A stretch of DNA of 64,000 bases from Luteitalea pratensis (lineage in GTDB: Bacteria > Acidobacteriota > Vicinamibacteria > Vicinamibacterales > Vicinamibacteraceae). Position 1 is the stretch's first letter. The number at the start of each line of letters is the position of its first letter. Below are positions 1 through 64,000 of this stretch, one piece after another. Made by a program: the position numbers and the translations under genes. The DNA lies in the NCBI RefSeq assembly GCF_001618865.1, contig NZ_CP015136.1, positions 6,421,001 through 6,485,000 of the forward strand, given 5' to 3'. A model generated the notes under the pieces. That model was given only the letters and a program-made list of their open reading frames with translations. It ran no database searches and was not told the DNA's origin.

Positions 1-83
1 GCGGGTTGTGCCGTGGAGGGCCGCGAAGTGGCAGCCGCAGCTGCCGCTCCGATGAGCAGGGCGGTAACGAGCAGGGCGCGCAT
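1..83 (-). CDS. Exported protein, N-terminus only (runs off window)
   Basis: Reading leftward from the ATG at 81-83, the frame stays open to the window edge and encodes 27 residues starting MRALLVTALLIGAAAAA and running into TSRPSTAQ. This is a typical Sec signal peptide (a basic residue, a hydrophobic core, then an Ala/Ser-rich cleavage region). The rest of the gene lies outside the window, so no function can be given. Another ATG at 95-97 is out of frame. Confidence 0.55.
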   Translation of the reverse strand, partial: MRALLVTALLIGAAAAAATSRPSTAQP

Positions 84-109
84 GGGAGTGCGCGCATATT
101 ACTCCGGGA

Positions 110-181
110 ACCGGGCACCGGGTACCGGGTACCGGGTGACGCATCGGACATCAGGCCTGACCAATGACCAATGACCAATGA
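110..181. repeat. Two 7-bp tandem arrays
   Basis: Positions 110-137 hold four copies of accgggt (the first ends in c). Positions 161-181 hold three copies of ccaatga. Both have a 7-bp period but unrelated unit sequences. They sit between the cold-shock gene and the next gene, like the other heptamer arrays of this window. Confidence 0.8.
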
Positions 182-234
182 CAAACGGCCGGACCGCTTG
201 CGCGATCCGGCCGCTGGTACTGCAGCGCAAGAGC

Positions 235-447
235 CTAGCGGCCCTGGCGGACGACGTTCTCGGCCGCCGGTCCCTTGGCGCCCTGGACGATGTCGAACTC
301 CACCCGCTCACCCTCGACAAGAGTCTTGAAACCCGTGCCAGCGATGGCGCTGTGGTGCACGAAGCAATCCTTCTGGCCGCCCTCGGGGGTGATGAAGCCG
401 AAGCCCTTGCTCTCGTTGAACCACTTGACGGTACCGGTTGTACGCAT
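235..447 (-). CDS. Cold-shock protein (CspA family)
   Basis: A 70-residue single-domain cold-shock protein, the usual family length. It binds single-stranded RNA/DNA and acts as an RNA chaperone in the cytoplasm. RNP1 is visible as KGFGFI (residues 14-19) and RNP2 as DCFVHHSAI (27-35), where the family more often has DVFVHFSAI. The frame is open further upstream, but the ATG at 445-447 is chosen because GAGGAG (plus-strand 454-459) lies six bases before it and [10 protein letters not shown] is the canonical family start. It lies downstream of a terminator hairpin (581-606), so it is probably monocistronic, with a leader of 100 or so bases that contains another hairpin (541-565). Cold or growth-phase control through that leader would be usual for the family but is not shown here. 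Confidence 0.95.
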
Positions 448-540
448 GTCGAACTCCTCGTTCGGTAATCGGAGCACCGCCATGCCACACGGACCGACCG
501 ACTACTGATTTTCTGTCGTGCATACTCCCCCACGACGGGG

Positions 541-565
541 GCAACCGCTGCGCTCGGACGGTTGC
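541..565 (-). other. Hairpin in the cold-shock gene leader region
   Basis: GCAACCG (541-547) pairs with CGGTTGC (559-565) around an 11-base loop. It lies about 95 bases before the csp start, between the upstream terminator and the coding region, so it could be part of the csp leader RNA. Confidence 0.4.
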
Positions 566-580
566 GGGCACTCAATGCAA

Positions 581-606
581 AAGGCCTGGCGAACTTCCCA
601 GGCCTT
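581..606 (-). terminator. Rho-independent terminator after the CoA-binding gene
   Basis: AAGGCCTGG (581-589) and CCAGGCCTT (598-606) form a perfect 9-bp stem with an 8-base loop. Read on the minus strand the stem is followed by a short T-run (CCTTTTGC). It lies about 95 bases past the stop of the gene ending at 702. Confidence 0.7.
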
Positions 607-701
607 CTACAAACCTTGGACTGTCACGCCCTGCTGGACGTGTCGCGCAGGGCAACTATACACGTCCGGGGAAGTGTGGCGCAAGTGCCAAATTCAGCTC
701 G

Positions 702-1151
702 TCAGTGGCGTGCGATTCCCCGGAAATCCACCATCAGGCAACGGTCCTGGACGACCTGGATCCCCGCCTGGGCCAAGCGCTCGGCGACCGCGTCGTTGCG
801 AATCCCCGATTGGAACCACACCGCCCGCGGCGCCCGCGCGATGATGTCGTCGACGTGCGCCGGGATGTCCTCCGAGCGCCGGAACACGTCCACGAGGTCG
901 AGCTGGCCGGGCACGTCGGCCAGGCGCCGATAGACCGGCTCGCCCAGAATCTCGGTGTCCTCGTGGCCGTGAACCACGACCGGCACGATGGTCAGCCCCA
1001 TGTCCTGCAACGCCTGCGGGACGTAGAACGCCGCCTTGTGCGATTGCGACGCCGGGCGCATGCCGAGCACGGCGACGCGGCTGACACCCTGCAGCAGCGC
1101 CCGGACCTCGGCAGGAGTGGTGAGCAGGTGGCGACGCCAGTCGTCGGACAT
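702..1151 (-). CDS. CoA-binding domain protein (YccU-like)
   Basis: A 149-residue stand-alone CoA-binding (Rossmann-type) domain of the CoA_binding_2/YccU family. A short N-terminal helix leads into RVAVLGMRP (about residues 25-33), the nucleotide-binding loop of the fold. The C-terminal half carries VWFQSGIRNDAV and VVQDRCLMVDF, which match the conserved family pattern with a single Cys. Such proteins bind CoA in crystal structures, but their physiological role is unknown. It is transcribed leftward and ends at the hairpin at 581-606. The gap to the next upstream gene is about 150 bases, so it probably has its own promoter. Confidence 0.85.
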   Translation of the reverse strand: MSDDWRRHLLTTPAEVRALLQGVSRVAVLGMRPASQSHKAAFYVPQALQDMGLTIVPVVVHGHEDTEILGEPVYRRLADVPGQLDLVDVFRRSEDIPAHVDDIIARAPRAVWFQSGIRNDAVAERLAQAGIQVVQDRCLMVDFRGIARH

Positions 1152-1300
1152 GCCTCACGGTACGTCAGACCTGCGGGCGCGACCTACTCGGCCGCACGTG
1201 AGCGAAGGAGCAGCCCCGCCCTGCTGCCGGCGCCACCGGCCCGGCCCGAGTCCGGGCAGCGCATTGGCTGAAGTCCGGCGGCAAGACCGGCGCTCGGTGA

Positions 1301-2242
1301 TCAGAACGTATCGGCGGCCACGTATGCGTCGATCAGCTTCTGCTCGCCTTCCCTGCCCGGGAAGGCATTGCCGTGCTCCATGCCGAAGATGAAGTCGCGG
1401 TTGTCGGCCTGCATCTTCTCGTGGGCGTGCTTGAAGATGTTGCGGTAGTTGACCTCGCCGGTGCCGGGCTCCTTGCGGCCAGGGTTGTCGCCGATCTGGA
1501 AGTACCCGATCTCCGACCACGCGTAGTCGATGTGAGGGATCATGTGCCCCTCGTTGCGCTGCATGTGGTACATGTCGAACAGGATCTTGCACGCCGGCGA
1601 GTTCACCGCGCGGCAGATCATGTACGTCTGGTCCGAGGTCCGCAGGAACTGATCCGGATTGTCGCTGAGCGGCTCGAGGACCATCACGAGGTTGGCCTTC
1701 TCGAGCACGTCGACACCGGCGCGCAGCGTGTCGATGACGTTGCCGTGCTGCAGGCCGATCGGCAGCTTGCGCTCGAAGGCTCCCGGCACCACGGTCATCC
1801 ACTTGGCGTTGCATCGCCTGGCGACTTCGACAGCCGCCTCGCACGCCTTGCGGAACTGCGCCGGGTTCTCGGGCTTGCCCGTCGTGAACCGGTCGCTGTT
1901 GTTGCCGCCGGTCTGGATGACGAAGACTCCCATCTGGATGCCGAGCCTGGTCATTGCCTCACCGAGCTGCGCCTGCAGCTCCGGCGTGCGCCCCATCATC
2001 CCGTTGTCCTCGAGCGCGGTGAAGCCCTGGTCGGCCATGAACTTCAGCTGATCGAACAGGTCCTTGCCCGCGGAGTTCTCGAACATGCCGAAGTGCGGGG
2101 CGTACTTCAGCTTGAACTTGCGAGCCGAAGTCGCTGCCGGAGGCCTCGGGGCAGGTGCCGTGGCCCCCTGGCCGTGGACTGTCCCAGGCAGACCAAGGGC
2201 CGCCGTCATCGCGGTCGTGTGTAGAAAAGCGCGTCGATCCAT
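1301..2242 (-). CDS. Tat-exported TIM-barrel protein (hydroxypyruvate isomerase-like)
   Basis: 313 residues. The N-terminus MDRRAFLHTTAMTAALG is a twin-arginine-type signal (RRAFL at 3-7), followed by a Pro/Ala-rich linker and a xylose-isomerase-like AP-endonuclease-2 TIM barrel. Conserved barrel pieces include VLEPLS, ILFDMYHMQ and FGMEHGN, which supply the Glu/Asp/His metal ligands seen in hydroxypyruvate isomerase and related sugar-phosphate isomerases. The product is probably periplasmic and acts on a sugar or sugar acid; the substrate cannot be told. The ATG at 2240-2242 is preferred over a TTG two codons earlier because the Tat motif starts right there. Secreted paralogues of this kind are common in acidobacteria and planctomycetes. 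Confidence 0.85.
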   Translation of the reverse strand: MDRRAFLHTTAMTAALGLPGTVHGQGATAPAPRPPAATSARKFKLKYAPHFGMFENSAGKDLFDQLKFMADQGFTALEDNGMMGRTPELQAQLGEAMTRLGIQMGVFVIQTGGNNSDRFTTGKPENPAQFRKACEAAVEVARRCNAKWMTVVPGAFERKLPIGLQHGNVIDTLRAGVDVLEKANLVMVLEPLSDNPDQFLRTSDQTYMICRAVNSPACKILFDMYHMQRNEGHMIPHIDYAWSEIGYFQIGDNPGRKEPGTGEVNYRNIFKHAHEKMQADNRDFIFGMEHGNAFPGREGEQKLIDAYVAADTF

Positions 2243-2291
2243 CAGCAATCGCTTTCGTGAATGGCCCCGTACCCGGCACGTTGCGCCCCGT

Positions 2292-2333
2292 ACCCGTTAC
2301 CCGTTACCCGGCACCCGTTACCCGTTACCCGGT
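2292..2333. repeat. 7-bp tandem array (acccgtt)
   Basis: Six consecutive heptamers of acccgtt or acccggc, between the fumC stop and the isomerase-like gene start. The array lies about 50 bases upstream of the latter start, where its promoter or leader would be expected. Confidence 0.85.
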
Positions 2334-2361
2334 TGCATGACTGAATGCCGCGGATTGTACG

Positions 2362-3765
2362 TCAAGCCTTGCTGGGCCGCGTCATCTCCACCGGGACGAT
2401 CCACTGCTCGTACTGCTCCGCCGTGACGTCGCCAGACGCGAGGGCCGCCTCGCGCAACGTGAGCCCCTTCTTCTGGGCATGCTTGGCGATGGCCGCGGCC
2501 TTGTCGTAACCGATGTGGCGATTCAACGCCGTGACCAGCATCAGGTTGCGCCCGAGGTTTTTCGCGATCTGCTCGCGATTGGGCTCGATGCCCCTGGCAC
2601 AGCCCTCTTCGAACGCCAGGCACGCGTCGGCAATGAGCGCGATGCTCTCCAGCACGTTGTGCACCATCACCGGCTTGAACACATTGAGCTGGAAGTTGCC
2701 CTGCGTGCCGGCAAACGCCACCGCGGCATCGTTGCCGAACACCTGCACGCACACCATCGTCATCGCCTCGGACTGCGTCGGGTTGACCTTGCCGGGCATG
2801 ATCGACGACCCGGGCTCGTTCTCCGGGATGAACAGCTCGCCGATGCCGCAGCGCGGACCGCTCGCCAGCCAGCGCACGTCGTTGGCCATCTTCATCAGCC
2901 CACCCGAGAGCGTCCGCAGCGCCGCCGACGTCTGCACGAGGGCATCGTGAGCCGAGAGCGCGAAGAACTTGTTGGTGGCCGAGCGGAATGGGTAGCCGGT
3001 CGCTTCCGAGATGTAGTGGGCGGTGCGATCGCCGAACTTCGGGTGGGCATTCAGGCCGGTACCGACCGCCGTGCCGCCGATGGCGAGGTCGTAGAGCCCG
3101 GGCAACGACTGCCGCACCGACTCGAGCCCGAACTCGATCTGCGCCACCCACGCGCCGATTTCCTGGCCGAGCGTGATCGGGGTCGCATCCTGCAGGTGCG
3201 TCCGGCCGGTCTTCACGAGATCGGCGAAAGCCGTGGACTTGGCCGCCAGCGTGTCGCGCAACCTCCCCACCGCCGGCAACAGCCGCTGCTGCAACTGCTC
3301 CACGACGGCGATGTGCATGGCCGTCGGGAACGTGTCGTTGGACGACTGCCCGCGGTTGACGTGATCGTTCGGGTGGACGCTCCGATCGACACCGACCGTA
3401 CCGCCGCTCAGCGCCACGGCGCGGTTTGCGATCACCTCGTTGGCGTTCATGTTCGACTGCGTGCCCGAGCCCGTCTGGAACACGACGAGCGGGAACTGCG
3501 AGTCGAGATCGCCGGCAATCACCTCATCGGCAGCGCGCACGATCTGATCGGCCACCGCCCCTGGCAGTTCGCCGAGCTCGACATTGGCCTGCGCCGCCGC
3601 CTTCTTGAGGATGCCGAGGGCGCGGATGATCGGCCGGCCCCACTGAAAGCGGTCCACGCCAATCGGGAAATTCTGGATGGACCGCTGTGTTTGCGCGGCC
3701 CAGTACACGTCTGCGGGCACCTCGATGGGGCCCATCGAATCCTTCTCGGTTCTGGTCTTGGTCAT
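2362..3765 (-). CDS. fumC: Class II fumarate hydratase
   Basis: 467 residues, the normal length for iron-independent fumarase, which interconverts fumarate and L-malate in the TCA cycle in the cytoplasm as a homotetramer. The fumarase/aspartase signature [12 protein letters not shown] (residues 319-330) contains the catalytic serine loop. GRTHLQDA (187-194) carries the active-site His, and SGTQSNMN (100-107) with [11 protein letters not shown] are substrate-binding. The frame is open well beyond the N-terminus, but [17 protein letters not shown] at 3765 matches the family start. The following DUF3052-like gene (start 4300) is upstream on the same strand with a 61-base gap, so the two may be cotranscribed. 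Argininosuccinate lyase or aspartase is unlikely given the exact fumarase sequence context. Confidence 0.97.
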
Positions 3766-3826
3766 GGCGTCGAGCGGCACTCCCTGCCGTCTCTCAAGGA
3801 TATGGCAGGTGCGACATCCGGACTCG

Positions 3827-4300
3827 TCAGGCGCGCGGGGCGCGGGGCGCAGATGCGCGCGCCTTACCGCGCTCGCTGAGCGCCCGGGACGGATCGCGTC
3901 GCAGTGTCGAGATGTACTCCACACGCCTGAACCGGAGCGCGGACCAGTCCTCGTCGATGGCGACCTGCCTGACCGGCTCGAAGCCGGCCGCGCCGAGCGA
4001 TGCCCAGCCGGTATCGCGATTGAACTCGCAGATATAACGCTTCGACGTGCCCTTGGGATAGGCGAGCCACAGGAGGGCGTCACCGTCGAGGCGGGGCGCC
4101 ACATCGCGCGCCACCTTTTCCACGGCGGCCAGCGTCGTCGCGAAAACGACAGCAAACGCCACTGTTCCTCCGGCCGGAAGCTTGCGCAGGACGCGCACGG
4201 TGCCGAGCGCTGCAAGATGCGTGTCGAAACTCGCTGGGGCGTCGAGGACCACGATCGCAGCCTGGTCCTTCAGGTTGAGTTTCTTGAAGAGGTCGCTCAT
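3827..4300 (-). CDS. DUF3052-like small cytoplasmic protein
   Basis: 157 residues with no signal or membrane segment. The first part, [22 protein letters not shown], begins an alpha/beta domain. The most distinctive segments are [25 protein letters not shown] and [17 protein letters not shown] associate this pattern with a family often labelled DUF3052 in soil bacteria, whose function is not known; the name is from memory and only moderately secure. The C-terminal 25 residues are Ala/Arg-rich and probably disordered. The start at 4300 is the first Met of the conserved region. It is head-to-head with the membrane protein gene at 4352, so the 51-base gap must hold both promoters. Confidence 0.6.
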
Positions 4301-4351
4301 GGCTGCGTCAGCGTAAACCACTCCGGATGAGTCATCACGCACAATGGCGCG

Positions 4352-6130
4352 ATGCGCCGCGTCCTGCTCGCCGCCACCGTGATGTGGCTGCTGGTCATGG
4401 TCTCCCTGGCTGCGCCCCGTCGCGTCGGCGACGCGAGCGAGTACGTCGCCATGGCGGGGCGCCTCGCCGACATGGGCGCTCCCACCTTCTCGGCTCGCGA
4501 CATGGCCGCGTTCACGGCAGCGTGGGCAGGCACGGGAACCGGATTCGAACTGCAGACACGGCAACTCCCCGAATTGCAGGGACACGACGGACGGTGGGAC
4601 ATGCCCCACATGTGGCTGTATCCGCTGCTGTCGGTCCCGTTCGTGTGGATCGCCCGGATCGCGAGCGTCGGCGATCCCTGGGGACTGGTGGCACTCAACG
4701 TCTCGATGGTCGCCGGCCTGCTCTGGCTCGCCGCACGCCGTGGCGCGGGGCCGTGGACGCTGACGCTCTTTGCCAGTCCGCTCGTGTGGTGGCTGGACAA
4801 GCCGCTGGCCGACCTGCTGATCGCCTGCGCCGTCGGAGGCGCGACGCTGCTGTGGCCGCATCCAGTCAGCCTCGTTTTGCTGGGCCTGGCGGCGGCGCAG
4901 AACCCGGCCCTGCTGGTGGGCTGCGTCGTCTTCGGCCTCTGTGCGCTCACTCAGGATCGAAGCCGCATCGCGTCGAGACGCTGGCAGCTCGCTGTCGCGA
5001 TTGGGGCCGCGGGCGCCGTCATTGCACCGATCTACTACCTGTCGCGCCTCGATCGCCTGTCGCCTCTCACGAGTTACGCTGCCGCGTCGTGGCCATCGCT
5101 GACGTCGCTGCTGTTTCCGCTGGCCGACGTCAACATGGGCGTGCTGCCCAGATTTCCGCCCGTGGCCCTCGTCGTGATGGTCGCACTGCTGCAGCGGCGT
5201 GGGTGGCGTGAGCCCGCAGCACTTCCCGCCGCACTGACCGGCGCCGCCCTGCTCCTGGTCATCAGCCAGCAACCCAACATGAACCAAGGCGGCAGCCCCG
5301 ATCTCTCGCGCTACATCGTCTGGCTGCTGCCGCTGGCACTGCCGTGGCTGCTCGCGCTCGATCGTTCGGCACGACAATCCACACGCATGACAGGCACACT
5401 CGTCCTTGCCGTCACCGCGGTATGGACCGCGATCGCATTCCTGCCCTCGCGACCCGAAAGCTATCGCTATCCGACACCGTTCGCGACGTGGGTGTGGACC
5501 CAGCACCCGTCATGGACGATGCCGCGCGCCGAGGCGTTTGGCGAGCGCACATCGCATCGCGAGCCGGCGATCGTTCCCACAGCCACGCCGAACTGCGAGA
5601 AGGTGCTGCTGTTCGAGGGTCGGTGGCCGTCGAACTGCCCGCCCTCGACGTCACCGCCGCCGTCATGTGCCGCACCCGGCACCTACTGCTACGCCGATCG
5701 CGTGACCGGCGAGCCTCTCGTGCCGCGGCAGTTCACCGTGATCGGCCCGCTACCGCAGTACGGGCCCGTCATGAATGATCGGACATGGCCCAGCGGCGAC
5801 GCCAGCGGACAGTGGATCGAGTCTCGCGTCCGACACCTGTCGAGCGGTGAGCAGGCATCGGCGCCGGCCTCCGTCCGCGGCGCGTGGAGTGTGGCGTGGA
5901 CGCAATCGTGGTCGTCGGATCGCGCGCTGGTGGTGTACGTGCGCGACGCAGGACAGGGCGCCCAAGTGGCCATTCGGAATCGTGGGCCACTCCTGGGCCT
6001 GATCGAGACCGTGGATGGCAGGGTGTTCCAGCGGCTGATGCTCGAAGCGACGACCGATACGCCGGCCACGATCGAACTGCCGGCCGCACCGCACCTGCTG
6101 GTCTCGCTCTGGCCCCGACCGGGGCCGTGA
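4352..6130 (+). CDS. Multi-pass membrane protein with large extracytoplasmic C-terminal domain
   Basis: 592 residues. Up to about residue 370 there are roughly nine hydrophobic segments, starting with VLLAATVMWLLVMVSLA. The first loop contains GDASEYVAMAGRLADMG, reminiscent of the first periplasmic loop of GT-C-type (lipid-linked sugar) glycosyltransferases, where an acidic residue near the first helix is catalytic. The last 220 residues are soluble, with paired cysteines (NCEKVLLFEG, NCPPS, CAAPGTYC) that suggest an oxidised, extracytoplasmic domain. I do not recognise the family. A GT-C-like role in envelope glycan assembly is an inference from topology only. The ATG at 4352 directly precedes the first hydrophobic segment. 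Confidence 0.6.
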   Translation: MRRVLLAATVMWLLVMVSLAAPRRVGDASEYVAMAGRLADMGAPTFSARDMAAFTAAWAGTGTGFELQTRQLPELQGHDGRWDMPHMWLYPLLSVPFVWIARIASVGDPWGLVALNVSMVAGLLWLAARRGAGPWTLTLFASPLVWWLDKPLADLLIACAVGGATLLWPHPVSLVLLGLAAAQNPALLVGCVVFGLCALTQDRSRIASRRWQLAVAIGAAGAVIAPIYYLSRLDRLSPLTSYAAASWPSLTSLLFPLADVNMGVLPRFPPVALVVMVALLQRRGWREPAALPAALTGAALLLVISQQPNMNQGGSPDLSRYIVWLLPLALPWLLALDRSARQSTRMTGTLVLAVTAVWTAIAFLPSRPESYRYPTPFATWVWTQHPSWTMPRAEAFGERTSHREPAIVPTATPNCEKVLLFEGRWPSNCPPSTSPPPSCAAPGTYCYADRVTGEPLVPRQFTVIGPLPQYGPVMNDRTWPSGDASGQWIESRVRHLSSGEQASAPASVRGAWSVAWTQSWSSDRALVVYVRDAGQGAQVAIRNRGPLLGLIETVDGRVFQRLMLEATTDTPATIELPAAPHLLVSLWPRPGP

Positions 6131-6182
6131 GCGTTTCGGCCGTTCGGTGGGGCCAGCACCCGAAACGCATGGGCTCTGGGGT

Positions 6183-6235
6183 GTAGCCGCGGGACTTGTC
6201 CCGCGGGCAGCGCGCCGGACAAGTCCGGCGCCTAC
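6183..6235. repeat. GTAG-headed inverted palindrome pair (REP/BIME-like)
   Basis: GTAG (6183-6186) is followed by the stem CCGCGGGAC / GTCCCGCGG (187-195 / 198-206, TT loop). A second stem, GCCGGAC / GTCCGGC (214-220 / 223-229, AA loop), is closed by CTAC (232-235), the complement of GTAG. So two palindromes face each other, each with GTAG at its outer end, as in bacterial interspersed mosaic elements. It lies in the convergent gap between the membrane protein and the NIPSNAP gene. Short heptamers (cggcgtt) follow at about 6280-6296. Confidence 0.75.
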
Positions 6236-6295
6236 GAGATTCGTTGGAGTCCGGCGGCTACGCGTCCCGGACGCGTCTGCGTTCGGCGTTCGGCG

Positions 6296-6733
6296 TTACT
6301 TGATCTTCGAGTAGTCGGTCGCGTCCATGTAGACGCTTTCCGGGGCCTTCTCGAGGATCTTGCCGTTGACTTCCGACGCGTCGCGCACCTTCTGCCACTC
6401 CGGATCGGCGCCGAACGCGGCCCAGTTCTTCTTCGCCGCCTCGCGGCTCTCGTGCGCGATCACGTAGATGAGGGTGTTGCTGTGCGCCGGCTCGTCCTGC
6501 GGCACCCAGTAGCCGATGTTGGTCATGCCGTGGGCCTCGAACAGCTTCGTCGTGTGATTACGAAAGCGCGTCTGGAGGTCCGGCAGCTTGCCTGGCAGCG
6601 TGTAGTACGTGCGCAGTTCGAACACCTTCTGGCCGGATCCCTGCGCGGCCAGGTCGGCGCGCGAGAACTGGCCCACCACGTAACCGGCGGCGAACATCAG
6701 GGCAAGGGCGAACAGCGAACGGTTGAAACGCAT
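6296..6733 (-). CDS. Exported NIPSNAP-family protein
   Basis: 145 residues. The N-terminal segment SLFALALMFAAGYVVGQF is an export signal or anchor. The following domain begins KVFELRTYYTLPGKLPDLQTRF, the typical opening of NIPSNAP dimeric alpha/beta-barrel domains, and continues with NIGYWVPQDEP and the conserved W-x5-DPEW region. The molecular function of bacterial NIPSNAPs is unknown. The ATG at 6731-6733 is preferred over codons seven residues earlier because GAGGAG lies four bases before it. It is downstream of the TonB receptor on the same strand, separated by two 76-bp hairpin repeats. Confidence 0.8.
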   Translation of the reverse strand: MRFNRSLFALALMFAAGYVVGQFSRADLAAQGSGQKVFELRTYYTLPGKLPDLQTRFRNHTTKLFEAHGMTNIGYWVPQDEPAHSNTLIYVIAHESREAAKKNWAAFGADPEWQKVRDASEVNGKILEKAPESVYMDATDYSKIK

Positions 6734-6773
6734 GAGGCTCCTCGTGACAGTCATCCGGGCGGTCGGGTCAGCA

Positions 6774-6925
6774 CCGGCGAGGCGGCCGGAAGACGCCTCG
6801 CCTGTCGATCGTCAGCCGAGCTCGCGCAGCGAGTGGAGGCTGACTAGAGCCGGCGAGGCGGCCGACGGCCACCTCGCCCGAACATTGTCAGCCGAGCTCG
6901 CTGTGCGAGCGGAGGCTGACTAGAA
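6774..6925. repeat. Two tandem 76-bp dual-hairpin repeats
   Basis: Unit 1 is 6774-6849 and unit 2 is 6850-6925. Each starts CCGGCGAGGCGGCCG, forms a GGCGAGG(C/T)G-type stem with a downstream CCTCGCC, then a second stem whose ends are GTCAGCC and GGCTGAC with GAGCTCGC inside, and ends in GACTAGA. Unit 2 contains the stop codon of the TonB receptor (6920-6922). A diverged third copy of the second hairpin lies at 40628-40665, again on a stop codon. Confidence 0.85.
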
Positions 6926-9900
6926 CGTGAAGCGTGCCGCCAGCTGGAACTGGCGCCGCGAGAAGGCCGACAGCGACTGCCCGAACGTGGGCCGGTCCAC
7001 GAAGCTGTCGGGTAGCTGCAGGTTGGTGCGATTCAGCAGGTTGAACCCTTCCAGCCGCAATTCAAGGTTCTTTGACCCGCCGAGCTCGAGCCGGCGCGAC
7101 AGCACGGCATCCACCGCAGCATACCCCGGGCCGATGAGGGCGTTGCGTCCGGCGTTGCCGTACGTGTACTGGGGCGCGATGACAAACGAGCGGCCCTCGT
7201 AACTGACCACGCGTGCGCCCGCCGGCGGTGTCGTGTCCGTGACCTCGTTCGGCCGGTCATAGGCGAACGTGCCGCCGCCGGTGTTGCCGCTGTTGCTGTT
7301 GTCGAAGCTGACGCGCGGCGTGAACGGACGGCCCGACTGCACCGACACGACCCCGGCCACCTGCCAGCCGCGGCCGAGTGCGCCAGAGCCCATGTCTGGA
7401 ATCACGTACGAGCCGCTCAAGACGCCGCGGTGCCGCACGTCGAAGTCCGAGAGACCCCACTCCGCGGCGAGGTTGCGGCTGTCCTGCGGCGTGTTGTCGT
7501 TGCCGTCGGTGGCCAGGAACGCCGACTGGTCGTCCATCGACTTGGACCATGTGTACGACGCGCGGAACATCAGCCGACTGCCGGAGCGGCGCACGGCGCC
7601 CACCTGGAGCGCATGGTAATCCGATGTCGCGCCCGACTCTACCATCAGGATGTCGCCGTACTGCGGCATCTCGCGCCGCGGCGGGAACGGGCCGGGCCCG
7701 GGCAGCGCCTGGTTGATGTTGCGCTTGCGCACGAGCGCATGGCCGAACGATCCGACGTACCGGGCGTCGACGGTCGTCTTGGCAAACGCATGCTCGACGC
7801 CCAGGCTGAACTGGTGCGCGTAGGCCGTCCGCATGTCCTGATCCAGCGAGTTGTACGTGGGCTGCGTGCCGATGGCCTGCCCGGGGAACGGGTTCTCGAG
7901 CGTCAGCAGACGCAGTTGCGACGGGAAGTAGAGGCCGATGGCGAAGTACGGTGGGTTGAAGTACAGCGCCGACGTCTCGATCAGCGTGCTGACGTTGTAG
8001 AACAGCCCGTAGCCGCCCTGCAGCATCGTCGTGCCCATGCCGGTCAGGTCGTAATTGAAGCCGATGCGCGGTGCGACGTTGTTGTAGTCGGACGCGATAC
8101 CTGACCGCGGCACGCCGTTGGTGCCGACCTGGACGATCTGGTTCGTATCCTGGTCGAAGATCCGCATGCGGTCGTCGGCATCCACGGGCGGCGAGTTGAA
8201 CTCGTATCGCAGCCCCATGTTCACCGTGAGCCGCGACGACAGTCGCCAGTCGTCCTGGATGAACGTGTTGATCGACCAGGTGCGCAGCTTCTGCGGGTTG
8301 TCGTTGGTCCCCAGCAGCGACAAGCTCGGATAACCGAGCAGGAGGTCCGCGAACGGCGCGCCCGAGATCGCCCCTGCGAACGTGATTTGCCCGCGCGCGA
8401 AGAGGTGGTTGAGACCATCCGACTTGTAGTGGCGGAACTCGCCACCGGTCTTGACATGGTGCCGCCCGAACTGTGCCGTGAGCGTGTCCGCGAGGTGAAT
8501 GGTGCGCGTGCTTCGGAGCACGGGCAGGTTCGGGTCGTCGCCGAGCGTTTCGTAGCCACTGACGACGAACGTCGGGTACCCCTGGTCCACCTCGGGCAGC
8601 GACGGGCCGGTGATCCCGAGCGCCGCGTACGCATCGGTGCCGGCATTGGTCGGCAGGCTGTCCCGCTTGAGCGCGTTGACGCCGAAACGCAGTTCGTTGA
8701 CGACGCGGCTCGAGATCGCCTGGTTGAAGCCGGCCGCGAAATTGTGCCCCTGATCGAGCACGGAGGTGCCGAAGGTCGGCAAGTTGCGCGCACGAGCCGG
8801 GAACGGCAGGTCGCGATCCTCCCGGCCGAAGGTGTAGCGCACGTGGAACGGCTTGTCCTGCCAGCCGTTGTGGTCGGTCTTGATCGTGAACTGGATCGCG
8901 TCGCGTCGGCCCTCGGGCGAAGAGACGTAGTTGGCCGAGCCGCTGCCGGAGGTGTTGGCCCGCGGGTAGAGGTCGGCGGTGTTCAGGCCGGCCGCACTCA
9001 TGCGGGATGCCGGGATCATGTTGCCCGGGAAGGGCTGCTGCGTGAACGGGTCGATGATCGGGCGGCCGAAGGTACTGAAGTCGCCGGCGCGTTCCGCGTC
9101 GGTCGGCACGCGCGCCAGCCGGGTGTCGGCCTCGTTGGCCTGGATCGCCTCGACGTTGAAGAAATAGAACGACGGGAAGCGACCGAGGGGCCCGCCGATC
9201 GTGCCACCGAACTGGTGCTTGCCGAGCGAGGGCTTGTCGGTGCCTTCGGGGAGGAACGCGGGGCGGGCGTCGAACGCCTCGTCGCGAAAGTACTCGTACG
9301 CCGACCCGCGCAGCGTGCGCGTGCCAGACTTGATCACGACGTTGACCTGCGCGCCGGCACTACGTCCGTGCTCGGCGTCGTAGGTGCCCTGTAGCATCGA
9401 CACTTCCTTGACCGCATCGAGGCTCGGGTTGACGACGAGGCGATTCAGGAACAGGTCGTTGTTGTCGACGCCGTCGAGCAGGAAGTTGTTGGCGGCCTCG
9501 CGCGAGCCGCTGTTGTTCAGGCCGGTGTTGCCCTGCGTGGACAGGCGCGATCCCGGTGCCGGCGGCGCCACGCCGGGAGCCTGGAACGTGAACTGGATGA
9601 CGTCGCGCTCGGACACCGGGACCGTGACCAGCGTCTCGCCCTCGAACACCTCGCCGACGGCGCCGCTCCCGGCACGCAATGTCGTGAGGTCCGCGCTCAC
9701 CACGACCTGCTCGGTGACCTCGCCCGGCACCAGCACCACGGCGACCGTGCCGCGGACGCCCGCCTGCACCGCGATGTCGCGGACGATCTCGGTCTTGAAG
9801 CCGTCCCGGCTCGCCTGCAACGTGTACGTGCCCGCCGTGAGCAACGGGATCACGAGCAACCCGGATGACGACGTCGTGCCCTCGCGCATCAGCGCGGTCT

Positions 9901-10099
9901 GCTGGTCGGTGAGGGTGATGGTGACGTCTGGGAGCCACGCGCCGCTCTGATCGCGCACCTCGACAAACAGGGTGGCCGCCATGGTCTGTGCCATCGCGGG
10001 CACCGCCGGCGGGGCCAGCAGCGAGGCAAGCAGGCAGAGGCACGCGCCCCACCGGGGGAGAGACGAGATTCGGGCATGCCGGCTGGCACCGCCGGTCAT
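6920..10099 (-). CDS. TonB-dependent receptor with carboxypeptidase-type N-terminal domain
   Basis: About 1,059 residues. A signal peptide (CLCLLASLLAPPAVPAMAQ) is followed by a carboxypeptidase-regulatory-like beta-sandwich (VEVRDQSGAWLPDVTITLTD), a TonB plug domain (VPVSERDVIQF, NNFLLDGVDNNDLFLN) and a large beta-barrel ending in aromatic FTF, as outer-membrane proteins do. This OmpA-like/Oar-type architecture is abundant in acidobacteria and is thought to import oligosaccharides or other large substrates, or to act in surface adhesion. The substrate cannot be deduced. The ATG at 10099 and a GTG at 10138 are both possible starts with no clear ribosome site; the ATG leaves a signal peptide of normal length. 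The stop codon lies inside the 76-bp repeat. Confidence 0.9.
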   Translation of the reverse strand: MTGGASRHARISSLPRWGACLCLLASLLAPPAVPAMAQTMAATLFVEVRDQSGAWLPDVTITLTDQQTALMREGTTSSSGLLVIPLLTAGTYTLQASRDGFKTEIVRDIAVQAGVRGTVAVVLVPGEVTEQVVVSADLTTLRAGSGAVGEVFEGETLVTVPVSERDVIQFTFQAPGVAPPAPGSRLSTQGNTGLNNSGSREAANNFLLDGVDNNDLFLNRLVVNPSLDAVKEVSMLQGTYDAEHGRSAGAQVNVVIKSGTRTLRGSAYEYFRDEAFDARPAFLPEGTDKPSLGKHQFGGTIGGPLGRFPSFYFFNVEAIQANEADTRLARVPTDAERAGDFSTFGRPIIDPFTQQPFPGNMIPASRMSAAGLNTADLYPRANTSGSGSANYVSSPEGRRDAIQFTIKTDHNGWQDKPFHVRYTFGREDRDLPFPARARNLPTFGTSVLDQGHNFAAGFNQAISSRVVNELRFGVNALKRDSLPTNAGTDAYAALGITGPSLPEVDQGYPTFVVSGYETLGDDPNLPVLRSTRTIHLADTLTAQFGRHHVKTGGEFRHYKSDGLNHLFARGQITFAGAISGAPFADLLLGYPSLSLLGTNDNPQKLRTWSINTFIQDDWRLSSRLTVNMGLRYEFNSPPVDADDRMRIFDQDTNQIVQVGTNGVPRSGIASDYNNVAPRIGFNYDLTGMGTTMLQGGYGLFYNVSTLIETSALYFNPPYFAIGLYFPSQLRLLTLENPFPGQAIGTQPTYNSLDQDMRTAYAHQFSLGVEHAFAKTTVDARYVGSFGHALVRKRNINQALPGPGPFPPRREMPQYGDILMVESGATSDYHALQVGAVRRSGSRLMFRASYTWSKSMDDQSAFLATDGNDNTPQDSRNLAAEWGLSDFDVRHRGVLSGSYVIPDMGSGALGRGWQVAGVVSVQSGRPFTPRVSFDNSNSGNTGGGTFAYDRPNEVTDTTPPAGARVVSYEGRSFVIAPQYTYGNAGRNALIGPGYAAVDAVLSRRLELGGSKNLELRLEGFNLLNRTNLQLPDSFVDRPTFGQSLSAFSRRQFQLAARFTF

Positions 10100-10198
10100 T
10101 GTGCGAGGAAGATGTTGGTCGGACACGGTCACGATCACAGGGATGCCGCCGGCACCCGGTCCGTCGCCCGGGTCACGCCGGCAATCCCACGGAAAACC

Positions 10199-10537
10199 CT
10201 AGCTGCCGGGAGCACGCTCGAGGAATGCGAACAGGTCCGAGATCTCCTGCATCGTCAACGTGTTCAGCAGCCCCTCGGGCATCGGCGACACCTTCGCCGC
10301 CGCGCGGGACTGGATGTCCTTGACGGCAAGCGTCACGGGCGGCGCGCCGACGGGCTGCACCACCACCTTGTCTGCGGTCTCCGACACTATCACGGCGGCG
10401 ACGACCTTCTTGCCGCGGGTGACGAACTCGACCGCCGTCCACTGATCCGAGATGCTCTCGGACGGCGTCAGGATGGTTATCGCGTTGCGCCGGAACGCTA
10501 TCACAACGCCCGCTGAAGCGACTCGGCCGATCGTCAC
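10199..10537 (-). pseudogene. Truncated C-terminal piece of a putative heme-binding (cytochrome-like) protein
   Basis: 112 codons from a GTG. The sequence resembles the C-terminal end of the planctomycete/acidobacterial 'putative heme-binding domain' family (TIGR02603-like): TPSESISDQW, VIVSETADKVVVQ, then SPMPEGLLNTLT and EISDLFAFLE. In full-length members this follows a CXXCH cytochrome c motif and an N-terminal propeller or membrane-dehydrogenase part. Here there is no CXXCH: an in-frame stop precedes the GTG by about ten codons, and the neighbouring gene ends 50 bases away. No convincing ribosome site precedes it. I read it as a 5'-deleted remnant. A small functional protein cannot be excluded. 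Confidence 0.6.
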
Positions 10538-10566
10538 CCATTCCGACGGCCAACGAGCGACCGTTC

Positions 10567-10587
10567 ACTCCCGACTCCCGACTCCCG
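10567..10587. repeat. 7-bp tandem array (actcccg)
   Basis: Three copies of actcccg, immediately after the stop of the beta-barrel-like gene (10589-10591). They mark the break point upstream of the truncated heme-binding gene piece. Confidence 0.75.
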
Positions 10588-10588
10588 A

Positions 10589-11362
10589 TCACGGCACGAT
10601 CCTGACCCCGAACACGATGCCCCAGGAATACGGCTTCTCACCATTGCGGCCAAAGCCCATGGTCGGCCGTACGTAAGCGCCCAGGTGCGTGAGCAGCATG
10701 TAGCCGACCTCGCCGCCAACATCACCGTAGGTGCGATCGTGCTCCAGGTCGAAGACCACCTGCGGCGTCGTCGCGATCCACGTCCGATCGGTGGCTCGCC
10801 ACACGACCATCACGCCGACGAGCGAGTCCTTGTACGCCGGGGCGAAGTCGTCGCCGCCGATGCCAAACCGATAGCCGAAGAACGGTGCGAGCAGCACCCG
10901 GGGTGAGATCTGCCTGACGTACTGCGCGTACGGCATCAGCGTGTGCGTGCCGCCGTAGCCGACGCTCTCCGCCGTGGCCGTGTTCCATGTCGTACGCAAC
11001 CCGGCGACCAGTCCGCTGCCCGTCGCCAGCCATGGCGTCCATTCCACGTCGGCGCCCACGTCGCCGAGGCCCGTTTCGGTCGTGCCCGTGAGATTCGAGA
11101 TGCCGATCGGCAACAGACCGGCGAGGCGCACGCGCCGATGGAACAGCGGCACCGCGTGCCGATACGTGGTGGAGTTCAAGAACAGCGTGTCGAGTTCGAC
11201 GTACGTGTTCGAGACGTCGATCTGCTGTTGCAGGTTGAGGGGATTGGTGCCGGTGCGGTCATCGGTCGGCGGTTGCTGCGGCGAGGCGCCGAACAGGCCC
11301 TGTGCGGCCGACGGCGTGGCGAGGCCAAGGATGAGCAGCACGATGGCGAAACGGCGGCGCAT
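10589..11362 (-). CDS. Exported outer-membrane beta-barrel-like protein, unknown
   Basis: 257 residues with a clear signal peptide (FAIVLLILGLATPSAAQG). The mature part is rich in alternating polar and aromatic strands (GLGDVGADVEWTP, LMPYAQYV, LLAPFFGYRFGIGGDDFAP, WGIVFGVRIVP), as in transporter-like porins. The phrase ETGLGDVG recalls the MetA-pathway/outer-membrane transporter family, but I cannot assign it with confidence. There is no terminal Phe. It lies downstream of nrdJ with a strong hairpin between, so it is probably expressed separately. Function unknown; probably an outer-membrane channel or assembly barrel. Confidence 0.6.
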   Translation of the reverse strand: MRRRFAIVLLILGLATPSAAQGLFGASPQQPPTDDRTGTNPLNLQQQIDVSNTYVELDTLFLNSTTYRHAVPLFHRRVRLAGLLPIGISNLTGTTETGLGDVGADVEWTPWLATGSGLVAGLRTTWNTATAESVGYGGTHTLMPYAQYVRQISPRVLLAPFFGYRFGIGGDDFAPAYKDSLVGVMVVWRATDRTWIATTPQVVFDLEHDRTYGDVGGEVGYMLLTHLGAYVRPTMGFGRNGEKPYSWGIVFGVRIVP

Positions 11363-11379
11363 CCGGGCATCAATAGCAC

Positions 11380-11406
11380 GGGCCGGGCGCTTTGTGCGCC
11401 CGGCCC
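11380..11406 (-). terminator. Strong GC hairpin after nrdJ
   Basis: GGGCCGGGCGC (380-390) and GCGCCCGGCCC (396-406) form a perfect 11-bp stem with a 5-base loop, 70 bases after the nrdJ stop and 17 bases before the next start. There is no T-run, so it is either an intrinsic terminator of the high-GC type or an mRNA-stabilising structure. Confidence 0.55.
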
Positions 11407-11476
11407 GCCGGGAGTCCGGTACGTGGTCAGAACGGAGGGGGTGGCCACGACCAGGTCCGCTGCCTCCAAACGGTAC

Positions 11477-14251
<2,775 letters not shown>

Positions 14252-14322
14252 TCCCTTCCTCCTCATGCCGGCACGAACCTTCCCCCGGGTCGGCGCACGG
14301 CGATGTCTATGTCAAACCCACT

Positions 14323-14483
14323 GGCCCTGAGTCACCGAGGGCTGCTCACATGAACGACGATACCGCGCCAGCCCGCATGACGGGGCGTGCCGCGTGCGGC
14401 ACGTCTTGGGGCGCAAACCATCGACCATGTGGGAGGCGTGATCCGTCCTGCGGCTAACCCTCAATCATGGTGACTCAGGGGCC
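14323..14483 (-). other. Leader of nrdJ with long-range stem (candidate structured RNA)
   Basis: GGCCCTGAGTCACC (14323-14336) and GGTGACTCAGGGGCC (14469-14483) are complementary apart from one extra G. They would close a 14-bp stem around 132 bases of the nrdJ leader. Inside is a perfect 7-bp hairpin GTGCCGC/GCGGCAC (387-402). The element lies between the candidate promoter (14543-14571) and the ribosome site (about 14258-14263). I see no canonical cobalamin-riboswitch B12 box. Alternatively the two halves could be paired operator sites built on TGAGTCA. Confidence 0.4.
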
Positions 14484-14542
14484 TGTCGCTCCGAGTGGCT
14501 GGGTGCTCTCGGGTAGGGCGGACTTCGGCGCTTCGGAGAGCC

Positions 14543-14571
14543 ACTATGCTCCCGTCACAGGGGGTTGTCAA
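14543..14571 (-). promoter_or_regulatory. Candidate sigma-70-type promoter of nrdJ
   Basis: On the minus strand TTGACA (14571-14566) is followed after exactly 17 bases by CATAGT (14548-14543). The -35 is perfect and the -10 has four of six consensus bases. Transcription would begin near 14536, giving a leader of about 285 bases before nrdJ. Confidence 0.5.
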
Positions 14572-14574
14572 CGG

Positions 14575-15025
14575 GAATTTACACCACATCTTGTGCGTCC
14601 TCTAGTGGTGCCACCCAATATACAGGCCAACGACCGAATACGCCGCAAGGTCTTCCACCATCGTCACTTACAGCCGTCGGATGGTCGCGGCAGGCCCACC
14701 GAGCGAACCGCCAGGCGGCCCCACATCCATGCCTATCACTGGCCGCAGCCCAACGTTCGATACGTCGTGAGGCGAGGGCGGGAGACCGGATGCGCCGGTC
14801 TCCCGCGGGGTGTTGCGGGTCTCAGGAGGATGGTGCTCCTTGCGGAGCGGGGTACCTCTTACCAGAGCAAGGCGGATGCCATCGCAGAATCAGCCGCGCG
14901 CGACCTGAATGCGAGCAATTGCCACCGCCGCACCCCGCCGGTTCCGGATGACCTTCGTGCCCGAGCACCCAACAAACGGGCACCTGTAGGCGACCACTAC
15001 ACCGCAGGAACTCGTCGCGAAACGG
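14575..15025. other. Intergenic region without a convincing gene
   Basis: About 450 bases between the nrdJ promoter and the heptamer array. It contains a strong 12-bp hairpin GCGGGAGACCGG / CCGGTCTCCCGC (14778-14789 / 14795-14806) and smaller palindromes such as GCTCC/GGAGC near 14834. Open frames here have shadow-like composition and no ribosome site. I found no tRNA, tmRNA, RNase P or SRP RNA signature by eye. Confidence 0.5.
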
Positions 15026-15031
15026 GAAACC

Positions 15032-15066
15032 GGGAGTCGGGAGTCAGGAGTCGGGAGTCGGGAGTC
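15032..15066. repeat. 7-bp tandem array (gggagtc)
   Basis: Five consecutive heptamers gggagtc (one is aggagtc), ending 24 bases from the stop codon of the lipoprotein gene. The unit is the reverse complement of a phase of the actcccg array at 10567-10587, so this family occurs in both orientations. Confidence 0.85.
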
Positions 15067-15089
15067 GCCGCTGCGTTGACGGGGCCTGG

Positions 15090-15713
15090 TCAGCGACTCA
15101 GGCCCTTCGCCAGTGTTTCGGCCTTGTCGGCCAGGTAGGACGCCAGCACGTAGTTGCGCTCGACGAGCGCCTGCAGCGCCTGCTCGACGAAGCGGCGGGC
15201 CGTCTCATGCTGCTGGCGGGCCTGCTGGCCGAGGGTCGTGGCGTTCACGCGGTCCAGCAACTGCGTCGCCCGGCCGAGGACGTCCTTGGTCCGTTTCTCG
15301 GCATTGCTCTCGTCGGCCGTCTGGGGCGTCCGTAGCAGCGGTCCCGGGGCCGGCGCGGCCTCCGGTGCGGCAGTTGCCGGCGCATCGGTCCCCGACTCCG
15401 CACGACCGGCCTCGGCCGGCTTCGGCGCTTCGGGACGGGCCGCTATCGACCTCGCGCGAGACGGACGCGTGGCGGGTGCCGGCCGCTCCACCGTCGTCGA
15501 TTCGACAGGGGCCACGGGCTCCGGCGGCGTCGAAATCACGCGTGCCGGTGGCGGCGGCACGTCGAGCGCCACGACAGCCGGAACGGCAACCGGCTTGGTC
15601 CGCGCGCACCCGGCGCCGGCCACCAGGCACACGACGGCGGAGGCGAGGGCTCGCCGGTAGCGGCGCCATGCGGTCAGGCTGGTGCGTCTCAACGTTCCCC
15701 CTCTCATCGTCAT
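15090..15713 (-). CDS. Lipoprotein with Pro/Ala linker and helical C-terminus
   Basis: 207 residues. A basic N-terminus and the hydrophobic run ASAVVCLVAGAGC end in a lipobox with Cys at about 36. A roughly 100-residue Pro/Ala/Glu-rich linker follows, long enough to cross periplasm or peptidoglycan. The C-terminal 70 residues (KRTKDVLGRATQLLDRVN...) form two or three helices with no recognised family. The start overlaps the histidine kinase stop by three bases, so translation is coupled and the lipoprotein is the last gene of the response regulator-kinase-lipoprotein operon. A role as periplasmic accessory to the kinase is an inference from this coupling. Confidence 0.7.
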   Translation of the reverse strand: MTMRGGTLRRTSLTAWRRYRRALASAVVCLVAGAGCARTKPVAVPAVVALDVPPPPARVISTPPEPVAPVESTTVERPAPATRPSRARSIAARPEAPKPAEAGRAESGTDAPATAAPEAAPAPGPLLRTPQTADESNAEKRTKDVLGRATQLLDRVNATTLGQQARQQHETARRFVEQALQALVERNYVLASYLADKAETLAKGLSR

Positions 15714-17545
15714 GCGCGGGGCAACCGCATCCGGAACGACGCGCCACGGCCCGGAGTGGACTCGACTTCGATCGTGCCGTCGTGCAACTGCACCGTGCGA
15801 TACACCATGGACAGCCCCAGGCCGCTGCCCTGCTCGCGGGTCGTGAAATACAGGTCGAAGATCCGGCTCAGGTGCTCGGGCTTGATGCCGATGCCACTGT
15901 CGACAACGTCGATCTGCACCTGCTGCTCTTCGACCGATCGCGCCCGCAGCGCGAGCGTGCCGCCCGATGGCATCGCGTCGATCGCATTGAGCGCGAGGTT
16001 GAGCAGGGCCTGCCGCACCATCGCGCGATCCACCTGGATGGCCACGCCGTGGTGCGCCTCAAGTTCGACGACGATACCCTGCTGTTCGGCCTGCGGCCGG
16101 ACGACGTCGACGATGTCCTGAAGCAGCGCCGCCACGGACACGGGCTGGAGCTGCAGCTCTTCGGGACGGCTGAACCGGAGGAAACCCTGCACGACCTGGT
16201 CGAGCCGGCGAATCTCCTCGCCGATGATCGACACGTGGCTCATCAGGCCCTCGGGTGGCGGCGGGTCGGCGCCACCGGCCCCTGCGCCTACCGGGACGAC
16301 GGCGCGACGGCCCAGCTTCTGCCGCAGCAACTCGAGGTGGATCGTCATCGCGTTCAGCGGATTCTTGACCTCGTGCGCGACGCCGGCCAGCAGCCGGTTG
16401 AGCGACGACAGTTTCCGCGAATAGCGCAGCATCGTCTGCAGCTGTGAAAGGGCGCCGACGTTGCGCGCCACGAGCATCACGCCGACGAATCCGCGCGCCT
16501 GGTCGGCGATGGGATGGGCCATCAACTGCTGCTGGCTGCCCGCCTCGCCGTCCTCGCCGGGGAGATCGGCAATCAGGGGTCCGCGCGACGCGCGCACCGA
16601 CAAGGCCTGCTCCACGAGCACACGACACGGGTGCGCTTCGGGCACGGCCGTGGCAAGGGCCACGCCTGGTTCCAGCGCCGGCAGCAGTGCCTTCATGGCG
16701 GCGTTGACGAACGCCACGTCACCAGTCGTGCCGACGATGGCGACCGCGTCCTCGAGCCGCTCGACGACCGACTCGGCCCGGCGGGCCTGCTCGACCAGCT
16801 GTGATCGGATCGTCGAGACAGATTGGCTGAGGGCGTTGAACGACGTGCCGAGATCCTTGAAGTCCTCGTCCGGCAGGTCGAGGTGCACATCTTCCTCGCC
16901 TTCGCGCAGACGGGCGATGCCGCTCTGCAACACATGGATGGGCCGCAGGAAACGCCGGGCCATCAACCACGACACGCCGGTGGCGAGGATGATCGCCGCG
17001 CCTGCAACGATGGCGATCGGCTTGAGGGCTGACTTGAGGCCTGCCCAGATCAGCACCGTCGAGACGCCGATGCGGATCGACCCGAAGCGCTCATCGCCGA
17101 GCAACAGCGGCTGTGTCACCTCGTAGCTGCGCTGCTCCCACACGCCGCGCAGCTGCGTGAACGGCCCGCCCTGCAACAGCTGCTCGAGCGAGGCCTGGGC
17201 GGGAACGACAGTGCCTTCGAGCGTGGGCGAGCTGTGGACGAGTGCCCGGTCGCGCACGTCGGTGATGGTGGCGTAGGTGACGTTCTCGGCAAAGCCGATC
17301 GCCGACAGCAGGATCGCCCGCAACCCGGGGTCGGCCTGCAGGTCTGCTGCCGCCGATTCGCGGCTGCGGACGAGCGTGAAGGCGCGTTGGTAGGTGGCGT
17401 TGGCCAGCATGCGTCCACGCAGTTCGCTCTCGGCCAGCAATGCCTGCGCCTGCGCCGTCAGGTACACCACGCTGAGCGCGATCACCGTCAATGCGACGAT
17501 GCACGTGACGCCGAGCGCCTGCCGGGTCTGGTAGCTCAGACGCAT
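15710..17545 (-). CDS. NtrB-type membrane sensor histidine kinase
   Basis: 611 residues. TM1 is at about 9-30, followed by a periplasmic sensor region of some 145 residues, TM2 at about 175-195, a HAMP region (RPIHVLQSGIARLREGE), a PAS-like domain (residues 260-365) and a HisKA/HATPase core. The H-box is AHEVKNPLNAM with the phospho-His at about 391. The ATPase N box is NLALNAIDAM, G1 is VDSGIGI and G2 is GSGLGLSM. It autophosphorylates and should pass phosphate to the adjacent sigma-54 response regulator, whose stop lies just upstream. The ATG at 17545 is taken, although a GTG three codons earlier is possible. The periplasmic signal is unknown. Confidence 0.92.
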   Translation of the reverse strand: MRLSYQTRQALGVTCIVALTVIALSVVYLTAQAQALLAESELRGRMLANATYQRAFTLVRSRESAAADLQADPGLRAILLSAIGFAENVTYATITDVRDRALVHSSPTLEGTVVPAQASLEQLLQGGPFTQLRGVWEQRSYEVTQPLLLGDERFGSIRIGVSTVLIWAGLKSALKPIAIVAGAAIILATGVSWLMARRFLRPIHVLQSGIARLREGEEDVHLDLPDEDFKDLGTSFNALSQSVSTIRSQLVEQARRAESVVERLEDAVAIVGTTGDVAFVNAAMKALLPALEPGVALATAVPEAHPCRVLVEQALSVRASRGPLIADLPGEDGEAGSQQQLMAHPIADQARGFVGVMLVARNVGALSQLQTMLRYSRKLSSLNRLLAGVAHEVKNPLNAMTIHLELLRQKLGRRAVVPVGAGAGGADPPPPEGLMSHVSIIGEEIRRLDQVVQGFLRFSRPEELQLQPVSVAALLQDIVDVVRPQAEQQGIVVELEAHHGVAIQVDRAMVRQALLNLALNAIDAMPSGGTLALRARSVEEQQVQIDVVDSGIGIKPEHLSRIFDLYFTTREQGSGLGLSMVYRTVQLHDGTIEVESTPGRGASFRMRLPRA

Positions 17546-17558
17546 GCGCCGCACGCGA

Positions 17559-18986
<1,428 letters not shown>

Positions 18987-19004
18987 ACGACAACCTTTCG
19001 AAGA

Positions 19005-19020
19005 TGCAGAGGTGGCGCCA
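19005..19020 (-). promoter_or_regulatory. Weak sigma-54-like site before the response regulator
   Basis: The reverse complement reads TGGCGCCACCTCTGCA: the invariant GG and GC dinucleotides are 10 bases apart, but the consensus TT of the -12 box is CT. The predicted start would lie only about 8 bases before the GTG, which leaves little room for a ribosome site. Confidence 0.25.
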
Positions 19021-19048
19021 GGGCGCGCTCCCACAGCGTAACATCTAC

Positions 19049-19831
19049 ATGGTGAGCGCTCCGGACGCCTTCGACACGCCACCTCAGCCTTTGGAGGCGC
19101 CGGCGCCAGACATGCCCCGCGTGTCGCGCGCCCTGTCGATTCTCGAAGTACTGTTGTGCTCGGGCTTCCCGACGCAGTTGCTGATCGGCGGGCTGCTGAT
19201 CGGCCTCGGCCTGCGCGTGACGTCCTCCGACGCCCTGCCCTTCCGCTTCATCGTCGCGGTCTCCCTGCTGGACACGCTGGCCATCGTGCTGCTGGTCGTG
19301 CTCTTCCTGCGGCTGCGCGGCGAAGATGCCTCGCGAGTGCTGCTCGGGGCCGGGTCGGTCTGGCGCGAGGTCCGGCGCGGTCTCGCCTACCTTCCTCTCG
19401 TGTTCGGGCTGGTGATTGCCCTGGGCAGCATCGTGCAGTCGTTGGCCCCGTGGATGCACAACGTGCCGGAGAACCCGCTGCAGGCGATGCTGACCTCGCC
19501 GTGGCGCGTCGGGATCTTCGCGCTGGTCGTCGTCCTCGCCGGCGGGGTGCGCGAGGAAGTGCAACGCGGCTTCATCCTGCACCGGTTCGACCGCGACCTG
19601 GGCGGCGCTCGCCTCGGCCTTGCGCTGTTCAGCATCGCCTTCGGCCTGGGCCATTTGACCCAGGGCCTGGACGCCGCGCTCATCACGGGCATGCTCGGCC
19701 TGCTCTGGGGCGTCATGTACCTCAGACGCCGCAGCGTCGTGGCGCCGGCGATCTCGCACTCGCTGTTCAACCTGATCGAGATCGCGCTGTATCAGTACGC
19801 CTCGAAGCACGGCCTGCTGCCACCAACCTAA
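19049..19831 (+). CDS. CPBP-family intramembrane metalloprotease
   Basis: 260 residues with about seven membrane segments. The family (CAAX protease and bacteriocin-processing, ABI) has three conserved motifs, all seen here: REEVQRGFILHRF with the EExxxR glutamates (about residues 168-180), FGLGHLTQG with the metal-binding His, and SHSLFNL near the C-terminus. The physiological substrate is unknown; relatives act in bacteriocin immunity or membrane-protein processing. The ATG at 19049 starts a 25-residue Pro-rich cytoplasmic tail before the first helix; an upstream in-frame ATG would put the start in the divergent promoter. It is convergent with the O-antigen-ligase-like gene. Confidence 0.88.
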   Translation: MVSAPDAFDTPPQPLEAPAPDMPRVSRALSILEVLLCSGFPTQLLIGGLLIGLGLRVTSSDALPFRFIVAVSLLDTLAIVLLVVLFLRLRGEDASRVLLGAGSVWREVRRGLAYLPLVFGLVIALGSIVQSLAPWMHNVPENPLQAMLTSPWRVGIFALVVVLAGGVREEVQRGFILHRFDRDLGGARLGLALFSIAFGLGHLTQGLDAALITGMLGLLWGVMYLRRRSVVAPAISHSLFNLIEIALYQYASKHGLLPPT

Positions 19832-19905
19832 CGCTTGATGCTTGAGGCTTGAGGCTTGGTACGCCCTCAACCCCCTTCACCCTTCGAGCGTCAGGCATCA
19901 AGCGT
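19831..19905. terminator. Inverted repeat between convergent genes, built from heptamers
   Basis: ACGCTTGATGC (831-841) and GCATCAAGCGT (895-905) are perfect complements, extendable to 15 bp with one U-G pair. The left arm runs into heptamers (gcttgag/gcttgat), and more heptamer-like sequence (aagcgtt, aggcgtt) follows to 19922. It lies between a stop at 19831 and a convergent stop at 19922, so it could work as a bidirectional terminator. Confidence 0.5.
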
Positions 19906-19921
19906 CATTAAGCGTTAGGCG

Positions 19922-21955
19922 TTACTGATACCCCCACTCGCCTATGACCACGCCAAGCACGCGTGCGTCGCCGGGAGCGGACCAGGTCGGCGTGACGCGC
20001 AGGCGGATGGCATGCCATCCCCGGGCCGGTTGCGGAGGCAGATGATAGTCGAGCATGATCCACGGCCCCGACGGCAGTTGCTGCAGGTCGGCCGGACGAT
20101 CGTCCACCGTCACGTCGAGGCGCTGGATCTGCGGAGACAGGTTGCGGATGGGGATGCGCACACGCCGCGCGTTCTTGGGTACGTAGAGCACCGCGTCGCC
20201 CGTGCTCCAGCGGTACGTCTCTCCACGCGAGCCCACCTGATCGGCGTGCAGCCCTTCGTGCGGCGGCGTCACCATCACGGCCTGTGTACCGATCCAGCCG
20301 GTGCGAAGCGGCCAACTGACGATCGTTGCCAGGAGCACGAGGCCGGCGACCAGACGCCACGCCCGCGGTGGCGGTGGCGCGCCGAGCGTGGCAACCGCGG
20401 CGCAGATCGTGCCCACCACGACGTCTTCGCGCAAGAGGATGCGATCGCCCGTCAGCATCGTCAGGGTGTAGCCCACGAGGCCGCCAACGACGCCCGCCAC
20501 CGGCCACGTCGCGACGTGGCGTGGCACGAGATTGCCCGGAACCCGCACGCCGAACACGACGGCGGCCATCATCAGCAGGAATGCCGCCAGGCCGAGGAGG
20601 CCGAGTTCGCTCGTGACCAGCAGGTAGGTATTGTGCGGCGACAGGTGGGCGTCGTGCGGCAATGTCTCGATGCCGAGTTTCGCGCGCAGCCGCTCGAAGT
20701 CCCGTGGCGCCGCCCCCAGACCCTGCCCGACGAGCGGATGTTCCCCGATCATGGCGATTGCCACCCGCCACACCGCAATGCGCCCCTTGGCGATGGCCTC
20801 GGGAGGCTGGCGCAGGTTGAAGGTGTAGAGCCATGTGTGCAGGTAGGTCGTCTGCTGCTCGTGACGCACGTTGAGTAGGGTGCCGATGGTGATCAGGCCG
20901 AGAAGCGTCACCAGGAGCAGGATCGCCGTTGCACGCACGGCACGCCGGAAGTGCCGGCGTACCAGCGGGACCGGATCGATCTCGTCGAGACCGGCACGCA
21001 GCGCCACCATCGCCATGGCGAGCAGGCCTGCCGCGAGGGATGCCAGGCCGGCACGCCCCGCCGTCATCACCATCGCCATGAGCACGAGACCGGTACCGGC
21101 GCTCCATGACGCGCGTCGCCACCCCGCCGATCGCATCGCCAGTCCCGCGAGCACGGGACCGACCAGCGCGTAGAACGCGGCCAGGGCATTCGGGTCGGTG
21201 TACGTGGCGTTGATGCGAAGGATGCCGGCGTCGAACACGAGCCACGCCGTCTGCAGCCCGAGCCCCGTCCTTGCCTGCCACAAGCCGAAGAGCGCCGTCA
21301 GGATCGCCGCAGTCGCCGCAGCGCGCAGTATTCGCTCCCGCGTGGCGCGCGTGGCCGCCCACCCGACGATGAGCGCGCAGGCGAGCCCGTCCACCAGCAC
21401 CGTCCAGGTCGGCAGCGCGCCCGACTCGAGCAGGTGATCGCCCTCGAAGATGTATGAGGGCACACGGGCACGAACCAGTCGCCCCACGTGCTGGAGGTCG
21501 GCTCCCCGCCACGGCTCGGGCGTGAGGGCCACGAGCAGCGATACCGTGGCGACGCCGACGACGACCGCCCAGCCCGACGCCATGCTGTTGCGTACGCCGC
21601 GCTGCCCGAGCAGGCGCCGCGCCATCCAGGGAATGGCCTGCGTGGCGACCACGAGGTGAACCACGCCGGGCGGCACGGCTGGCACCAGCGACGGCCAGAC
21701 TGGCAGTAGCGGCACGACGCCGATCAACACCGCCGGTGACCACGCGGGGCGCACGACCGCGATCGCGACCAGTAAGAGCAGCACGATCCGCACCGTGCCC
21801 GGAACAGCCGGCGAGACGAGGATCGACCAGCCCGGTCCTGCCAGGTACGCTGCCAGCAGCGGCAGCAGGGCCAGGCGCCTGGCCGCCTCACCCCACACGC
21901 CAGTCGGGCCGTGATCGAGCGTGGGCAGGGGCGCGGCCGCGGCGGGCGGCGTCAA
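19922..21955 (-). CDS. O-antigen ligase/Wzy-like membrane protein
   Basis: 677 residues with 12 or more hydrophobic segments. The Wzy_C-type region is clear: a large periplasmic loop with GRIAVWRVAIAMI, EHPLVGQGLGAAP, then HLSPHNTYLLVTSELGLLGL, containing the conserved Arg and His of O-antigen ligases and polymerases. After the last helices a C-terminal beta-rich periplasmic domain of some 130 residues is added. It should transfer a lipid-linked glycan to lipid A-core or a related acceptor, or polymerise repeat units. The only start that fits is a TTG that overlaps the upstream stop (TTGA), so it is probably translated by coupling. It forms a small operon with the SurA-N-like gene. Confidence 0.8.
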   Translation of the reverse strand: MTPPAAAAPLPTLDHGPTGVWGEAARRLALLPLLAAYLAGPGWSILVSPAVPGTVRIVLLLLVAIAVVRPAWSPAVLIGVVPLLPVWPSLVPAVPPGVVHLVVATQAIPWMARRLLGQRGVRNSMASGWAVVVGVATVSLLVALTPEPWRGADLQHVGRLVRARVPSYIFEGDHLLESGALPTWTVLVDGLACALIVGWAATRATRERILRAAATAAILTALFGLWQARTGLGLQTAWLVFDAGILRINATYTDPNALAAFYALVGPVLAGLAMRSAGWRRASWSAGTGLVLMAMVMTAGRAGLASLAAGLLAMAMVALRAGLDEIDPVPLVRRHFRRAVRATAILLLVTLLGLITIGTLLNVRHEQQTTYLHTWLYTFNLRQPPEAIAKGRIAVWRVAIAMIGEHPLVGQGLGAAPRDFERLRAKLGIETLPHDAHLSPHNTYLLVTSELGLLGLAAFLLMMAAVVFGVRVPGNLVPRHVATWPVAGVVGGLVGYTLTMLTGDRILLREDVVVGTICAAVATLGAPPPPRAWRLVAGLVLLATIVSWPLRTGWIGTQAVMVTPPHEGLHADQVGSRGETYRWSTGDAVLYVPKNARRVRIPIRNLSPQIQRLDVTVDDRPADLQQLPSGPWIMLDYHLPPQPARGWHAIRLRVTPTWSAPGDARVLGVVIGEWGYQ

Positions 21956-22608
21956 CGCCCACCCGCGATCTGCACCGACGTGCGCTCGCGTATGCCGGCC
22001 AGCCAGTCGGCCACGAGCGCCGCCCGGCGAGCCTCCACGATCCGACGGCGTGCCTCACGCAGTTGGTCGGGGGAGGGCTCGCGGGCACCCTCGCGAACGG
22101 CGGCCGCCGCGACCTCGACGTCGGTGGGCTGTGCGGGTGCCGTGAAGCGCTGGTCGACGTACACCTCCATGCGCAGGTCGTCGGCCACCCACTCACGGGC
22201 CTCGAGCTCGGTGAGGCCGAGGGACTGGAGCGCGAGCGTGAACGCGCCGGGTCCGCCGGCCCGCTGACGGGCCCGGTCGAGCCGCTCCTCGACCAAGGCC
22301 GGCATGGGAGCGACGACCGCGAGGCGCTCGACCTCGATGTGCATCAGTTCACGGGTGACCAGGCGCTCCACGCCGTCGGCCGACGTCCCCCCGGCGGGCA
22401 CCGATCCGAGCAGGCGGGCCGCCTCGACGTCGCGCCATGTCAGGGCCTGTTCACCGACGATCGCGACGAGGCGATCAACGAGCACGGGCTGGGGCGGCGG
22501 CGGAGGGGCGAGCCTGCTCGCGCCAGCGGCGCCGGAGGTCAGCGCGGCCAGATATACTGTCGCGGCCGCGCGGCGGCCCCATCTCTCGATGAAACTGACG
22601 GTCGTCAT
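21952..22608 (-). CDS. Exported SurA N-terminal-like chaperone domain protein
   Basis: 218 residues. An export signal ([16 protein letters not shown]) and a Pro run are followed by [20 protein letters not shown], the classic start of the SurA N-terminal chaperone domain (V-D-x-I-V-A-x-V-x-x-x-x-I-T). The rest is helical ([30 protein letters not shown]), with no PPIase (rotamase) domain. It is likely a periplasmic holding chaperone for outer-membrane or secreted proteins. The ATG at 22606-22608 overlaps by 20 bases the divergent glycosyltransferase start at 22589, which is unusual, but no other start codon lies before the signal. Confidence 0.75.
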
Positions 22609-23275
22609 TCCGGTCTACAACGAGGCCCACACGCTGCTGCACCTGATCGATCGGGTACAGGAAGTGGACGTGGACAAGGACATCATCCTCGTGGACGACT
22701 GCTCCACGGACGGCACGCGTAACCTGCTGCGTTCGACGACTTTCCCCGCCAACGTCCGCGTTTTGTACCACGAACGCAACCAGGGCAAGGGCGCCGCGCT
22801 CCGCACCGGCTTCGCGGCCGCCACCGGCGATGTCGTGCTGATCCAGGACGCCGACCTCGAGTACGACCCGCGTGAGTACTTGAAGCTGCTCGAGCCGATC
22901 GCGGAAGGCCGCGCCGACGTGGTCTTCGGCTCGAGGTTCGCGGGCGGCGAGACCCATCGCGTGCTGTACTTCTGGCACTTCATGGGCAACAAGTTCCTCA
23001 CCCTCTGCTCCAACGCGTTCACCAACCTCAACCTCACCGACATGGAGACCTGCTACAAGGTCTTCCGCCGCGAGGTGCTGCAGCAGATCACCGTCGAGGA
23101 GAACCGCTTCGGGTTCGAGCCCGAAATCACCGCGAAGATCGCGAAGCTGCGGGTCCGCATCTACGAGGTCGGCATCTCCTACGATGGCCGGACCTACGAA
23201 GAGGGCAAGAAGATCGGCTGGAAGGACGGCGTCCGGGCACTCTGGTGCATCGTCAAGTACAACTGGTTCCGCTGA
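22589..23275 (+). CDS. Family-2 glycosyltransferase (polyprenyl-phosphate sugar synthase type)
   Basis: 228 residues, no membrane anchor. It begins [12 protein letters not shown], the standard GT2 start, and continues with VDDCSTDGT (nucleotide-sugar binding), [12 protein letters not shown] (the DxD-type metal site), FGSRFAGGE and [12 protein letters not shown], the pattern of dolichol-phosphate mannosyltransferase/DpmI-like enzymes. It should transfer a sugar from a nucleotide sugar to a polyprenyl phosphate on the cytoplasmic face, feeding envelope glycan assembly such as the ligase-like protein encoded nearby. The sugar is unknown. There is no visible Shine-Dalgarno sequence, and the start overlaps the divergent gene. 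Confidence 0.9.
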
Positions 23276-23338
23276 ATCGCGACTCCATACGTTCGGCCTT
23301 CGTCATTCGGCCGTCGGCCTTCGAGCTTGGTCCTTCAG

Positions 23339-23387
23339 CGTTCGGCGTTCAACGTTCAACGTTCGGCGTTCAACGTTCGGCGTTCGT
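23339..23387. repeat. 7-bp tandem array (cgttcgg/cgttcaa)
   Basis: Seven consecutive heptamers alternate between cgttcgg and cgttcaa, ending in cgttcgt. Degenerate copies (gttcggc, attcggc) extend left to about 23300. The array fills the gap between the stops of two convergent genes. Confidence 0.88.
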
Positions 23388-23398
23388 CAGTGGGCTCC

Positions 23399-26353
23399 CT
23401 AGAACGCTTGTCCCACCGTGATGTGTAACGCCGTTCTCCCTTCCTTCGTGCCGTTGGCAAACGTCAGCCTGTTCATCTTGAACCCCAGGTCGACGCGAAT
23501 CGGGCCGATCGGCGACAGGTAGCGCACGCCGAAGCCGGCCGCCCCGCGGATCTCCGCGATGTCGAGATTGGAGACGCGCTGGAACACGTTGCCCGCGTCG
23601 ACGAACCCCGCCGCGATCAGGCCCTTCCATACCGGCACGCGCACTTCGGTGTTGAAGATCAGCAGGCCGTTGCCACCCGTCGGCAGGCCGTTCCGATCCA
23701 GCGTGGCGGGCTCGCCGAGCCGGTCCTGCGCAAAGCCGCGCACGGTGTTGTCACCGCCGGCGAAGAACCGTTCCGCCGCCGGCAGGTCGGTCACGACATC
23801 GACGAGCGGTTGGCCATCGGGCCCATACAGCGGTTGACCGTCATCGCCGAGTCGGACGATCTCTCGTGGCAACCCGCGCGCGAGACCGACCCTGGCGCCG
23901 CCAGCGATGACGATGCGACGAGGACCCGCCAGGCGCCGGTACAGGAATCCCTGCAGCAGGGTCTTGCCGAAGCCTACCTCGGAGCCGATCGCGCGTCCGG
24001 CGAGTTCACCATCGACGGCGACGAACGTGCCCTTGCCAGGGTCCAGTGGGTCATCGCGGGTGTCGCGAATCACCGAGTTGGTGACCGACGAGATCCGCAC
24101 CTGCGGGAACAGGCGGTCGACATTGAGCTGATCCTCGAGGGCGATACGTGCATCGAAGATGTCGGTGCGGCCAAACCCGTACCGCGCCACGAAGGTGAGG
24201 TGCTCGCCGAACAGCCGCGACCAATCCACGCGTGCCTGCTGTCTCCGGAAACTGAAACTCGACCGAACCGCCTGTTCCACGAACGCCGCGATGTCCAGGT
24301 TGGCGCTGTCCAGGAAAGCGCGCGGCTCGCGCCACGCGCCCAGCACGCGGTACTCGTTGAGCGCGAGGCCGCTGCCGTCGCGTTCGGGATCGTTCGGGAA
24401 GTCCCGTGGCCGCACGCTGGCCCGTACGAAAAGACTGACGGCGCGGTTCTTCCCCCACAGGTTGCGTCGTCCCGCCTCGAAGAACCCTCGCGCTGCGAAC
24501 TCGAAGTTCTCCTCGACGGCGCCGGTGTCGCCGACTGAACGCAGGCGTTGCCCGCCCTGCAGCCCCGCGCCGTACCCCACCGTGGTGACCGGCGCTTCCT
24601 CGACCGTGATGACGACGTCGCGCGAGCCGGCGTTGGCCTGACCCATGTCGACAATCCGGACGCTGCGGAAGAGGCCCAGGGCCGTGAGGCGCCGCTGGCT
24701 CTCGAACACCCGACTCAGACCGTAGGGTTGCCCCCCGACGATGCGAAGTTCGCGACGGATGGTGTCCTCGCTGGTGCGGACGTTGCCGACCACGAGGATG
24801 CGATCGACGATCGTCTGACGCCCCTCGACGAGGACGAACGTCACGCCGATGGCACCGGTAGCGGCACCGTTGTCCAGTCGCGCCTCGATTTGCGCCTGGC
24901 GATATCCCTCGTCCAGGTAACGGCGCAGTACGGCTTCGCGGCTCGCCACGACCGCGGCGGACGAAAAGGGCTGGCCGGGCGACAGCGTCAGCGCCGTCCG
25001 CAACGCGGCCTCGTCGAGCGCCTGCACGCCCTCGAACGTGATGCGTGAGACCGTTGCACGCGTGCCCTCGGTGACCCGAAGGCGAATCTCCAGGTCACCC
25101 GGCACGTCAGGTGAGAGCGAGGGCGCACTCACGTCGACGAGTGCCTGCTCGACGCGCACCGCCGGAAAGCCGCTGTTCTGGTACAGCTGCGTGATCGACG
25201 CGATGCCCGCCGCCAGTACCGACGGCACGAACGGATCATCGGGTTGGATCGCGACGCGCTGGCGAAGGGACGCCTCGGGCAGCGCCTGTGCGCCGCCGAT
25301 CAGCACCGACCGGACGCGGTACACGCGGCCGCGCGCGATCGTGAACACGACTTCCAGGCCGGTCGCCGTCTGCCGCCGCGAGTAGGAGACACGCGCACGC
25401 CAGTAGCCCCGCTCCTGCAACCACTCGGTGATGCGGTTGCGCGAGTCTTCCAGCAGGTCCTCGTCCACGCTCGCCTCTTCGCGTACGGGCACGAGCTCGC
25501 GCCGCGCCGCCTCCGGCAGCGAGTCGCCTTCGAAGGTGAGCACCACCAGGGGGCCGCGCGTGACATCCACGGTGAGGTCGATCGCCGTCGATGCCTGACC
25601 CGGCTCGGGCGTGGTGCGCACCACCGCTTCGTAGTAGCCCGACGCACGCAGGCGAGACGTGTACCGCCGCACCGCCTCGTCCATGGCATCACGGTCGTAC
25701 GGCATGCCCGACGTGAACCCCAGCGCCCGGATCGCCGCGGCCTGCTCGGGGGCCGGGATACCGGTGATGGCGAGGCGCGCCACCTGCCAACGCGTGCCTG
25801 GATCACCCGTGACGACGAGCGTCACGATCTCGCGGCGGCTGGTGGGATCCAGGCGCGTGCCGATCTGCGGGCGCAGGTAACCGCGGGCGCCGAGCACGTC
25901 CTGCACGGCGGCCACGGCGTCGCCGGTTTCCGAGATGAGTGCGGCGCTCCCGATGCGCTCACGAATGGCCCGCAGGATGGCCGTGTCGAACGGTTTCAGT
26001 GCGCCCTCGACTCGAACGTCTTCAATCCGCTGCGCCGACGTGAGCTGGACGATGACCGCCACGCCGCCGGGCGCGGGTTCGGCGAGGAGATCGACGGTCG
26101 CGAACCGTTGCAAGTGGACGAGATGCTCGATCGACGAGCGGACCTGTGATGGATCCAGGGGACGCCCGACGACGACGTCCAGCAGCGCCGGGAGCGACGG
26201 ATCTGGCGACCGTACACCGTCCACTTCGACGCGGATCGCCGTCACGGGCTGCCCTCGCACATCGGCCACCTGCGTCGTCGCCGGCTGCGCGGACAGCGCC
26301 GCGCACGCGCAAAGCGAGAGGATCACGACCAGGCCGCCCACCGTGGTCCGCAT
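23399..26353 (-). CDS. Omp85-family outer-membrane assembly protein (TamA/BamA-type)
   Basis: 984 residues. A signal peptide (GGLVVILSLCACAALSAQ) is followed by a long periplasmic part of about 550 residues holding multiple POTRA repeats (recognisable as units like LDPSQVRSSIEHL, YDRDAMDEAVRRY, ETIRRELR-type segments), more than the three of proteobacterial TamA. The roughly 400-residue barrel contains the L6 motif VRGF (in GGDNTVRGFAQ) and ends in aromatic Phe. It inserts or exports outer-membrane proteins. It follows TamB with a one-base TGATG stop/start overlap, so it is the partner TamA. Function as the essential BamA cannot be excluded, because POTRA number and length are BamA-like. Confidence 0.92.
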   Translation of the reverse strand: MRTTVGGLVVILSLCACAALSAQPATTQVADVRGQPVTAIRVEVDGVRSPDPSLPALLDVVVGRPLDPSQVRSSIEHLVHLQRFATVDLLAEPAPGGVAVIVQLTSAQRIEDVRVEGALKPFDTAILRAIRERIGSAALISETGDAVAAVQDVLGARGYLRPQIGTRLDPTSRREIVTLVVTGDPGTRWQVARLAITGIPAPEQAAAIRALGFTSGMPYDRDAMDEAVRRYTSRLRASGYYEAVVRTTPEPGQASTAIDLTVDVTRGPLVVLTFEGDSLPEAARRELVPVREEASVDEDLLEDSRNRITEWLQERGYWRARVSYSRRQTATGLEVVFTIARGRVYRVRSVLIGGAQALPEASLRQRVAIQPDDPFVPSVLAAGIASITQLYQNSGFPAVRVEQALVDVSAPSLSPDVPGDLEIRLRVTEGTRATVSRITFEGVQALDEAALRTALTLSPGQPFSSAAVVASREAVLRRYLDEGYRQAQIEARLDNGAATGAIGVTFVLVEGRQTIVDRILVVGNVRTSEDTIRRELRIVGGQPYGLSRVFESQRRLTALGLFRSVRIVDMGQANAGSRDVVITVEEAPVTTVGYGAGLQGGQRLRSVGDTGAVEENFEFAARGFFEAGRRNLWGKNRAVSLFVRASVRPRDFPNDPERDGSGLALNEYRVLGAWREPRAFLDSANLDIAAFVEQAVRSSFSFRRQQARVDWSRLFGEHLTFVARYGFGRTDIFDARIALEDQLNVDRLFPQVRISSVTNSVIRDTRDDPLDPGKGTFVAVDGELAGRAIGSEVGFGKTLLQGFLYRRLAGPRRIVIAGGARVGLARGLPREIVRLGDDGQPLYGPDGQPLVDVVTDLPAAERFFAGGDNTVRGFAQDRLGEPATLDRNGLPTGGNGLLIFNTEVRVPVWKGLIAAGFVDAGNVFQRVSNLDIAEIRGAAGFGVRYLSPIGPIRVDLGFKMNRLTFANGTKEGRTALHITVGQAF

Positions 26354-29300
26354 CAGAACACGTGCCGGACGCGGACGTCGATCGCGTAGGTGTCGTCCTC
26401 GTTCTGCGACACGATCCACGACAGGCGATCGTTCTGCGTGAACTCGAGGAGGATCAGCTGGTCGCGCTGCTCCGACGTGAGCAGCTGCGCGAAGGTCAGG
26501 TAGAGCCGCTCGCTGATGCGCTTGCCGATGGTCAGGCGCGCCCCCGGGCTCAGGCGCGACGACTGCTGGCCGATGTTGACGAGCGATGGCGTGATCTGCA
26601 CGGAGTCGACTCCGAGCGCCTGCTCTGCGACGCGGCTGACGTTCTCCGAGATGGGGCTTGCAAGGAGCCTCGCGGCCCGCGCGGCGATGAGGTCCTGCTC
26701 GGTCTGGTTGGGCGCGCGCAGCGCCCGCAGCTCCGCATTGACCGGATCGCGCACGTCGCCGAAGAGCAGCGCCATGATGTCGACGGCGTTGAGAGGCGGA
26801 TCGGAAGACAGGTCGAACACGAAACGGTCCGGCGTGCCGGAGACCCTGAAAGTGACGTTGTAGATCTGGCCCGGGACCTGCGCCCGCGTCTCGGCCTCGA
26901 TGTCGAAGAAGGGCTCGATGCGCGTCGGGTTGGAGAAGTCGATCACACCGCGCCGCACGTTGTATCGCTTGCCTTCGAAGAACACCTCGCCGCGCTCCAC
27001 CTCTGCACGCCCGAACAGCTGCGGGCGATCGTACGTGCCTCGCAGCGTGAGGTCAGCACTCGAGACGAGGCGCGCGGTGTTGTTCTCGATCCGCAATGTC
27101 GACGGCGCTGTCACCCGCAGGTCGTACCGCAACGGATAGCTCGCCGCGGTCGTGGCTGCCGCCGTGGTCGTCAGGCCACCTGCGGCCAGTCCGAAGACGC
27201 CTGTGCCGCTCGTGTCGATGGAGCGCGTCAGGACGGCATCGCGCACGTTCACGGTGCCGCTCAGCGTCGGCTGGGCAAGGGGCCCACGCAGCGCCAGTTG
27301 CGCGTCGATGATGGACCGGAAGCCTTCCGGATACCGGATGCGCATTTCGTAGCCCGTCGCGGTCACGTTGAACTCGCTCGGGCTGACACCCGTGAACGTG
27401 ACCCGCCCGCCGAATCGCACCGGACCGCCCCCGAGTCGTGCGGTCACACCTTCGAGCGAGGCGCCGCCGGTATCGAAGTGCACGGTGCCGTTGATGGCCT
27501 CGAGCGAGTGCGGGAGGCCGGCATAGCGGAGACGCCCGTCGCTGATCAGCGCGCTGCCTCCGACGACCGGCGACCGCCATGGACCGCTGATCTCGGCCGA
27601 CACCTCCGCGCCGCCAGACGCCCGCACGTCCGACAGGAAGCCCTGCAACAGGCCGAGATTGGCGTCGCCGAGCATGCGGATGCTCATTCGCTCGGTCCCG
27701 AGATCGAGGTCGCCCACCACGTCGAGCCTGGTGCCCTCACCAATCAGCCGCATGCGATCGATCTGCAGTCGATCCTGGCCGAGCGCCAGGCGGACCGGCC
27801 CGTCGTTGCGAATCTGGTAGTCGATGAGCCGCAGGCGCACCGCGTCGAGGCGCAGATCGCCCTTGAGGCGCGCCGAATCGTTGAACGGCCCGACCACGTG
27901 CAGCATGCCGGAACCGACCATCGACGTGAACGGCGAGAAGGTCGGACTGAACACGCGGATGTACGGATCGAGGGACGTGTCGACGAAGGTCAGCGTGATG
28001 TCGCTGTCGGCGTCGTCATCGAACGGCATGCGGCCGGTGCCCGAGACCGCCAGGCGAGACGACGCCATTTCGAGCGCGTCGATGTACATCTGCCGATCGC
28101 GAATCGACAGTTGCGCGGTGACCTGGCCGATGCCCTCGTCGCCGACGTACAGGTCGTCGATCGACGCGCGCACGTCGTAGCGCGGTGCCTGGAACGTCGC
28201 GTCGCCTTCCGCCACCATGCGCAGCCTGCCCGTGAGGGGCACGCCTTCCCACGTGAGGGCATGGACGCTGGCCACGGGGATGCCCTGGCCCTCCACCTTG
28301 AACCGATACGTGCCGGCCCAGGCGACGTAGGCAGTTCCGTTCACATGGCCGGCGGACTTGGTGATGACGATGTCGTCGAGGAACACCCCGAGGCCATCGA
28401 AACGAAGCGCGGACGTGGCGGTGTCGAAGGACTCGTCGTAGCCGACGCCGTTCTCTATCCGCAGCCGTCCGAACCCCATCGGCCCGCGGTAATCACCCTG
28501 CAGCTGGAAATCGCCCGAGAGCGGGCCGTCGACCGGATAGTCGTCGAGGACGAACGCATGCCGCAGGTCGCGCAGCGGCCAGCCGGACATCTGGATGCGG
28601 GCGCGAATCTCCTCGCCGCCATCGCGCCTCGGGAAGCCGAGCGAGAAGCGGCCCTGTACGCGCATGCGGGCATCGCCACTGTCGATTTCGGCATCGGCAA
28701 TGTCGACATAGCTGTTCTCGACGACCAGCGAGGTGCGGGCAGTCCCCCAGTTCACGTCCCAGCCGCGCAGGTTGCGGCCGGCGAATTGCCCTTCGATGTG
28801 CGGGGCCCGGAAGCGACCGGTCATCGTGCCGTCGAACGTGCCCGAGCCGCCGACGACGACAGGACGGGTGCGCGCACCGGCGGCGGTCATGATGCCGGCC
28901 AGCAGCTTGTCGCTCTCCTGCCAGTCGCGGCTGGTCACGTGGAAGTCGAAGTTCGATGACTCGAGGGCCTCGGTGCGGCCGCTGAACTCGACGTAGGTCT
29001 CGGGCGTGGCCGCGTAGCTGCGTGCGACGTCGATGCGGCCACCCTCGTAGCGGTAGTGCAGGTCGGCGACGATCGGCAGCCGCCCGAGCGGCGCATCCCT
29101 GTCGATCAGCGGCGTGGGCAGTGGCGGTGCACCGGTCAGGTCGATCAGCTCGCGCCCCTGCATGCGCTGGCCGTCCGGTGCGTTGACCACGACCTCGCCA
29201 TCGCCTGTGCGCAGGTCGAACCGCCCCGACGGGAAGTCCAGCAGGTGCCGGCCGTCGGCCCGCCCGGCGACCTCCATGCCCTCGAGCCCGATGACGCGTG

Positions 29301-30513
29301 ACACCGCGGCGACGTCCACGCCCGTGTAGCGGGCGTCGAGGCGCTGATGCGCCGGTGTCGGCGCACCAAGCGGCGCGAACTTGTAATTGAGGTCGAGCTG
29401 CCCTCCGGCAAACGCCATGCGCGATTCGATGACCTCGAACTTGTCGCGCGTCCAGAGCAGCGATCCACGGACGTCGTCGAAGTCGAATCGGGTCAGCCGG
29501 GTGCGTGCGCTCTGGAAGCGGCCCCTCAGCTCACGGAATCCCTTCCCGAGGGCGAAGCGGCCCGAGAACTGCCCGGTGCCCTGCAGGAGGAAGTCCCGGT
29601 TGGCGAAGAAGAGCGCGCGCATCCGCGCGAAGTCGATCGTCGATCGCTCGACGTCGTACACCTGCTCGGGCCAGTTGGCGACGTTGACGTTGCCCCGAAT
29701 CCGCGATGTCGAGCCGTCGGCCTGCAGGTCGATGCGCGGTAGCAGGACCCGGCCACCGTCGATGACGAACCCCGTCTGCATGTGTGCCCACATGGGTTCG
29801 TACTTCATGATCGCGATCACGCCGTCGCGGAACTTCGCGGTACCCCGGTACTTGTCGCTCTTCGCGATGCTGAGCTCGAGGTTGCGCGCGTCGACGCTCC
29901 ACGGCATGCCGTAATCGGTGTAGTGAACGCGTCCGCGCGTGCCCGTGAACTGGCGCACGGTGGTCACGAACCGCTTCTTGCCGCCGGACTGAGGGAGGGT
30001 GAGCTTCGGGAAGTTGTGCCGACCGCCGGGAAACTGCTCGATCGTCATCGTCCAGTCGCTCATCGAGACGTCCTGGATCACGAGCTCACCGAACACGATC
30101 GACCACCAGGGCATCCCGATCGTGATCCGTTCGGCGACGAAGAACGGCGCGTCGGACGGCGTCAAGCCGTCGATGCGCAGCCGCTCGACGATGAATTGGC
30201 CACGCAGGAGGCGAACCGACAACCCGCCGATATGCAGTGGGCGTTGCAGGCGCTTGCTGCCTTCACGCTCGGCGAGTCCACGCAGGCTGGGCCCGAGGTC
30301 GATCGCAAGCACCGACACGAGCGCTGCCGCGACCGTCGCGATGAGGAGCGCGGAGGCCCGCTTGCTCAGGTGCAATGCGAGGCGCCGCTTGCGGCCCCGT
30401 ACTCGGGGGCTCGGACGCGGCGACGTGCTCGTGTCGCCGGGCGCCGGGGCCTCGTCAGGGACCGGCGGCTCCGGATCGGGTGGCGTGCTGGTCGGCTCGT
30501 CGGGCACGCTCAC
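26353..30513 (-). CDS. tamB: TamB-type translocation/assembly module, inner-membrane component
   Basis: 1,386 residues. A Pro-rich cytoplasmic tail leads to one membrane anchor (about residues 54-72, LLIATVAAALVSVLAI), then AsmA-like N-terminal strands (FVAERITIGMPWWS) and a very long beta-helical body. The C-terminal DUF490/TamB domain has RRGVIDFSNPTRIEPFFDIEA-like sequence (partly quoted) and LNAVDIMALLFG. TamB-type proteins bridge the periplasm and are now linked to phospholipid transport as well as Omp assembly. Translation starts at a GTG overlapping the stop of the biotinyl-domain gene (GTGA). The next gene is its Omp85 partner. Confidence 0.93.
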   Translation of the reverse strand: MSVPDEPTSTPPDPEPPVPDEAPAPGDTSTSPRPSPRVRGRKRRLALHLSKRASALLIATVAAALVSVLAIDLGPSLRGLAEREGSKRLQRPLHIGGLSVRLLRGQFIVERLRIDGLTPSDAPFFVAERITIGMPWWSIVFGELVIQDVSMSDWTMTIEQFPGGRHNFPKLTLPQSGGKKRFVTTVRQFTGTRGRVHYTDYGMPWSVDARNLELSIAKSDKYRGTAKFRDGVIAIMKYEPMWAHMQTGFVIDGGRVLLPRIDLQADGSTSRIRGNVNVANWPEQVYDVERSTIDFARMRALFFANRDFLLQGTGQFSGRFALGKGFRELRGRFQSARTRLTRFDFDDVRGSLLWTRDKFEVIESRMAFAGGQLDLNYKFAPLGAPTPAHQRLDARYTGVDVAAVSRVIGLEGMEVAGRADGRHLLDFPSGRFDLRTGDGEVVVNAPDGQRMQGRELIDLTGAPPLPTPLIDRDAPLGRLPIVADLHYRYEGGRIDVARSYAATPETYVEFSGRTEALESSNFDFHVTSRDWQESDKLLAGIMTAAGARTRPVVVGGSGTFDGTMTGRFRAPHIEGQFAGRNLRGWDVNWGTARTSLVVENSYVDIADAEIDSGDARMRVQGRFSLGFPRRDGGEEIRARIQMSGWPLRDLRHAFVLDDYPVDGPLSGDFQLQGDYRGPMGFGRLRIENGVGYDESFDTATSALRFDGLGVFLDDIVITKSAGHVNGTAYVAWAGTYRFKVEGQGIPVASVHALTWEGVPLTGRLRMVAEGDATFQAPRYDVRASIDDLYVGDEGIGQVTAQLSIRDRQMYIDALEMASSRLAVSGTGRMPFDDDADSDITLTFVDTSLDPYIRVFSPTFSPFTSMVGSGMLHVVGPFNDSARLKGDLRLDAVRLRLIDYQIRNDGPVRLALGQDRLQIDRMRLIGEGTRLDVVGDLDLGTERMSIRMLGDANLGLLQGFLSDVRASGGAEVSAEISGPWRSPVVGGSALISDGRLRYAGLPHSLEAINGTVHFDTGGASLEGVTARLGGGPVRFGGRVTFTGVSPSEFNVTATGYEMRIRYPEGFRSIIDAQLALRGPLAQPTLSGTVNVRDAVLTRSIDTSGTGVFGLAAGGLTTTAAATTAASYPLRYDLRVTAPSTLRIENNTARLVSSADLTLRGTYDRPQLFGRAEVERGEVFFEGKRYNVRRGVIDFSNPTRIEPFFDIEAETRAQVPGQIYNVTFRVSGTPDRFVFDLSSDPPLNAVDIMALLFGDVRDPVNAELRALRAPNQTEQDLIAARAARLLASPISENVSRVAEQALGVDSVQITPSLVNIGQQSSRLSPGARLTIGKRISERLYLTFAQLLTSEQRDQLILLEFTQNDRLSWIVSQNEDDTYAIDVRVRHVF

Positions 30514-31016
30514 TCCAGGACCACGAGCGGGCGGCCGGCCTCGACCGACATGCCTTCCTGCACGAGCACTTCCCGCACGGTGCCGGCCCGTCCCGCCGAG
30601 AGTGCGTTCTCCATCTTCATGGCTTCGATGACCACGACCGGCTGGCGCGCCTCCACCGTGTCGCCAGGACGGACAGCGACGCGAACCACCTTGCCCGGCA
30701 TCGGCGCGATGATGCGCAGGGGCCCGTCGACAGCGCCACTGCCCGATGCGCCCCGCCGCACGCGCGTCGAGACCACCGTGGGCACGCGGATCCCCTGCAC
30801 GTGCACGGTCCGGTGGCCTGGCATCGCCTCCGTTTCGACGACGACATCGTGCATCGAGCCGTCAGGCAGGCGCAGGCTGAGGCGACCCTGCCCCAGGTCC
30901 CGCACGTCGCACGTCAGGACGGCCTCATCGAGGTGCACGTCGACGGTGTCGGGCGCCGAACCCGAAGTGATCGTGACCTGCCGGACCCGTCCGTCCTGCT
31001 CGATGTGAAGCCGCAT
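30510..31016 (-). CDS. Biotinyl-domain (carboxyl carrier) protein
   Basis: 168 residues. The N-terminal 90 residues form a small beta domain as found between the carboxylase and carrier parts of PccA-type enzymes. The C-terminal biotinyl domain runs from about 100 to 168, with the biotin-attachment motif EAMKMEN (Lys about 134) and the conserved PMPGKV before it. It carries carboxybiotin from the biotin carboxylase encoded just upstream to the carboxyltransferase. Here the PccA/MccA-type alpha subunit is split into separate carboxylase and carrier genes. The ATG at 31014-31016 follows the carboxylase stop by 14 bases, and the stop overlaps the tamB GTG. Confidence 0.93.
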   Translation of the reverse strand: MRLHIEQDGRVRQVTITSGSAPDTVDVHLDEAVLTCDVRDLGQGRLSLRLPDGSMHDVVVETEAMPGHRTVHVQGIRVPTVVSTRVRRGASGSGAVDGPLRIIAPMPGKVVRVAVRPGDTVEARQPVVVIEAMKMENALSAGRAGTVREVLVQEGMSVEAGRPLVVLE

Positions 31017-31030
31017 GGACACGCAGAATT

Positions 31031-32560
31031 CTACTTTCTGAGCGCGGCACGCCTCGCGGCTGCCGCCCAGCCCGAGCGTACCGGCGCCCCGGCCTGCGTT
31101 GCGGGGGTGTGAGCTGCCCGGCGAGCTGCCAGGAACGACGAGGACGCCGTGGCGAGCAGCGCCGTCTGGTTGTGCGCGGCCGTGGCCTGGACGAACGGCT
31201 GCCCGTCGCGACGCTCGAGTTCGGCATCGAGCATGGTGGTGTCGAGCTCGCCGCTCACGAACGACGGCTGCTCGAGCATCCACCTGAAGAACGGCAGCGT
31301 CGTCGGAATGCCGCCGACGTGATACTCGGCAAGTGCGCGCAACATCCGGTGGCGCGCCTGTTCGCGGTCGCCACCCCATGCCACGAGCTTCGAGATCATC
31401 GAGTCGTAGTAGATCGGGACTTCGAAACCCACCTCGACACCGCTGTCGTCACGGATGCCGGGACCGCCGGGCACCGTCAATGAAGTGATCCGCCCGGGAT
31501 GAGGCATGAAGCGCTGATCCGGATCCTCGGCGTAGACGCGGCACTCGATCGCGTGTCCACGCGGCGTGAGCGCCTCGTCTTGCGTCACCGTGAGGCGCTC
31601 GCCGCGGGCGATGCGGATCTGCCATTGCACCAGGTCGACGCCGGTCACCATCTCCGTCACCGGATGCTCCACCTGCAGCCGGGTGTTCATCTCCAGGAAA
31701 TAGAACGCGTCGTCGGCATCCACCAGGAACTCGATGGTGCCGGCGTTGGTGTAACCGGCGGCGCGAGCAACCGACGCGGCCGCTTCGGCCATGCGATGGC
31801 GCAGCGCCAGCGACATGCGGGGCGCGGGCGATTCCTCGATCACCTTCTGATGGCGGCGCTGCACGGAGCACTCGCGCTCCACGAACGGGAGCACGGTGCC
31901 ATGCTGGTCGGCGAGCAGCTGGATTTCGACGTGGCGCGGCCGCGCGACACGGCGCTCGAAGTACACGGCCGCGTCGCCGAATGCACCGAGCGCCTCGGAC
32001 CTGGCGCGCCGGACGGCATCGAGCAGGGTGTCGCGGCTGCGCACCTCGCGCATGCCCTTGCCGCCGCCGCCGGCGACGGCCTTCACCATCAACGGGTACC
32101 CGACGGCATCGGCGAGGCGCTGGACCTCGGCATCGCACACGTCGGGGCCGATCGGTGTCTCGGTGCCGGGCACGACCGGTGCTCCCGCGGCCATCGCGCA
32201 CGCCCGCGCGGCGGTCTTGCTGCCCATGCGGGCGATCACCTCGGGAGAGGGACCGATGAACGTGACACCGGCATCGACACACGCCTGCGCGAAGTCCTCG
32301 TTCTCGGCGAGGAAGCCGTAACCGGGATGCACGGCGTCGACGCCGGCGTGCCGGGCGATCTCGAGGATCTTGTCGATGCGGAGGTACGTGTCGGCAGGAG
32401 CATTGCCGACGAGCGGGAACGCCCTGTCCGCGTAGCGTACGTGGCGCGCCTCGCGATCGACGTCCGAGTAGATCGCGACCGTGCCGATCCCCATCTCGCG
32501 GCAGGCACGCATGATGCGCACGGCGATCTCGCCACGGTTCGCGATCAGGATGGTCTTCAT
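31031..32560 (-). CDS. Biotin carboxylase subunit of acyl-CoA carboxylase
   Basis: 509 residues. MKTILIANRGEIAVRIMRA opens the biotin-carboxylase N domain. The ATP-grasp Gly loop is KAVAGGGGKGM (160-170), the catalytic region HQKVIEE is at 237-243, and EMNTRLQVEHPVTE (290-303) is the carboxylase signature. The core is that of AccC/PccA; the C-terminal 55 residues are Ala-rich and look disordered. It carboxylates biotin on the carrier encoded downstream, using ATP and bicarbonate. With the methylmalonyl-type carboxyltransferase upstream, the complex probably makes methylmalonyl-CoA or another acyl-CoA carboxylation product. The start at 32560 is the canonical one. Confidence 0.95.
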   Translation of the reverse strand: MKTILIANRGEIAVRIMRACREMGIGTVAIYSDVDREARHVRYADRAFPLVGNAPADTYLRIDKILEIARHAGVDAVHPGYGFLAENEDFAQACVDAGVTFIGPSPEVIARMGSKTAARACAMAAGAPVVPGTETPIGPDVCDAEVQRLADAVGYPLMVKAVAGGGGKGMREVRSRDTLLDAVRRARSEALGAFGDAAVYFERRVARPRHVEIQLLADQHGTVLPFVERECSVQRRHQKVIEESPAPRMSLALRHRMAEAAASVARAAGYTNAGTIEFLVDADDAFYFLEMNTRLQVEHPVTEMVTGVDLVQWQIRIARGERLTVTQDEALTPRGHAIECRVYAEDPDQRFMPHPGRITSLTVPGGPGIRDDSGVEVGFEVPIYYDSMISKLVAWGGDREQARHRMLRALAEYHVGGIPTTLPFFRWMLEQPSFVSGELDTTMLDAELERRDGQPFVQATAAHNQTALLATASSSFLAARRAAHTPATQAGAPVRSGWAAAARRAALRK

Positions 32561-32603
32561 CGGGCGGCCTTCGACATTCCGGCATTCCGGCATCGCGGCA
32601 TTC

Positions 32604-32631
32604 GCTGTGAGCCTGATGTCCGGCTCACAGC
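32604..32631. other. Stem-loop spanning the carboxyltransferase stop codon
   Basis: GCTGTGAGCC (604-613) and GGCTCACAGC (622-631) form a perfect 10-bp stem with an 8-base loop. The stop codon of the carboxyltransferase (32625-32627) lies in the right arm. It is preceded on the other side by octamer repeats (cattccgg, twice, at about 32574-32590). It could attenuate transcription between the carboxyltransferase and carboxylase genes or protect the mRNA end. Confidence 0.55.
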
Positions 32632-34175
32632 GGTATGTTGCCGTGCTTCTTGGCCGGCATCGTCTCGCGCTTGGTCTGCAGGCGATCCAGGGCGTGGCAG
32701 ATGCGCTGCCTCGTGAGGCGCGGCGCAATGACCTCGTCGAGGAATCCACGCGTCGCTGCCACGTAGGGGTTCGCGAACGCGTCCCTGAACTCCTGCGCCT
32801 TGGCGCCCCGCGCCGCTACCGGATCGGGCGCGGCCTCGATCTCGCGTTTGTAGAGGATGTTGACCGCACCCTCGGGCCCCATGACCGCGAGTTCTGCCGT
32901 CGGCCAGGCGAGGTTGACGTCGGTGCGCAGGTGCTTGCTCGACATCACGCAGTACGCGCCGCCATAGGCCTTGCGCGTGATCACCGTGATCTTCGGCACG
33001 GTCGCCTCGGCATACGCGTACAGCAGTTTGGCGCCATGGCGGATGATGCCACCGAACTCCTGGACGGTGCCGGGCAGGAAGCCGGGAACGTCCTCGAAAG
33101 TCACCAGGGGCAGATTGAAGGCATCGCAGAAGCGCACGAAGCGCGCGGCCTTGACCGAAGCATCGATGTCGAGCGTGCCTGCCAGGTGGGCTGGCTGGTT
33201 CGCGACGACTCCGACGGGGCGTCCGCCCATCCGCGCGAAGCCGACGATGATGTTCCTGGCGTAGTGCTGCTGGACCTCGAGAAACACGCCCTCGTCGACG
33301 ACCGCCACGATCACGTCGTGCATGTCGTACGGCTGGTTGGGGGACTCGGGCACGATCGCGTCGAGTTCGGGCACCTCCCGGTCGGCCGGGTCGGCCGAGG
33401 CGACGAACGGCGGATCGTCGATGTTGTTCGACGGCAGGTACGAGAGCAGTTCGCGGACGAGCGCAAGCGCGGCCTCGTCGTCGTGCACGGCGAAATGCGC
33501 CACTCCACTGCGCGCGTTGTGCGTCATCGCGCCGCCGAGGTCCTCCTTGCTGACGTCTTCGTGCGTGACGGTGCGAATCACGTCTGGTCCGGTCACGAAC
33601 ATGTAGCTCGTGTGCTCGGCCATGATCGTGAAGTCGGTGATCGCCGGCGAGTACACCGCACCGCCGGCGCACGGCCCGAGGATCGCCGACACCTGCGGCA
33701 CGACCCCGGAGGCGAGCGTGTTGCGCAGGAAGATGTCGGCGTAGCCGGCAAGTGACGCGACCCCTTCCTGGATCCGCGCCCCGCCGGAGTCGTTCAGGCC
33801 GACGATGGGGGCGCCGACCTTCAGCGCCTGGTCCATCACCTTGCAGATCTTCGCGGCGTTGGTTTCCGAGAGCGACCCGCCGAAGACCGTGAAGTCCTGC
33901 GCAAACGCGTACACGACGCGGCCGTCGATCCGGCCGCTGCCACAGACGACGCCGTCGCCGGGAATCTGCTGTGCCTCCATGCCGAAGTCCCGGCACCGGT
34001 GGACGACGAGCTTGTCCACTTCCTCGAAGGTGCCCGGATCGAACAGCCGCTCGACGCGCTCGCGCGCGGTCAGCTTGCCGGACTGGTGCTGGCGGGCAAT
34101 GCGATCGGCGCCGCCGCCGATCGCTGCGCGCTGCTCGAGCGCGGCCAGGCGCGCCGACGGGCTCTCATGCGACAT
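32625..34175 (-). CDS. Acyl-CoA (propionyl-CoA type) carboxyltransferase beta subunit
   Basis: 516 residues, the typical PccB length. It transfers carboxyl from carboxybiotin to an acyl-CoA. Conserved pieces are [18 protein letters not shown] at the N-terminus, [16 protein letters not shown], the first oxyanion region [23 protein letters not shown], and in the C domain [22 protein letters not shown] and [15 protein letters not shown]. The sequence is of the propionyl-/methylmalonyl-CoA class rather than AccD. Substrate choice is not provable by eye. It starts three bases after the aldolase stop and sits ahead of the carboxylase and carrier genes, forming a complete three-part carboxylase. Confidence 0.93.
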
Positions 34176-34178
34176 GGG

Positions 34179-34826
34179 CTATTTCTGCTGCGCTTTCTCC
34201 CAGTCCTTCAGGAACCGCTCGAGGCCGATGTCGGTGAGCGGATGCTTGAAGAGTGCCTCGATGACCGACGGCGGGCACGTGCAGATGTCGGCCCCCAGTT
34301 TGGCGGCCTCGACGATGTGCAGCGGGCCACGCGTGCTCGCCACGAGTACCTGCGTCGTGTACTCGTAGTTGTCGTAGATCTCGACGATGTCCTCGATCAG
34401 GTCCATCCCGACGTGTGCGATGTCGTCGAGGCGGCCGACAAACGGGCTCACGAAGTACGCACCGACCTTGGCCGCAATCAGCGCCTGCGCCGCCGAGAAC
34501 ACGAGCGTGACGTTGACCCGCGTGCCCTCTTCGGTGAGCGTCTTGCACGCCCGCACGCCGGCCTGCGTGAACGGCACCTTGACGACGATGTGCTCGGAGA
34601 TCTTGCGCAGTTCGCGGCCCTCGCGCAGCATCCCGTCGTACTCGGTGGACACGACCTCCCCGCTGACGGGGCCATGGACGATGTCGCAGATCTCCTTGAG
34701 GATGTCGCGGGGGTCCCGCGTCTCCTTCGCCATCAGCGAGGGGTTGGTGGTGACGCCGTCGATGATGCCAAGCGCGTGCAGCCGCTTGATGTCGGCGATG
34801 TTGCCTGTGTCGACGAAGAACTTCAT
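34179..34826 (-). CDS. Transaldolase-like fructose-6-phosphate aldolase (TalC/FSA)
   Basis: 215 residues, the short single-domain form. It begins [13 protein letters not shown], with GVTTNPSL (24-31) as the family signature and VVKVPFT with the Schiff-base Lys at 83. Proteins of this type are either transaldolases of the pentose phosphate pathway or fructose-6-phosphate aldolases; the two cannot be told apart reliably from sequence alone. The ATG at 34824-34826 follows GGAGGCAAGG. The stop is three bases before the carboxyltransferase start, so the genes are almost certainly cotranscribed, although the metabolic link is not obvious. Confidence 0.93.
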
Positions 34827-34845
34827 GTGACCTTGCCTCCTGATC

Positions 34846-34872
34846 GGCCGGGCTTGGAGAGCCGGCCCTACC
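34846..34872. repeat. Degenerate GTAG-type palindrome
   Basis: GGCCGGGCTTGGAGAGCCGG followed by CCCTACC resembles the GTAG-headed palindromes of this window in inverted orientation (CTAC at 34868-34871), but the stem is imperfect. It lies between the FAH gene and the aldolase ribosome site. Confidence 0.45.
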
Positions 34873-34882
34873 GTCGTTCTCG

Positions 34883-35629
34883 CTAGCGACCCGCGACGAT
34901 CGGGTTGCGCAATTCCCCGATGCCCTGCACACGCACGACGAACTCGTCGCCGGGGTGCAGCGGTCCGATGCCCGCGGGTGTGCCGGTCGACACGATGTCG
35001 CCCGGCAGCAGCGTCATGATGCGCGAGATGTACGCGATCAATGTTGCCACGGGAAAGATCAGCTCGCGGGTGCTGGACTGCTGTCGTACCTCGCCGTTGA
35101 GCCGGCCCGTGATTTCGAGGTCGTCGGCCGACAGGCCCGTGGTGATACAGGGACCGAGCGGCGCGAACGTGTCGAACCCCTTCGCCCGCGTGTAGCGCCC
35201 GTCCTTCTTCTGCAGGTCGCGAGCGGTGACGTCGTTCATGCACGTCAACCCGAGCACATGCGACAGCGCGTCGGCCTCGGACACCTTCGTGGCGCGCCGG
35301 CCGATCACCACCGCCACCTCCGACTCGTAGTCGACGCGGCCCACGCCCTCGGGCAGTTCGATCGCCTCGCCGGGGTTGACGATGGCGCTCGAGGGCTTGA
35401 GGAAGATCAGAGGCTCGGCGGGCAGCGGCTTGCCCTGCTCGGCGGCGTGATCCTTGTAGTTGAGGCCGATGCAGACGATCTTCGATGGCACCACCGGCGC
35501 GAGCACGACCGTCGGAGCGTCGACTGCCACGCCACGGCGCCAGTCGCCGAAGGGATCGCCGTCGAGGGCGTGATGCGCCCCGTCGTCTTCCACCACGTAG
35601 CCGATCGGTGTCCTGTAGATGTTTGCCAT
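34883..35629 (-). CDS. Fumarylacetoacetate hydrolase-family protein
   Basis: 248 residues. The FAH catalytic domain is clear: [44 protein letters not shown] with the metal-binding Glu residues, NDVTARDLQ, and [13 protein letters not shown] near the C-terminus. The family includes acylpyruvases, oxaloacetate decarboxylases and 2-hydroxyhepta-2,4-diene-1,7-dioate isomerases, which split or decarboxylate beta-dicarbonyl acids with a divalent metal. The short N-terminal domain favours an acylpyruvate hydrolase or oxaloacetate decarboxylase type over true FAH. It heads the minus-strand run, 56 bases before the aldolase, from which it is separated by a degenerate palindrome. Confidence 0.9.
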
Positions 35630-35647
35630 GGTCTCCTGACGAAGGCA

Positions 35648-35703
35648 GGCTGCGGGCTGCAGGCTGCCTGCTCGCGTAGCCGGTAGCCCGAAGCCTGTAG
35701 CCT
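35648..35703. repeat. Two heptamer arrays (ggctgcN and gtagccN)
   Basis: Positions 35648-35668 carry three units of ggctgc plus a variable seventh base. Positions 35676-35703 carry four units gtagccg, gtagccc, gaagcct, gtagcct. The second array runs into the stop codon (35702-35704) of the lipoprotein gene. CAGGC and GCCTG ends make part of it palindromic. Confidence 0.85.
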
Positions 35704-37105
35704 ACCTGGCGCTCTCTCGCACCCGGTTGCTCTCCGGGCTCGCGTTGGCCGGCGTCGACTTGTCGACCGCGACGACCGCATAGATGTACATCACGCCGGC
35801 CTGCGCGCTCGTGTCCCGATAGGTCGCCTCGGTGACCGGCGTCTCGGTGATTGGCTTGAGCGCCTCGCCTTCGACGCCCCGCAGCACCAGGTACCCGAGC
35901 AGGTCAGGAGCGGTGACCGGTTCCCATATCAGCGAGACGCCGCCGCCGCTGCCCACGGCGACGAGGCCTGTCGGTGCCGGCGGCGGGTAGGTGTCGACGG
36001 CGGTGACGCAGGTGGACGGCGACAGCGGACTCTCGATCGTGACCGCGCCCCGCTTCTCCACGGTGCGCAACGCGTAGCACCGCGCGACGCCGAAGGTCAT
36101 CCGCGGGTCGTTGAACGTCGTCGTCTCGATTGGCGTGGTGTTGATGGGCCCGCCCGGTGGCGGGCTGGTCACGCCCGGCGCAGGCACTTCGTAGACGCGA
36201 TACGACTGCGGCGTGCCGTAGAGCACGAGCGGACGCGCCGGCAGCAGCGCATCCTCCTGCTTGGCCGCCATGGCCGCCTTGTAGGCGGCGTCGGTAACCG
36301 TTGGCTGGATGGGCATTTGCGCGCCCGGAGGCGTCGTCCAGGTGAGCGTGAACGACGTCGCATCGTGCGTCACGGCCGGCGCGGGCGGCGCCGGCGGCGC
36401 CGGTACGAGCGGTACGGCCAGCGGCGTCGAGGGCGGCCCGGCGGTGCCCCGCGTGGAATACGGGATGACGATGTAATGCCGCGCAACCTGCGTCTCCGGC
36501 TGCGGCCAGAGGAGGATGCGGCCCGTTCCCTCTGTCGAGGGCACCGGCGCATCGTCCACGTCGTCTCCGACGGCGGCACGGATCTTCGCGACCTTGGCGG
36601 CGTCGGGGTGCTCGAAGATGGTCGTGCGCAGCGTGTCCGTCAGCGTCTCTTCGACGCGAACGACGTCGCCCTGTGCGGGCCGCGGATCCACCGGTGCGGC
36701 TGGCGTCGGCGCGGCAGCAGGCTGCGCCTGCTCGCCGGCTTTGCCCGGCTGCACTTCCCCTTCAGGCGGGGGCGGCGGCTGTACCTCGACACGCCCGACG
36801 TGGGTCAGCAACCCCTCCATCTCACGAACGGTCAGCGCCCGGGCCAGCGGTCCCTCGGGCTTCCCGGTCGCGGCATAGACATCAACGTAGGCCAGGTCGG
36901 CCGGGGTGGAGCCGTCGCCGTTGCCTGTCGGCACGGTGAACTGCACCTGCACCGTTTCGCCGAGGCGCGACGCGGTGACATCGGAGATCGCGGCGGGGCT
37001 TGGCCGGTGGGGCGCCAACGGGGGCCCCTTCTTCCCACACGCGGTCGTGATCGGGAGCATACTGGCGAGCAAGACACTGAGCAGGAGTGGTCGGGCGCAA
37101 TGCAC
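35702..37105 (-). CDS. Fibronectin-type-III-like lipoprotein
   Basis: 467 residues from a GTG preceded by AGGGGG. The signal [17 protein letters not shown] ends in a lipobox with Cys at 23. The mature N-terminus [10 protein letters not shown] matches the short LptM/YifL-type lipoprotein motif (CGxKGPL) that contacts the LPS translocon in enterobacteria. Next come fibronectin-III-like modules ([54 protein letters not shown]) separated by Pro/Ala-rich spacers. It is probably an outer-membrane-anchored lipoprotein facing the periplasm. A role in LPS assembly is speculative and rests only on the N-terminal motif. Confidence 0.75.
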
Positions 37106-37203
37106 GGGCCCCCTATCGTACTCTGCGGGCGACGAGGTGACGCCTCACGGGGACAACCGCAAGCGCGATGCCCGCTGGCGCGTGATGAACGGCGGCGCCT
37201 GTG

Positions 37204-37219
37204 TGGCAGGCTTGTTGCA
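37204..37219 (+). promoter_or_regulatory. Sigma-54 promoter before the PEGA gene
   Basis: TGGCAGGCTTGTTGCA has the invariant GG (37205-37206) and GC (37217-37218) ten bases apart and a full TTGCA -12 box. Transcription should start near 37230, giving a 22-base leader that includes GGAG (37242-37245) six bases before the ATG at 37252. Confidence 0.75.
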
Positions 37220-37251
37220 GATTCCGAGCCGTACCCCGTCCGGAGTGCACC

Positions 37252-38172
37252 ATGAAGAGCACACTCGTCACATCGATCCTGCTCGCAGGGCTCGTGTTCG
37301 TGAATACGCCCTCGGCCGTCCAGGCCCAGCACAACCGCAACCCGAGCGGCGGCGGTGGCGGCAGCTCGAGTGGCGGAACTTCCAGTGGGGGGAGTTCGAG
37401 CGGTAGCGACAGCACAGGGAGCGCGGTGCCGCGCGGTGGCGGCAGTTCGCCGTGGGGCGGTGGCAGCGTCTCATCCCGGCCGAGTGAGCCGACTTCGTCC
37501 TCATCCGGCGCCCGCGGTCCGGCACGGGTGTCCGGCAGCGGTACACGGTCGTACGGCAGCAACGGTGCCGATGGCGGCACCGGGAGCACGACCGTGCCGC
37601 CGTACTCGCGCGCCCGCAATGGCGCTCCCGTGACCGGCTATGGCGTGCCGCGCGGATCGGTGGCCACGTTGCCGCCGATTATCTCGGGCCCGATCTACTG
37701 GGGTCCGGACGACTGGTACTTCTATCCCTGGGGTTACGGAGCGCTCGCCCTTGGGTATTTCTGGGATCCGTGGATGTGGACCGGGTACTACGGCGGCGGT
37801 GGCTACCCGTGGATGGACCCGTACTGGAGCGGTGGCGGCGGAGGCGGGGGCGGCAGCTACGGCAGCTGGGACAACGCCAACGGCTCGCCTGACGCCAACA
37901 GTCAGTCGCCGGCGGAGGAGAACCCGCTGGACTCGAACGGCCCGACAGGTGGACTACGCCTGAAGGTGGAGCCGCGGGAGGCCGAGGTCTACGTCGACGG
38001 CTTCTACGCCGGTCGCGTCGATGACTTCGATGGCGCGATGCAGAAACTGAAGGTCGTCCAGGGTTCGCATCGCATCGAGTTGCGCGCGGAGGGGTACGAG
38101 ACGGCGACGTTCACGGTCAACGTCATCGCCGGCGAGACCACGAGCTACAAGACCGAGCTGAAGCGTCATTGA
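37252..38172 (+). CDS. Exported Gly/Ser/Tyr-rich protein with C-terminal PEGA domain
   Basis: 306 residues. The signal peptide (LVTSILLAGLVFVNTPSAVQAQ) leads into about 100 residues of Gly/Ser repeats (GGGGGSSSGGTSSGGSSSGS). An aromatic Gly-rich stretch follows (YWGPDDWYFYPWGYGALALGY, partly quoted, and GGGGYPW-like turns), then a PEGA beta-sandwich (LKVEPREAEVYVDGFYAGRV...GSHRIELRAEGYE). PEGA domains are found on surface or periplasmic proteins and are thought to bind cell-wall or protein partners. The low-complexity region could be adhesive or structural. The ATG at 37252 follows a sigma-54 promoter, so expression should depend on an NtrC-type activator. Confidence 0.8.
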   Translation: MKSTLVTSILLAGLVFVNTPSAVQAQHNRNPSGGGGGSSSGGTSSGGSSSGSDSTGSAVPRGGGSSPWGGGSVSSRPSEPTSSSSGARGPARVSGSGTRSYGSNGADGGTGSTTVPPYSRARNGAPVTGYGVPRGSVATLPPIISGPIYWGPDDWYFYPWGYGALALGYFWDPWMWTGYYGGGGYPWMDPYWSGGGGGGGGSYGSWDNANGSPDANSQSPAEENPLDSNGPTGGLRLKVEPREAEVYVDGFYAGRVDDFDGAMQKLKVVQGSHRIELRAEGYETATFTVNVIAGETTSYKTELKRH

Positions 38173-38185
38173 TAGGCTGTGGCGC

Positions 38186-38545
38186 ATGGCGCCACGGCTG
38201 GCCACGCACCTTCTGGGCCTCTGCAACGTCGTTGCAGGGGCCCTCGTCGCATGTGCCCCCGTGATCCTCATGCCGGGACTGAACGGACTCGACTCGCCGG
38301 GCGCACGTCTTCTCGGCGTGTCACTTGGCGTCGTGCTCGTATCCGTGGGTATCGGCGCCTGGCTCATCCCTGCCGACGGACGTCGGGTCTACCTGTGGAT
38401 CTTCGGGGTGGCCGTCAAGGTCGTGGCCTCGGCCGTCTGGGGCGCCGCCGCGCTGACGACCGGCGTGGCGATGCTGGCCGCTGGGGCAGCCCTCGATCTG
38501 GCGGTCGCGCTGGCCATTGCCGGCATGTTGAGCAACACGCGCTAG
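38186..38545 (+). CDS. Small four-helix membrane protein, unknown
   Basis: 119 residues, nearly all hydrophobic: segments LLGLCNVVAGALVACAPVIL, GVSLGVVLVSVGIGAWLI, WIFGVAVKVVASAVWGAA and ALDLAVALAIAGML make four membrane helices. I recognise no family. The gene starts 13 bases after the PEGA gene stop, so it is probably cotranscribed from the sigma-54 promoter. A GTAG-type palindrome follows its stop within a few bases. Confidence 0.65.
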   Translation: MAPRLATHLLGLCNVVAGALVACAPVILMPGLNGLDSPGARLLGVSLGVVLVSVGIGAWLIPADGRRVYLWIFGVAVKVVASAVWGAAALTTGVAMLAAGAALDLAVALAIAGMLSNTR

Positions 38546-38548
38546 CAC

Positions 38549-38572
38549 GCGTCGAGCAGGCTCGAAACCTAC
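38549..38572. repeat. GTAG-headed palindrome (inverted)
   Basis: On the minus strand it reads GTAGG followed by a TCGAGC...GCTCGA-type stem and GC. It matches the palindrome inside trmFO (51790-51813) at 21 of 24 positions. It starts four bases after the stop of the small membrane protein. Confidence 0.75.
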
Positions 38573-38646
38573 CTCCCACCTCGGCGTCGACGTCGACCAG
38601 GGTGATGTCTTCGCGCGCTGCTCGGGTCGCCTCTTCAGCGACGGCT

Positions 38647-40053
38647 CTACGCTTTGGCGACGAGACGACGCTGGAAGAGCCAATACACGGGGATGCCGGC
38701 GGCGAGGATCGCGAGACCGCCGAGTGATGGCAGTGGCTCCCTCCAGATGGCGTTGACAACCATCGCCGCGCTCGCGAGCACGAACAGGCCCGGCGCCACC
38801 GGGTAGCCGAGCGCGCGAAACGGACGCGGCGCGTCGGGCTCGCGACGCCGCAACACGAACAGCGCCAGGACGGCAATCCCGGCAAACAGCACCACGGCAA
38901 ACCCGGTGTAGGTGACCAGCCGTTCGAACGTGCCCGTCAGCACGAGCACCGCGCTCCAGGCGGCCTGCGCGGCAATCGCGAACGCGGGGGTGTGCGTGCG
39001 CGGATTGACACGCGCGGCTGGTGCGAGGAACAAGCCGTCTCGCGCCATGGCGTAGTACACGCGCGGACCCGCGAAGATGTTGGCGCTGATGCTCCCCAGC
39101 ACGATGAAGATGCTGACGACGGTCAACAGGTCGGCCACCCGCGGCCCGAACAGCACCTCGGCCGCTGCATCGACGATCCGCACCTGCACCGTCGACATCG
39201 CCCGCACGTCGAGCGCATACAGGTACACGACGTTCATCGCGACGTACACGATGACCACGGCGATGGTGCCCATCGCGAGCGCGCGCGGCACGTTGCGGGT
39301 CGGATCCTTCACTTCTTCGGCCAGGTACGCGGCGGCATTCCAGCCCGAGTAGCTGAACATCACCGGAATCAGCGCCAGCAGCATGCCCGAGGGCACCCAC
39401 GGCGCCCCTCCCGTGAAATGCGCAGTCGATCCCTGACCGATCGAGAGCCCGGCGGCGACGAAGACGAGCAGCGCGCAGACCTTCACGAGTGCGAGCGCGT
39501 TCTGGACCAGGCGTCCCGGACCGATGCCGAGGATGTGAACGAGTGAGAGCGCGAAGATCGCGGTGAGCGACACGATCGCCTGCGCGGACAGCGTCAGGGT
39601 CACGACCCCGAGCGGCAGGCTGACCCAGGGCGTCGCATCACCCGCGGCGGGAAAGAAACGTCCGACGAATCCCGCAAGGCCAACCGAGGTCGCCGCGATG
39701 GCGCCAGAGAAGCCGGCGACAAAGGACGTCCAGCCGGTGAGGAATGCCGCCAGGGGGCCGAACGCCTCGCGAAGGTAGACGTACTCGCCGCCCGACTTCG
39801 GCCGCAGCGCCGCGAGTTCGGCGTAGGCCATCGCACCTGCGAATGCGAGCACGCCGCCGCCGAGCCATACTGCGAGCATCGCGGACGGGTTGCCCACCAT
39901 CCCGGCAACGATCGCCGGCATGAACAGGATGCCGCTGCCGATGACATTGGAGACGACGACGGCTGCCGCGTCGTAGGCCGAGAGCCGCCGTTCGAGCTGG
40001 TCCGAACGTGCCGGTTCGCCGCCGGCCCCGCCTGGCGTGTGCGCCGGCGTCAC
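38647..40053 (-). CDS. APC-superfamily amino acid permease
   Basis: 468 residues with 12 predicted helices. It begins with the consensus of APC transporters: YDAAAVVVSNVIGSGILFMP in helix 1 (unwound GSGIL), then MAYAELAALRPKSGGEYVYL in helix 3. FSYSGWNAAAYLAEEVKDP is the conserved cytoplasmic region of LAT/YfnA-like amino acid transporters, and APAARVNPRTHTP follows. It likely imports amino acids by exchange or proton symport; the substrate cannot be told. A GTG that overlaps the upstream lipoprotein stop (GTGA) is taken as start, although the ribosome site is poor. Confidence 0.88.
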   Translation of the reverse strand: MTPAHTPGGAGGEPARSDQLERRLSAYDAAAVVVSNVIGSGILFMPAIVAGMVGNPSAMLAVWLGGGVLAFAGAMAYAELAALRPKSGGEYVYLREAFGPLAAFLTGWTSFVAGFSGAIAATSVGLAGFVGRFFPAAGDATPWVSLPLGVVTLTLSAQAIVSLTAIFALSLVHILGIGPGRLVQNALALVKVCALLVFVAAGLSIGQGSTAHFTGGAPWVPSGMLLALIPVMFSYSGWNAAAYLAEEVKDPTRNVPRALAMGTIAVVIVYVAMNVVYLYALDVRAMSTVQVRIVDAAAEVLFGPRVADLLTVVSIFIVLGSISANIFAGPRVYYAMARDGLFLAPAARVNPRTHTPAFAIAAQAAWSAVLVLTGTFERLVTYTGFAVVLFAGIAVLALFVLRRREPDAPRPFRALGYPVAPGLFVLASAAMVVNAIWREPLPSLGGLAILAAGIPVYWLFQRRLVAKA

Positions 40054-40562
40054 TTCCTGGCCGCCGGTGCCTTGGCGATGAGGAGCAGCTGGCGATCGAC
40101 GACGAGTTCGCTCAGCTTCACCCATTGGTTGCCGCCCTGCTTGGCAAACAGCTGCACCTGCACATCCTGGAAGCTGGCGTGCTGGAACATCTCGCGCCGC
40201 GCCTGTTCACCCGAATACCCGAACATCGAGCGCAGCGTGAAGGGACCGACTTCCTGGCCGGCTGGAAGGCCGCTGTAGCCGATGCCCTGGACCAACTGCG
40301 CGCCGAGTTCCTCGGGGTCGCCGATGACACGAAACACGGCATTGAACTGGACACTGTGAATGGGCCGGCCAGCCTTGTTGCGTACCTTGAAGGCGATCGT
40401 CGGCAGCAGCCGGTTCTGTCCCGACGCGTGGCCGCCATCGTCGTAGCCCGTCTTGACGTCGAACACCTCGATTGCCTCCGGCACGGTGGCTGATCGTCCG
40501 CAACCCGCCGCAAGGAGCAACGTGGCGGCAAGCACGAACATGCGTCGATCGAGGCGGAACAT
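40050..40562 (-). CDS. Small lipoprotein, unknown
   Basis: 170 residues. The signal MFVLAATLLLAAGC has a lipobox with Cys at 21 (MFRLDRRMFVLAATLLLAAGC is 21 residues in all). The mature domain is beta-rich: EVFDVKTGYDDGG, LPTIAFKVRNKAG, VQFNAVFRV, ASFQDVQVQLFAKQGG, resembling a FxLYD/immunoglobulin-like domain for which I have no family name. It overlaps the permease start by three or four bases, implying coupled translation. It could be a periplasmic accessory of the permease, but this is an inference from position. Confidence 0.65.
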   Translation of the reverse strand: MFRLDRRMFVLAATLLLAAGCGRSATVPEAIEVFDVKTGYDDGGHASGQNRLLPTIAFKVRNKAGRPIHSVQFNAVFRVIGDPEELGAQLVQGIGYSGLPAGQEVGPFTLRSMFGYSGEQARREMFQHASFQDVQVQLFAKQGGNQWVKLSELVVDRQLLLIAKAPAARK

Positions 40563-40570
40563 GCGGCGGA

Positions 40571-40665
40571 TTCTAGCGCAGAACGCTAGAACTTCGTCGG
40601 GCCCCGAGGGCCCCGACGATAAGCGTTGTGAGCCGAGCTCGCGTCAGCGAACGGAGGCGAATTAG
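40571..40665. repeat. Hairpins and third copy of the dual-hairpin repeat
   Basis: TTCTAGCG / CGCTAGAA (571-578 / 584-591) is a perfect 8-bp hairpin. Next is a GC-rich stem with ends TCGTCGGG and CCCGACGA (594-619). The segment 40628-40665 begins GTGAGCCGAGCTCGC and ends GGAGGCGAATTAG, a diverged copy of the second hairpin of the 76-bp repeats at 6774-6925, and again carries the stop codon of the adjacent gene. Confidence 0.7.
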
Positions 40666-41663
40666 AACTCCTTCACGATGACGCGGGTGCGCGCCTGCGC
40701 TCGCGTCAGCCGCTGCGCACGGAAATCTACGAGGTCCGACACTCGTACGCTCAAGGTCACCGTGACCATGTCCGACACCGTGTCGGGGAAGGCCATGTAG
40801 CCGGCGTCGCGGGCGGCAACGGTTACCCACTCGGCGGGCGGCAACTGCAACGACCCGGCGTAGTCGAGCATCGCGTCGGCGAGCGCCTGCTTGACTTCGT
40901 CCTCGTAGGCGGCGCTCGGGTCGACCATGGCCTCGGCCGGCGCCTCGGCCGCGGGGGTCGCAGGCAGCGTATTGGCCAGGGGGGTCGGCGCGACGGGGGC
41001 CGGAGACGACGCGGTCGCACCGCTACGATCGGCGGCGACCATCGGCGGCGCAACCTGGTCGGCGACGGCGCCTGTCGTGGAAAGGGCCGTGCGGCGCTGC
41101 GGGGCAGTGGGGGCACGCGGGGTCAACGAGAGCTGCAGTTGCACCGTGCGGATGGCCCTCTCGAGGTCGGCGCGCACGACAGGATCCTGCTCCGACGAGT
41201 ACACCTTCTGCAGTGACGCGAGTACCCGCTCGTCGCGATCCTGGCTCAGGACCCGTAATGCCCAGTTGACGCTCTCGCTGAGCCGCGGCACCTCGACGGA
41301 GAAGAAGAGCCCGTAGCCGTCGATGCGGAAGCCCTGCGCCTTCGGGGTGCCCGCCAGGGCGAGCACGTCGGGCGTGACGGCCTGCAGGCGTCGCCGCATC
41401 ATGTCGGCCGCGTGCTGGACGGCACGCTCGAGGACGTTCTCCATCTGTCGGACGTGGTAGCGCGCACTGAGCGTCGCACCGCGCCCGCTGTCGGCCCTGG
41501 GAGATGTCGCGGAAGGATCGGCGCCCGGCGTCAGGGCGCCGGTGGCAGGGGCCGGTGGCGGAACCTGCGCCGAAACAGGCGCGGCGCTCGCGGCAACCAG
41601 GAGGGTTCCGGAGCACAGCAGCAAGGCCCCCGAGAGGAAGCTGGAACGCGAGGCAGCTGACAC
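40662..41663 (-). CDS. Exported protein of the ECF sigma operon, unknown
   Basis: About 333 residues from a GTG 19 bases after the anti-sigma stop. A signal peptide (FLSGALLLCSGTLLVAASAAPVSAQ) is followed by Pro/Ala-rich sequence and a helical segment (HVRQMENVLERAVQHAADMMRRRL). A beta-rich part follows (FRIDGYGLFFSVEVP), then a Pro/Ala linker and a C-terminal domain (DAMLDYAGSLQLPPAEWVTVAARD...VTLSVRVSDL). I recognise no family. The start is uncertain because no Shine-Dalgarno is evident; coupling to the preceding gene is likely. As part of a sigma/anti-sigma operon it could be a sensor or a target of the envelope response. Confidence 0.6.
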   Translation of the reverse strand: MSAASRSSFLSGALLLCSGTLLVAASAAPVSAQVPPPAPATGALTPGADPSATSPRADSGRGATLSARYHVRQMENVLERAVQHAADMMRRRLQAVTPDVLALAGTPKAQGFRIDGYGLFFSVEVPRLSESVNWALRVLSQDRDERVLASLQKVYSSEQDPVVRADLERAIRTVQLQLSLTPRAPTAPQRRTALSTTGAVADQVAPPMVAADRSGATASSPAPVAPTPLANTLPATPAAEAPAEAMVDPSAAYEDEVKQALADAMLDYAGSLQLPPAEWVTVAARDAGYMAFPDTVSDMVTVTLSVRVSDLVDFRAQRLTRAQARTRVIVKEF

Positions 41664-41682
41664 GGGAGTAAAGACGCCCGGA

Positions 41683-42519
41683 TCAGGGTCGTGGCTGTGT
41701 CGCGGCCACCCGGCGCAGCAGATCACCGCGCTGCTGCTCGATGCGCTGGAGGGTCTGCTCGACCTGGACGATGTCGCTTTGACGGGCAAGTTCGAACTGG
41801 CGGCCGAGTTCGGTAACCCGGAGCGCGAGGTTGGCCTGCTGACGGATTTCGCTTTGATCGAGCAGATCCTGCACCTGCTTCAGTAACTCGGCGTCGCTCG
41901 TGGTCCGGCCCGGGGCTGCTGGCGTGGCCTGCACTGCCGCGCGCAGCGCGACGGGCCCCTGCTCATGCCGGTTTTCCTGAATCATCCGGCTGACGTCGCC
42001 GCGAATCTGGGTGGCGAGCAGGTCGAAGTCCGCACGCCACGGCGGCTCGCCCACTGCCGCCGTGCTGACCCAGGTGCCCTCAGTGGGCGTGGCTGGTGCG
42101 GCGGTCCTGGCGGTCTTGAGCGAATCGGTGGAAGACACGGCAGCGTTGGCGCGCTCCGGGATCCGTTCGACTCCGGTCCGAATGCGCAGGCCCTGCTCGC
42201 TGTAGGTGATGTCGAAGCGGGCGAGCGACACGGCTGCGCCAAGGACGAGAACGGCGGCAGCCGCGAGCCCACCTCTCCAGAGTGTGGTACGCCACGGCGA
42301 CCGTTCGGTGTGGACGAACGCGAAACCAAGTGGGAGGCGTGGAGCGTGCCAGGCGCCAAGCGCCCCCCGGGCGGTGTCGAGCGACGTCAAGACGTCAGCG
42401 CACTGTGGGCACCGATTGACGTGGGCCTGCAGGAGCGCCCTTTCGTCGGGTGCGCCCTCATCGTCGTAGAGCAGGACGAGCAAGGCATCGGGGTCAGGAC
42501 AGGGCGTCACATCGGTCAT
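41683..42519 (-). CDS. Anti-sigma factor with zinc-finger domain
   Basis: 278 residues. The N-terminal 60 residues form a zf-HC2-type anti-sigma domain with the HxxxCxxC zinc site (HVNRCPQC) and preceding Asp/Glu-rich helix. One membrane segment follows (LAAAAVLVLGAAVSLA, about 85-100), and then an extracytoplasmic region with two helical, Gln-rich stretches (ELLKQVQDLLDQSEIRQQ; EQTLQRIEQQRGDLL) likely to be coiled coil. It should bind and hold the ECF sigma factor encoded 12 bases upstream until an envelope signal releases it. Confidence 0.88.
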   Translation of the reverse strand: MTDVTPCPDPDALLVLLYDDEGAPDERALLQAHVNRCPQCADVLTSLDTARGALGAWHAPRLPLGFAFVHTERSPWRTTLWRGGLAAAAVLVLGAAVSLARFDITYSEQGLRIRTGVERIPERANAAVSSTDSLKTARTAAPATPTEGTWVSTAAVGEPPWRADFDLLATQIRGDVSRMIQENRHEQGPVALRAAVQATPAAPGRTTSDAELLKQVQDLLDQSEIRQQANLALRVTELGRQFELARQSDIVQVEQTLQRIEQQRGDLLRRVAATQPRP

Positions 42520-42531
42520 GTTGCGTAGCCG

Positions 42532-43281
42532 TCAGCGTCGACGCGCCTCCGCGCCAGACGCTGGCCGTGCATGCGGGAGCACCACGTCTGCCGTGATGCC
42601 CTGCCGCTCCAGCTCTCGCCGGAGCACGACCAACCCCTGGTAGAGGCGTGTCTTCACTGTACTCAAGGGGCAGTCCAGCAGATCCGCGATCTCCTGGAAC
42701 GTGAGCCCCTGGTATTCCTTGAGGACAATGGCCTTTCGCTGATCTTCGCTCAGCGCCGCCATGGCCCGGTTGACTGCGGCGCCCAGGTCCCGGCGCGCCA
42801 CCAGATCCTCGACCGACTCCACCGGCCCGTGCTCGCCGGCAAGCTCGATCACATCCACACCTTCGGGCGCCTCGACAAACGGCGCCCGCTTCTGCCGCCG
42901 GATCCAGTCACGGCAGAGGTTCAGGGTAATCCGATACAGCCACGACGAGAACTTCGCGTCGCCGCGGAAACCGCCGAGCGACCGGTAGGCGCGAAGGAAT
43001 GCCTCCTGCACGAGGTCGCGCGCTTCTTCCTCGCGCCCGATGACCCGGTACGCCAAGGCATAGATTGGCCGCTCCCAGCGAACTACCAGCTGGTTGAAGC
43101 TGTCGACATCGCCACCCGCGGAACGGGCAACGAGCTCCTCGTCGCTGGATGTCATCTGCACAGCAGGGCTCGGGGCATCGCCTCCTCGTGTCCTGTTCTT
43201 CTGACGCACGGGGGCGGAAATGGTTGGTTCGGACACCTGCAGGTGTCGAAGCTGGTCTCCGGTGAGGACAGATGCGGACAT
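42532..43281 (-). CDS. ECF (sigma-E-like) RNA polymerase sigma factor
   Basis: 249 residues. Sigma region 2 is seen in FNQLVVRWERPIYALAYRVI with ARDLVQEAFLRAYRSL and FSSWLYRITLNLCRDWIRR. Region 4 follows as LSEDQRKAIVLKEYQGLTF with the helix-turn-helix EIADLLDCPLSTVKTRLYQG. A 45-residue N-terminal extension precedes region 2. The ATG at 43279-43281 is preferred because GGAG lies seven bases upstream; an ATG at 43155 has no ribosome site. The anti-sigma gene follows at once. A sigma-54 promoter (43306-43321) predicts a 14-base leader, so this ECF factor may be under sigma-54 control. Confidence 0.93.
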   Translation of the reverse strand: MSASVLTGDQLRHLQVSEPTISAPVRQKNRTRGGDAPSPAVQMTSSDEELVARSAGGDVDSFNQLVVRWERPIYALAYRVIGREEEARDLVQEAFLRAYRSLGGFRGDAKFSSWLYRITLNLCRDWIRRQKRAPFVEAPEGVDVIELAGEHGPVESVEDLVARRDLGAAVNRAMAALSEDQRKAIVLKEYQGLTFQEIADLLDCPLSTVKTRLYQGLVVLRRELERQGITADVVLPHARPASGAEARRR

Positions 43282-43305
43282 TGGCACGCTCCTGCGCGCC
43301 CTCAG

Positions 43306-43321
43306 TGCAAGCCTCCGGCCA
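43306..43321 (-). promoter_or_regulatory. Sigma-54 promoter before the ECF sigma gene
   Basis: On the minus strand TGGCCGGAGGCTTGCA: invariant GG and GC ten bases apart and a full TTGCA. The predicted start is near 43295, with AGGAG and then ATG (43281) directly downstream. Confidence 0.65.
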
Positions 43322-43580
43322 AAGGACGCTCTCGAACGTCCGGTCACAAATCTTTCACAAACAGGCCGAAATACTGGCAAAACCGAGTGACGACCAACTT
43401 GCCGGCGATCACTGCAGCAGGCGCGTCGACCCGACGCTTACGTACCTCGAAAAAGCTGACGCGCCCGCGTCGCCACTCTTGACTGCTTCGATCCTCGGCA
43501 TTCGTCCTTCGGCCATGAGTCAGGCGTTAGGCGTTAGGCGTCAGGCGTTGGCCTGCCGCCCTCCTGCTAGGATCGCGGGC
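43322..43580. other. Divergent intergenic region with 7-bp array (aggcgtt)
   Basis: This region lies between the ECF sigma gene and the ABC-F gene. Positions 43522-43549 hold four units of aggcgtt (one aggcgtc). The part at 43346-43385 is relatively AT-rich. I see no gene, and no strong sigma-70 promoter for the ABC-F gene. Confidence 0.7.
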
Positions 43581-45659
<2,079 letters not shown>

Positions 45660-45837
45660 ACAGGCTCACCGACCGCTGCGTCAGGCCTGCCGAGACGAAT
45701 TCGTCATCCGATTACAAGAATTGTTGAGGCCAACTATCCAACGGCATGGATATTTGGCTTCTCGTGTTACGGAATTTCGGCGCCAAGCGCGTTTCTGTAA
45801 CCGGCATGCACATTGAATGTAATCTGGACGACACGTC

Positions 45838-47064
45838 ATGTGCGCCCACCACCTGAAACCGTTACCCGGATCTGCAGCGGCAGGCTCGCCCAGCTTGGCG
45901 GCCAATCGGCGAAGTGACGATCTGGTGCCCGAGCGGTTCTACCGGGACCTCATTTCCGGAATGCGTAATGGCGTCATCGTGATTCGTCGCGATGGCACGC
46001 TGGTCGCCATCAACGACGCGGCCTACGCCTCACTCGACATGCTGCCGGGGTCGGCCGACGTCGGGCGCCCCATCGCCACCGTGCTCGCAGACGTCCCGGA
46101 AATGGTGCGCGTGCTGGACGGCGCCTTTGGCAGTGACCCCCTTCCTAACCGGGCCGAGGTCAAGCTGGCGCATACGGGCCGGTCGATTGGCTTCACCCTG
46201 TCGCTCGTCCGCGACCCGCTCGGGCTGATAACCGGTGCTGCGCTCTTCTTCCGGGACCTCACCCGCGTGGAGCAGCTCGAGGAACGGGAGCGGCTGCGGG
46301 ATCGGCTCGCCGCCCTCGGCGAGATGGCCGCCGCCATTGCCCACGAGGTCAAGAACCCGCTGGCCGGGATCGAGGTGATGGCCGGGCTGCTCAAGCGTCG
46401 CCTCTCCGACAACCCGGAGGCGCAGACGATGCTGGCCGACATCATCGGCGAGGCCAAGATGGCCAACGCGATCGTGATGGAGGTGCTGGACTTCGTCCGT
46501 CCGGTGCGATTGCAGGTCGAGGACGTCGAGGTCGCCGAGCTCGTCCAGGACTCGCTGCACATGGCCGACAGCCTGGTCCCCCGCGGTAACGTCGCGGTGA
46601 GTGTCGACGTACCCGAGGACCTGCCACCGGTGCAGGGCGACGGCCACCAGTTGCGGCAGGTCTTCACGAACCTGCTCACCAACGCGCTCGAGGCACTCGG
46701 CGGCGAGGGTCGCCTGATCGTTCAGGCCACGGCTCTGGACCGCCTGCCCTTCCCCGCCACGCCTGACCATCCGCAAGGTCCCGGTGTGGAGGTCACCGTG
46801 CTCGACGACGGCCCGGGCATCCCCGAGGCGATGCGCGAGCGGATCTTCAACCCGTTCTTCACGACCAAACCGCGCGGGTCTGGCCTCGGTTTGGCGATCG
46901 TGCGCAAGGTCGTGGACGCCCACGAGGGCCGGATCGAAGTGCAACCGGGCCTCGACGGATCGGGCACGTGCTTCCGGCTGCTCCTACCGCTGGCGCCATC
47001 ACTGGAACAGGTCCCGGTGCGCCTGCCCGACGACGGCGCGCCAGGAGGGCCGAGGCCTCGTTGA
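45838..47064 (+). CDS. Soluble NtrB-type histidine kinase with PAS domain
   Basis: 408 residues, no membrane segment, so a cytoplasmic sensor. A PAS domain covers about 30-145 (LISGMRNGVIVIRRDG...ALFFRDLTRVEQLE). The H-box is AAAIAHEVKNPLAG with the phospho-His at 169. The N box is NLLTNALEAL, G1 VLDDGPGIP, the F box FNPFFTTKPRG and G2 GSGLGLAI. The PAS/HisKA architecture is that of NtrB/AtoS-like kinases that partner sigma-54 activators. The response regulator follows after 146 bases of repeats. The region before the start is relatively AT-rich (45700-45830), so the promoter should be there. Confidence 0.92.
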   Translation: MCAHHLKPLPGSAAAGSPSLAANRRSDDLVPERFYRDLISGMRNGVIVIRRDGTLVAINDAAYASLDMLPGSADVGRPIATVLADVPEMVRVLDGAFGSDPLPNRAEVKLAHTGRSIGFTLSLVRDPLGLITGAALFFRDLTRVEQLEERERLRDRLAALGEMAAAIAHEVKNPLAGIEVMAGLLKRRLSDNPEAQTMLADIIGEAKMANAIVMEVLDFVRPVRLQVEDVEVAELVQDSLHMADSLVPRGNVAVSVDVPEDLPPVQGDGHQLRQVFTNLLTNALEALGGEGRLIVQATALDRLPFPATPDHPQGPGVEVTVLDDGPGIPEAMRERIFNPFFTTKPRGSGLGLAIVRKVVDAHEGRIEVQPGLDGSGTCFRLLLPLAPSLEQVPVRLPDDGAPGGPRPR

Positions 47065-47065
47065 T

Positions 47066-47197
47066 GCTTAACGCCTGACGCCTGACGCTTGACGCTTGAC
47101 GCTTGACTGATTCGACGATCGTTCGTTGTTGCTGTTCACCATTCCCTGTGCTCCTGAGCTCCTGAGTTCCTGTGCTCCTGAGTTCCTGGGCTCCTGC
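47066..47197. repeat. 7-bp array (gcttgac) and 8-bp array (gctcctga)
   Basis: Positions 47066-47107 are six heptamers gcttaac, gcctgac (twice), gcttgac (three times). Positions 47150-47197 are six octamers of the form gctcctga/gttcctgN. Both lie between the kinase stop and the response regulator start, in a gene pair that would otherwise be expected to be tightly coupled. Confidence 0.9.
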
Positions 47198-47210
47198 CAC
47201 TGGATCCACC

Positions 47211-48617
<1,407 letters not shown>

Positions 48618-48627
48618 TGATTGGGTC

Positions 48628-48652
48628 GGGGCAGCTCCGGGCGAGTTGCCCC
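48628..48652 (+). terminator. Hairpin terminator after the response regulator
   Basis: GGGGCAGCTC (628-637), loop CGGGC, GAGTTGCCCC (643-652): a 10-bp stem with one G-U pair, 11 bases after the stop codon, followed by gttcc. GC-rich and lacking a long T-run. Confidence 0.55.
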
Positions 48653-48666
48653 GTTCCACTCAAGGA

Positions 48667-48696
48667 GCGCCCGCCTGGGACAGCCGGGCGCGCTAC
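48667..48696. repeat. GTAG-headed palindrome (inverted)
   Basis: GCGCCCG (667-673) pairs with CGGGCGC (685-691) and is followed by GCTACC, giving CTAC (693-696), the inverted GTAG head. It lies between the two convergent genes, ten bases from the stop of the ARPP-1 gene. Confidence 0.6.
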
Positions 48697-48705
48697 CTCG
48701 AGGCT

Positions 48706-49710
48706 TCAGTGGACGCGTTCGTCACGCCCGTGAGCTCGTCGGGATTGCCGCTCGCCGCGTGACGACGGCCGCGCACCCAGTCCCGTCGGGAACGCCACCA
48801 GGTGCACGAGCGCCCTTTCCACGACGAGCGCGCCGCCGACGACCCCGCCATCGGCGAAACGGACGTCCGTGCCGAGCCCGATTGCCGCCAACATGTGCGC
48901 ACCCTCCAGGCCAATGCGCCCGACGAACTCCGCCGCCGCGAGTCCCTGCGCCGCACCGTCCAGCGTCTCGTGGAGCGCGTCGTCGAGCGCGTCGAGCCCG
49001 TAGCTGCGAACGAGCATCGGCATCTGCCGCGCCCACGACTGGGGATGATCGAAGACCTCCACGCCTGTGACGCGGCCGCGCGCGACGAATACGGCGCCGA
49101 CCTGCGACTGGACGGGCGTCAGGTCGGCCACATACCGCTCGAGATCGGCGTGCCGGCGCTCGAACATCGCGGCGGCCGCCCGCGTCGACGACGCCGCGTC
49201 CAGCCGTGCGCTCTTGCTCGCGATCTCGTCCCACACCGCGCCCTGGTCCGCGCTCCGGGATGCATTGGTTCGCATCGACAGGTTGACCTGAGCCATCTTG
49301 TCGCGTCGGCCAGACGCGTGAAACGCGCGGTCAGCGGACGTGAACTCACGGCTGCGGTACGACCACCGCCCCGCCTCGACGCAGGACACCGGAATGTGCA
49401 GCTTGCCGTGTGCCGGCACCAGCAGGGTGATGTTGACGATGCGGTTCTGACGCGCGCCGACGAGTTCCTCGCCGTCCACGAGCAGGACCGGGCGCGGCCC
49501 GTCGTTGACGACGAGCAATTCGGGCACGCTCCCGCCTTCGGAAATTTCGGTGACACGCGCGGTGCCCGCGCCAATGGCGTCCTTCAGCGTGTCGTAGAAC
49601 GGCGGCGACGCGATGCCCTCACGGGCAAGCAGGGGGACAACGCCGAGGTGTCCCGAGTGGGTGGAGGGTCCGTACACAAGGCCTTGCAGGTGTTGCTTGA
49701 CGACGTCCAT
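48706..49710 (-). CDS. ARPP-1/DUF6569-like domain protein
   Basis: 334 residues, no signal or membrane segment. The conserved core is VPELLVVNDGPRPVLLVDGEELVGARQ (partly quoted), then NRIVNITLLVP and IPVSCVEAGRWSYR. I recognise this as the ARPP-1 family ('ARG and rhodanese-phosphatase associated'), whose biochemical function is not known. The middle part is helical and Ala-rich (RLDAASSTRAAAAMFERRHADLERYV). The C-terminal 20 residues are Arg-rich. The ATG at 49708-49710 follows GGAG by five bases. It lies downstream of xerC on the same strand with a 99-base gap, so it may be the last gene of that cluster. Confidence 0.75.
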   Translation of the reverse strand: MDVVKQHLQGLVYGPSTHSGHLGVVPLLAREGIASPPFYDTLKDAIGAGTARVTEISEGGSVPELLVVNDGPRPVLLVDGEELVGARQNRIVNITLLVPAHGKLHIPVSCVEAGRWSYRSREFTSADRAFHASGRRDKMAQVNLSMRTNASRSADQGAVWDEIASKSARLDAASSTRAAAAMFERRHADLERYVADLTPVQSQVGAVFVARGRVTGVEVFDHPQSWARQMPMLVRSYGLDALDDALHETLDGAAQGLAAAEFVGRIGLEGAHMLAAIGLGTDVRFADGGVVGGALVVERALVHLVAFPTGLGARPSSRGERQSRRAHGRDERVH

Positions 49711-49809
49711 GCGGTCTCCTGGTGCGCAGTAGCGCTAAGGGGGAGACGGGCACGGACGAGGTGGTCTGACAGGCCTGGCGCGCCGAAGCCTCTGGCGCAG
49801 GCGGGCGGA

Positions 49810-50829
49810 TTAGCCCCGCGCCTTGGGATGCGCGGCGCGGTACACGTCGAGCAGGTGCTGCACGTTGACCTGCGTGTAGCGCTGGGTGGTGGTCAGCTCG
49901 ACGTGCCCGAGCAGCTCCTGGATCGCGCGCAGGTCCGCGCCGCGCTCGAGCAGGTGGGTGGCGAACGAGTGCCGCAACGCATGTGGGCTGATGCCGAAGC
50001 GCGCCGTGCACAGGCCGACGTAGCGGGCCACCAGCCGATGCACGCTGCGCGGCGTGAGGCGCGTGCCGCGGTAGTTCACAAACAGCGGATCCTCGGCCGG
50101 ACGCCGGCGGCCACCGTCACGGGGCGTGTCGGCGGCCGCGAGCGCGACCAGCGCCACTCGATCCTTGAGCCACGCGAGCACGGCATCTGCGGCGCGCGGA
50201 TGGCACGGCACCAGCCGCTCCTTGCGTCCCTTGCCCATCACCCGGACCATGCGCGTCGACAGGTTCACGTCCTCGACGTCGAGCGACACCAGCTCGGACA
50301 ACCGCAGGCCCGACGCGTAGAACAACTCGAGGATGGCGCGATCCCTCCGGCCGAGCGGAGAGGAAACGTCAGGCGCCTCGATGAGCGCCGTGACCTCGTC
50401 CACCGTCAGCACCTGCGGCACGCGCTGCTCGCGGCGCGGGCTCCCCACCAGGGCCGTGGGGTCATCATCGCGCACGCCCTCGCGGCGAAGGTAGCGCGCG
50501 AAACTCCTGATCGCGGAGATGCGACGCGCGGCCGAGGCGCGGCTGTTGCCTCGCGCGTGCAGTTCGCCGAGGAAGCCGCGGATGGCATCGCCCGAGACGT
50601 GGGCCGGCGTCAACTCGTGGCGTGGCGTGCCCGTGGATGCGCCGAGGAAGTAGAGGAACTGCACGAGGTCCGCTTCGTAGTTGCGGACGGTGTGCTCGGA
50701 CGCATTGCGATTGAGCGCAAGGTGATCGCGGAAGGCACGGATGGCATCGCGCAGCGGTGACTCGGCGTCGATCTCGCGTTCGGGCGGTGCCACGGGCCGG
50801 CGCGACTGCGACCCGGTCGCTTTCCTCAC
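49810..50829 (-). CDS. xerC: Tyrosine recombinase XerC
   Basis: 339 residues. It resolves chromosome dimers by recombination at dif together with XerD. The N-terminal SAM-like core-binding domain is at about 25-120. The catalytic residues are all present: Arg176 in ASGLRLSEL, Lys200 in GKGRKER, His283 and Arg286 in HALRHSFATH, His309 in LGH and the nucleophile Tyr318 in TQRYTQV. The gene overlaps the trmFO stop (GTGA) and belongs to the widely conserved topA-trmFO-xerC cluster, which supports XerC over a phage integrase. The start is a GTG. Confidence 0.94.
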   Translation of the reverse strand: MRKATGSQSRRPVAPPEREIDAESPLRDAIRAFRDHLALNRNASEHTVRNYEADLVQFLYFLGASTGTPRHELTPAHVSGDAIRGFLGELHARGNSRASAARRISAIRSFARYLRREGVRDDDPTALVGSPRREQRVPQVLTVDEVTALIEAPDVSSPLGRRDRAILELFYASGLRLSELVSLDVEDVNLSTRMVRVMGKGRKERLVPCHPRAADAVLAWLKDRVALVALAAADTPRDGGRRRPAEDPLFVNYRGTRLTPRSVHRLVARYVGLCTARFGISPHALRHSFATHLLERGADLRAIQELLGHVELTTTQRYTQVNVQHLLDVYRAAHPKARG

Positions 50830-52403
50830 GCGGGCGCCCCGATCGCCACCTGCCCCATCCAGTTATCGAGCGCCTGCAGCGCACGCTGCGCCAACGCCTC
50901 CTTGCGCTGGTCCTTCCTGCGCGGCCCGCCTTCGCCACGGCTTCGGCGCGCAGCCGGCAACTCGAGCGGCGGCATGATGCCGAAGGTGATGTTGGTGGGC
51001 TGGTAGTGCCTCGCCTCGGCATGTGACACGTAGTACGCCAGTGCGCCGATGGCGGTCTCGCGCGGAGCCTCGATCGGCGAGAGCGCGAGGGCCTGGTGCG
51101 CCGCGTTGATGCCGGCGAGCAATCCCGAACCGGCCGACTCGACGTACCCCTCGACGCCAGAGACCTGGCCGGCGAAGAACAGGTCCTCGCGGGCCCGGGT
51201 CTGCCATGTCGGGAGCAGGACCATCGGGCCGTTGATGTACGTGTTGCGGTGGACCATGCCGAAGCGCACGAACTCGGCATCCTGCAGGCCGGGAATCATC
51301 CGCAGTACACGCGCCTGGTCACCCCACTTCAACTGCGTCTGGAAGCCGACGAGGCTGAAGTGATCGCCGGCCAGCGTGTCCTGTCGCAACTGGACGACTG
51401 CAAACGGGATACGCCCCGTGCGTGGGTCGGGCAGGCCGACGGGTTTCATCGGTCCGAAGCGCAGCGTCTCCCTGCCCCGGTGGGCCATCACCTCGATCGG
51501 AAGGCAGCCTTCGAAGAACTGCACGCTGTCGAAGTCGTGCACGGTCGCGGACTCGGCGGAGACGAGAGCGTCGTAGAACGCCCGGTATTCGGCCTCGTCC
51601 ATCGGGCAATTCAGATAATCACCCTCGCCATCGTCCACGCCGCAGGCGGGGCCCTCGGCCTCAGGTTCGGCCTCAGGCAGGCTGCAGCCTGCAGCCTGCA
51701 GGCTGCCTGACTCGGCGGTCGAGTCTGCCTGCCGAGCAAGCTCGGCTACGCCAGTGCCTTCGAGGTGAGCGGATTCGGAACCGACACGTGTAGGCGTCGA
51801 GCTTGCTCGACGCTCGTCGCCGCGCAAACTCCTTCCCCACCGCGAGGCGCGGAACACGATCGAGCGATCGATCGACTCGGCGAGGACGATGGGGCTGATG
51901 GCGTCGTAGAACGAGAGGTGTTCGGCGCCGACGAAGCGGGCGATGTCCTGCGATAGCGTGTCGGACGTCAGCGGACCAGTCGCGACGATGACCGGCCCTC
52001 CGGTCGCGCCGGCTGCGGGAATCGCCGTGATCTCCTCGCGTACGACCTCGATGAGCGGGTGCGCGCAGATGGCGGCGGTGACCGCGTCAGCGAAGCGCCC
52101 GCGATCGACGGCGAGCGCCGCTCCAGCGGGCACGCGTGTCGCCTCGGCACACCGCATGATGATCGAGCCGAGCCGACGCATCTCTTCCTTCAGCACGCCG
52201 ACGGCGTTGTCGAGTTTGTCGCCGCGGAAACTGTTGCTGCAGACGAGTTCGGCGAGCCGGTCCCCCTGGTGGACCAGGGTCGGACGCACCGGGCGCATCT
52301 CGTGCAGGCGCACCCGCACGCCACGCGAGGCGACCTGCCAGGCCGCCTCGCATCCCGCCAGACCGCCGCCGATGATCGTCACCACGGGAGTGCCTGGTGT
52401 CAC
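50826..52403 (-). CDS. trmFO: Folate/FAD-dependent tRNA U54 methyltransferase, with in-frame insertion
   Basis: 525 residues against about 435-450 for the family. It makes ribothymidine at tRNA position 54 using methylenetetrahydrofolate and FAD. The FAD site is VTIIGGGLAGCEAAW (8-22), followed by HEMRPVRPT, LVCSNSFRG, ATGPLTSDTLS and FYDAISPIV. The catalytic region YLNCPMDEAEYRAFYDAL (263-280) and FFEGCLPIEVMAHRG are intact. Between RASRWG (about 190) and DDGEGDYLNCP (about 258) some 69 residues are inserted; they are low-complexity and encoded by repeats (see 51630-51836). The frame is kept, so the enzyme may still work with a loop. The start is a GTG overlapping the topA stop. Confidence 0.93.
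   Translation of the reverse strand: MTPGTPVVTIIGGGLAGCEAAWQVASRGVRVRLHEMRPVRPTLVHQGDRLAELVCSNSFRGDKLDNAVGVLKEEMRRLGSIIMRCAEATRVPAGAALAVDRGRFADAVTAAICAHPLIEVVREEITAIPAAGATGGPVIVATGPLTSDTLSQDIARFVGAEHLSFYDAISPIVLAESIDRSIVFRASRWGRSLRGDERRASSTPTRVGSESAHLEGTGVAELARQADSTAESGSLQAAGCSLPEAEPEAEGPACGVDDGEGDYLNCPMDEAEYRAFYDALVSAESATVHDFDSVQFFEGCLPIEVMAHRGRETLRFGPMKPVGLPDPRTGRIPFAVVQLRQDTLAGDHFSLVGFQTQLKWGDQARVLRMIPGLQDAEFVRFGMVHRNTYINGPMVLLPTWQTRAREDLFFAGQVSGVEGYVESAGSGLLAGINAAHQALALSPIEAPRETAIGALAYYVSHAEARHYQPTNITFGIMPPLELPAARRSRGEGGPRRKDQRKEALAQRALQALDNWMGQVAIGAPA
51630..51836. repeat. Repeat cluster inserted in trmFO
   Basis: This segment encodes the 69 extra residues of trmFO. It contains a near-palindrome of ggctgca-type heptamers (51673-51710, ends TCAGGCAG / CTGCCTGA), an inverted GTAG palindrome (GCCGAGC/GCTCGGC with CTAC at 51746-51749) and a direct GTAG palindrome (GTAG at 51790-51793, stem GCGTCGAGC/GCTCGACGC). 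All three are of families seen between genes elsewhere in the window. Confidence 0.85.
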
Positions 52404-55069
52404 GCCGATCGCTTGGTGGGGCGCTTGCGAGCCGTGGCGGTGCCCATGGTGCGGCCCGCACCACGCGCCGGCGCTCGTCCCCGCCCCTTCTTGGCCGGCG
52501 CACCTTCACGGGCCTTCAGGAGGCCGACCGACTCCTCGAGCGTGAGCGCATCGACGAGCACATCCTTCGGAACGGAAGCGTTCGTGGTGCCGTCGGTGAC
52601 GTACGGCCCGTAGCGCCCCTCGAGGATCTCGATCTTCGCCTGCGACTCGGGATGCAGGCCGACCTCGCGCAGGACGGTGCGCGACGCCGTGCGGCGACGG
52701 CCCTTCTTCTCCTGCTTGAAGAGTTCGATGGCCTGGTCCAGCGTGACCCCGAACACGTCCGCGTCCGTGCCGAGCGAGCGGAATTCGTCGCCTCGCTTCA
52801 CGTAGGGCCCGAAGCGCCCGAAGTTGGCGATGATGTCCTGGCCGGTCTCGGCATCGTGGCCGACCAGGCGCGGCAACGACAGGAGTTCGAGCGCGCGGTC
52901 GAGCGTGATCGAGTCCGGCTGATCGTTCTTGGTCAGCGAGGCGCGGCGCGGCTTCTCCTTGCTGCCCTTCTCAGGCGCTTCGCCAAGCTGCACGTAGGGC
53001 CCGAAGCGTCCCGTGAGCACGTAGACCGGCAGGCCGGTCTTCGGATCGGCGCCCAGGCTCTGCGGGCCATCGGTGCGATCTTTCAGCAGCTTGAGTGCCT
53101 GCTCGATCGTGAAGTCGGCCGGCGCGATGTCCTCCGGAATCGAGGCGTTGGCGTCGCCCATCTGCGCGTACGCGCCATAGCGGCCGATGCGGACGACGAT
53201 CTTCTGCCCGGTGGCTGGATCGACGCCGAGTTCGATGACCGGGTACTCGATGCGGTCCTCGTTGGTCACGAGGTGCCGCAGGCCCGGCCAGTCGTCCAGC
53301 CCGTTGTAGAACTGCTCGAGGAACTGCGTGCGATCGAGATCGCCGTTGGAGACCTGGTCGAGGTCTTCCTCGATGCGTCCCGTGAAGCCGAGTTCGACCA
53401 ACTGGCCGAAGTGGTCCTTCAACAGGCTCGTCACCGCGAATGCCGTGTAGCTCGGCACCAGTGCCTTGCCCTGCCGCCACACGTAGCCGCGACGCTCGAT
53501 CGTCTGGATGATCGAGGCGTACGTCGACGGGCGCCCGATGCCGTCTTCCTCGAGCGTCTTCACGAGCGACGCGTCGGTGTAACGGGGCGGCGGCAGCGTC
53601 TCGTGCGCTTTCGGGTCGAGCCCGGCGAGCGTGAGCGGCCCCTGGCCTGGCGCCGTCACGTGGTCGCCGACCGACAGCTTGGGCAACAGGATTTCCTGGT
53701 CGCCGAGTTCACCCGCGGGGTCGTCACTCCCCTCGACGTAGGCGCGCAGGAAGCCGGCGAACTGGATGGCCTTGCCGCTGGCGGTGAACACGTGGGGGCG
53801 TCGGTCGGCGCCCGTCGCCGTGATCTCGAGCGTGGTCCGCAGAAGCCTCGCGTCGGCCATCTGGGAGGCGACCGTACGCTTCCAGATCAGTTCGTACAGG
53901 CGCGCCTCGTCGGGAGGCAGCGACAGCGACTGCGGCCGCTGGCCGAAATCGGTCGGCCGGATCGCCTCATGCGCTTCCTGGGCGTTCTTGACCTTGGTCT
54001 GGTACTGCCTGGCGCCGCCGTAAAAGGCCTCGCCGTACATGTCCTTGATCGCCCGCGCCGACTCGCGCAGCGCCTTGTCGCTGAGTGTCGTCGAGTCCGT
54101 GCGGTGATAGGAGATGACGCCGTCCTGGAACAACCGCTGCGCAGCGCTCATCGTGCGGTCGGCGGAGAACCCCAGCTTGCGGTTGGCTTCCTGCTGCAGG
54201 GTCGACGTCGTGAAGGGCGCCGAGGGCCGCTGCGACGTCGGCTTCTCTTCGACGCCGGTCACCGTCCACGGCAGGCGGCCAGCCAGCACCTCGCGCATCG
54301 TCTTTGCGGACGCTTCGTCGAGCAGGCGGACGTTGCGGCCGACCAGTGCGCCGGTGGTCGGGTCGAAGTCCTTGCCCGTGGCGACCCGTTCCTCGCCGAC
54401 GCGGACGAGCGTGGCAACAAACTGGGTTTCGCCGGCGCGAATCTTCGCGTCGAGGTCCCAGCAGGTGCTCCGGCGGAACGCGCGCCGCTCCTCCTCGCGC
54501 TCCACGATCAGCCGCACCGCCACGCTCTGGACGCGGCCGGCGCTGAGGCCGGTCTGCACTTTCTTCCACAGGACCGGCGACAACATGTAGCCGTACAGCC
54601 GATCGAGAATGCGCCGGCTCTCCTGCGCATCCACCAGCTTCAGGTCGATGTCGCGCGCCTGCTCGATGGCCTCGCGCACCGCTTCCTCGGTGATCTCGTG
54701 GAAGACGATCCGCTTGACGGAGCCCTTCGGCTTCAGCACTTCGCGCAGGTGCCAGCTGATGGACTCGCCCTCGCGATCCGGGTCGGTGGCCAGCAGGACT
54801 TCCGAAGCGTCCTTGACGGCGGCCTTGAGCTCCCGGATCCGCGACTTCCGGTCCGATGAGACGACATAGTACGGCTTGAAGCCGTTGTCCACGTCCACGC
54901 CGATGCGGCCCCAGGTCTCCTTCTTGATCGACTCGGGCACCTCGCTGGCGTTCTCGGGCAGATCCCGCACGTGCCCCACGCTGGCCTCGACCCGGAACTG
55001 GTTGCCCAGGAAACGGGCCAGGGTCTTGGCCTTCGCTGGTGATTCGACGATGACGAGGGGCTTGGACAT
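52400..55069 (-). CDS. topA: DNA topoisomerase I
   Basis: 889 residues. It relaxes negative supercoils. The Toprim domain has VIVESPAKA (Glu9) and LLATDPDREGE with the metal-binding acids D96, D98 and E100. The active-site tyrosine is Tyr321 in VISYHRTDSTT (most homologues have SYMRTDS). GLSAGRVQSVAVRLIVE is conserved. Instead of Cys4 zinc fingers the C-terminus carries four GRFGPYV-type repeats (IGRYGAYAQMGD; TGRFGPYVQLGE; FGRFGPYVKRGD; EGRYGPYVTDGT), then a basic Lys/Arg/Ala tail. It starts 17 bases after the dprA stop, and its stop overlaps trmFO. Confidence 0.97.
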   Translation of the reverse strand: MSKPLVIVESPAKAKTLARFLGNQFRVEASVGHVRDLPENASEVPESIKKETWGRIGVDVDNGFKPYYVVSSDRKSRIRELKAAVKDASEVLLATDPDREGESISWHLREVLKPKGSVKRIVFHEITEEAVREAIEQARDIDLKLVDAQESRRILDRLYGYMLSPVLWKKVQTGLSAGRVQSVAVRLIVEREEERRAFRRSTCWDLDAKIRAGETQFVATLVRVGEERVATGKDFDPTTGALVGRNVRLLDEASAKTMREVLAGRLPWTVTGVEEKPTSQRPSAPFTTSTLQQEANRKLGFSADRTMSAAQRLFQDGVISYHRTDSTTLSDKALRESARAIKDMYGEAFYGGARQYQTKVKNAQEAHEAIRPTDFGQRPQSLSLPPDEARLYELIWKRTVASQMADARLLRTTLEITATGADRRPHVFTASGKAIQFAGFLRAYVEGSDDPAGELGDQEILLPKLSVGDHVTAPGQGPLTLAGLDPKAHETLPPPRYTDASLVKTLEEDGIGRPSTYASIIQTIERRGYVWRQGKALVPSYTAFAVTSLLKDHFGQLVELGFTGRIEEDLDQVSNGDLDRTQFLEQFYNGLDDWPGLRHLVTNEDRIEYPVIELGVDPATGQKIVVRIGRYGAYAQMGDANASIPEDIAPADFTIEQALKLLKDRTDGPQSLGADPKTGLPVYVLTGRFGPYVQLGEAPEKGSKEKPRRASLTKNDQPDSITLDRALELLSLPRLVGHDAETGQDIIANFGRFGPYVKRGDEFRSLGTDADVFGVTLDQAIELFKQEKKGRRRTASRTVLREVGLHPESQAKIEILEGRYGPYVTDGTTNASVPKDVLVDALTLEESVGLLKAREGAPAKKGRGRAPARGAGRTMGTATARKRPTKRSA

Positions 55070-55086
55070 TGCGTGCGAACTTTACG

Positions 55087-56199
55087 TTACCACTTCCGTT
55101 CAGCGCGCAAGAATCGACCAGCGGCATCGCGACGAACGAGTCCGGCGAGTTCCAGATCGAGCAACTCACCCAGTAAATCCCCGCCATTCCGCCCCGTCTC
55201 GACCAGCAGTTCATCGAGCGTGACACCGTCCTCCCGCGCTACCTGCCTCAGCAGCGCTGCGGCCGCCGGGGCCGCTGGGACACCCATTTCCGAAGTCCCC
55301 TGCACGCCCCCATGCTCCCTGTCGTCATCGCCTCGCTCCGCCCTTTCGGCACGCGCGACGCGCGCCCAACCAAGCTCTTCCAGAATGTCTGACGCGCATT
55401 CCACGAGGCGGGCACCGTCCCGGATGAGGGCGTGACCGCCTGCGTTGGCGCCAGTGCGGACATCGCCGGGCACCGCCATCACCTCGCGCCCCTGTTCGAG
55501 CGCGAGTCGGGCGGTGATCAGCGAACCGCTCCGCCGCGCGGCCTGCACGACGATGACCGCGCGGCAGAGGCCGCTCAAGGCACGGTTGCGCAGCGGGAAA
55601 TGGTGCGAGAGGGGTGGCGCGCCGGGCGGAAACTCACTCACGAGCACGCCGGCGGCCTCGATGTCGCCGCCGAGCGGGCCGTGGTCGCTCGGGTAGGGCT
55701 GGTCGAGGCCGCAACCGAGCACGGCCATCGAGCGGCCCGTGGACAGGGCGCCCCGGTGCACGGCGGCATCGATGCCACGAGCGAACCCGCTGGCGACGAG
55801 CACCCCGGCCGCAGCCAGATCGGCCGCCAGCCGGAACGCCACCTCGCGGCCTCCCATCGTCGATTCGCGCGAACCCACGAGAGCGACGGCGGGCGCGTCG
55901 AGCAGCGCGGCGTCGCCACGGGTCCAGAGCAACAGGGGCGGATCCACGATTGTGCCGAGCAGGGCTGGATACGCGGGATGTGCGGGCCAGCGGACGTCGT
56001 AGCCATGCGGCGCGGCGCGATCCAGGACACGGCCCGCCTCGGCACGCCAGTGAGCGACGGCGCCGGGCCCCTGCATGCCGAGCACCTCCAGACTCTCGGG
56101 CAGAGGCAGGACCGGCCAGGACGGCAGCCTCGCCTTGAGCGCGGCGGCGGACAGGGCCGGCCGGGCGCCGGCGGCCAGCGCGAGCGCCACGGCGTCCAT
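55087..56199 (-). CDS. dprA: DNA-processing protein A
   Basis: 370 residues. DprA loads RecA on incoming single-stranded DNA in natural transformation. The Rossmann-like DprA domain is present: YPALLGTIVDPPLLLWTRGD, VALVGSRESTMGG, VASGFARGIDAAVHRGAL, GCGLDQPYPSDH, then SGSLITARLALEQGREVMAVPG. The C-terminal 65 residues form a winged-helix (DprA_WH) domain. Two ATG codons are possible (56217 and 56199); the second is chosen because a sigma-54 promoter at 56233-56248 predicts a start of transcription near 56222, and GAGAG precedes it. It leads the dprA-topA-trmFO-xerC run. With comF further on, the window has two competence-type genes. Confidence 0.93.
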   Translation of the reverse strand: MDAVALALAAGARPALSAAALKARLPSWPVLPLPESLEVLGMQGPGAVAHWRAEAGRVLDRAAPHGYDVRWPAHPAYPALLGTIVDPPLLLWTRGDAALLDAPAVALVGSRESTMGGREVAFRLAADLAAAGVLVASGFARGIDAAVHRGALSTGRSMAVLGCGLDQPYPSDHGPLGGDIEAAGVLVSEFPPGAPPLSHHFPLRNRALSGLCRAVIVVQAARRSGSLITARLALEQGREVMAVPGDVRTGANAGGHALIRDGARLVECASDILEELGWARVARAERAERGDDDREHGGVQGTSEMGVPAAPAAAALLRQVAREDGVTLDELLVETGRNGGDLLGELLDLELAGLVRRDAAGRFLRAERKW

Positions 56200-56232
56200 T
56201 CTCGAACTCTCGATCATCGCCCTCCCCGGCTG

Positions 56233-56248
56233 TGCAAACTACCCGCCA
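56233..56248 (-). promoter_or_regulatory. Sigma-54 promoter before dprA
   Basis: On the minus strand TGGCGGGTAGTTTGCA: invariant GG and GC ten bases apart with a full TTTGCA -12 box. The predicted transcription start is about 56222, 23 bases before the ATG at 56199. Confidence 0.7.
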
Positions 56249-56356
56249 CGGCGACTGAATCGGCTTCCCGAGCGTCCTTTGATCTGGCGCTTCCGCGGGT
56301 GGCAGGAACTGCCATCAGGGACCTCGGGGCACAGGTGTATAGTGGCAATCACTCCC

Positions 56357-56728
56357 ATGACCAAGACCCGTTCCTGGATGCTCGCGCTGGCCGTGGTGCT
56401 GGGTGCGTCCGGTGTCGCGTCGGCGCAAAACCCCCGCGACCAGGCAAAGTCGCAGGTCGAGTTCGGCATCACCGTTGCGCAAAAGGGGCTGTGGCAGGAG
56501 GCGGTGTTCCGGTGGGAACGCGCCACCGAGATCGATCCGACGTATGCGGCGGCCTTCAACAACCTGGGCATCGCGTTCGAGCAGCTCGGGAAGTTCGAGC
56601 AGGCGGGCAAGGCCTACGAAAAGGCGCTGGAGCTCGAGCCGCAGAACCTCTCGATTCAGCAGAACTACGATCTGTTCAAGGAAATCAATGACCGCGCCAA
56701 GAGGAACACCGGGACTTCGGGGAGCTAG
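56357..56728 (+). CDS. Exported TPR protein
   Basis: 123 residues. The signal peptide (WMLALAVVLGASGVASAQ) is followed by two tetratricopeptide repeats (QVEFGITVAQKGLWQEAVFR... and AAAFNNLGIAFEQLGKFEQA...ALELEP, about 33-100) that form a protein-binding helical scaffold in the periplasm. The last 20 residues are polar. The stop lies 41 bases inside the following lipoprotein gene, so the two are translationally linked and probably act together. The start is the first ATG before the signal; a -10-like TATAGT lies about 17 bases upstream of it. Confidence 0.8.
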   Translation: MTKTRSWMLALAVVLGASGVASAQNPRDQAKSQVEFGITVAQKGLWQEAVFRWERATEIDPTYAAAFNNLGIAFEQLGKFEQAGKAYEKALELEPQNLSIQQNYDLFKEINDRAKRNTGTSGS

Positions 56729-57509
56729 CCTCGCGCTCGCGGGCGCGGTGCTGGCGGCGGGCGTGGGTTGCACCTCGACATTCGAGGTGCCAATCGACAC
56801 TCCCATCCAGGCCAAGCTCGACGTCACGCCCTTCTCGCGGGTGCACGTGGTCGGCTTCATCTCGGGCGGAGCCGAGGACGTCGACGCGAACATGGAGACG
56901 GTGCGGCTGCTGCGGAGCCAGTTGCGCACGAAGAGCCGCCTGCGCGTGATCGAGGCCGACCCCCTGCCGCTCCAGCAGGTCGCCCGCGACCAGGCCAGGG
57001 GGCCTGCGACGCCCGGCGCCGCGGGACCCGCGCCAGCTGCGTCGGACGTGCCCTCCGGGATGCAGTTTCCGGAGAAGATCCTCGATGAGAAGGATCTCGA
57101 GGCGTACGAGCCGTTGTTTGCCAACGCCGCCTACTGGAAGAAGATAGGCGAGGAATTCCAGCAGCCGCTGATCGTGACGGGGACCGTCATCTTCCGGCCC
57201 CACCAGGCTTCAGGTATCGTCACCCAGGAGCGCGAGGTGTACGACCAGTTCGGGCGGCGGACTGTCGTCCCGACGCGCGTCTACATGGAGCGCAAGGGCT
57301 ACATTCTGCGCCCGAAGCTCGTGTTCATCGACGGACGCAGCGGCGCCGTGTTGTACCAGGAGAGCTACCGCGAGGAGCGGCTCTACCCGAGCCAGCAGAA
57401 CGTGCCGGCCTTGTCGTCGTTCTTCGAGCAGATGGACGCGGTGCTGCCGTCCTTCCTGAACACGCTGAGCACGACGAGGGTCCGCGGTTCGCGAATCATG
57501 CTGAAGTAG
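56688..57509 (+). CDS. Lipoprotein, possibly CsgG-like fold, unknown
   Basis: 273 residues. MTAPRGTPGLRGASLALAG leads to a lipobox (VLAAGVGC, Cys at about 28). The mature part has VHVVGFISGGAEDVDANMETVRLLRSQL-like sequence (partly quoted), ending in a strand-helix with VIEADPLP. The latter half is beta-rich (PLIVTGTVIFRPHQ, VYMERKGYILRPKLVFIDGRSG). The alternation of a short strand, a helix and RLRVIEAD recalls lipoproteins with the CsgG/curli-assembly fold, but this is a weak resemblance. The ATG at 56688 overlaps the TPR gene by 41 bases. The TAG stop is part of a GTAG tetranucleotide that starts repeat sequence. Confidence 0.7.
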   Translation: MTAPRGTPGLRGASLALAGAVLAAGVGCTSTFEVPIDTPIQAKLDVTPFSRVHVVGFISGGAEDVDANMETVRLLRSQLRTKSRLRVIEADPLPLQQVARDQARGPATPGAAGPAPAASDVPSGMQFPEKILDEKDLEAYEPLFANAAYWKKIGEEFQQPLIVTGTVIFRPHQASGIVTQEREVYDQFGRRTVVPTRVYMERKGYILRPKLVFIDGRSGAVLYQESYREERLYPSQQNVPALSSFFEQMDAVLPSFLNTLSTTRVRGSRIMLK

Positions 57510-57549
57510 CGGCGTCCGCTTCTCCAGGTGTGACGGCTCCGCCGGGGGT

Positions 57550-57622
57550 GTAGGCGCCGACCTTCAGGTCGGCGCACCCGTTGGTTTCGACATTCGCGGC
57601 ATTCAGGCATTTCAGCATTCCC
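57550..57622. repeat. GTAG palindrome followed by 8-bp units (cattcagg)
   Basis: GTAG (57550-57553) is followed by the stem GCGCCGACC / GGTCGGCGC (554-562 / 567-575, loop TTCA). From 57591 come loose octamer units (cattcgcgg, cattcagg, catttcag, cattcccc), similar to those at 32574-32597. Confidence 0.75.
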
Positions 57623-57660
57623 CGCAACGTCTCCCATGTGGTAGACTCGCTGTCTTTGCC

Positions 57661-57679
57661 GGGTCCGAACCTCGGACCC
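57661..57679 (+). promoter_or_regulatory. Hairpin in the rplU leader
   Basis: GGGTCCGA / TCGGACCC (661-668 / 672-679, loop ACC) is a perfect 8-bp hairpin 29 bases before the rplU GTG. Leader hairpins are known before L21 operons in many bacteria and are linked to autoregulation; this one is a candidate of that kind. Confidence 0.5.
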
Positions 57680-57708
57680 ATGCAGTGCAGCGCGCAGGAG
57701 CAACGACC

Positions 57709-58023
57709 GTGTTTGCCATCATTCAAAGCGGCGGCCGCCAGGTGAAGGTCACCAAGGGCGAGATCGTCACCGTCGACCGCGTCGACGTCGAAGCAGGCCA
57801 GGAAGTCACCGTCGAGCAGGTGTTGCTCGTGGGACAGGACGGCGGCGATGTGCTCGTCGGCGCGCCCTTCGTGGCCGGCGCCCGAGTCGTTGGCACCGTG
57901 GCCGGCGAGTCGCGCGGCCCGAAGATCCGCGTGTTCAAGAAGAAGCGCCGCAAGGGCATGCGCCGGACCAAGGGTCACCGCGCCACCTACACGCGGATCC
58001 AGGTCACCGACATTCTGGTCTGA
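57709..58023 (+). CDS. rplU: Ribosomal protein bL21
   Basis: 104 residues, the normal length. It binds 23S rRNA in the large subunit. [22 protein letters not shown] is the family start, with [21 protein letters not shown] and [20 protein letters not shown] as the L21 signature near the C-terminus. The GTG at 57709 with GGAG nine bases upstream gives the canonical N-terminus; the ATG eight codons earlier is not conserved. It is the first gene of the rplU-rpmA-obgE operon. Confidence 0.97.
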
Positions 58024-58099
58024 GAAGTCTGGGGCGCTGCAACGACGCGCCCATGCCGCGCCAGCCTCTTCCGAGGCCCTGGTGCTGGGAACGTACGTC

Positions 58100-58363
58100 A
58101 TGGCTCATAAAAAAGGTCAGGGCAGTTCGCGCAATGGACGCGACAGCAACTCGCAGCGTCTGGGCGTGAAGAAGCACGACGGCAACATCGTCACCGGCGG
58201 GTCGATCCTCGTCCGGCAGCGTGGCCGCCGCTTCAACGCCGGTAGCAACGTCGGGCTCGGCAAGGACGACACGCTGTTTGCGAAGGTCGGGGGCGTGGTC
58301 AAGTTCGAAGACCACGGCGAACGCGGCCGCTTCATCAGCGTCCACCCGGTCGCCGCAGAATAA
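58100..58363 (+). CDS. rpmA: Ribosomal protein bL27
   Basis: 87 residues. It begins [19 protein letters not shown], the highly conserved bL27 N-terminus that reaches into the peptidyl-transferase centre, and continues with LGVKKHDG and [19 protein letters not shown]. It lacks the N-terminal extension that Firmicutes cleave off. The gene is 76 bases after rplU and 39 bases before obgE. Confidence 0.98.
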
Positions 58364-58402
58364 CGGCCATCGGGACAGCCCCAGGCCGTCCCGGACCCGC
58401 GC

Positions 58403-59671
58403 ATGTTCGTTGACGAAGTCGACATCAACGTCAGCGCCGGTCACGGCGGACGGGGCGCCATCAGTTTCCGCCGCGAGAAGTTCATTCCGCGTGGCGGCCC
58501 CGATGGCGGCGATGGCGGTCACGGCGGGTCGGTCTACCTGCTCTCCAGCCCGCACCACAACACCCTCGTCAGCTACCGGTTCCATCCCGATTTCGATGCC
58601 CCGCGCGGCGCGAACGGCGAAGGTTCGCTGCGCACCGGCAAGTCCGGCAAGGACATCGAACTGCCCGTGCCTCCCGGTACGGTCGCCTACCGCATCGACG
58701 AGTTCGGCCACGCGCACCAGTTCGCGGACCTGATCGGTATCGGCGACCGGGTGCTGGCCGCCAAGGGCGGCATCGGTGGCCGTGGCAATGCCCGCTTCAC
58801 GTCGTCCACCAATCGCACCCCGCGGCGTGCCGACACCGGCATGCCCGGCGAGGTGTTCAAGCTCCGCCTGCGAATGAAACTGCTCGCGGACGTGGGCATC
58901 ATCGGCTACCCGAACGTGGGCAAGTCGACGCTGATCGCCCGTGTCTCGGCGGCCAAGCCGAAGATCGCCGATTACCCCTTCACCACGCTCGTGCCCAACC
59001 TGGGCGTGGTCGCACTCAGCGACGACCGCAGCTTCGTGATGGCCGACGTCCCTGGCCTGATCGAGGGCGCGCACGAAGGCAAGGGCCTCGGCCATCGCTT
59101 CCTGGGCCACGTCGAGCGCACCAAGGTGCTGCTCCACATCGTCGACGTGAGCGAGGCCTCCGGCCGGGACCCGGTGGAGGAACTCGAGGTCATCCGCCGC
59201 GAGCTCGAGCAGTACGTGCCCAACGCGGATACGCTCGACCCGGATGCGCTTCCGCTCGCCGCGCGACCGCAGGTGGTGGCGGCCAACCGCATCGACATCC
59301 TTGGTGATCCGTTGCGGCTCGAGGCCTTGCGCGAGCACGCAGCCGCTCTGGGCCTGACCTTCCATGCGATCTCGGCGGTCACCGGCGAGGGGGTGCCCGC
59401 CCTGCTCGAGACGCTGTGGCCGTACGTGCAGCACGTCAGTGCCGAGCGGGCCTTGCAGCGTAGCCGGCAAGCCGCTGACGCTGGTCAAGCCGACGGCAGC
59501 GATGACGCTCCGAGCCCGCATGGTGGGGCCGGCTATCCCTCGGCGGCCGAAGCCCTGGCGAAGACGACGCGCCCGGCCGCGGAGCTTGCACACTCGACCA
59601 ACGCGGGCGGCCCTGAGAGGGACGAGCCGGGCCTGAACGTCCCAGCCGAGCCTGTTGATCCCGACGCATGA
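58403..59671 (+). CDS. obgE: Obg family GTPase
   Basis: 422 residues. It is a GTPase for 50S ribosome maturation and the stringent response. The Gly-rich Obg fold (residues 1-158, FVDEVDINVSAGHGGRG) is followed by the G domain: G1 GYPNVGKST (168-176), G2 in YPFTT, G3 DVPG (215-218), G4 NRID (295-298, where NKxD is usual) and G5 ISAVTGEG. The roughly 75 C-terminal residues are a Ser/Ala/Pro-rich tail instead of an OCT domain. The stop overlaps the nadD start (ATGA). Confidence 0.96.
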   Translation: MFVDEVDINVSAGHGGRGAISFRREKFIPRGGPDGGDGGHGGSVYLLSSPHHNTLVSYRFHPDFDAPRGANGEGSLRTGKSGKDIELPVPPGTVAYRIDEFGHAHQFADLIGIGDRVLAAKGGIGGRGNARFTSSTNRTPRRADTGMPGEVFKLRLRMKLLADVGIIGYPNVGKSTLIARVSAAKPKIADYPFTTLVPNLGVVALSDDRSFVMADVPGLIEGAHEGKGLGHRFLGHVERTKVLLHIVDVSEASGRDPVEELEVIRRELEQYVPNADTLDPDALPLAARPQVVAANRIDILGDPLRLEALREHAAALGLTFHAISAVTGEGVPALLETLWPYVQHVSAERALQRSRQAADAGQADGSDDAPSPHGGAGYPSAAEALAKTTRPAAELAHSTNAGGPERDEPGLNVPAEPVDPDA

Positions 59672-60366
59672 GGCGGTCCCCCTTGCGCCTCGGGGTGCTC
59701 GGTGGCACCCTCGACCCAGTGCATGCTGGTCATGTGGCCGCCGCCCACGCCGCGGCCCGGGCTCTCTCGCTGGACGCCGTATGGCTGATGCCCTCGCACG
59801 TTCCGGCCCACAAGGGGTCGCCTCACGCCTCCCCGTGGCACCGGTTCGCCATGACGGCGCTCGCCGCGTCCGAGGACGCGCTGCTCGTGGCCAGTGACCT
59901 CGAACTGGCACGGCCAGGCCCCACCTACACGTGGGACACGCTGCAGGCGCTCGCCGCCGAGGGCTTCGCGGCATCGCAGATTTTCTTCATCACCGGGGCC
60001 GACGCGTTTGCAGGAATCGACACGTGGCACCGCTTCCCGGACGTGCTCGACGCCGGTCACTTCGTCGTGGTGACGCGACCCGGTCATGCACTTCCGCCAG
60101 ACGTCCTCGCGCAACCCGACGTGGCGCAACGACTGAGGATCGCCGGAGACACGGCAACCGACAGCAGCCCCGCGTCCACCGATTCACGGGCGATCTGGCT
60201 GGTCGAAGCCGACACGCCGGACGTGTCCTCCACGGACATCCGACAACGCATCCTTGCTGGAAAGGAGGCGGGCACCGACGTGCCGGCCTCGGTGGCCGCG
60301 CATATCCGCCGACACGGCCTGTACACCCATCAACCGGCGGCGAGACGCTTGCATGGCGAAGACTGA
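59668..60366 (+). CDS. nadD: Nicotinate-nucleotide adenylyltransferase
   Basis: 232 residues. It converts nicotinate mononucleotide and ATP to deamido-NAD in NAD synthesis. GVLGGTLDPVHAGH (9-22) has the HxGH nucleotidyltransferase motif (most homologues have GGTFDPVH). VPAHKG is the phosphate-binding loop, TYTWDTL and ITGADAFAGIDTW are conserved, and VSSTDIRQR is the ISSTxIR-type motif. It lies between obgE and rsfS, overlapping both, an arrangement common in bacteria. Confidence 0.95.
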   Translation: MRRSPLRLGVLGGTLDPVHAGHVAAAHAAARALSLDAVWLMPSHVPAHKGSPHASPWHRFAMTALAASEDALLVASDLELARPGPTYTWDTLQALAAEGFAASQIFFITGADAFAGIDTWHRFPDVLDAGHFVVVTRPGHALPPDVLAQPDVAQRLRIAGDTATDSSPASTDSRAIWLVEADTPDVSSTDIRQRILAGKEAGTDVPASVAAHIRRHGLYTHQPAARRLHGED

Positions 60367-60745
60367 CGCGCAGCGGGCCGAACACGAGCCTGCCCCGATT
60401 CCCGACGACGTCCGAGGCGTGATCGATGCGGCCCTGGACAGGAAAGCCACCCGGGTCACGCTGATGGACCTGCGAGGCGCCGGGGCCTTCACGGATTTCT
60501 TCGTGATCTGCACCGGCACGAACATCCGCCAGGTGCAGGCCATCGCGGATGCCGTCGAAGAGAAACTCAAGGCACAGGGCCTCCGCCCCGCGCACGTCGA
60601 GGGCTACGACCGTGCCGAGTGGATCCTCCTCGACTACTTCGACTTCATCGTCCACGTCTTCATGCCGGACACGCGCGAGTTCTACTCCCTCGACCGGCTC
60701 TGGGGTACCGCCGCCCGCACCGAGATGGCAGCCGAGGTTCGCTGA
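60353..60745 (+). CDS. rsfS: Ribosomal silencing factor RsfS
   Basis: 130 residues, Iojap/RsfS family. It binds uL14 on the 50S subunit and blocks subunit joining under starvation. The core is VTLMDLRGAGAFTDFFVICTG-like (partly quoted), then IADAVEEKLKAQGLRPAHVEGYDRAEW, ILLDYFDFIVHVF and REFYSLDRLWG, all typical. The ATG at 60353 overlaps the nadD end by 14 bases. Confidence 0.96.
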   Translation: MAKTDAQRAEHEPAPIPDDVRGVIDAALDRKATRVTLMDLRGAGAFTDFFVICTGTNIRQVQAIADAVEEKLKAQGLRPAHVEGYDRAEWILLDYFDFIVHVFMPDTREFYSLDRLWGTAARTEMAAEVR

Positions 60746-60761
60746 GCCGCCGGGCGCTTCC

Positions 60762-61475
60762 CTGCTCGACACAGCCGTCGCGTTCCTGATCGCGGCGCGC
60801 TGCGTAGCCTGCCATGAGGTCCTCGCGTGCCCGACGCAGGGGCCCGTCTGCCGAGCGTGCTGGGACGCCGTGCCGTGGTATGCCGGGCCCCTCTGCCAGA
60901 CGTGCGGCGCTGCATGCCTGCTCGGACTCGCCTGCCGTTGCGACGACCGGCCACCCCACCTTGCCGCCATGGCCTGTGCCGCCCGCTTCGACGGGCCGAT
61001 GCGCGCCATCGTCCACGCCTTCAAGTACGCCGGCCATCAGACGCTCGCGGTACCGCTCGCCGCACGCCTGGCCGATCACCCGCACGTGCGCCTCGAGGAA
61101 ATCGATCTTGTGGTCCCGGTGCCGCTGCATCCGTGGCGAAGCTTCGTGCGGGGATTCAACCAGGCCGAGCGGATCGCGCAACACCTCGGACTGCCCGTCG
61201 GCCACGCCCTCGCGCGTCGGCGCTGGACGACGTCGCAGGCCGGACTGCACGCCGACACCCGCGGCCGCAACGTCCGCGACGCCTTCACGATCGCTCCACG
61301 TCTCACGGCACGCAGTCGACGGTCCCTGCGAGGTGAACTCTCGAAAGCGCGCGTGCTGCTCGTGGACGACGTGGTGACGACGGGTGCCACGTTGTCTTCG
61401 TGCGCGCGGGTCTTGCGTGAGGCAGGAGTACGCGAGGTGCGCGCGGCGACCGTCGCGCGGACGGAATCAAGGTAG
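60762..61475 (+). CDS. comF: ComF-family phosphoribosyltransferase-like protein
   Basis: About 237 residues. ComF proteins are needed for DNA uptake in natural transformation. The N-terminal zinc-finger region has CVACHEVLAC, VCRACW, CQTCGAAC and CRC. A PRTase domain follows, with FKYAGHQTLAVPLAARL, VPVPLHPWRSFVRGFNQAE, then TTSQAGLHADTRGRNVRDAF and the PRPP-binding loop VLLVDDVVTTGATL. The start is unclear: no ATG or GTG lies between the rsfS stop and the zinc finger. A CTG at 60762 is the most natural site. Upstream starts lie inside rsfS. The stop TAG is part of a GTAG palindrome. Confidence 0.88.
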   Translation: MLDTAVAFLIAARCVACHEVLACPTQGPVCRACWDAVPWYAGPLCQTCGAACLLGLACRCDDRPPHLAAMACAARFDGPMRAIVHAFKYAGHQTLAVPLAARLADHPHVRLEEIDLVVPVPLHPWRSFVRGFNQAERIAQHLGLPVGHALARRRWTTSQAGLHADTRGRNVRDAFTIAPRLTARSRRSLRGELSKARVLLVDDVVTTGATLSSCARVLREAGVREVRAATVARTESR

Positions 61476-61578
61476 GGACGCCTCTCTGAGGCGTCCATGT
61501 CCGTCCCCATGCATGCAGAGCGGTCTGTCGCAGTGAGTCGATCGTGCGGAGGTGGACCGCTCGGAGAGCGGTCCCTAC
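61472..61578. repeat. Pair of GTAG palindromes facing each other
   Basis: GTAG (61472-61475) starts the stem GGACGCCTC/GAGGCGTCC (476-484 / 488-496). The second stem GGACCGCTC/GAGCGGTCC (554-562 / 566-574) is followed by CTAC (575-578). So two palindromes face each other, 57 bases apart. The stop codon of comF (61473-61475) lies in the first GTAG. Confidence 0.8.
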
Positions 61579-61612
61579 CCAACGGGTACACGTGGCCATG
61601 CGTAGACCTTCC

Positions 61613-61645
61613 ACCTTCGCCAAGGCTACGGCGGACAAGTCAGGT
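61613..61645. repeat. TTCGCCAAGGCTACGGCG-type repeat
   Basis: The segment CCTTCGCCAAGGCTACGGCG, followed by GACAAGTC, has ends that pair (CGCC/GGCG) and contains CTAC. Read in one frame it encodes FAKATADKS. I remember this peptide as recurring in predicted proteins of many environmental genomes, which suggests a widespread repeat; that memory should be checked. Confidence 0.4.
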
Positions 61646-61687
61646 CGACGGGCACGGCGGCTACACTCTCGGACAGGAGACCCACCG

Positions 61688-62149
61688 ATGCATTCAATCC
61701 GCCCCTTCGCATTCACCCTGTTGCTGCTCGCCGGCATCGCGCCGCTCGCGCACGCGCAGGCACCCGCCGCTGCGACGTCGTCTGCGCAGCCTTTCGTCGT
61801 CGAGTACTACTACAAGACGAAGTGGGGCACGTTCGACGAGTTCAAGGCGTTGTTCAGGAAGAACCACTACCCCGTGTTGATGAAGGAGCAGGGACTCGGG
61901 CGCATCGTACGCGTCACCATCGACTACCCGGTCTATCACGGCACCGAGGACGGGCGGTGGGACATGCGGGTAACGATCTCCTTCAAGGACGCCGCCACGG
62001 CGTTGGCACCCTTCGACAACAGCGCCATCCTCAAGGAACTGTTTCCGGACAAGGAAAAGTTCGAATCGGAAGAACGGCGACGGTTCGAGGTGCTCGAGGC
62101 GCACTGGGATCTCCCGGTGAAGCCCGAGAACCTGTCCGGCTGGAAGTAA
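61688..62149 (+). CDS. Small exported protein, unknown
   Basis: 153 residues. The signal peptide (FAFTLLLLAGIAPLAHAQ) is followed by a single domain: FVVEYYYKTKWGTFDEFKALF, KNHYPVLMKEQGLGRIVRV, DGRWDMRVTISFKDAATAL and RRRFEVLEAHWDLPV. The strand-helix-strand pattern with WGTFDEFKALF resembles dimeric alpha/beta barrel (NIPSNAP- or EthD-like) proteins, but I cannot name the family. The ATG at 61688 has GGAG nine bases upstream. It converges with tmk; the 14-base gap has no room for separate terminators. Confidence 0.7.
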   Translation: MHSIRPFAFTLLLLAGIAPLAHAQAPAAATSSAQPFVVEYYYKTKWGTFDEFKALFRKNHYPVLMKEQGLGRIVRVTIDYPVYHGTEDGRWDMRVTISFKDAATALAPFDNSAILKELFPDKEKFESEERRRFEVLEAHWDLPVKPENLSGWK

Positions 62150-62163
62150 CGGCTCCGCGCGCC

Positions 62164-62751
62164 CTACAGGCCGCCGACGAGATCGATGACGTCGCGCGTG
62201 ACATCGTCGCGGTCGCGTGCGGCGTCGACGACGTACCATCCCGGCGCCGCCGACGCCTGGCGAATGTAGCTGGCGCGCACCCGGCCGAGCAGGGCGAGGT
62301 CCTGCTCGAACGCGTCGCGCTGCTGCTGCTTGCGAGCGGCGGCGACCTCAGGCGCGATGTCGAGCAGCACCGTCAGGTCCGCGGGCGGGAGCACGCGTTG
62401 GATCAATCCGAGCCATTCCGGATCGAGTCCTTGCGCCTCGCCGTAGGCGATGGACGAGGCGAGATAGCGATCGCACACCACCCACTGCCCGGCCGCGAGC
62501 GCAGTCTCGATTGCGGGCCGATGCTCGCACCTGTTCGCCACGAAGAGGAGTTGCAGGCAGTCGGGCGAGAACGCGCGCTGCCCGCTGAGGGCCGCGCCGA
62601 TCTCGCGACCAATCGGCGTCCCGTAATCGGGAAAGTCGAAGCTGACAGCGCCGAGGCCGTTCGCGTTCAGCGCCTGCCGCAGGCGGAGGGCCTGCGTCTG
62701 CTTGCCACTCTGGTCGAGCCCCTCGAAGGCGATGAGGCGGCCGCGTGTCAT
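62164..62751 (-). CDS. tmk: Thymidylate kinase
   Basis: 195 residues. It phosphorylates dTMP to dTDP. LIAFEGLDQSGKQTQ holds the P-loop (11-20; most bacterial enzymes have GxDGxGK). FPDYGTPIGREI and the DR(Y/H) motif CDRYLASSIAYGEAQGL (93-109) are conserved, with LTVLLDIAPEVA after it. The ATG at 62749-62751 overlaps the lysA stop by three bases, so the two genes are coupled. Other P-loop NMP kinases are excluded by DRY and the lid sequence. Confidence 0.93.
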   Translation of the reverse strand: MTRGRLIAFEGLDQSGKQTQALRLRQALNANGLGAVSFDFPDYGTPIGREIGAALSGQRAFSPDCLQLLFVANRCEHRPAIETALAAGQWVVCDRYLASSIAYGEAQGLDPEWLGLIQRVLPPADLTVLLDIAPEVAAARKQQQRDAFEQDLALLGRVRASYIRQASAAPGWYVVDAARDRDDVTRDVIDLVGGL

Positions 62752-64000
62752 GCCTGTTCGAGCGCGAACATGTCGTCGAGCGTCGGACGGCGACGAATCA
62801 CCCGCCAGCTGCCGTCGGCTTCGACGAGCACTTCGGGAGGCAGCGGCCGGCGATTGTACGTGTTGGACATCACCGCGCCGTAGGCGCCGGCATCCATGAT
62901 CGCCATCAGGTCGCCCACGTGTGGCTCCGGCAGTTCGCGGACACGGCCAAAGGTGTCGCTGCTCTCGCAGACCGGTCCGACGACGTCGCAGGGAACGAGC
63001 GGGCGGTCGGCGGCATGCACCGGCACGATGCGATGGAACGCGCCGTAGAGCGCAGGCCGCATCAATTCGGTCATGCCCGCGTCGAGGACGACGAAGCGTC
63101 CGCCGCCGGCGTGCGGTTTGACGTCGATGACGCGTGCGAGCAGCACGCCTGCCGGGCCAACCAGCGTGCGACCCGGTTCGACGATGAGCGTGAGGCCGGT
63201 GGGGCGGGCGACGTCGACGAGCGCCCGTGCGAAGGCCTCGTAGGTGGGCACGTCGCCGCCCTGCTCGTAGACGATGCCGAGGCCGCCGCCGAGGTCGAGA
63301 TGGGATAGCGGGAAGCCCTCCGCCCGCAGCGCCACGGCCAGGTCGGCGACCTTCCTGGCGGCGGCGCACAGCGGCCCGAGCGATGTGATTTGCGAGCCGA
63401 CGTGCACGTGCACGCCGATGATCTCGAGACCGGCCGCGTCGCGGCGGGCCCGCAACACCTCCGCGGCATCGTCGAGGGGGACGCCGAACTTGCTGGTCTT
63501 CAGGCCGGTGCTGATGTGCGGATGGCTTTGTGCGTCGACATCCGGGTTGACGCGAAGCGCCACCCGGACGCGGCGTCCCTGCGATCGGGCCAGCGCATCG
63601 ATCCGGTCGAGTTCGCCAGGGGATTCGGCGTTGATCGCTTTCAGGTCGAGCGAGACCGCCCGTTCCAGTTCCTGCGGCGACTTGCCGACGCCCGTGAAGA
63701 CGATCTGGTCGGGCCGGAACCCGGCGCGGGTTGCGAGCGCGATCTCACCGATGGAATTGGCGTCGGCATGTGCGCCCCCGTCGCGAATCAGGCGTGCGAT
63801 GGCGAGCGACGAATTCGCCTTCAGCGCGTAGTGAACTGCGTGAGGCCACGCACAGTCGGCCAGGGCCTGCTGCAATGCGGCGAGGCGCCGCGACACGACG
63901 GGCGCGCTGTACACGTAACAGGGGGTGCCCTCGGCGGCCGCGATGGGCTCGAGGGGGACCTGGTCGAGGGCGAAGACGGGAGCCTGCGTGGTGTCGAGTG
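62748..64000 (-). CDS. lysA: Diaminopimelate decarboxylase (5' end outside window)
   Basis: The frame stays open to the window edge, and the upstream part continues the family pattern (GTPCYVYSAP, as in GTPLYVYS of LysA), so the true start lies beyond 64000. It makes L-lysine from meso-diaminopimelate with PLP. The PLP-binding Lys is in HYALKANSS; HADANSIGEI, HVHVGSQIT, DLGGGLGI and EPGRTLVG form the alanine-racemase-like barrel and PLP phosphate site. DVVGPVCESSDTFGR in the C-domain is the substrate-binding Cys-Glu-Ser motif. At least 417 codons are present. tmk follows, coupled by overlap. Confidence 0.96.
   Translation of the reverse strand, partial: LDTTQAPVFALDQVPLEPIAAAEGTPCYVYSAPVVSRRLAALQQALADCAWPHAVHYALKANSSLAIARLIRDGGAHADANSIGEIALATRAGFRPDQIVFTGVGKSPQELERAVSLDLKAINAESPGELDRIDALARSQGRRVRVALRVNPDVDAQSHPHISTGLKTSKFGVPLDDAAEVLRARRDAAGLEIIGVHVHVGSQITSLGPLCAAARKVADLAVALRAEGFPLSHLDLGGGLGIVYEQGGDVPTYEAFARALVDVARPTGLTLIVEPGRTLVGPAGVLLARVIDVKPHAGGGRFVVLDAGMTELMRPALYGAFHRIVPVHAADRPLVPCDVVGPVCESSDTFGRVRELPEPHVGDLMAIMDAGAYGAVMSNTYNRRPLPPEVLVEADGSWRVIRRRPTLDDMFALEQA

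Follow-up and report, generated by a model that had tools for sequence, protein, structure and literature searches.

The site TGGCAGGCTTGTTGCA at positions 37204–37219 is, with a probability of roughly 0.92, a working sigma-54 promoter belonging to an order-wide regulon in which genes for exported PEGA proteins are activated through upstream dyads. It lies on the forward strand of the window, the 64,000-nt stretch of Luteitalea pratensis DNA analysed here, which comes from a genome available as a single contig of 7,480,314 bp (coded G000 below). The regulon is newly recognised; its mechanism is standard sigma-54 biology, in which promoters served by Fis-type activators combine a −24/−12 element with phased enhancer sites on one helical face. 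The observation made in the initial annotation is confirmed by our comparison, and the interpretation placed on it is largely supported and extended.

The letters and coordinates of TGGCAGGCTTGTTGCA and the spacing of its GG and GC dinucleotides match those first described, and the two dinucleotides fit the −24/−12 spacing of a sigma-54 promoter. As claimed, 32 nt separate the site from the ATG at 37252, and a ribosome-binding site, CCGGAG (37240–37245, forward strand), is located between promoter and start codon; the spacing to the promoter elements predicts a transcript start near 37230. The genome encodes rpoN (PF00309, E 2.5e-15). As a lone string, TGGCAGGCTTGTTGCA is unremarkable against chance and not significant: TGGCAN6TTGCW has 18 exact matches genome-wide versus 17 for the reversed pattern, and TGGCAYRN4TTGCW, allowing two mismatches, occurs 19 times in the window against 18.85 expected. 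Single-site statistics are thus uninformative, and the promoter call stands because the site is conserved before PEGA genes.

Within the genus, the 16-mer is identical in four of five genomes (the window's own counted) and reads TGGCAGAATTGTTGCA in the fifth; the flanking sequence of these promoters diverges and the sigma-54 site is kept. Conservation in relatives, a check set beforehand, was then examined in 60 genomes (the window's own and 59 relatives), 53 of which supplied 108 PEGA matches from 30 plus 78 loci; second domains of one gene, the G013 match and several others (for example G041:C96, G004:C301 and weaker ones) are left out of the 108. Among the matches listed, 42 of the 108 have an exact upstream site and 81 carry one within a single mismatch; the promoters of L004, L005, L011 and L027 were added to these true-pattern counts, with the controls left unadjusted for them. 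The control patterns gave no exact match on the same PEGA set, and at one mismatch 4 (reversed), 2 (spacing shortened by one) and 5 (spacing lengthened by one). Counted per genome, again among the matches listed, the site is exact in 37 of 53 and within one mismatch in 49 of 53; for families with an examined match the figures are 11 and 14 of 15, and since related promoters have common ancestry these counts are not independent events. The 27 matches that lack a site at this threshold include two paralogues in the window's own genome, and some are cut by contig ends.

Gene order agrees with this pattern, as the best PEGA homologue in relatives lies within the common gene order. Across 20 syntenic regions, picked from the loci of an earlier site scan once that scan had been made, the site before the PEGA gene is exact in 18 and has one mismatch in the other 2. 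With the motifs fixed, we also scored 49 further loci from another collection (the best 80 of 140 found, minus 19 duplicates and 12 truncated loci), which had not been used in motif finding, though some may be further genes from genomes that had contributed before: the site is exact in 37 and has at most one mismatch in 43, against no exact control match and, at one mismatch, 6 (reversed), 0 and 0 (the two altered spacings). One locus, G045:C79:63158–66250 (L175), holds three tandem PEGA genes with an exact site before each.

Upstream of the promoter are two copies, to which no strand is assigned, of the dyad TGTCCTC-N4-GAGGACA, a putative activator site. The distal copy, CGTACTCTGCGGGCGACG (37117–37134), scores 9/14 at 87 bp before the −24 element, and the proximal copy, TGACGCCTCACGGGGACA (37138–37155), scores 10/14 at 66 bp, placing the two 21 bp apart within 37117–37155. 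Over the five same-genus promoters the distal dyad scores 9, 9, 9, 9 and 11 at 87–91 bp and the proximal one 10, 8, 8, 9 and 11 at 66–70 bp, weak in two of them; the proximal dyad of the window sits in the helical phase common to other promoters. A sigma-54 site with at most one mismatch and a dyad of at least 10/14 at 60–129 bp upstream occur together at one place in the 64-kb window, namely 37204–37219.

The motif came out of the paralogue promoters. An initial dyad enumeration gave no strong motif, and in syntenic promoters both 5-mer ranks and motif fits were swamped by the divergent gene's conserved TTGACA-like block. The discovery set comprised 80 selected promoters from 49 genomes, 48 of these promoters being non-syntenic; in the 48, GGACA is the top-ranked 5-mer (20 of 48 versus 5.4 expected), and the pair GTCC..GGAC occurs 10 times at a spacing of 12, compared with at most 4 for any other pair spacing. 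A dyad of at least 10/14 is present in 59 of the 80 promoters versus 5.9 in dinucleotide shuffles, and one of at least 11/14 in 29 versus 0.5. Its distances to the −24 element fall at 66–71, 76–80, 86–91, 99–103, 112, 114, 120 and 125 bp, with outliers at 46, 166 and 180 bp, a phasing near 11 bp (R = 0.68 for the 56 distances within 55–130 bp) that 0 of 5,000 uniform sets reach.

Because the motif had been derived from the 80-promoter set, it was re-tested on the other loci with everything fixed. There the dyad is found in 35 of 43 site-bearing promoters versus 1.5 expected, at distances in the same phase (R = 0.64, 0 of 20,000). Pattern searches yielded 73 distinct sigma-54-like sites, at which the dyad accompanies 8 of 10 before PEGA genes versus 4 of 63 others; some of those 10 had been in the motif-finding set, and one dyad-bearing site among the others (L133) lies before a Gly-rich gene that a contig end truncates. 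The sigma-54 site is therefore preceded by a conserved, helically phased dyad at which an activator may bind, and the sigma-54 control first proposed from the window is supported jointly by the conservation of the site, the rpoN gene and this dyad. Two observations lie beside this pattern. Four genomes of the genus have a second PEGA paralogue (L290, L295, L292 and L284) with a TGGTAT-type site and a 9/14 dyad at 79–89 bp; and an outer-membrane-like protein gene (L113 1501, genome G029) has an exact sigma-54 site with a 12/14 dyad at 78 bp, making it a possible non-PEGA member of the regulon.

The gene behind the promoter (37252–38172, forward strand) encodes 306 amino acids, and its homologues align from the ATG at 37252. 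The product had been described as an exported low-complexity protein with a PEGA domain, and a signal peptide is indeed seen by eye, together with a body rich in Gly, Ser and Tyr and, at the C-terminus, a PEGA domain at residues 233–305 (37948–38166, forward strand; PF08308, E 2.2e-9, 37.5 bits against a cut-off of 20.8). Thirteen aligned homologues have in common a signal peptide, judged by eye, and then a Gly/Ser/Pro-rich stretch, the conserved motif SRPRG..P..G.AVPR, a Tyr/Trp/Gly-rich stretch and the PEGA domain. In the structure model the PEGA domain alone, which is beta-rich, is confident, and the rest is mostly below a pLDDT of 50; a fold search returned general beta-sandwich matches only (best E 4.4e-4), the nearest solved folds being small beta-sandwiches that include carboxypeptidase transthyretin-like domains. 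No PEP-CTERM signal matched the protein up to E 0.1. The protein resembles described PEGA-domain surface proteins (PMC2447325; PF08308) in having the PEGA domain within an exported protein, and differs from them in its low-confidence Gly/Ser- and Tyr/Trp-rich body, the SRPRG..P..G.AVPR motif and the link to sigma-54. A surface, motility or matrix function had been suggested at first; judging by export, composition and the likeness to PEP-CTERM proteins, the product would most likely be an inducible component of the cell envelope or extracellular matrix.

A small four-helix membrane protein had been proposed as a second product, and a hydrophobic open reading frame of 119 amino acids does follow (38186–38545, forward strand; no Pfam match above the cut-off), but it is not a conserved partner of the PEGA gene: homologues are present in 2 of 20 homologous regions, both of the same genus, and absent from a third region of that genus. 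On the other side, a divergent lipoprotein-like gene (35702–37105, reverse strand; an open reading frame without a Pfam match, syntenic in homologous regions) directly adjoins the PEGA promoter across 37105–37204, unlike the arrangement at L172 6667–8700 in the same family, where hslU- and hslV-like genes (by eye) separate the two. The TTGACA-like block, found in many promoters of the order, probably belongs to this divergent gene. Further along, 41683–43380 holds anti-sigma-like and ECF sigma-like genes (by position homology and by eye) that are syntenic in many regions, and the 17-mer TGGCAGCGCAGGTTGCA, perhaps coding, recurs across many genomes of the order.

Comparison of genomes is what ties promoter, dyad and phasing to PEGA genes, and it suggests the following mechanism. 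A Fis-type enhancer-binding activator would occupy the TGTCCTC-N4-GAGGACA dyads on a single helical face, at distances upstream of the −24 element that are mostly 66–103 bp and reach about 125 bp, and would touch sigma-54 RNA polymerase at −24/−12, so that the promoter would open in an ATP-driven step. The protein made and exported would combine a disordered body, rich in Gly/Ser/Pro and in Tyr/Trp/Gly, with a PEGA beta-sandwich at its C-terminus. This layout resembles general phased-enhancer sigma-54 promoters in its −24/−12 element, its dyads on one face and the NtrC-family activators in the genome, and within the literature searched it matches no known regulon, its target family and dyad both being new. 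No description of a sigma-54 PEGA regulon or of a GGACA enhancer was found in the literature searched, whose scope excluded most subscription papers.

Which activator drives the promoter is a separate matter, as the window's genome has 33 strong candidates (their proteins were taken from loci carrying 1.5 kb of flanking sequence, so long ones may be shortened). Our leading candidate, put forward tentatively, is the NtrC-like response regulator G000:C1:620633–622057. It is favoured because it is the only activator common to the five informative genomes with dyad-bearing PEGA genes (G015, G052, G024, G043 and G032), its family alone having reciprocal-best matches in all five. The dyads score 13/14 in G043 and 11/14 in G024, both at one-mismatch sites, and 12/14 in G032 at an exact site, and the support from G043 and G024 accordingly depends on one-mismatch promoters. 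The regulator gene adjoins a gene for a PDZ-GAF-PAS histidine kinase, and glycosyltransferase genes are nearby in both genomes whose surroundings were read. The same regulator is also present in G034, G037, G046 and G054, genomes with two activators apiece and no site-bearing PEGA gene among the matches listed; in those genomes it would have other targets, or the assignment is wrong. None of the genome's activator genes has an autoregulatory dyad of at least 11/14 with a sigma-54 site of at most two mismatches in the loci scanned.

It is also quite conceivable that the regulon is run by another activator (L052, L074, L078, L388 or the NtrX-like L055), or by different ones in different genomes. 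L052, L074, L078 and L388 are each found in four of the five informative genomes, and a gene may go missing from a draft assembly; L055 is found in 53 of 60 genomes. Even so, for each of these there is at least one genome that has a dyad-bearing PEGA gene and lacks the activator. The NtrX-like activator (G000:C1:4169269–4170768, L055), present in G024, G043 and G032, was at first our favourite, and its standing was weakened by its absence from G015 and G052.

The two-component pair about 9 kb downstream in the window itself, acting on a real promoter, is an unlikely source of the activator. It consists of a kinase-like gene (45838–47064, forward strand; homologues in many homologous regions) lying 5′ of an NtrC-like sigma-54 activator gene (47211–48617, forward strand; receiver, sigma-54 and HTH_8 domains). 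Synteny between this pair and the PEGA gene is seen in several genomes, and the activator, 92–96% identical within the genus, has an orthologue in 50 of 60 genomes; these do not include G032, G043 or G024, all with dyad-bearing PEGA promoters, and G007 and G016 have the orthologue yet no PEGA match among the matches listed. Because two of the four best dyads are in genomes without its gene, the window's activator probably does not regulate this promoter. An activator gene standing beside PEGA genes was also sought in the PEGA loci collected, and the only matches at E 1e-25 were of the window type (its own family or neighbours in it), located towards the edges of larger regions.

The closest parallel comes from PrsR, which is known to activate PEP-CTERM genes through sigma-54. 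According to PMC1569441, PrsR/PEP-CTERM promoters precede exported-protein genes and have a motif that ends in TTTACA, then a spacer of some 63 nt, then a −24/−12 site; RpoN dependence has been demonstrated for one PEP-CTERM-system gene (PMC9850573). The PEGA system is like PrsK/PrsR in that exported-protein genes have an activator motif some 60 nt ahead of a −24/−12 site, and our candidate activator likewise is an NtrC-like regulator adjoining a membrane kinase, near glycosyltransferases. That PrsR itself controls the promoter at 37204–37219 is very improbable. PrsR does score above its cut-off in the window's genome, where sigma-54-like sites occur near two PEP-CTERM genes, but it does so in 4 of 60 genomes (the best 23 candidates being scored in most), a distribution on which we reject it as the order-wide activator of sites present in 49 of 53. 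The PEGA proteins here lack a PEP-CTERM tail, in contrast to the PrsR regulon, and the dyad ends in GGACA instead of TTTACA, a comparison made by that end and not over the full 17-nt motif of PMC1569441. The sites in the window's genome (L042, L048 and L041) lie near a type IV pilin-like gene as well as the two PEP-CTERM genes. The PEGA system thus follows a logic similar to that of PrsR with another protein family and another dyad, and probably with another activator too. Just as improbable is a chance −24/−12 look-alike or the operator of another kind of regulator at 37204–37219: single matches of such quality are as frequent genome-wide as the reversed control, but the fixed-spacing conservation before PEGA genes, with wrong-spacing controls near zero, and the phased dyad that held on further loci both speak against it.

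The sigma-54 regulon of exported low-complexity PEGA proteins appears from these sequences to extend over the order, which we infer to be Vicinamibacterales, and to be distinct from PrsR/PEP-CTERM. Vicinamibacteria (subdivision 6) are soil acidobacteria of which few members have been cultured. One possible reading, which we hold loosely, is that in this class a two-component pair, a PDZ-sensor histidine kinase and its NtrC-like regulator encoded beside glycosyltransferase genes, switches on a multi-gene family of Gly/Tyr-rich PEGA matrix proteins through TGTCCTC-N4-GAGGACA enhancers; if true, this regulon would play in acidobacteria the part that PrsK/PrsR and PEP-CTERM play elsewhere. The analysis gives a defined promoter, enhancer motif and protein family, which makes expression, and through it the activating signal, directly testable, and it suggests that a family of exported low-complexity proteins outside PEP-CTERM can have sigma-54 dedicated to it.
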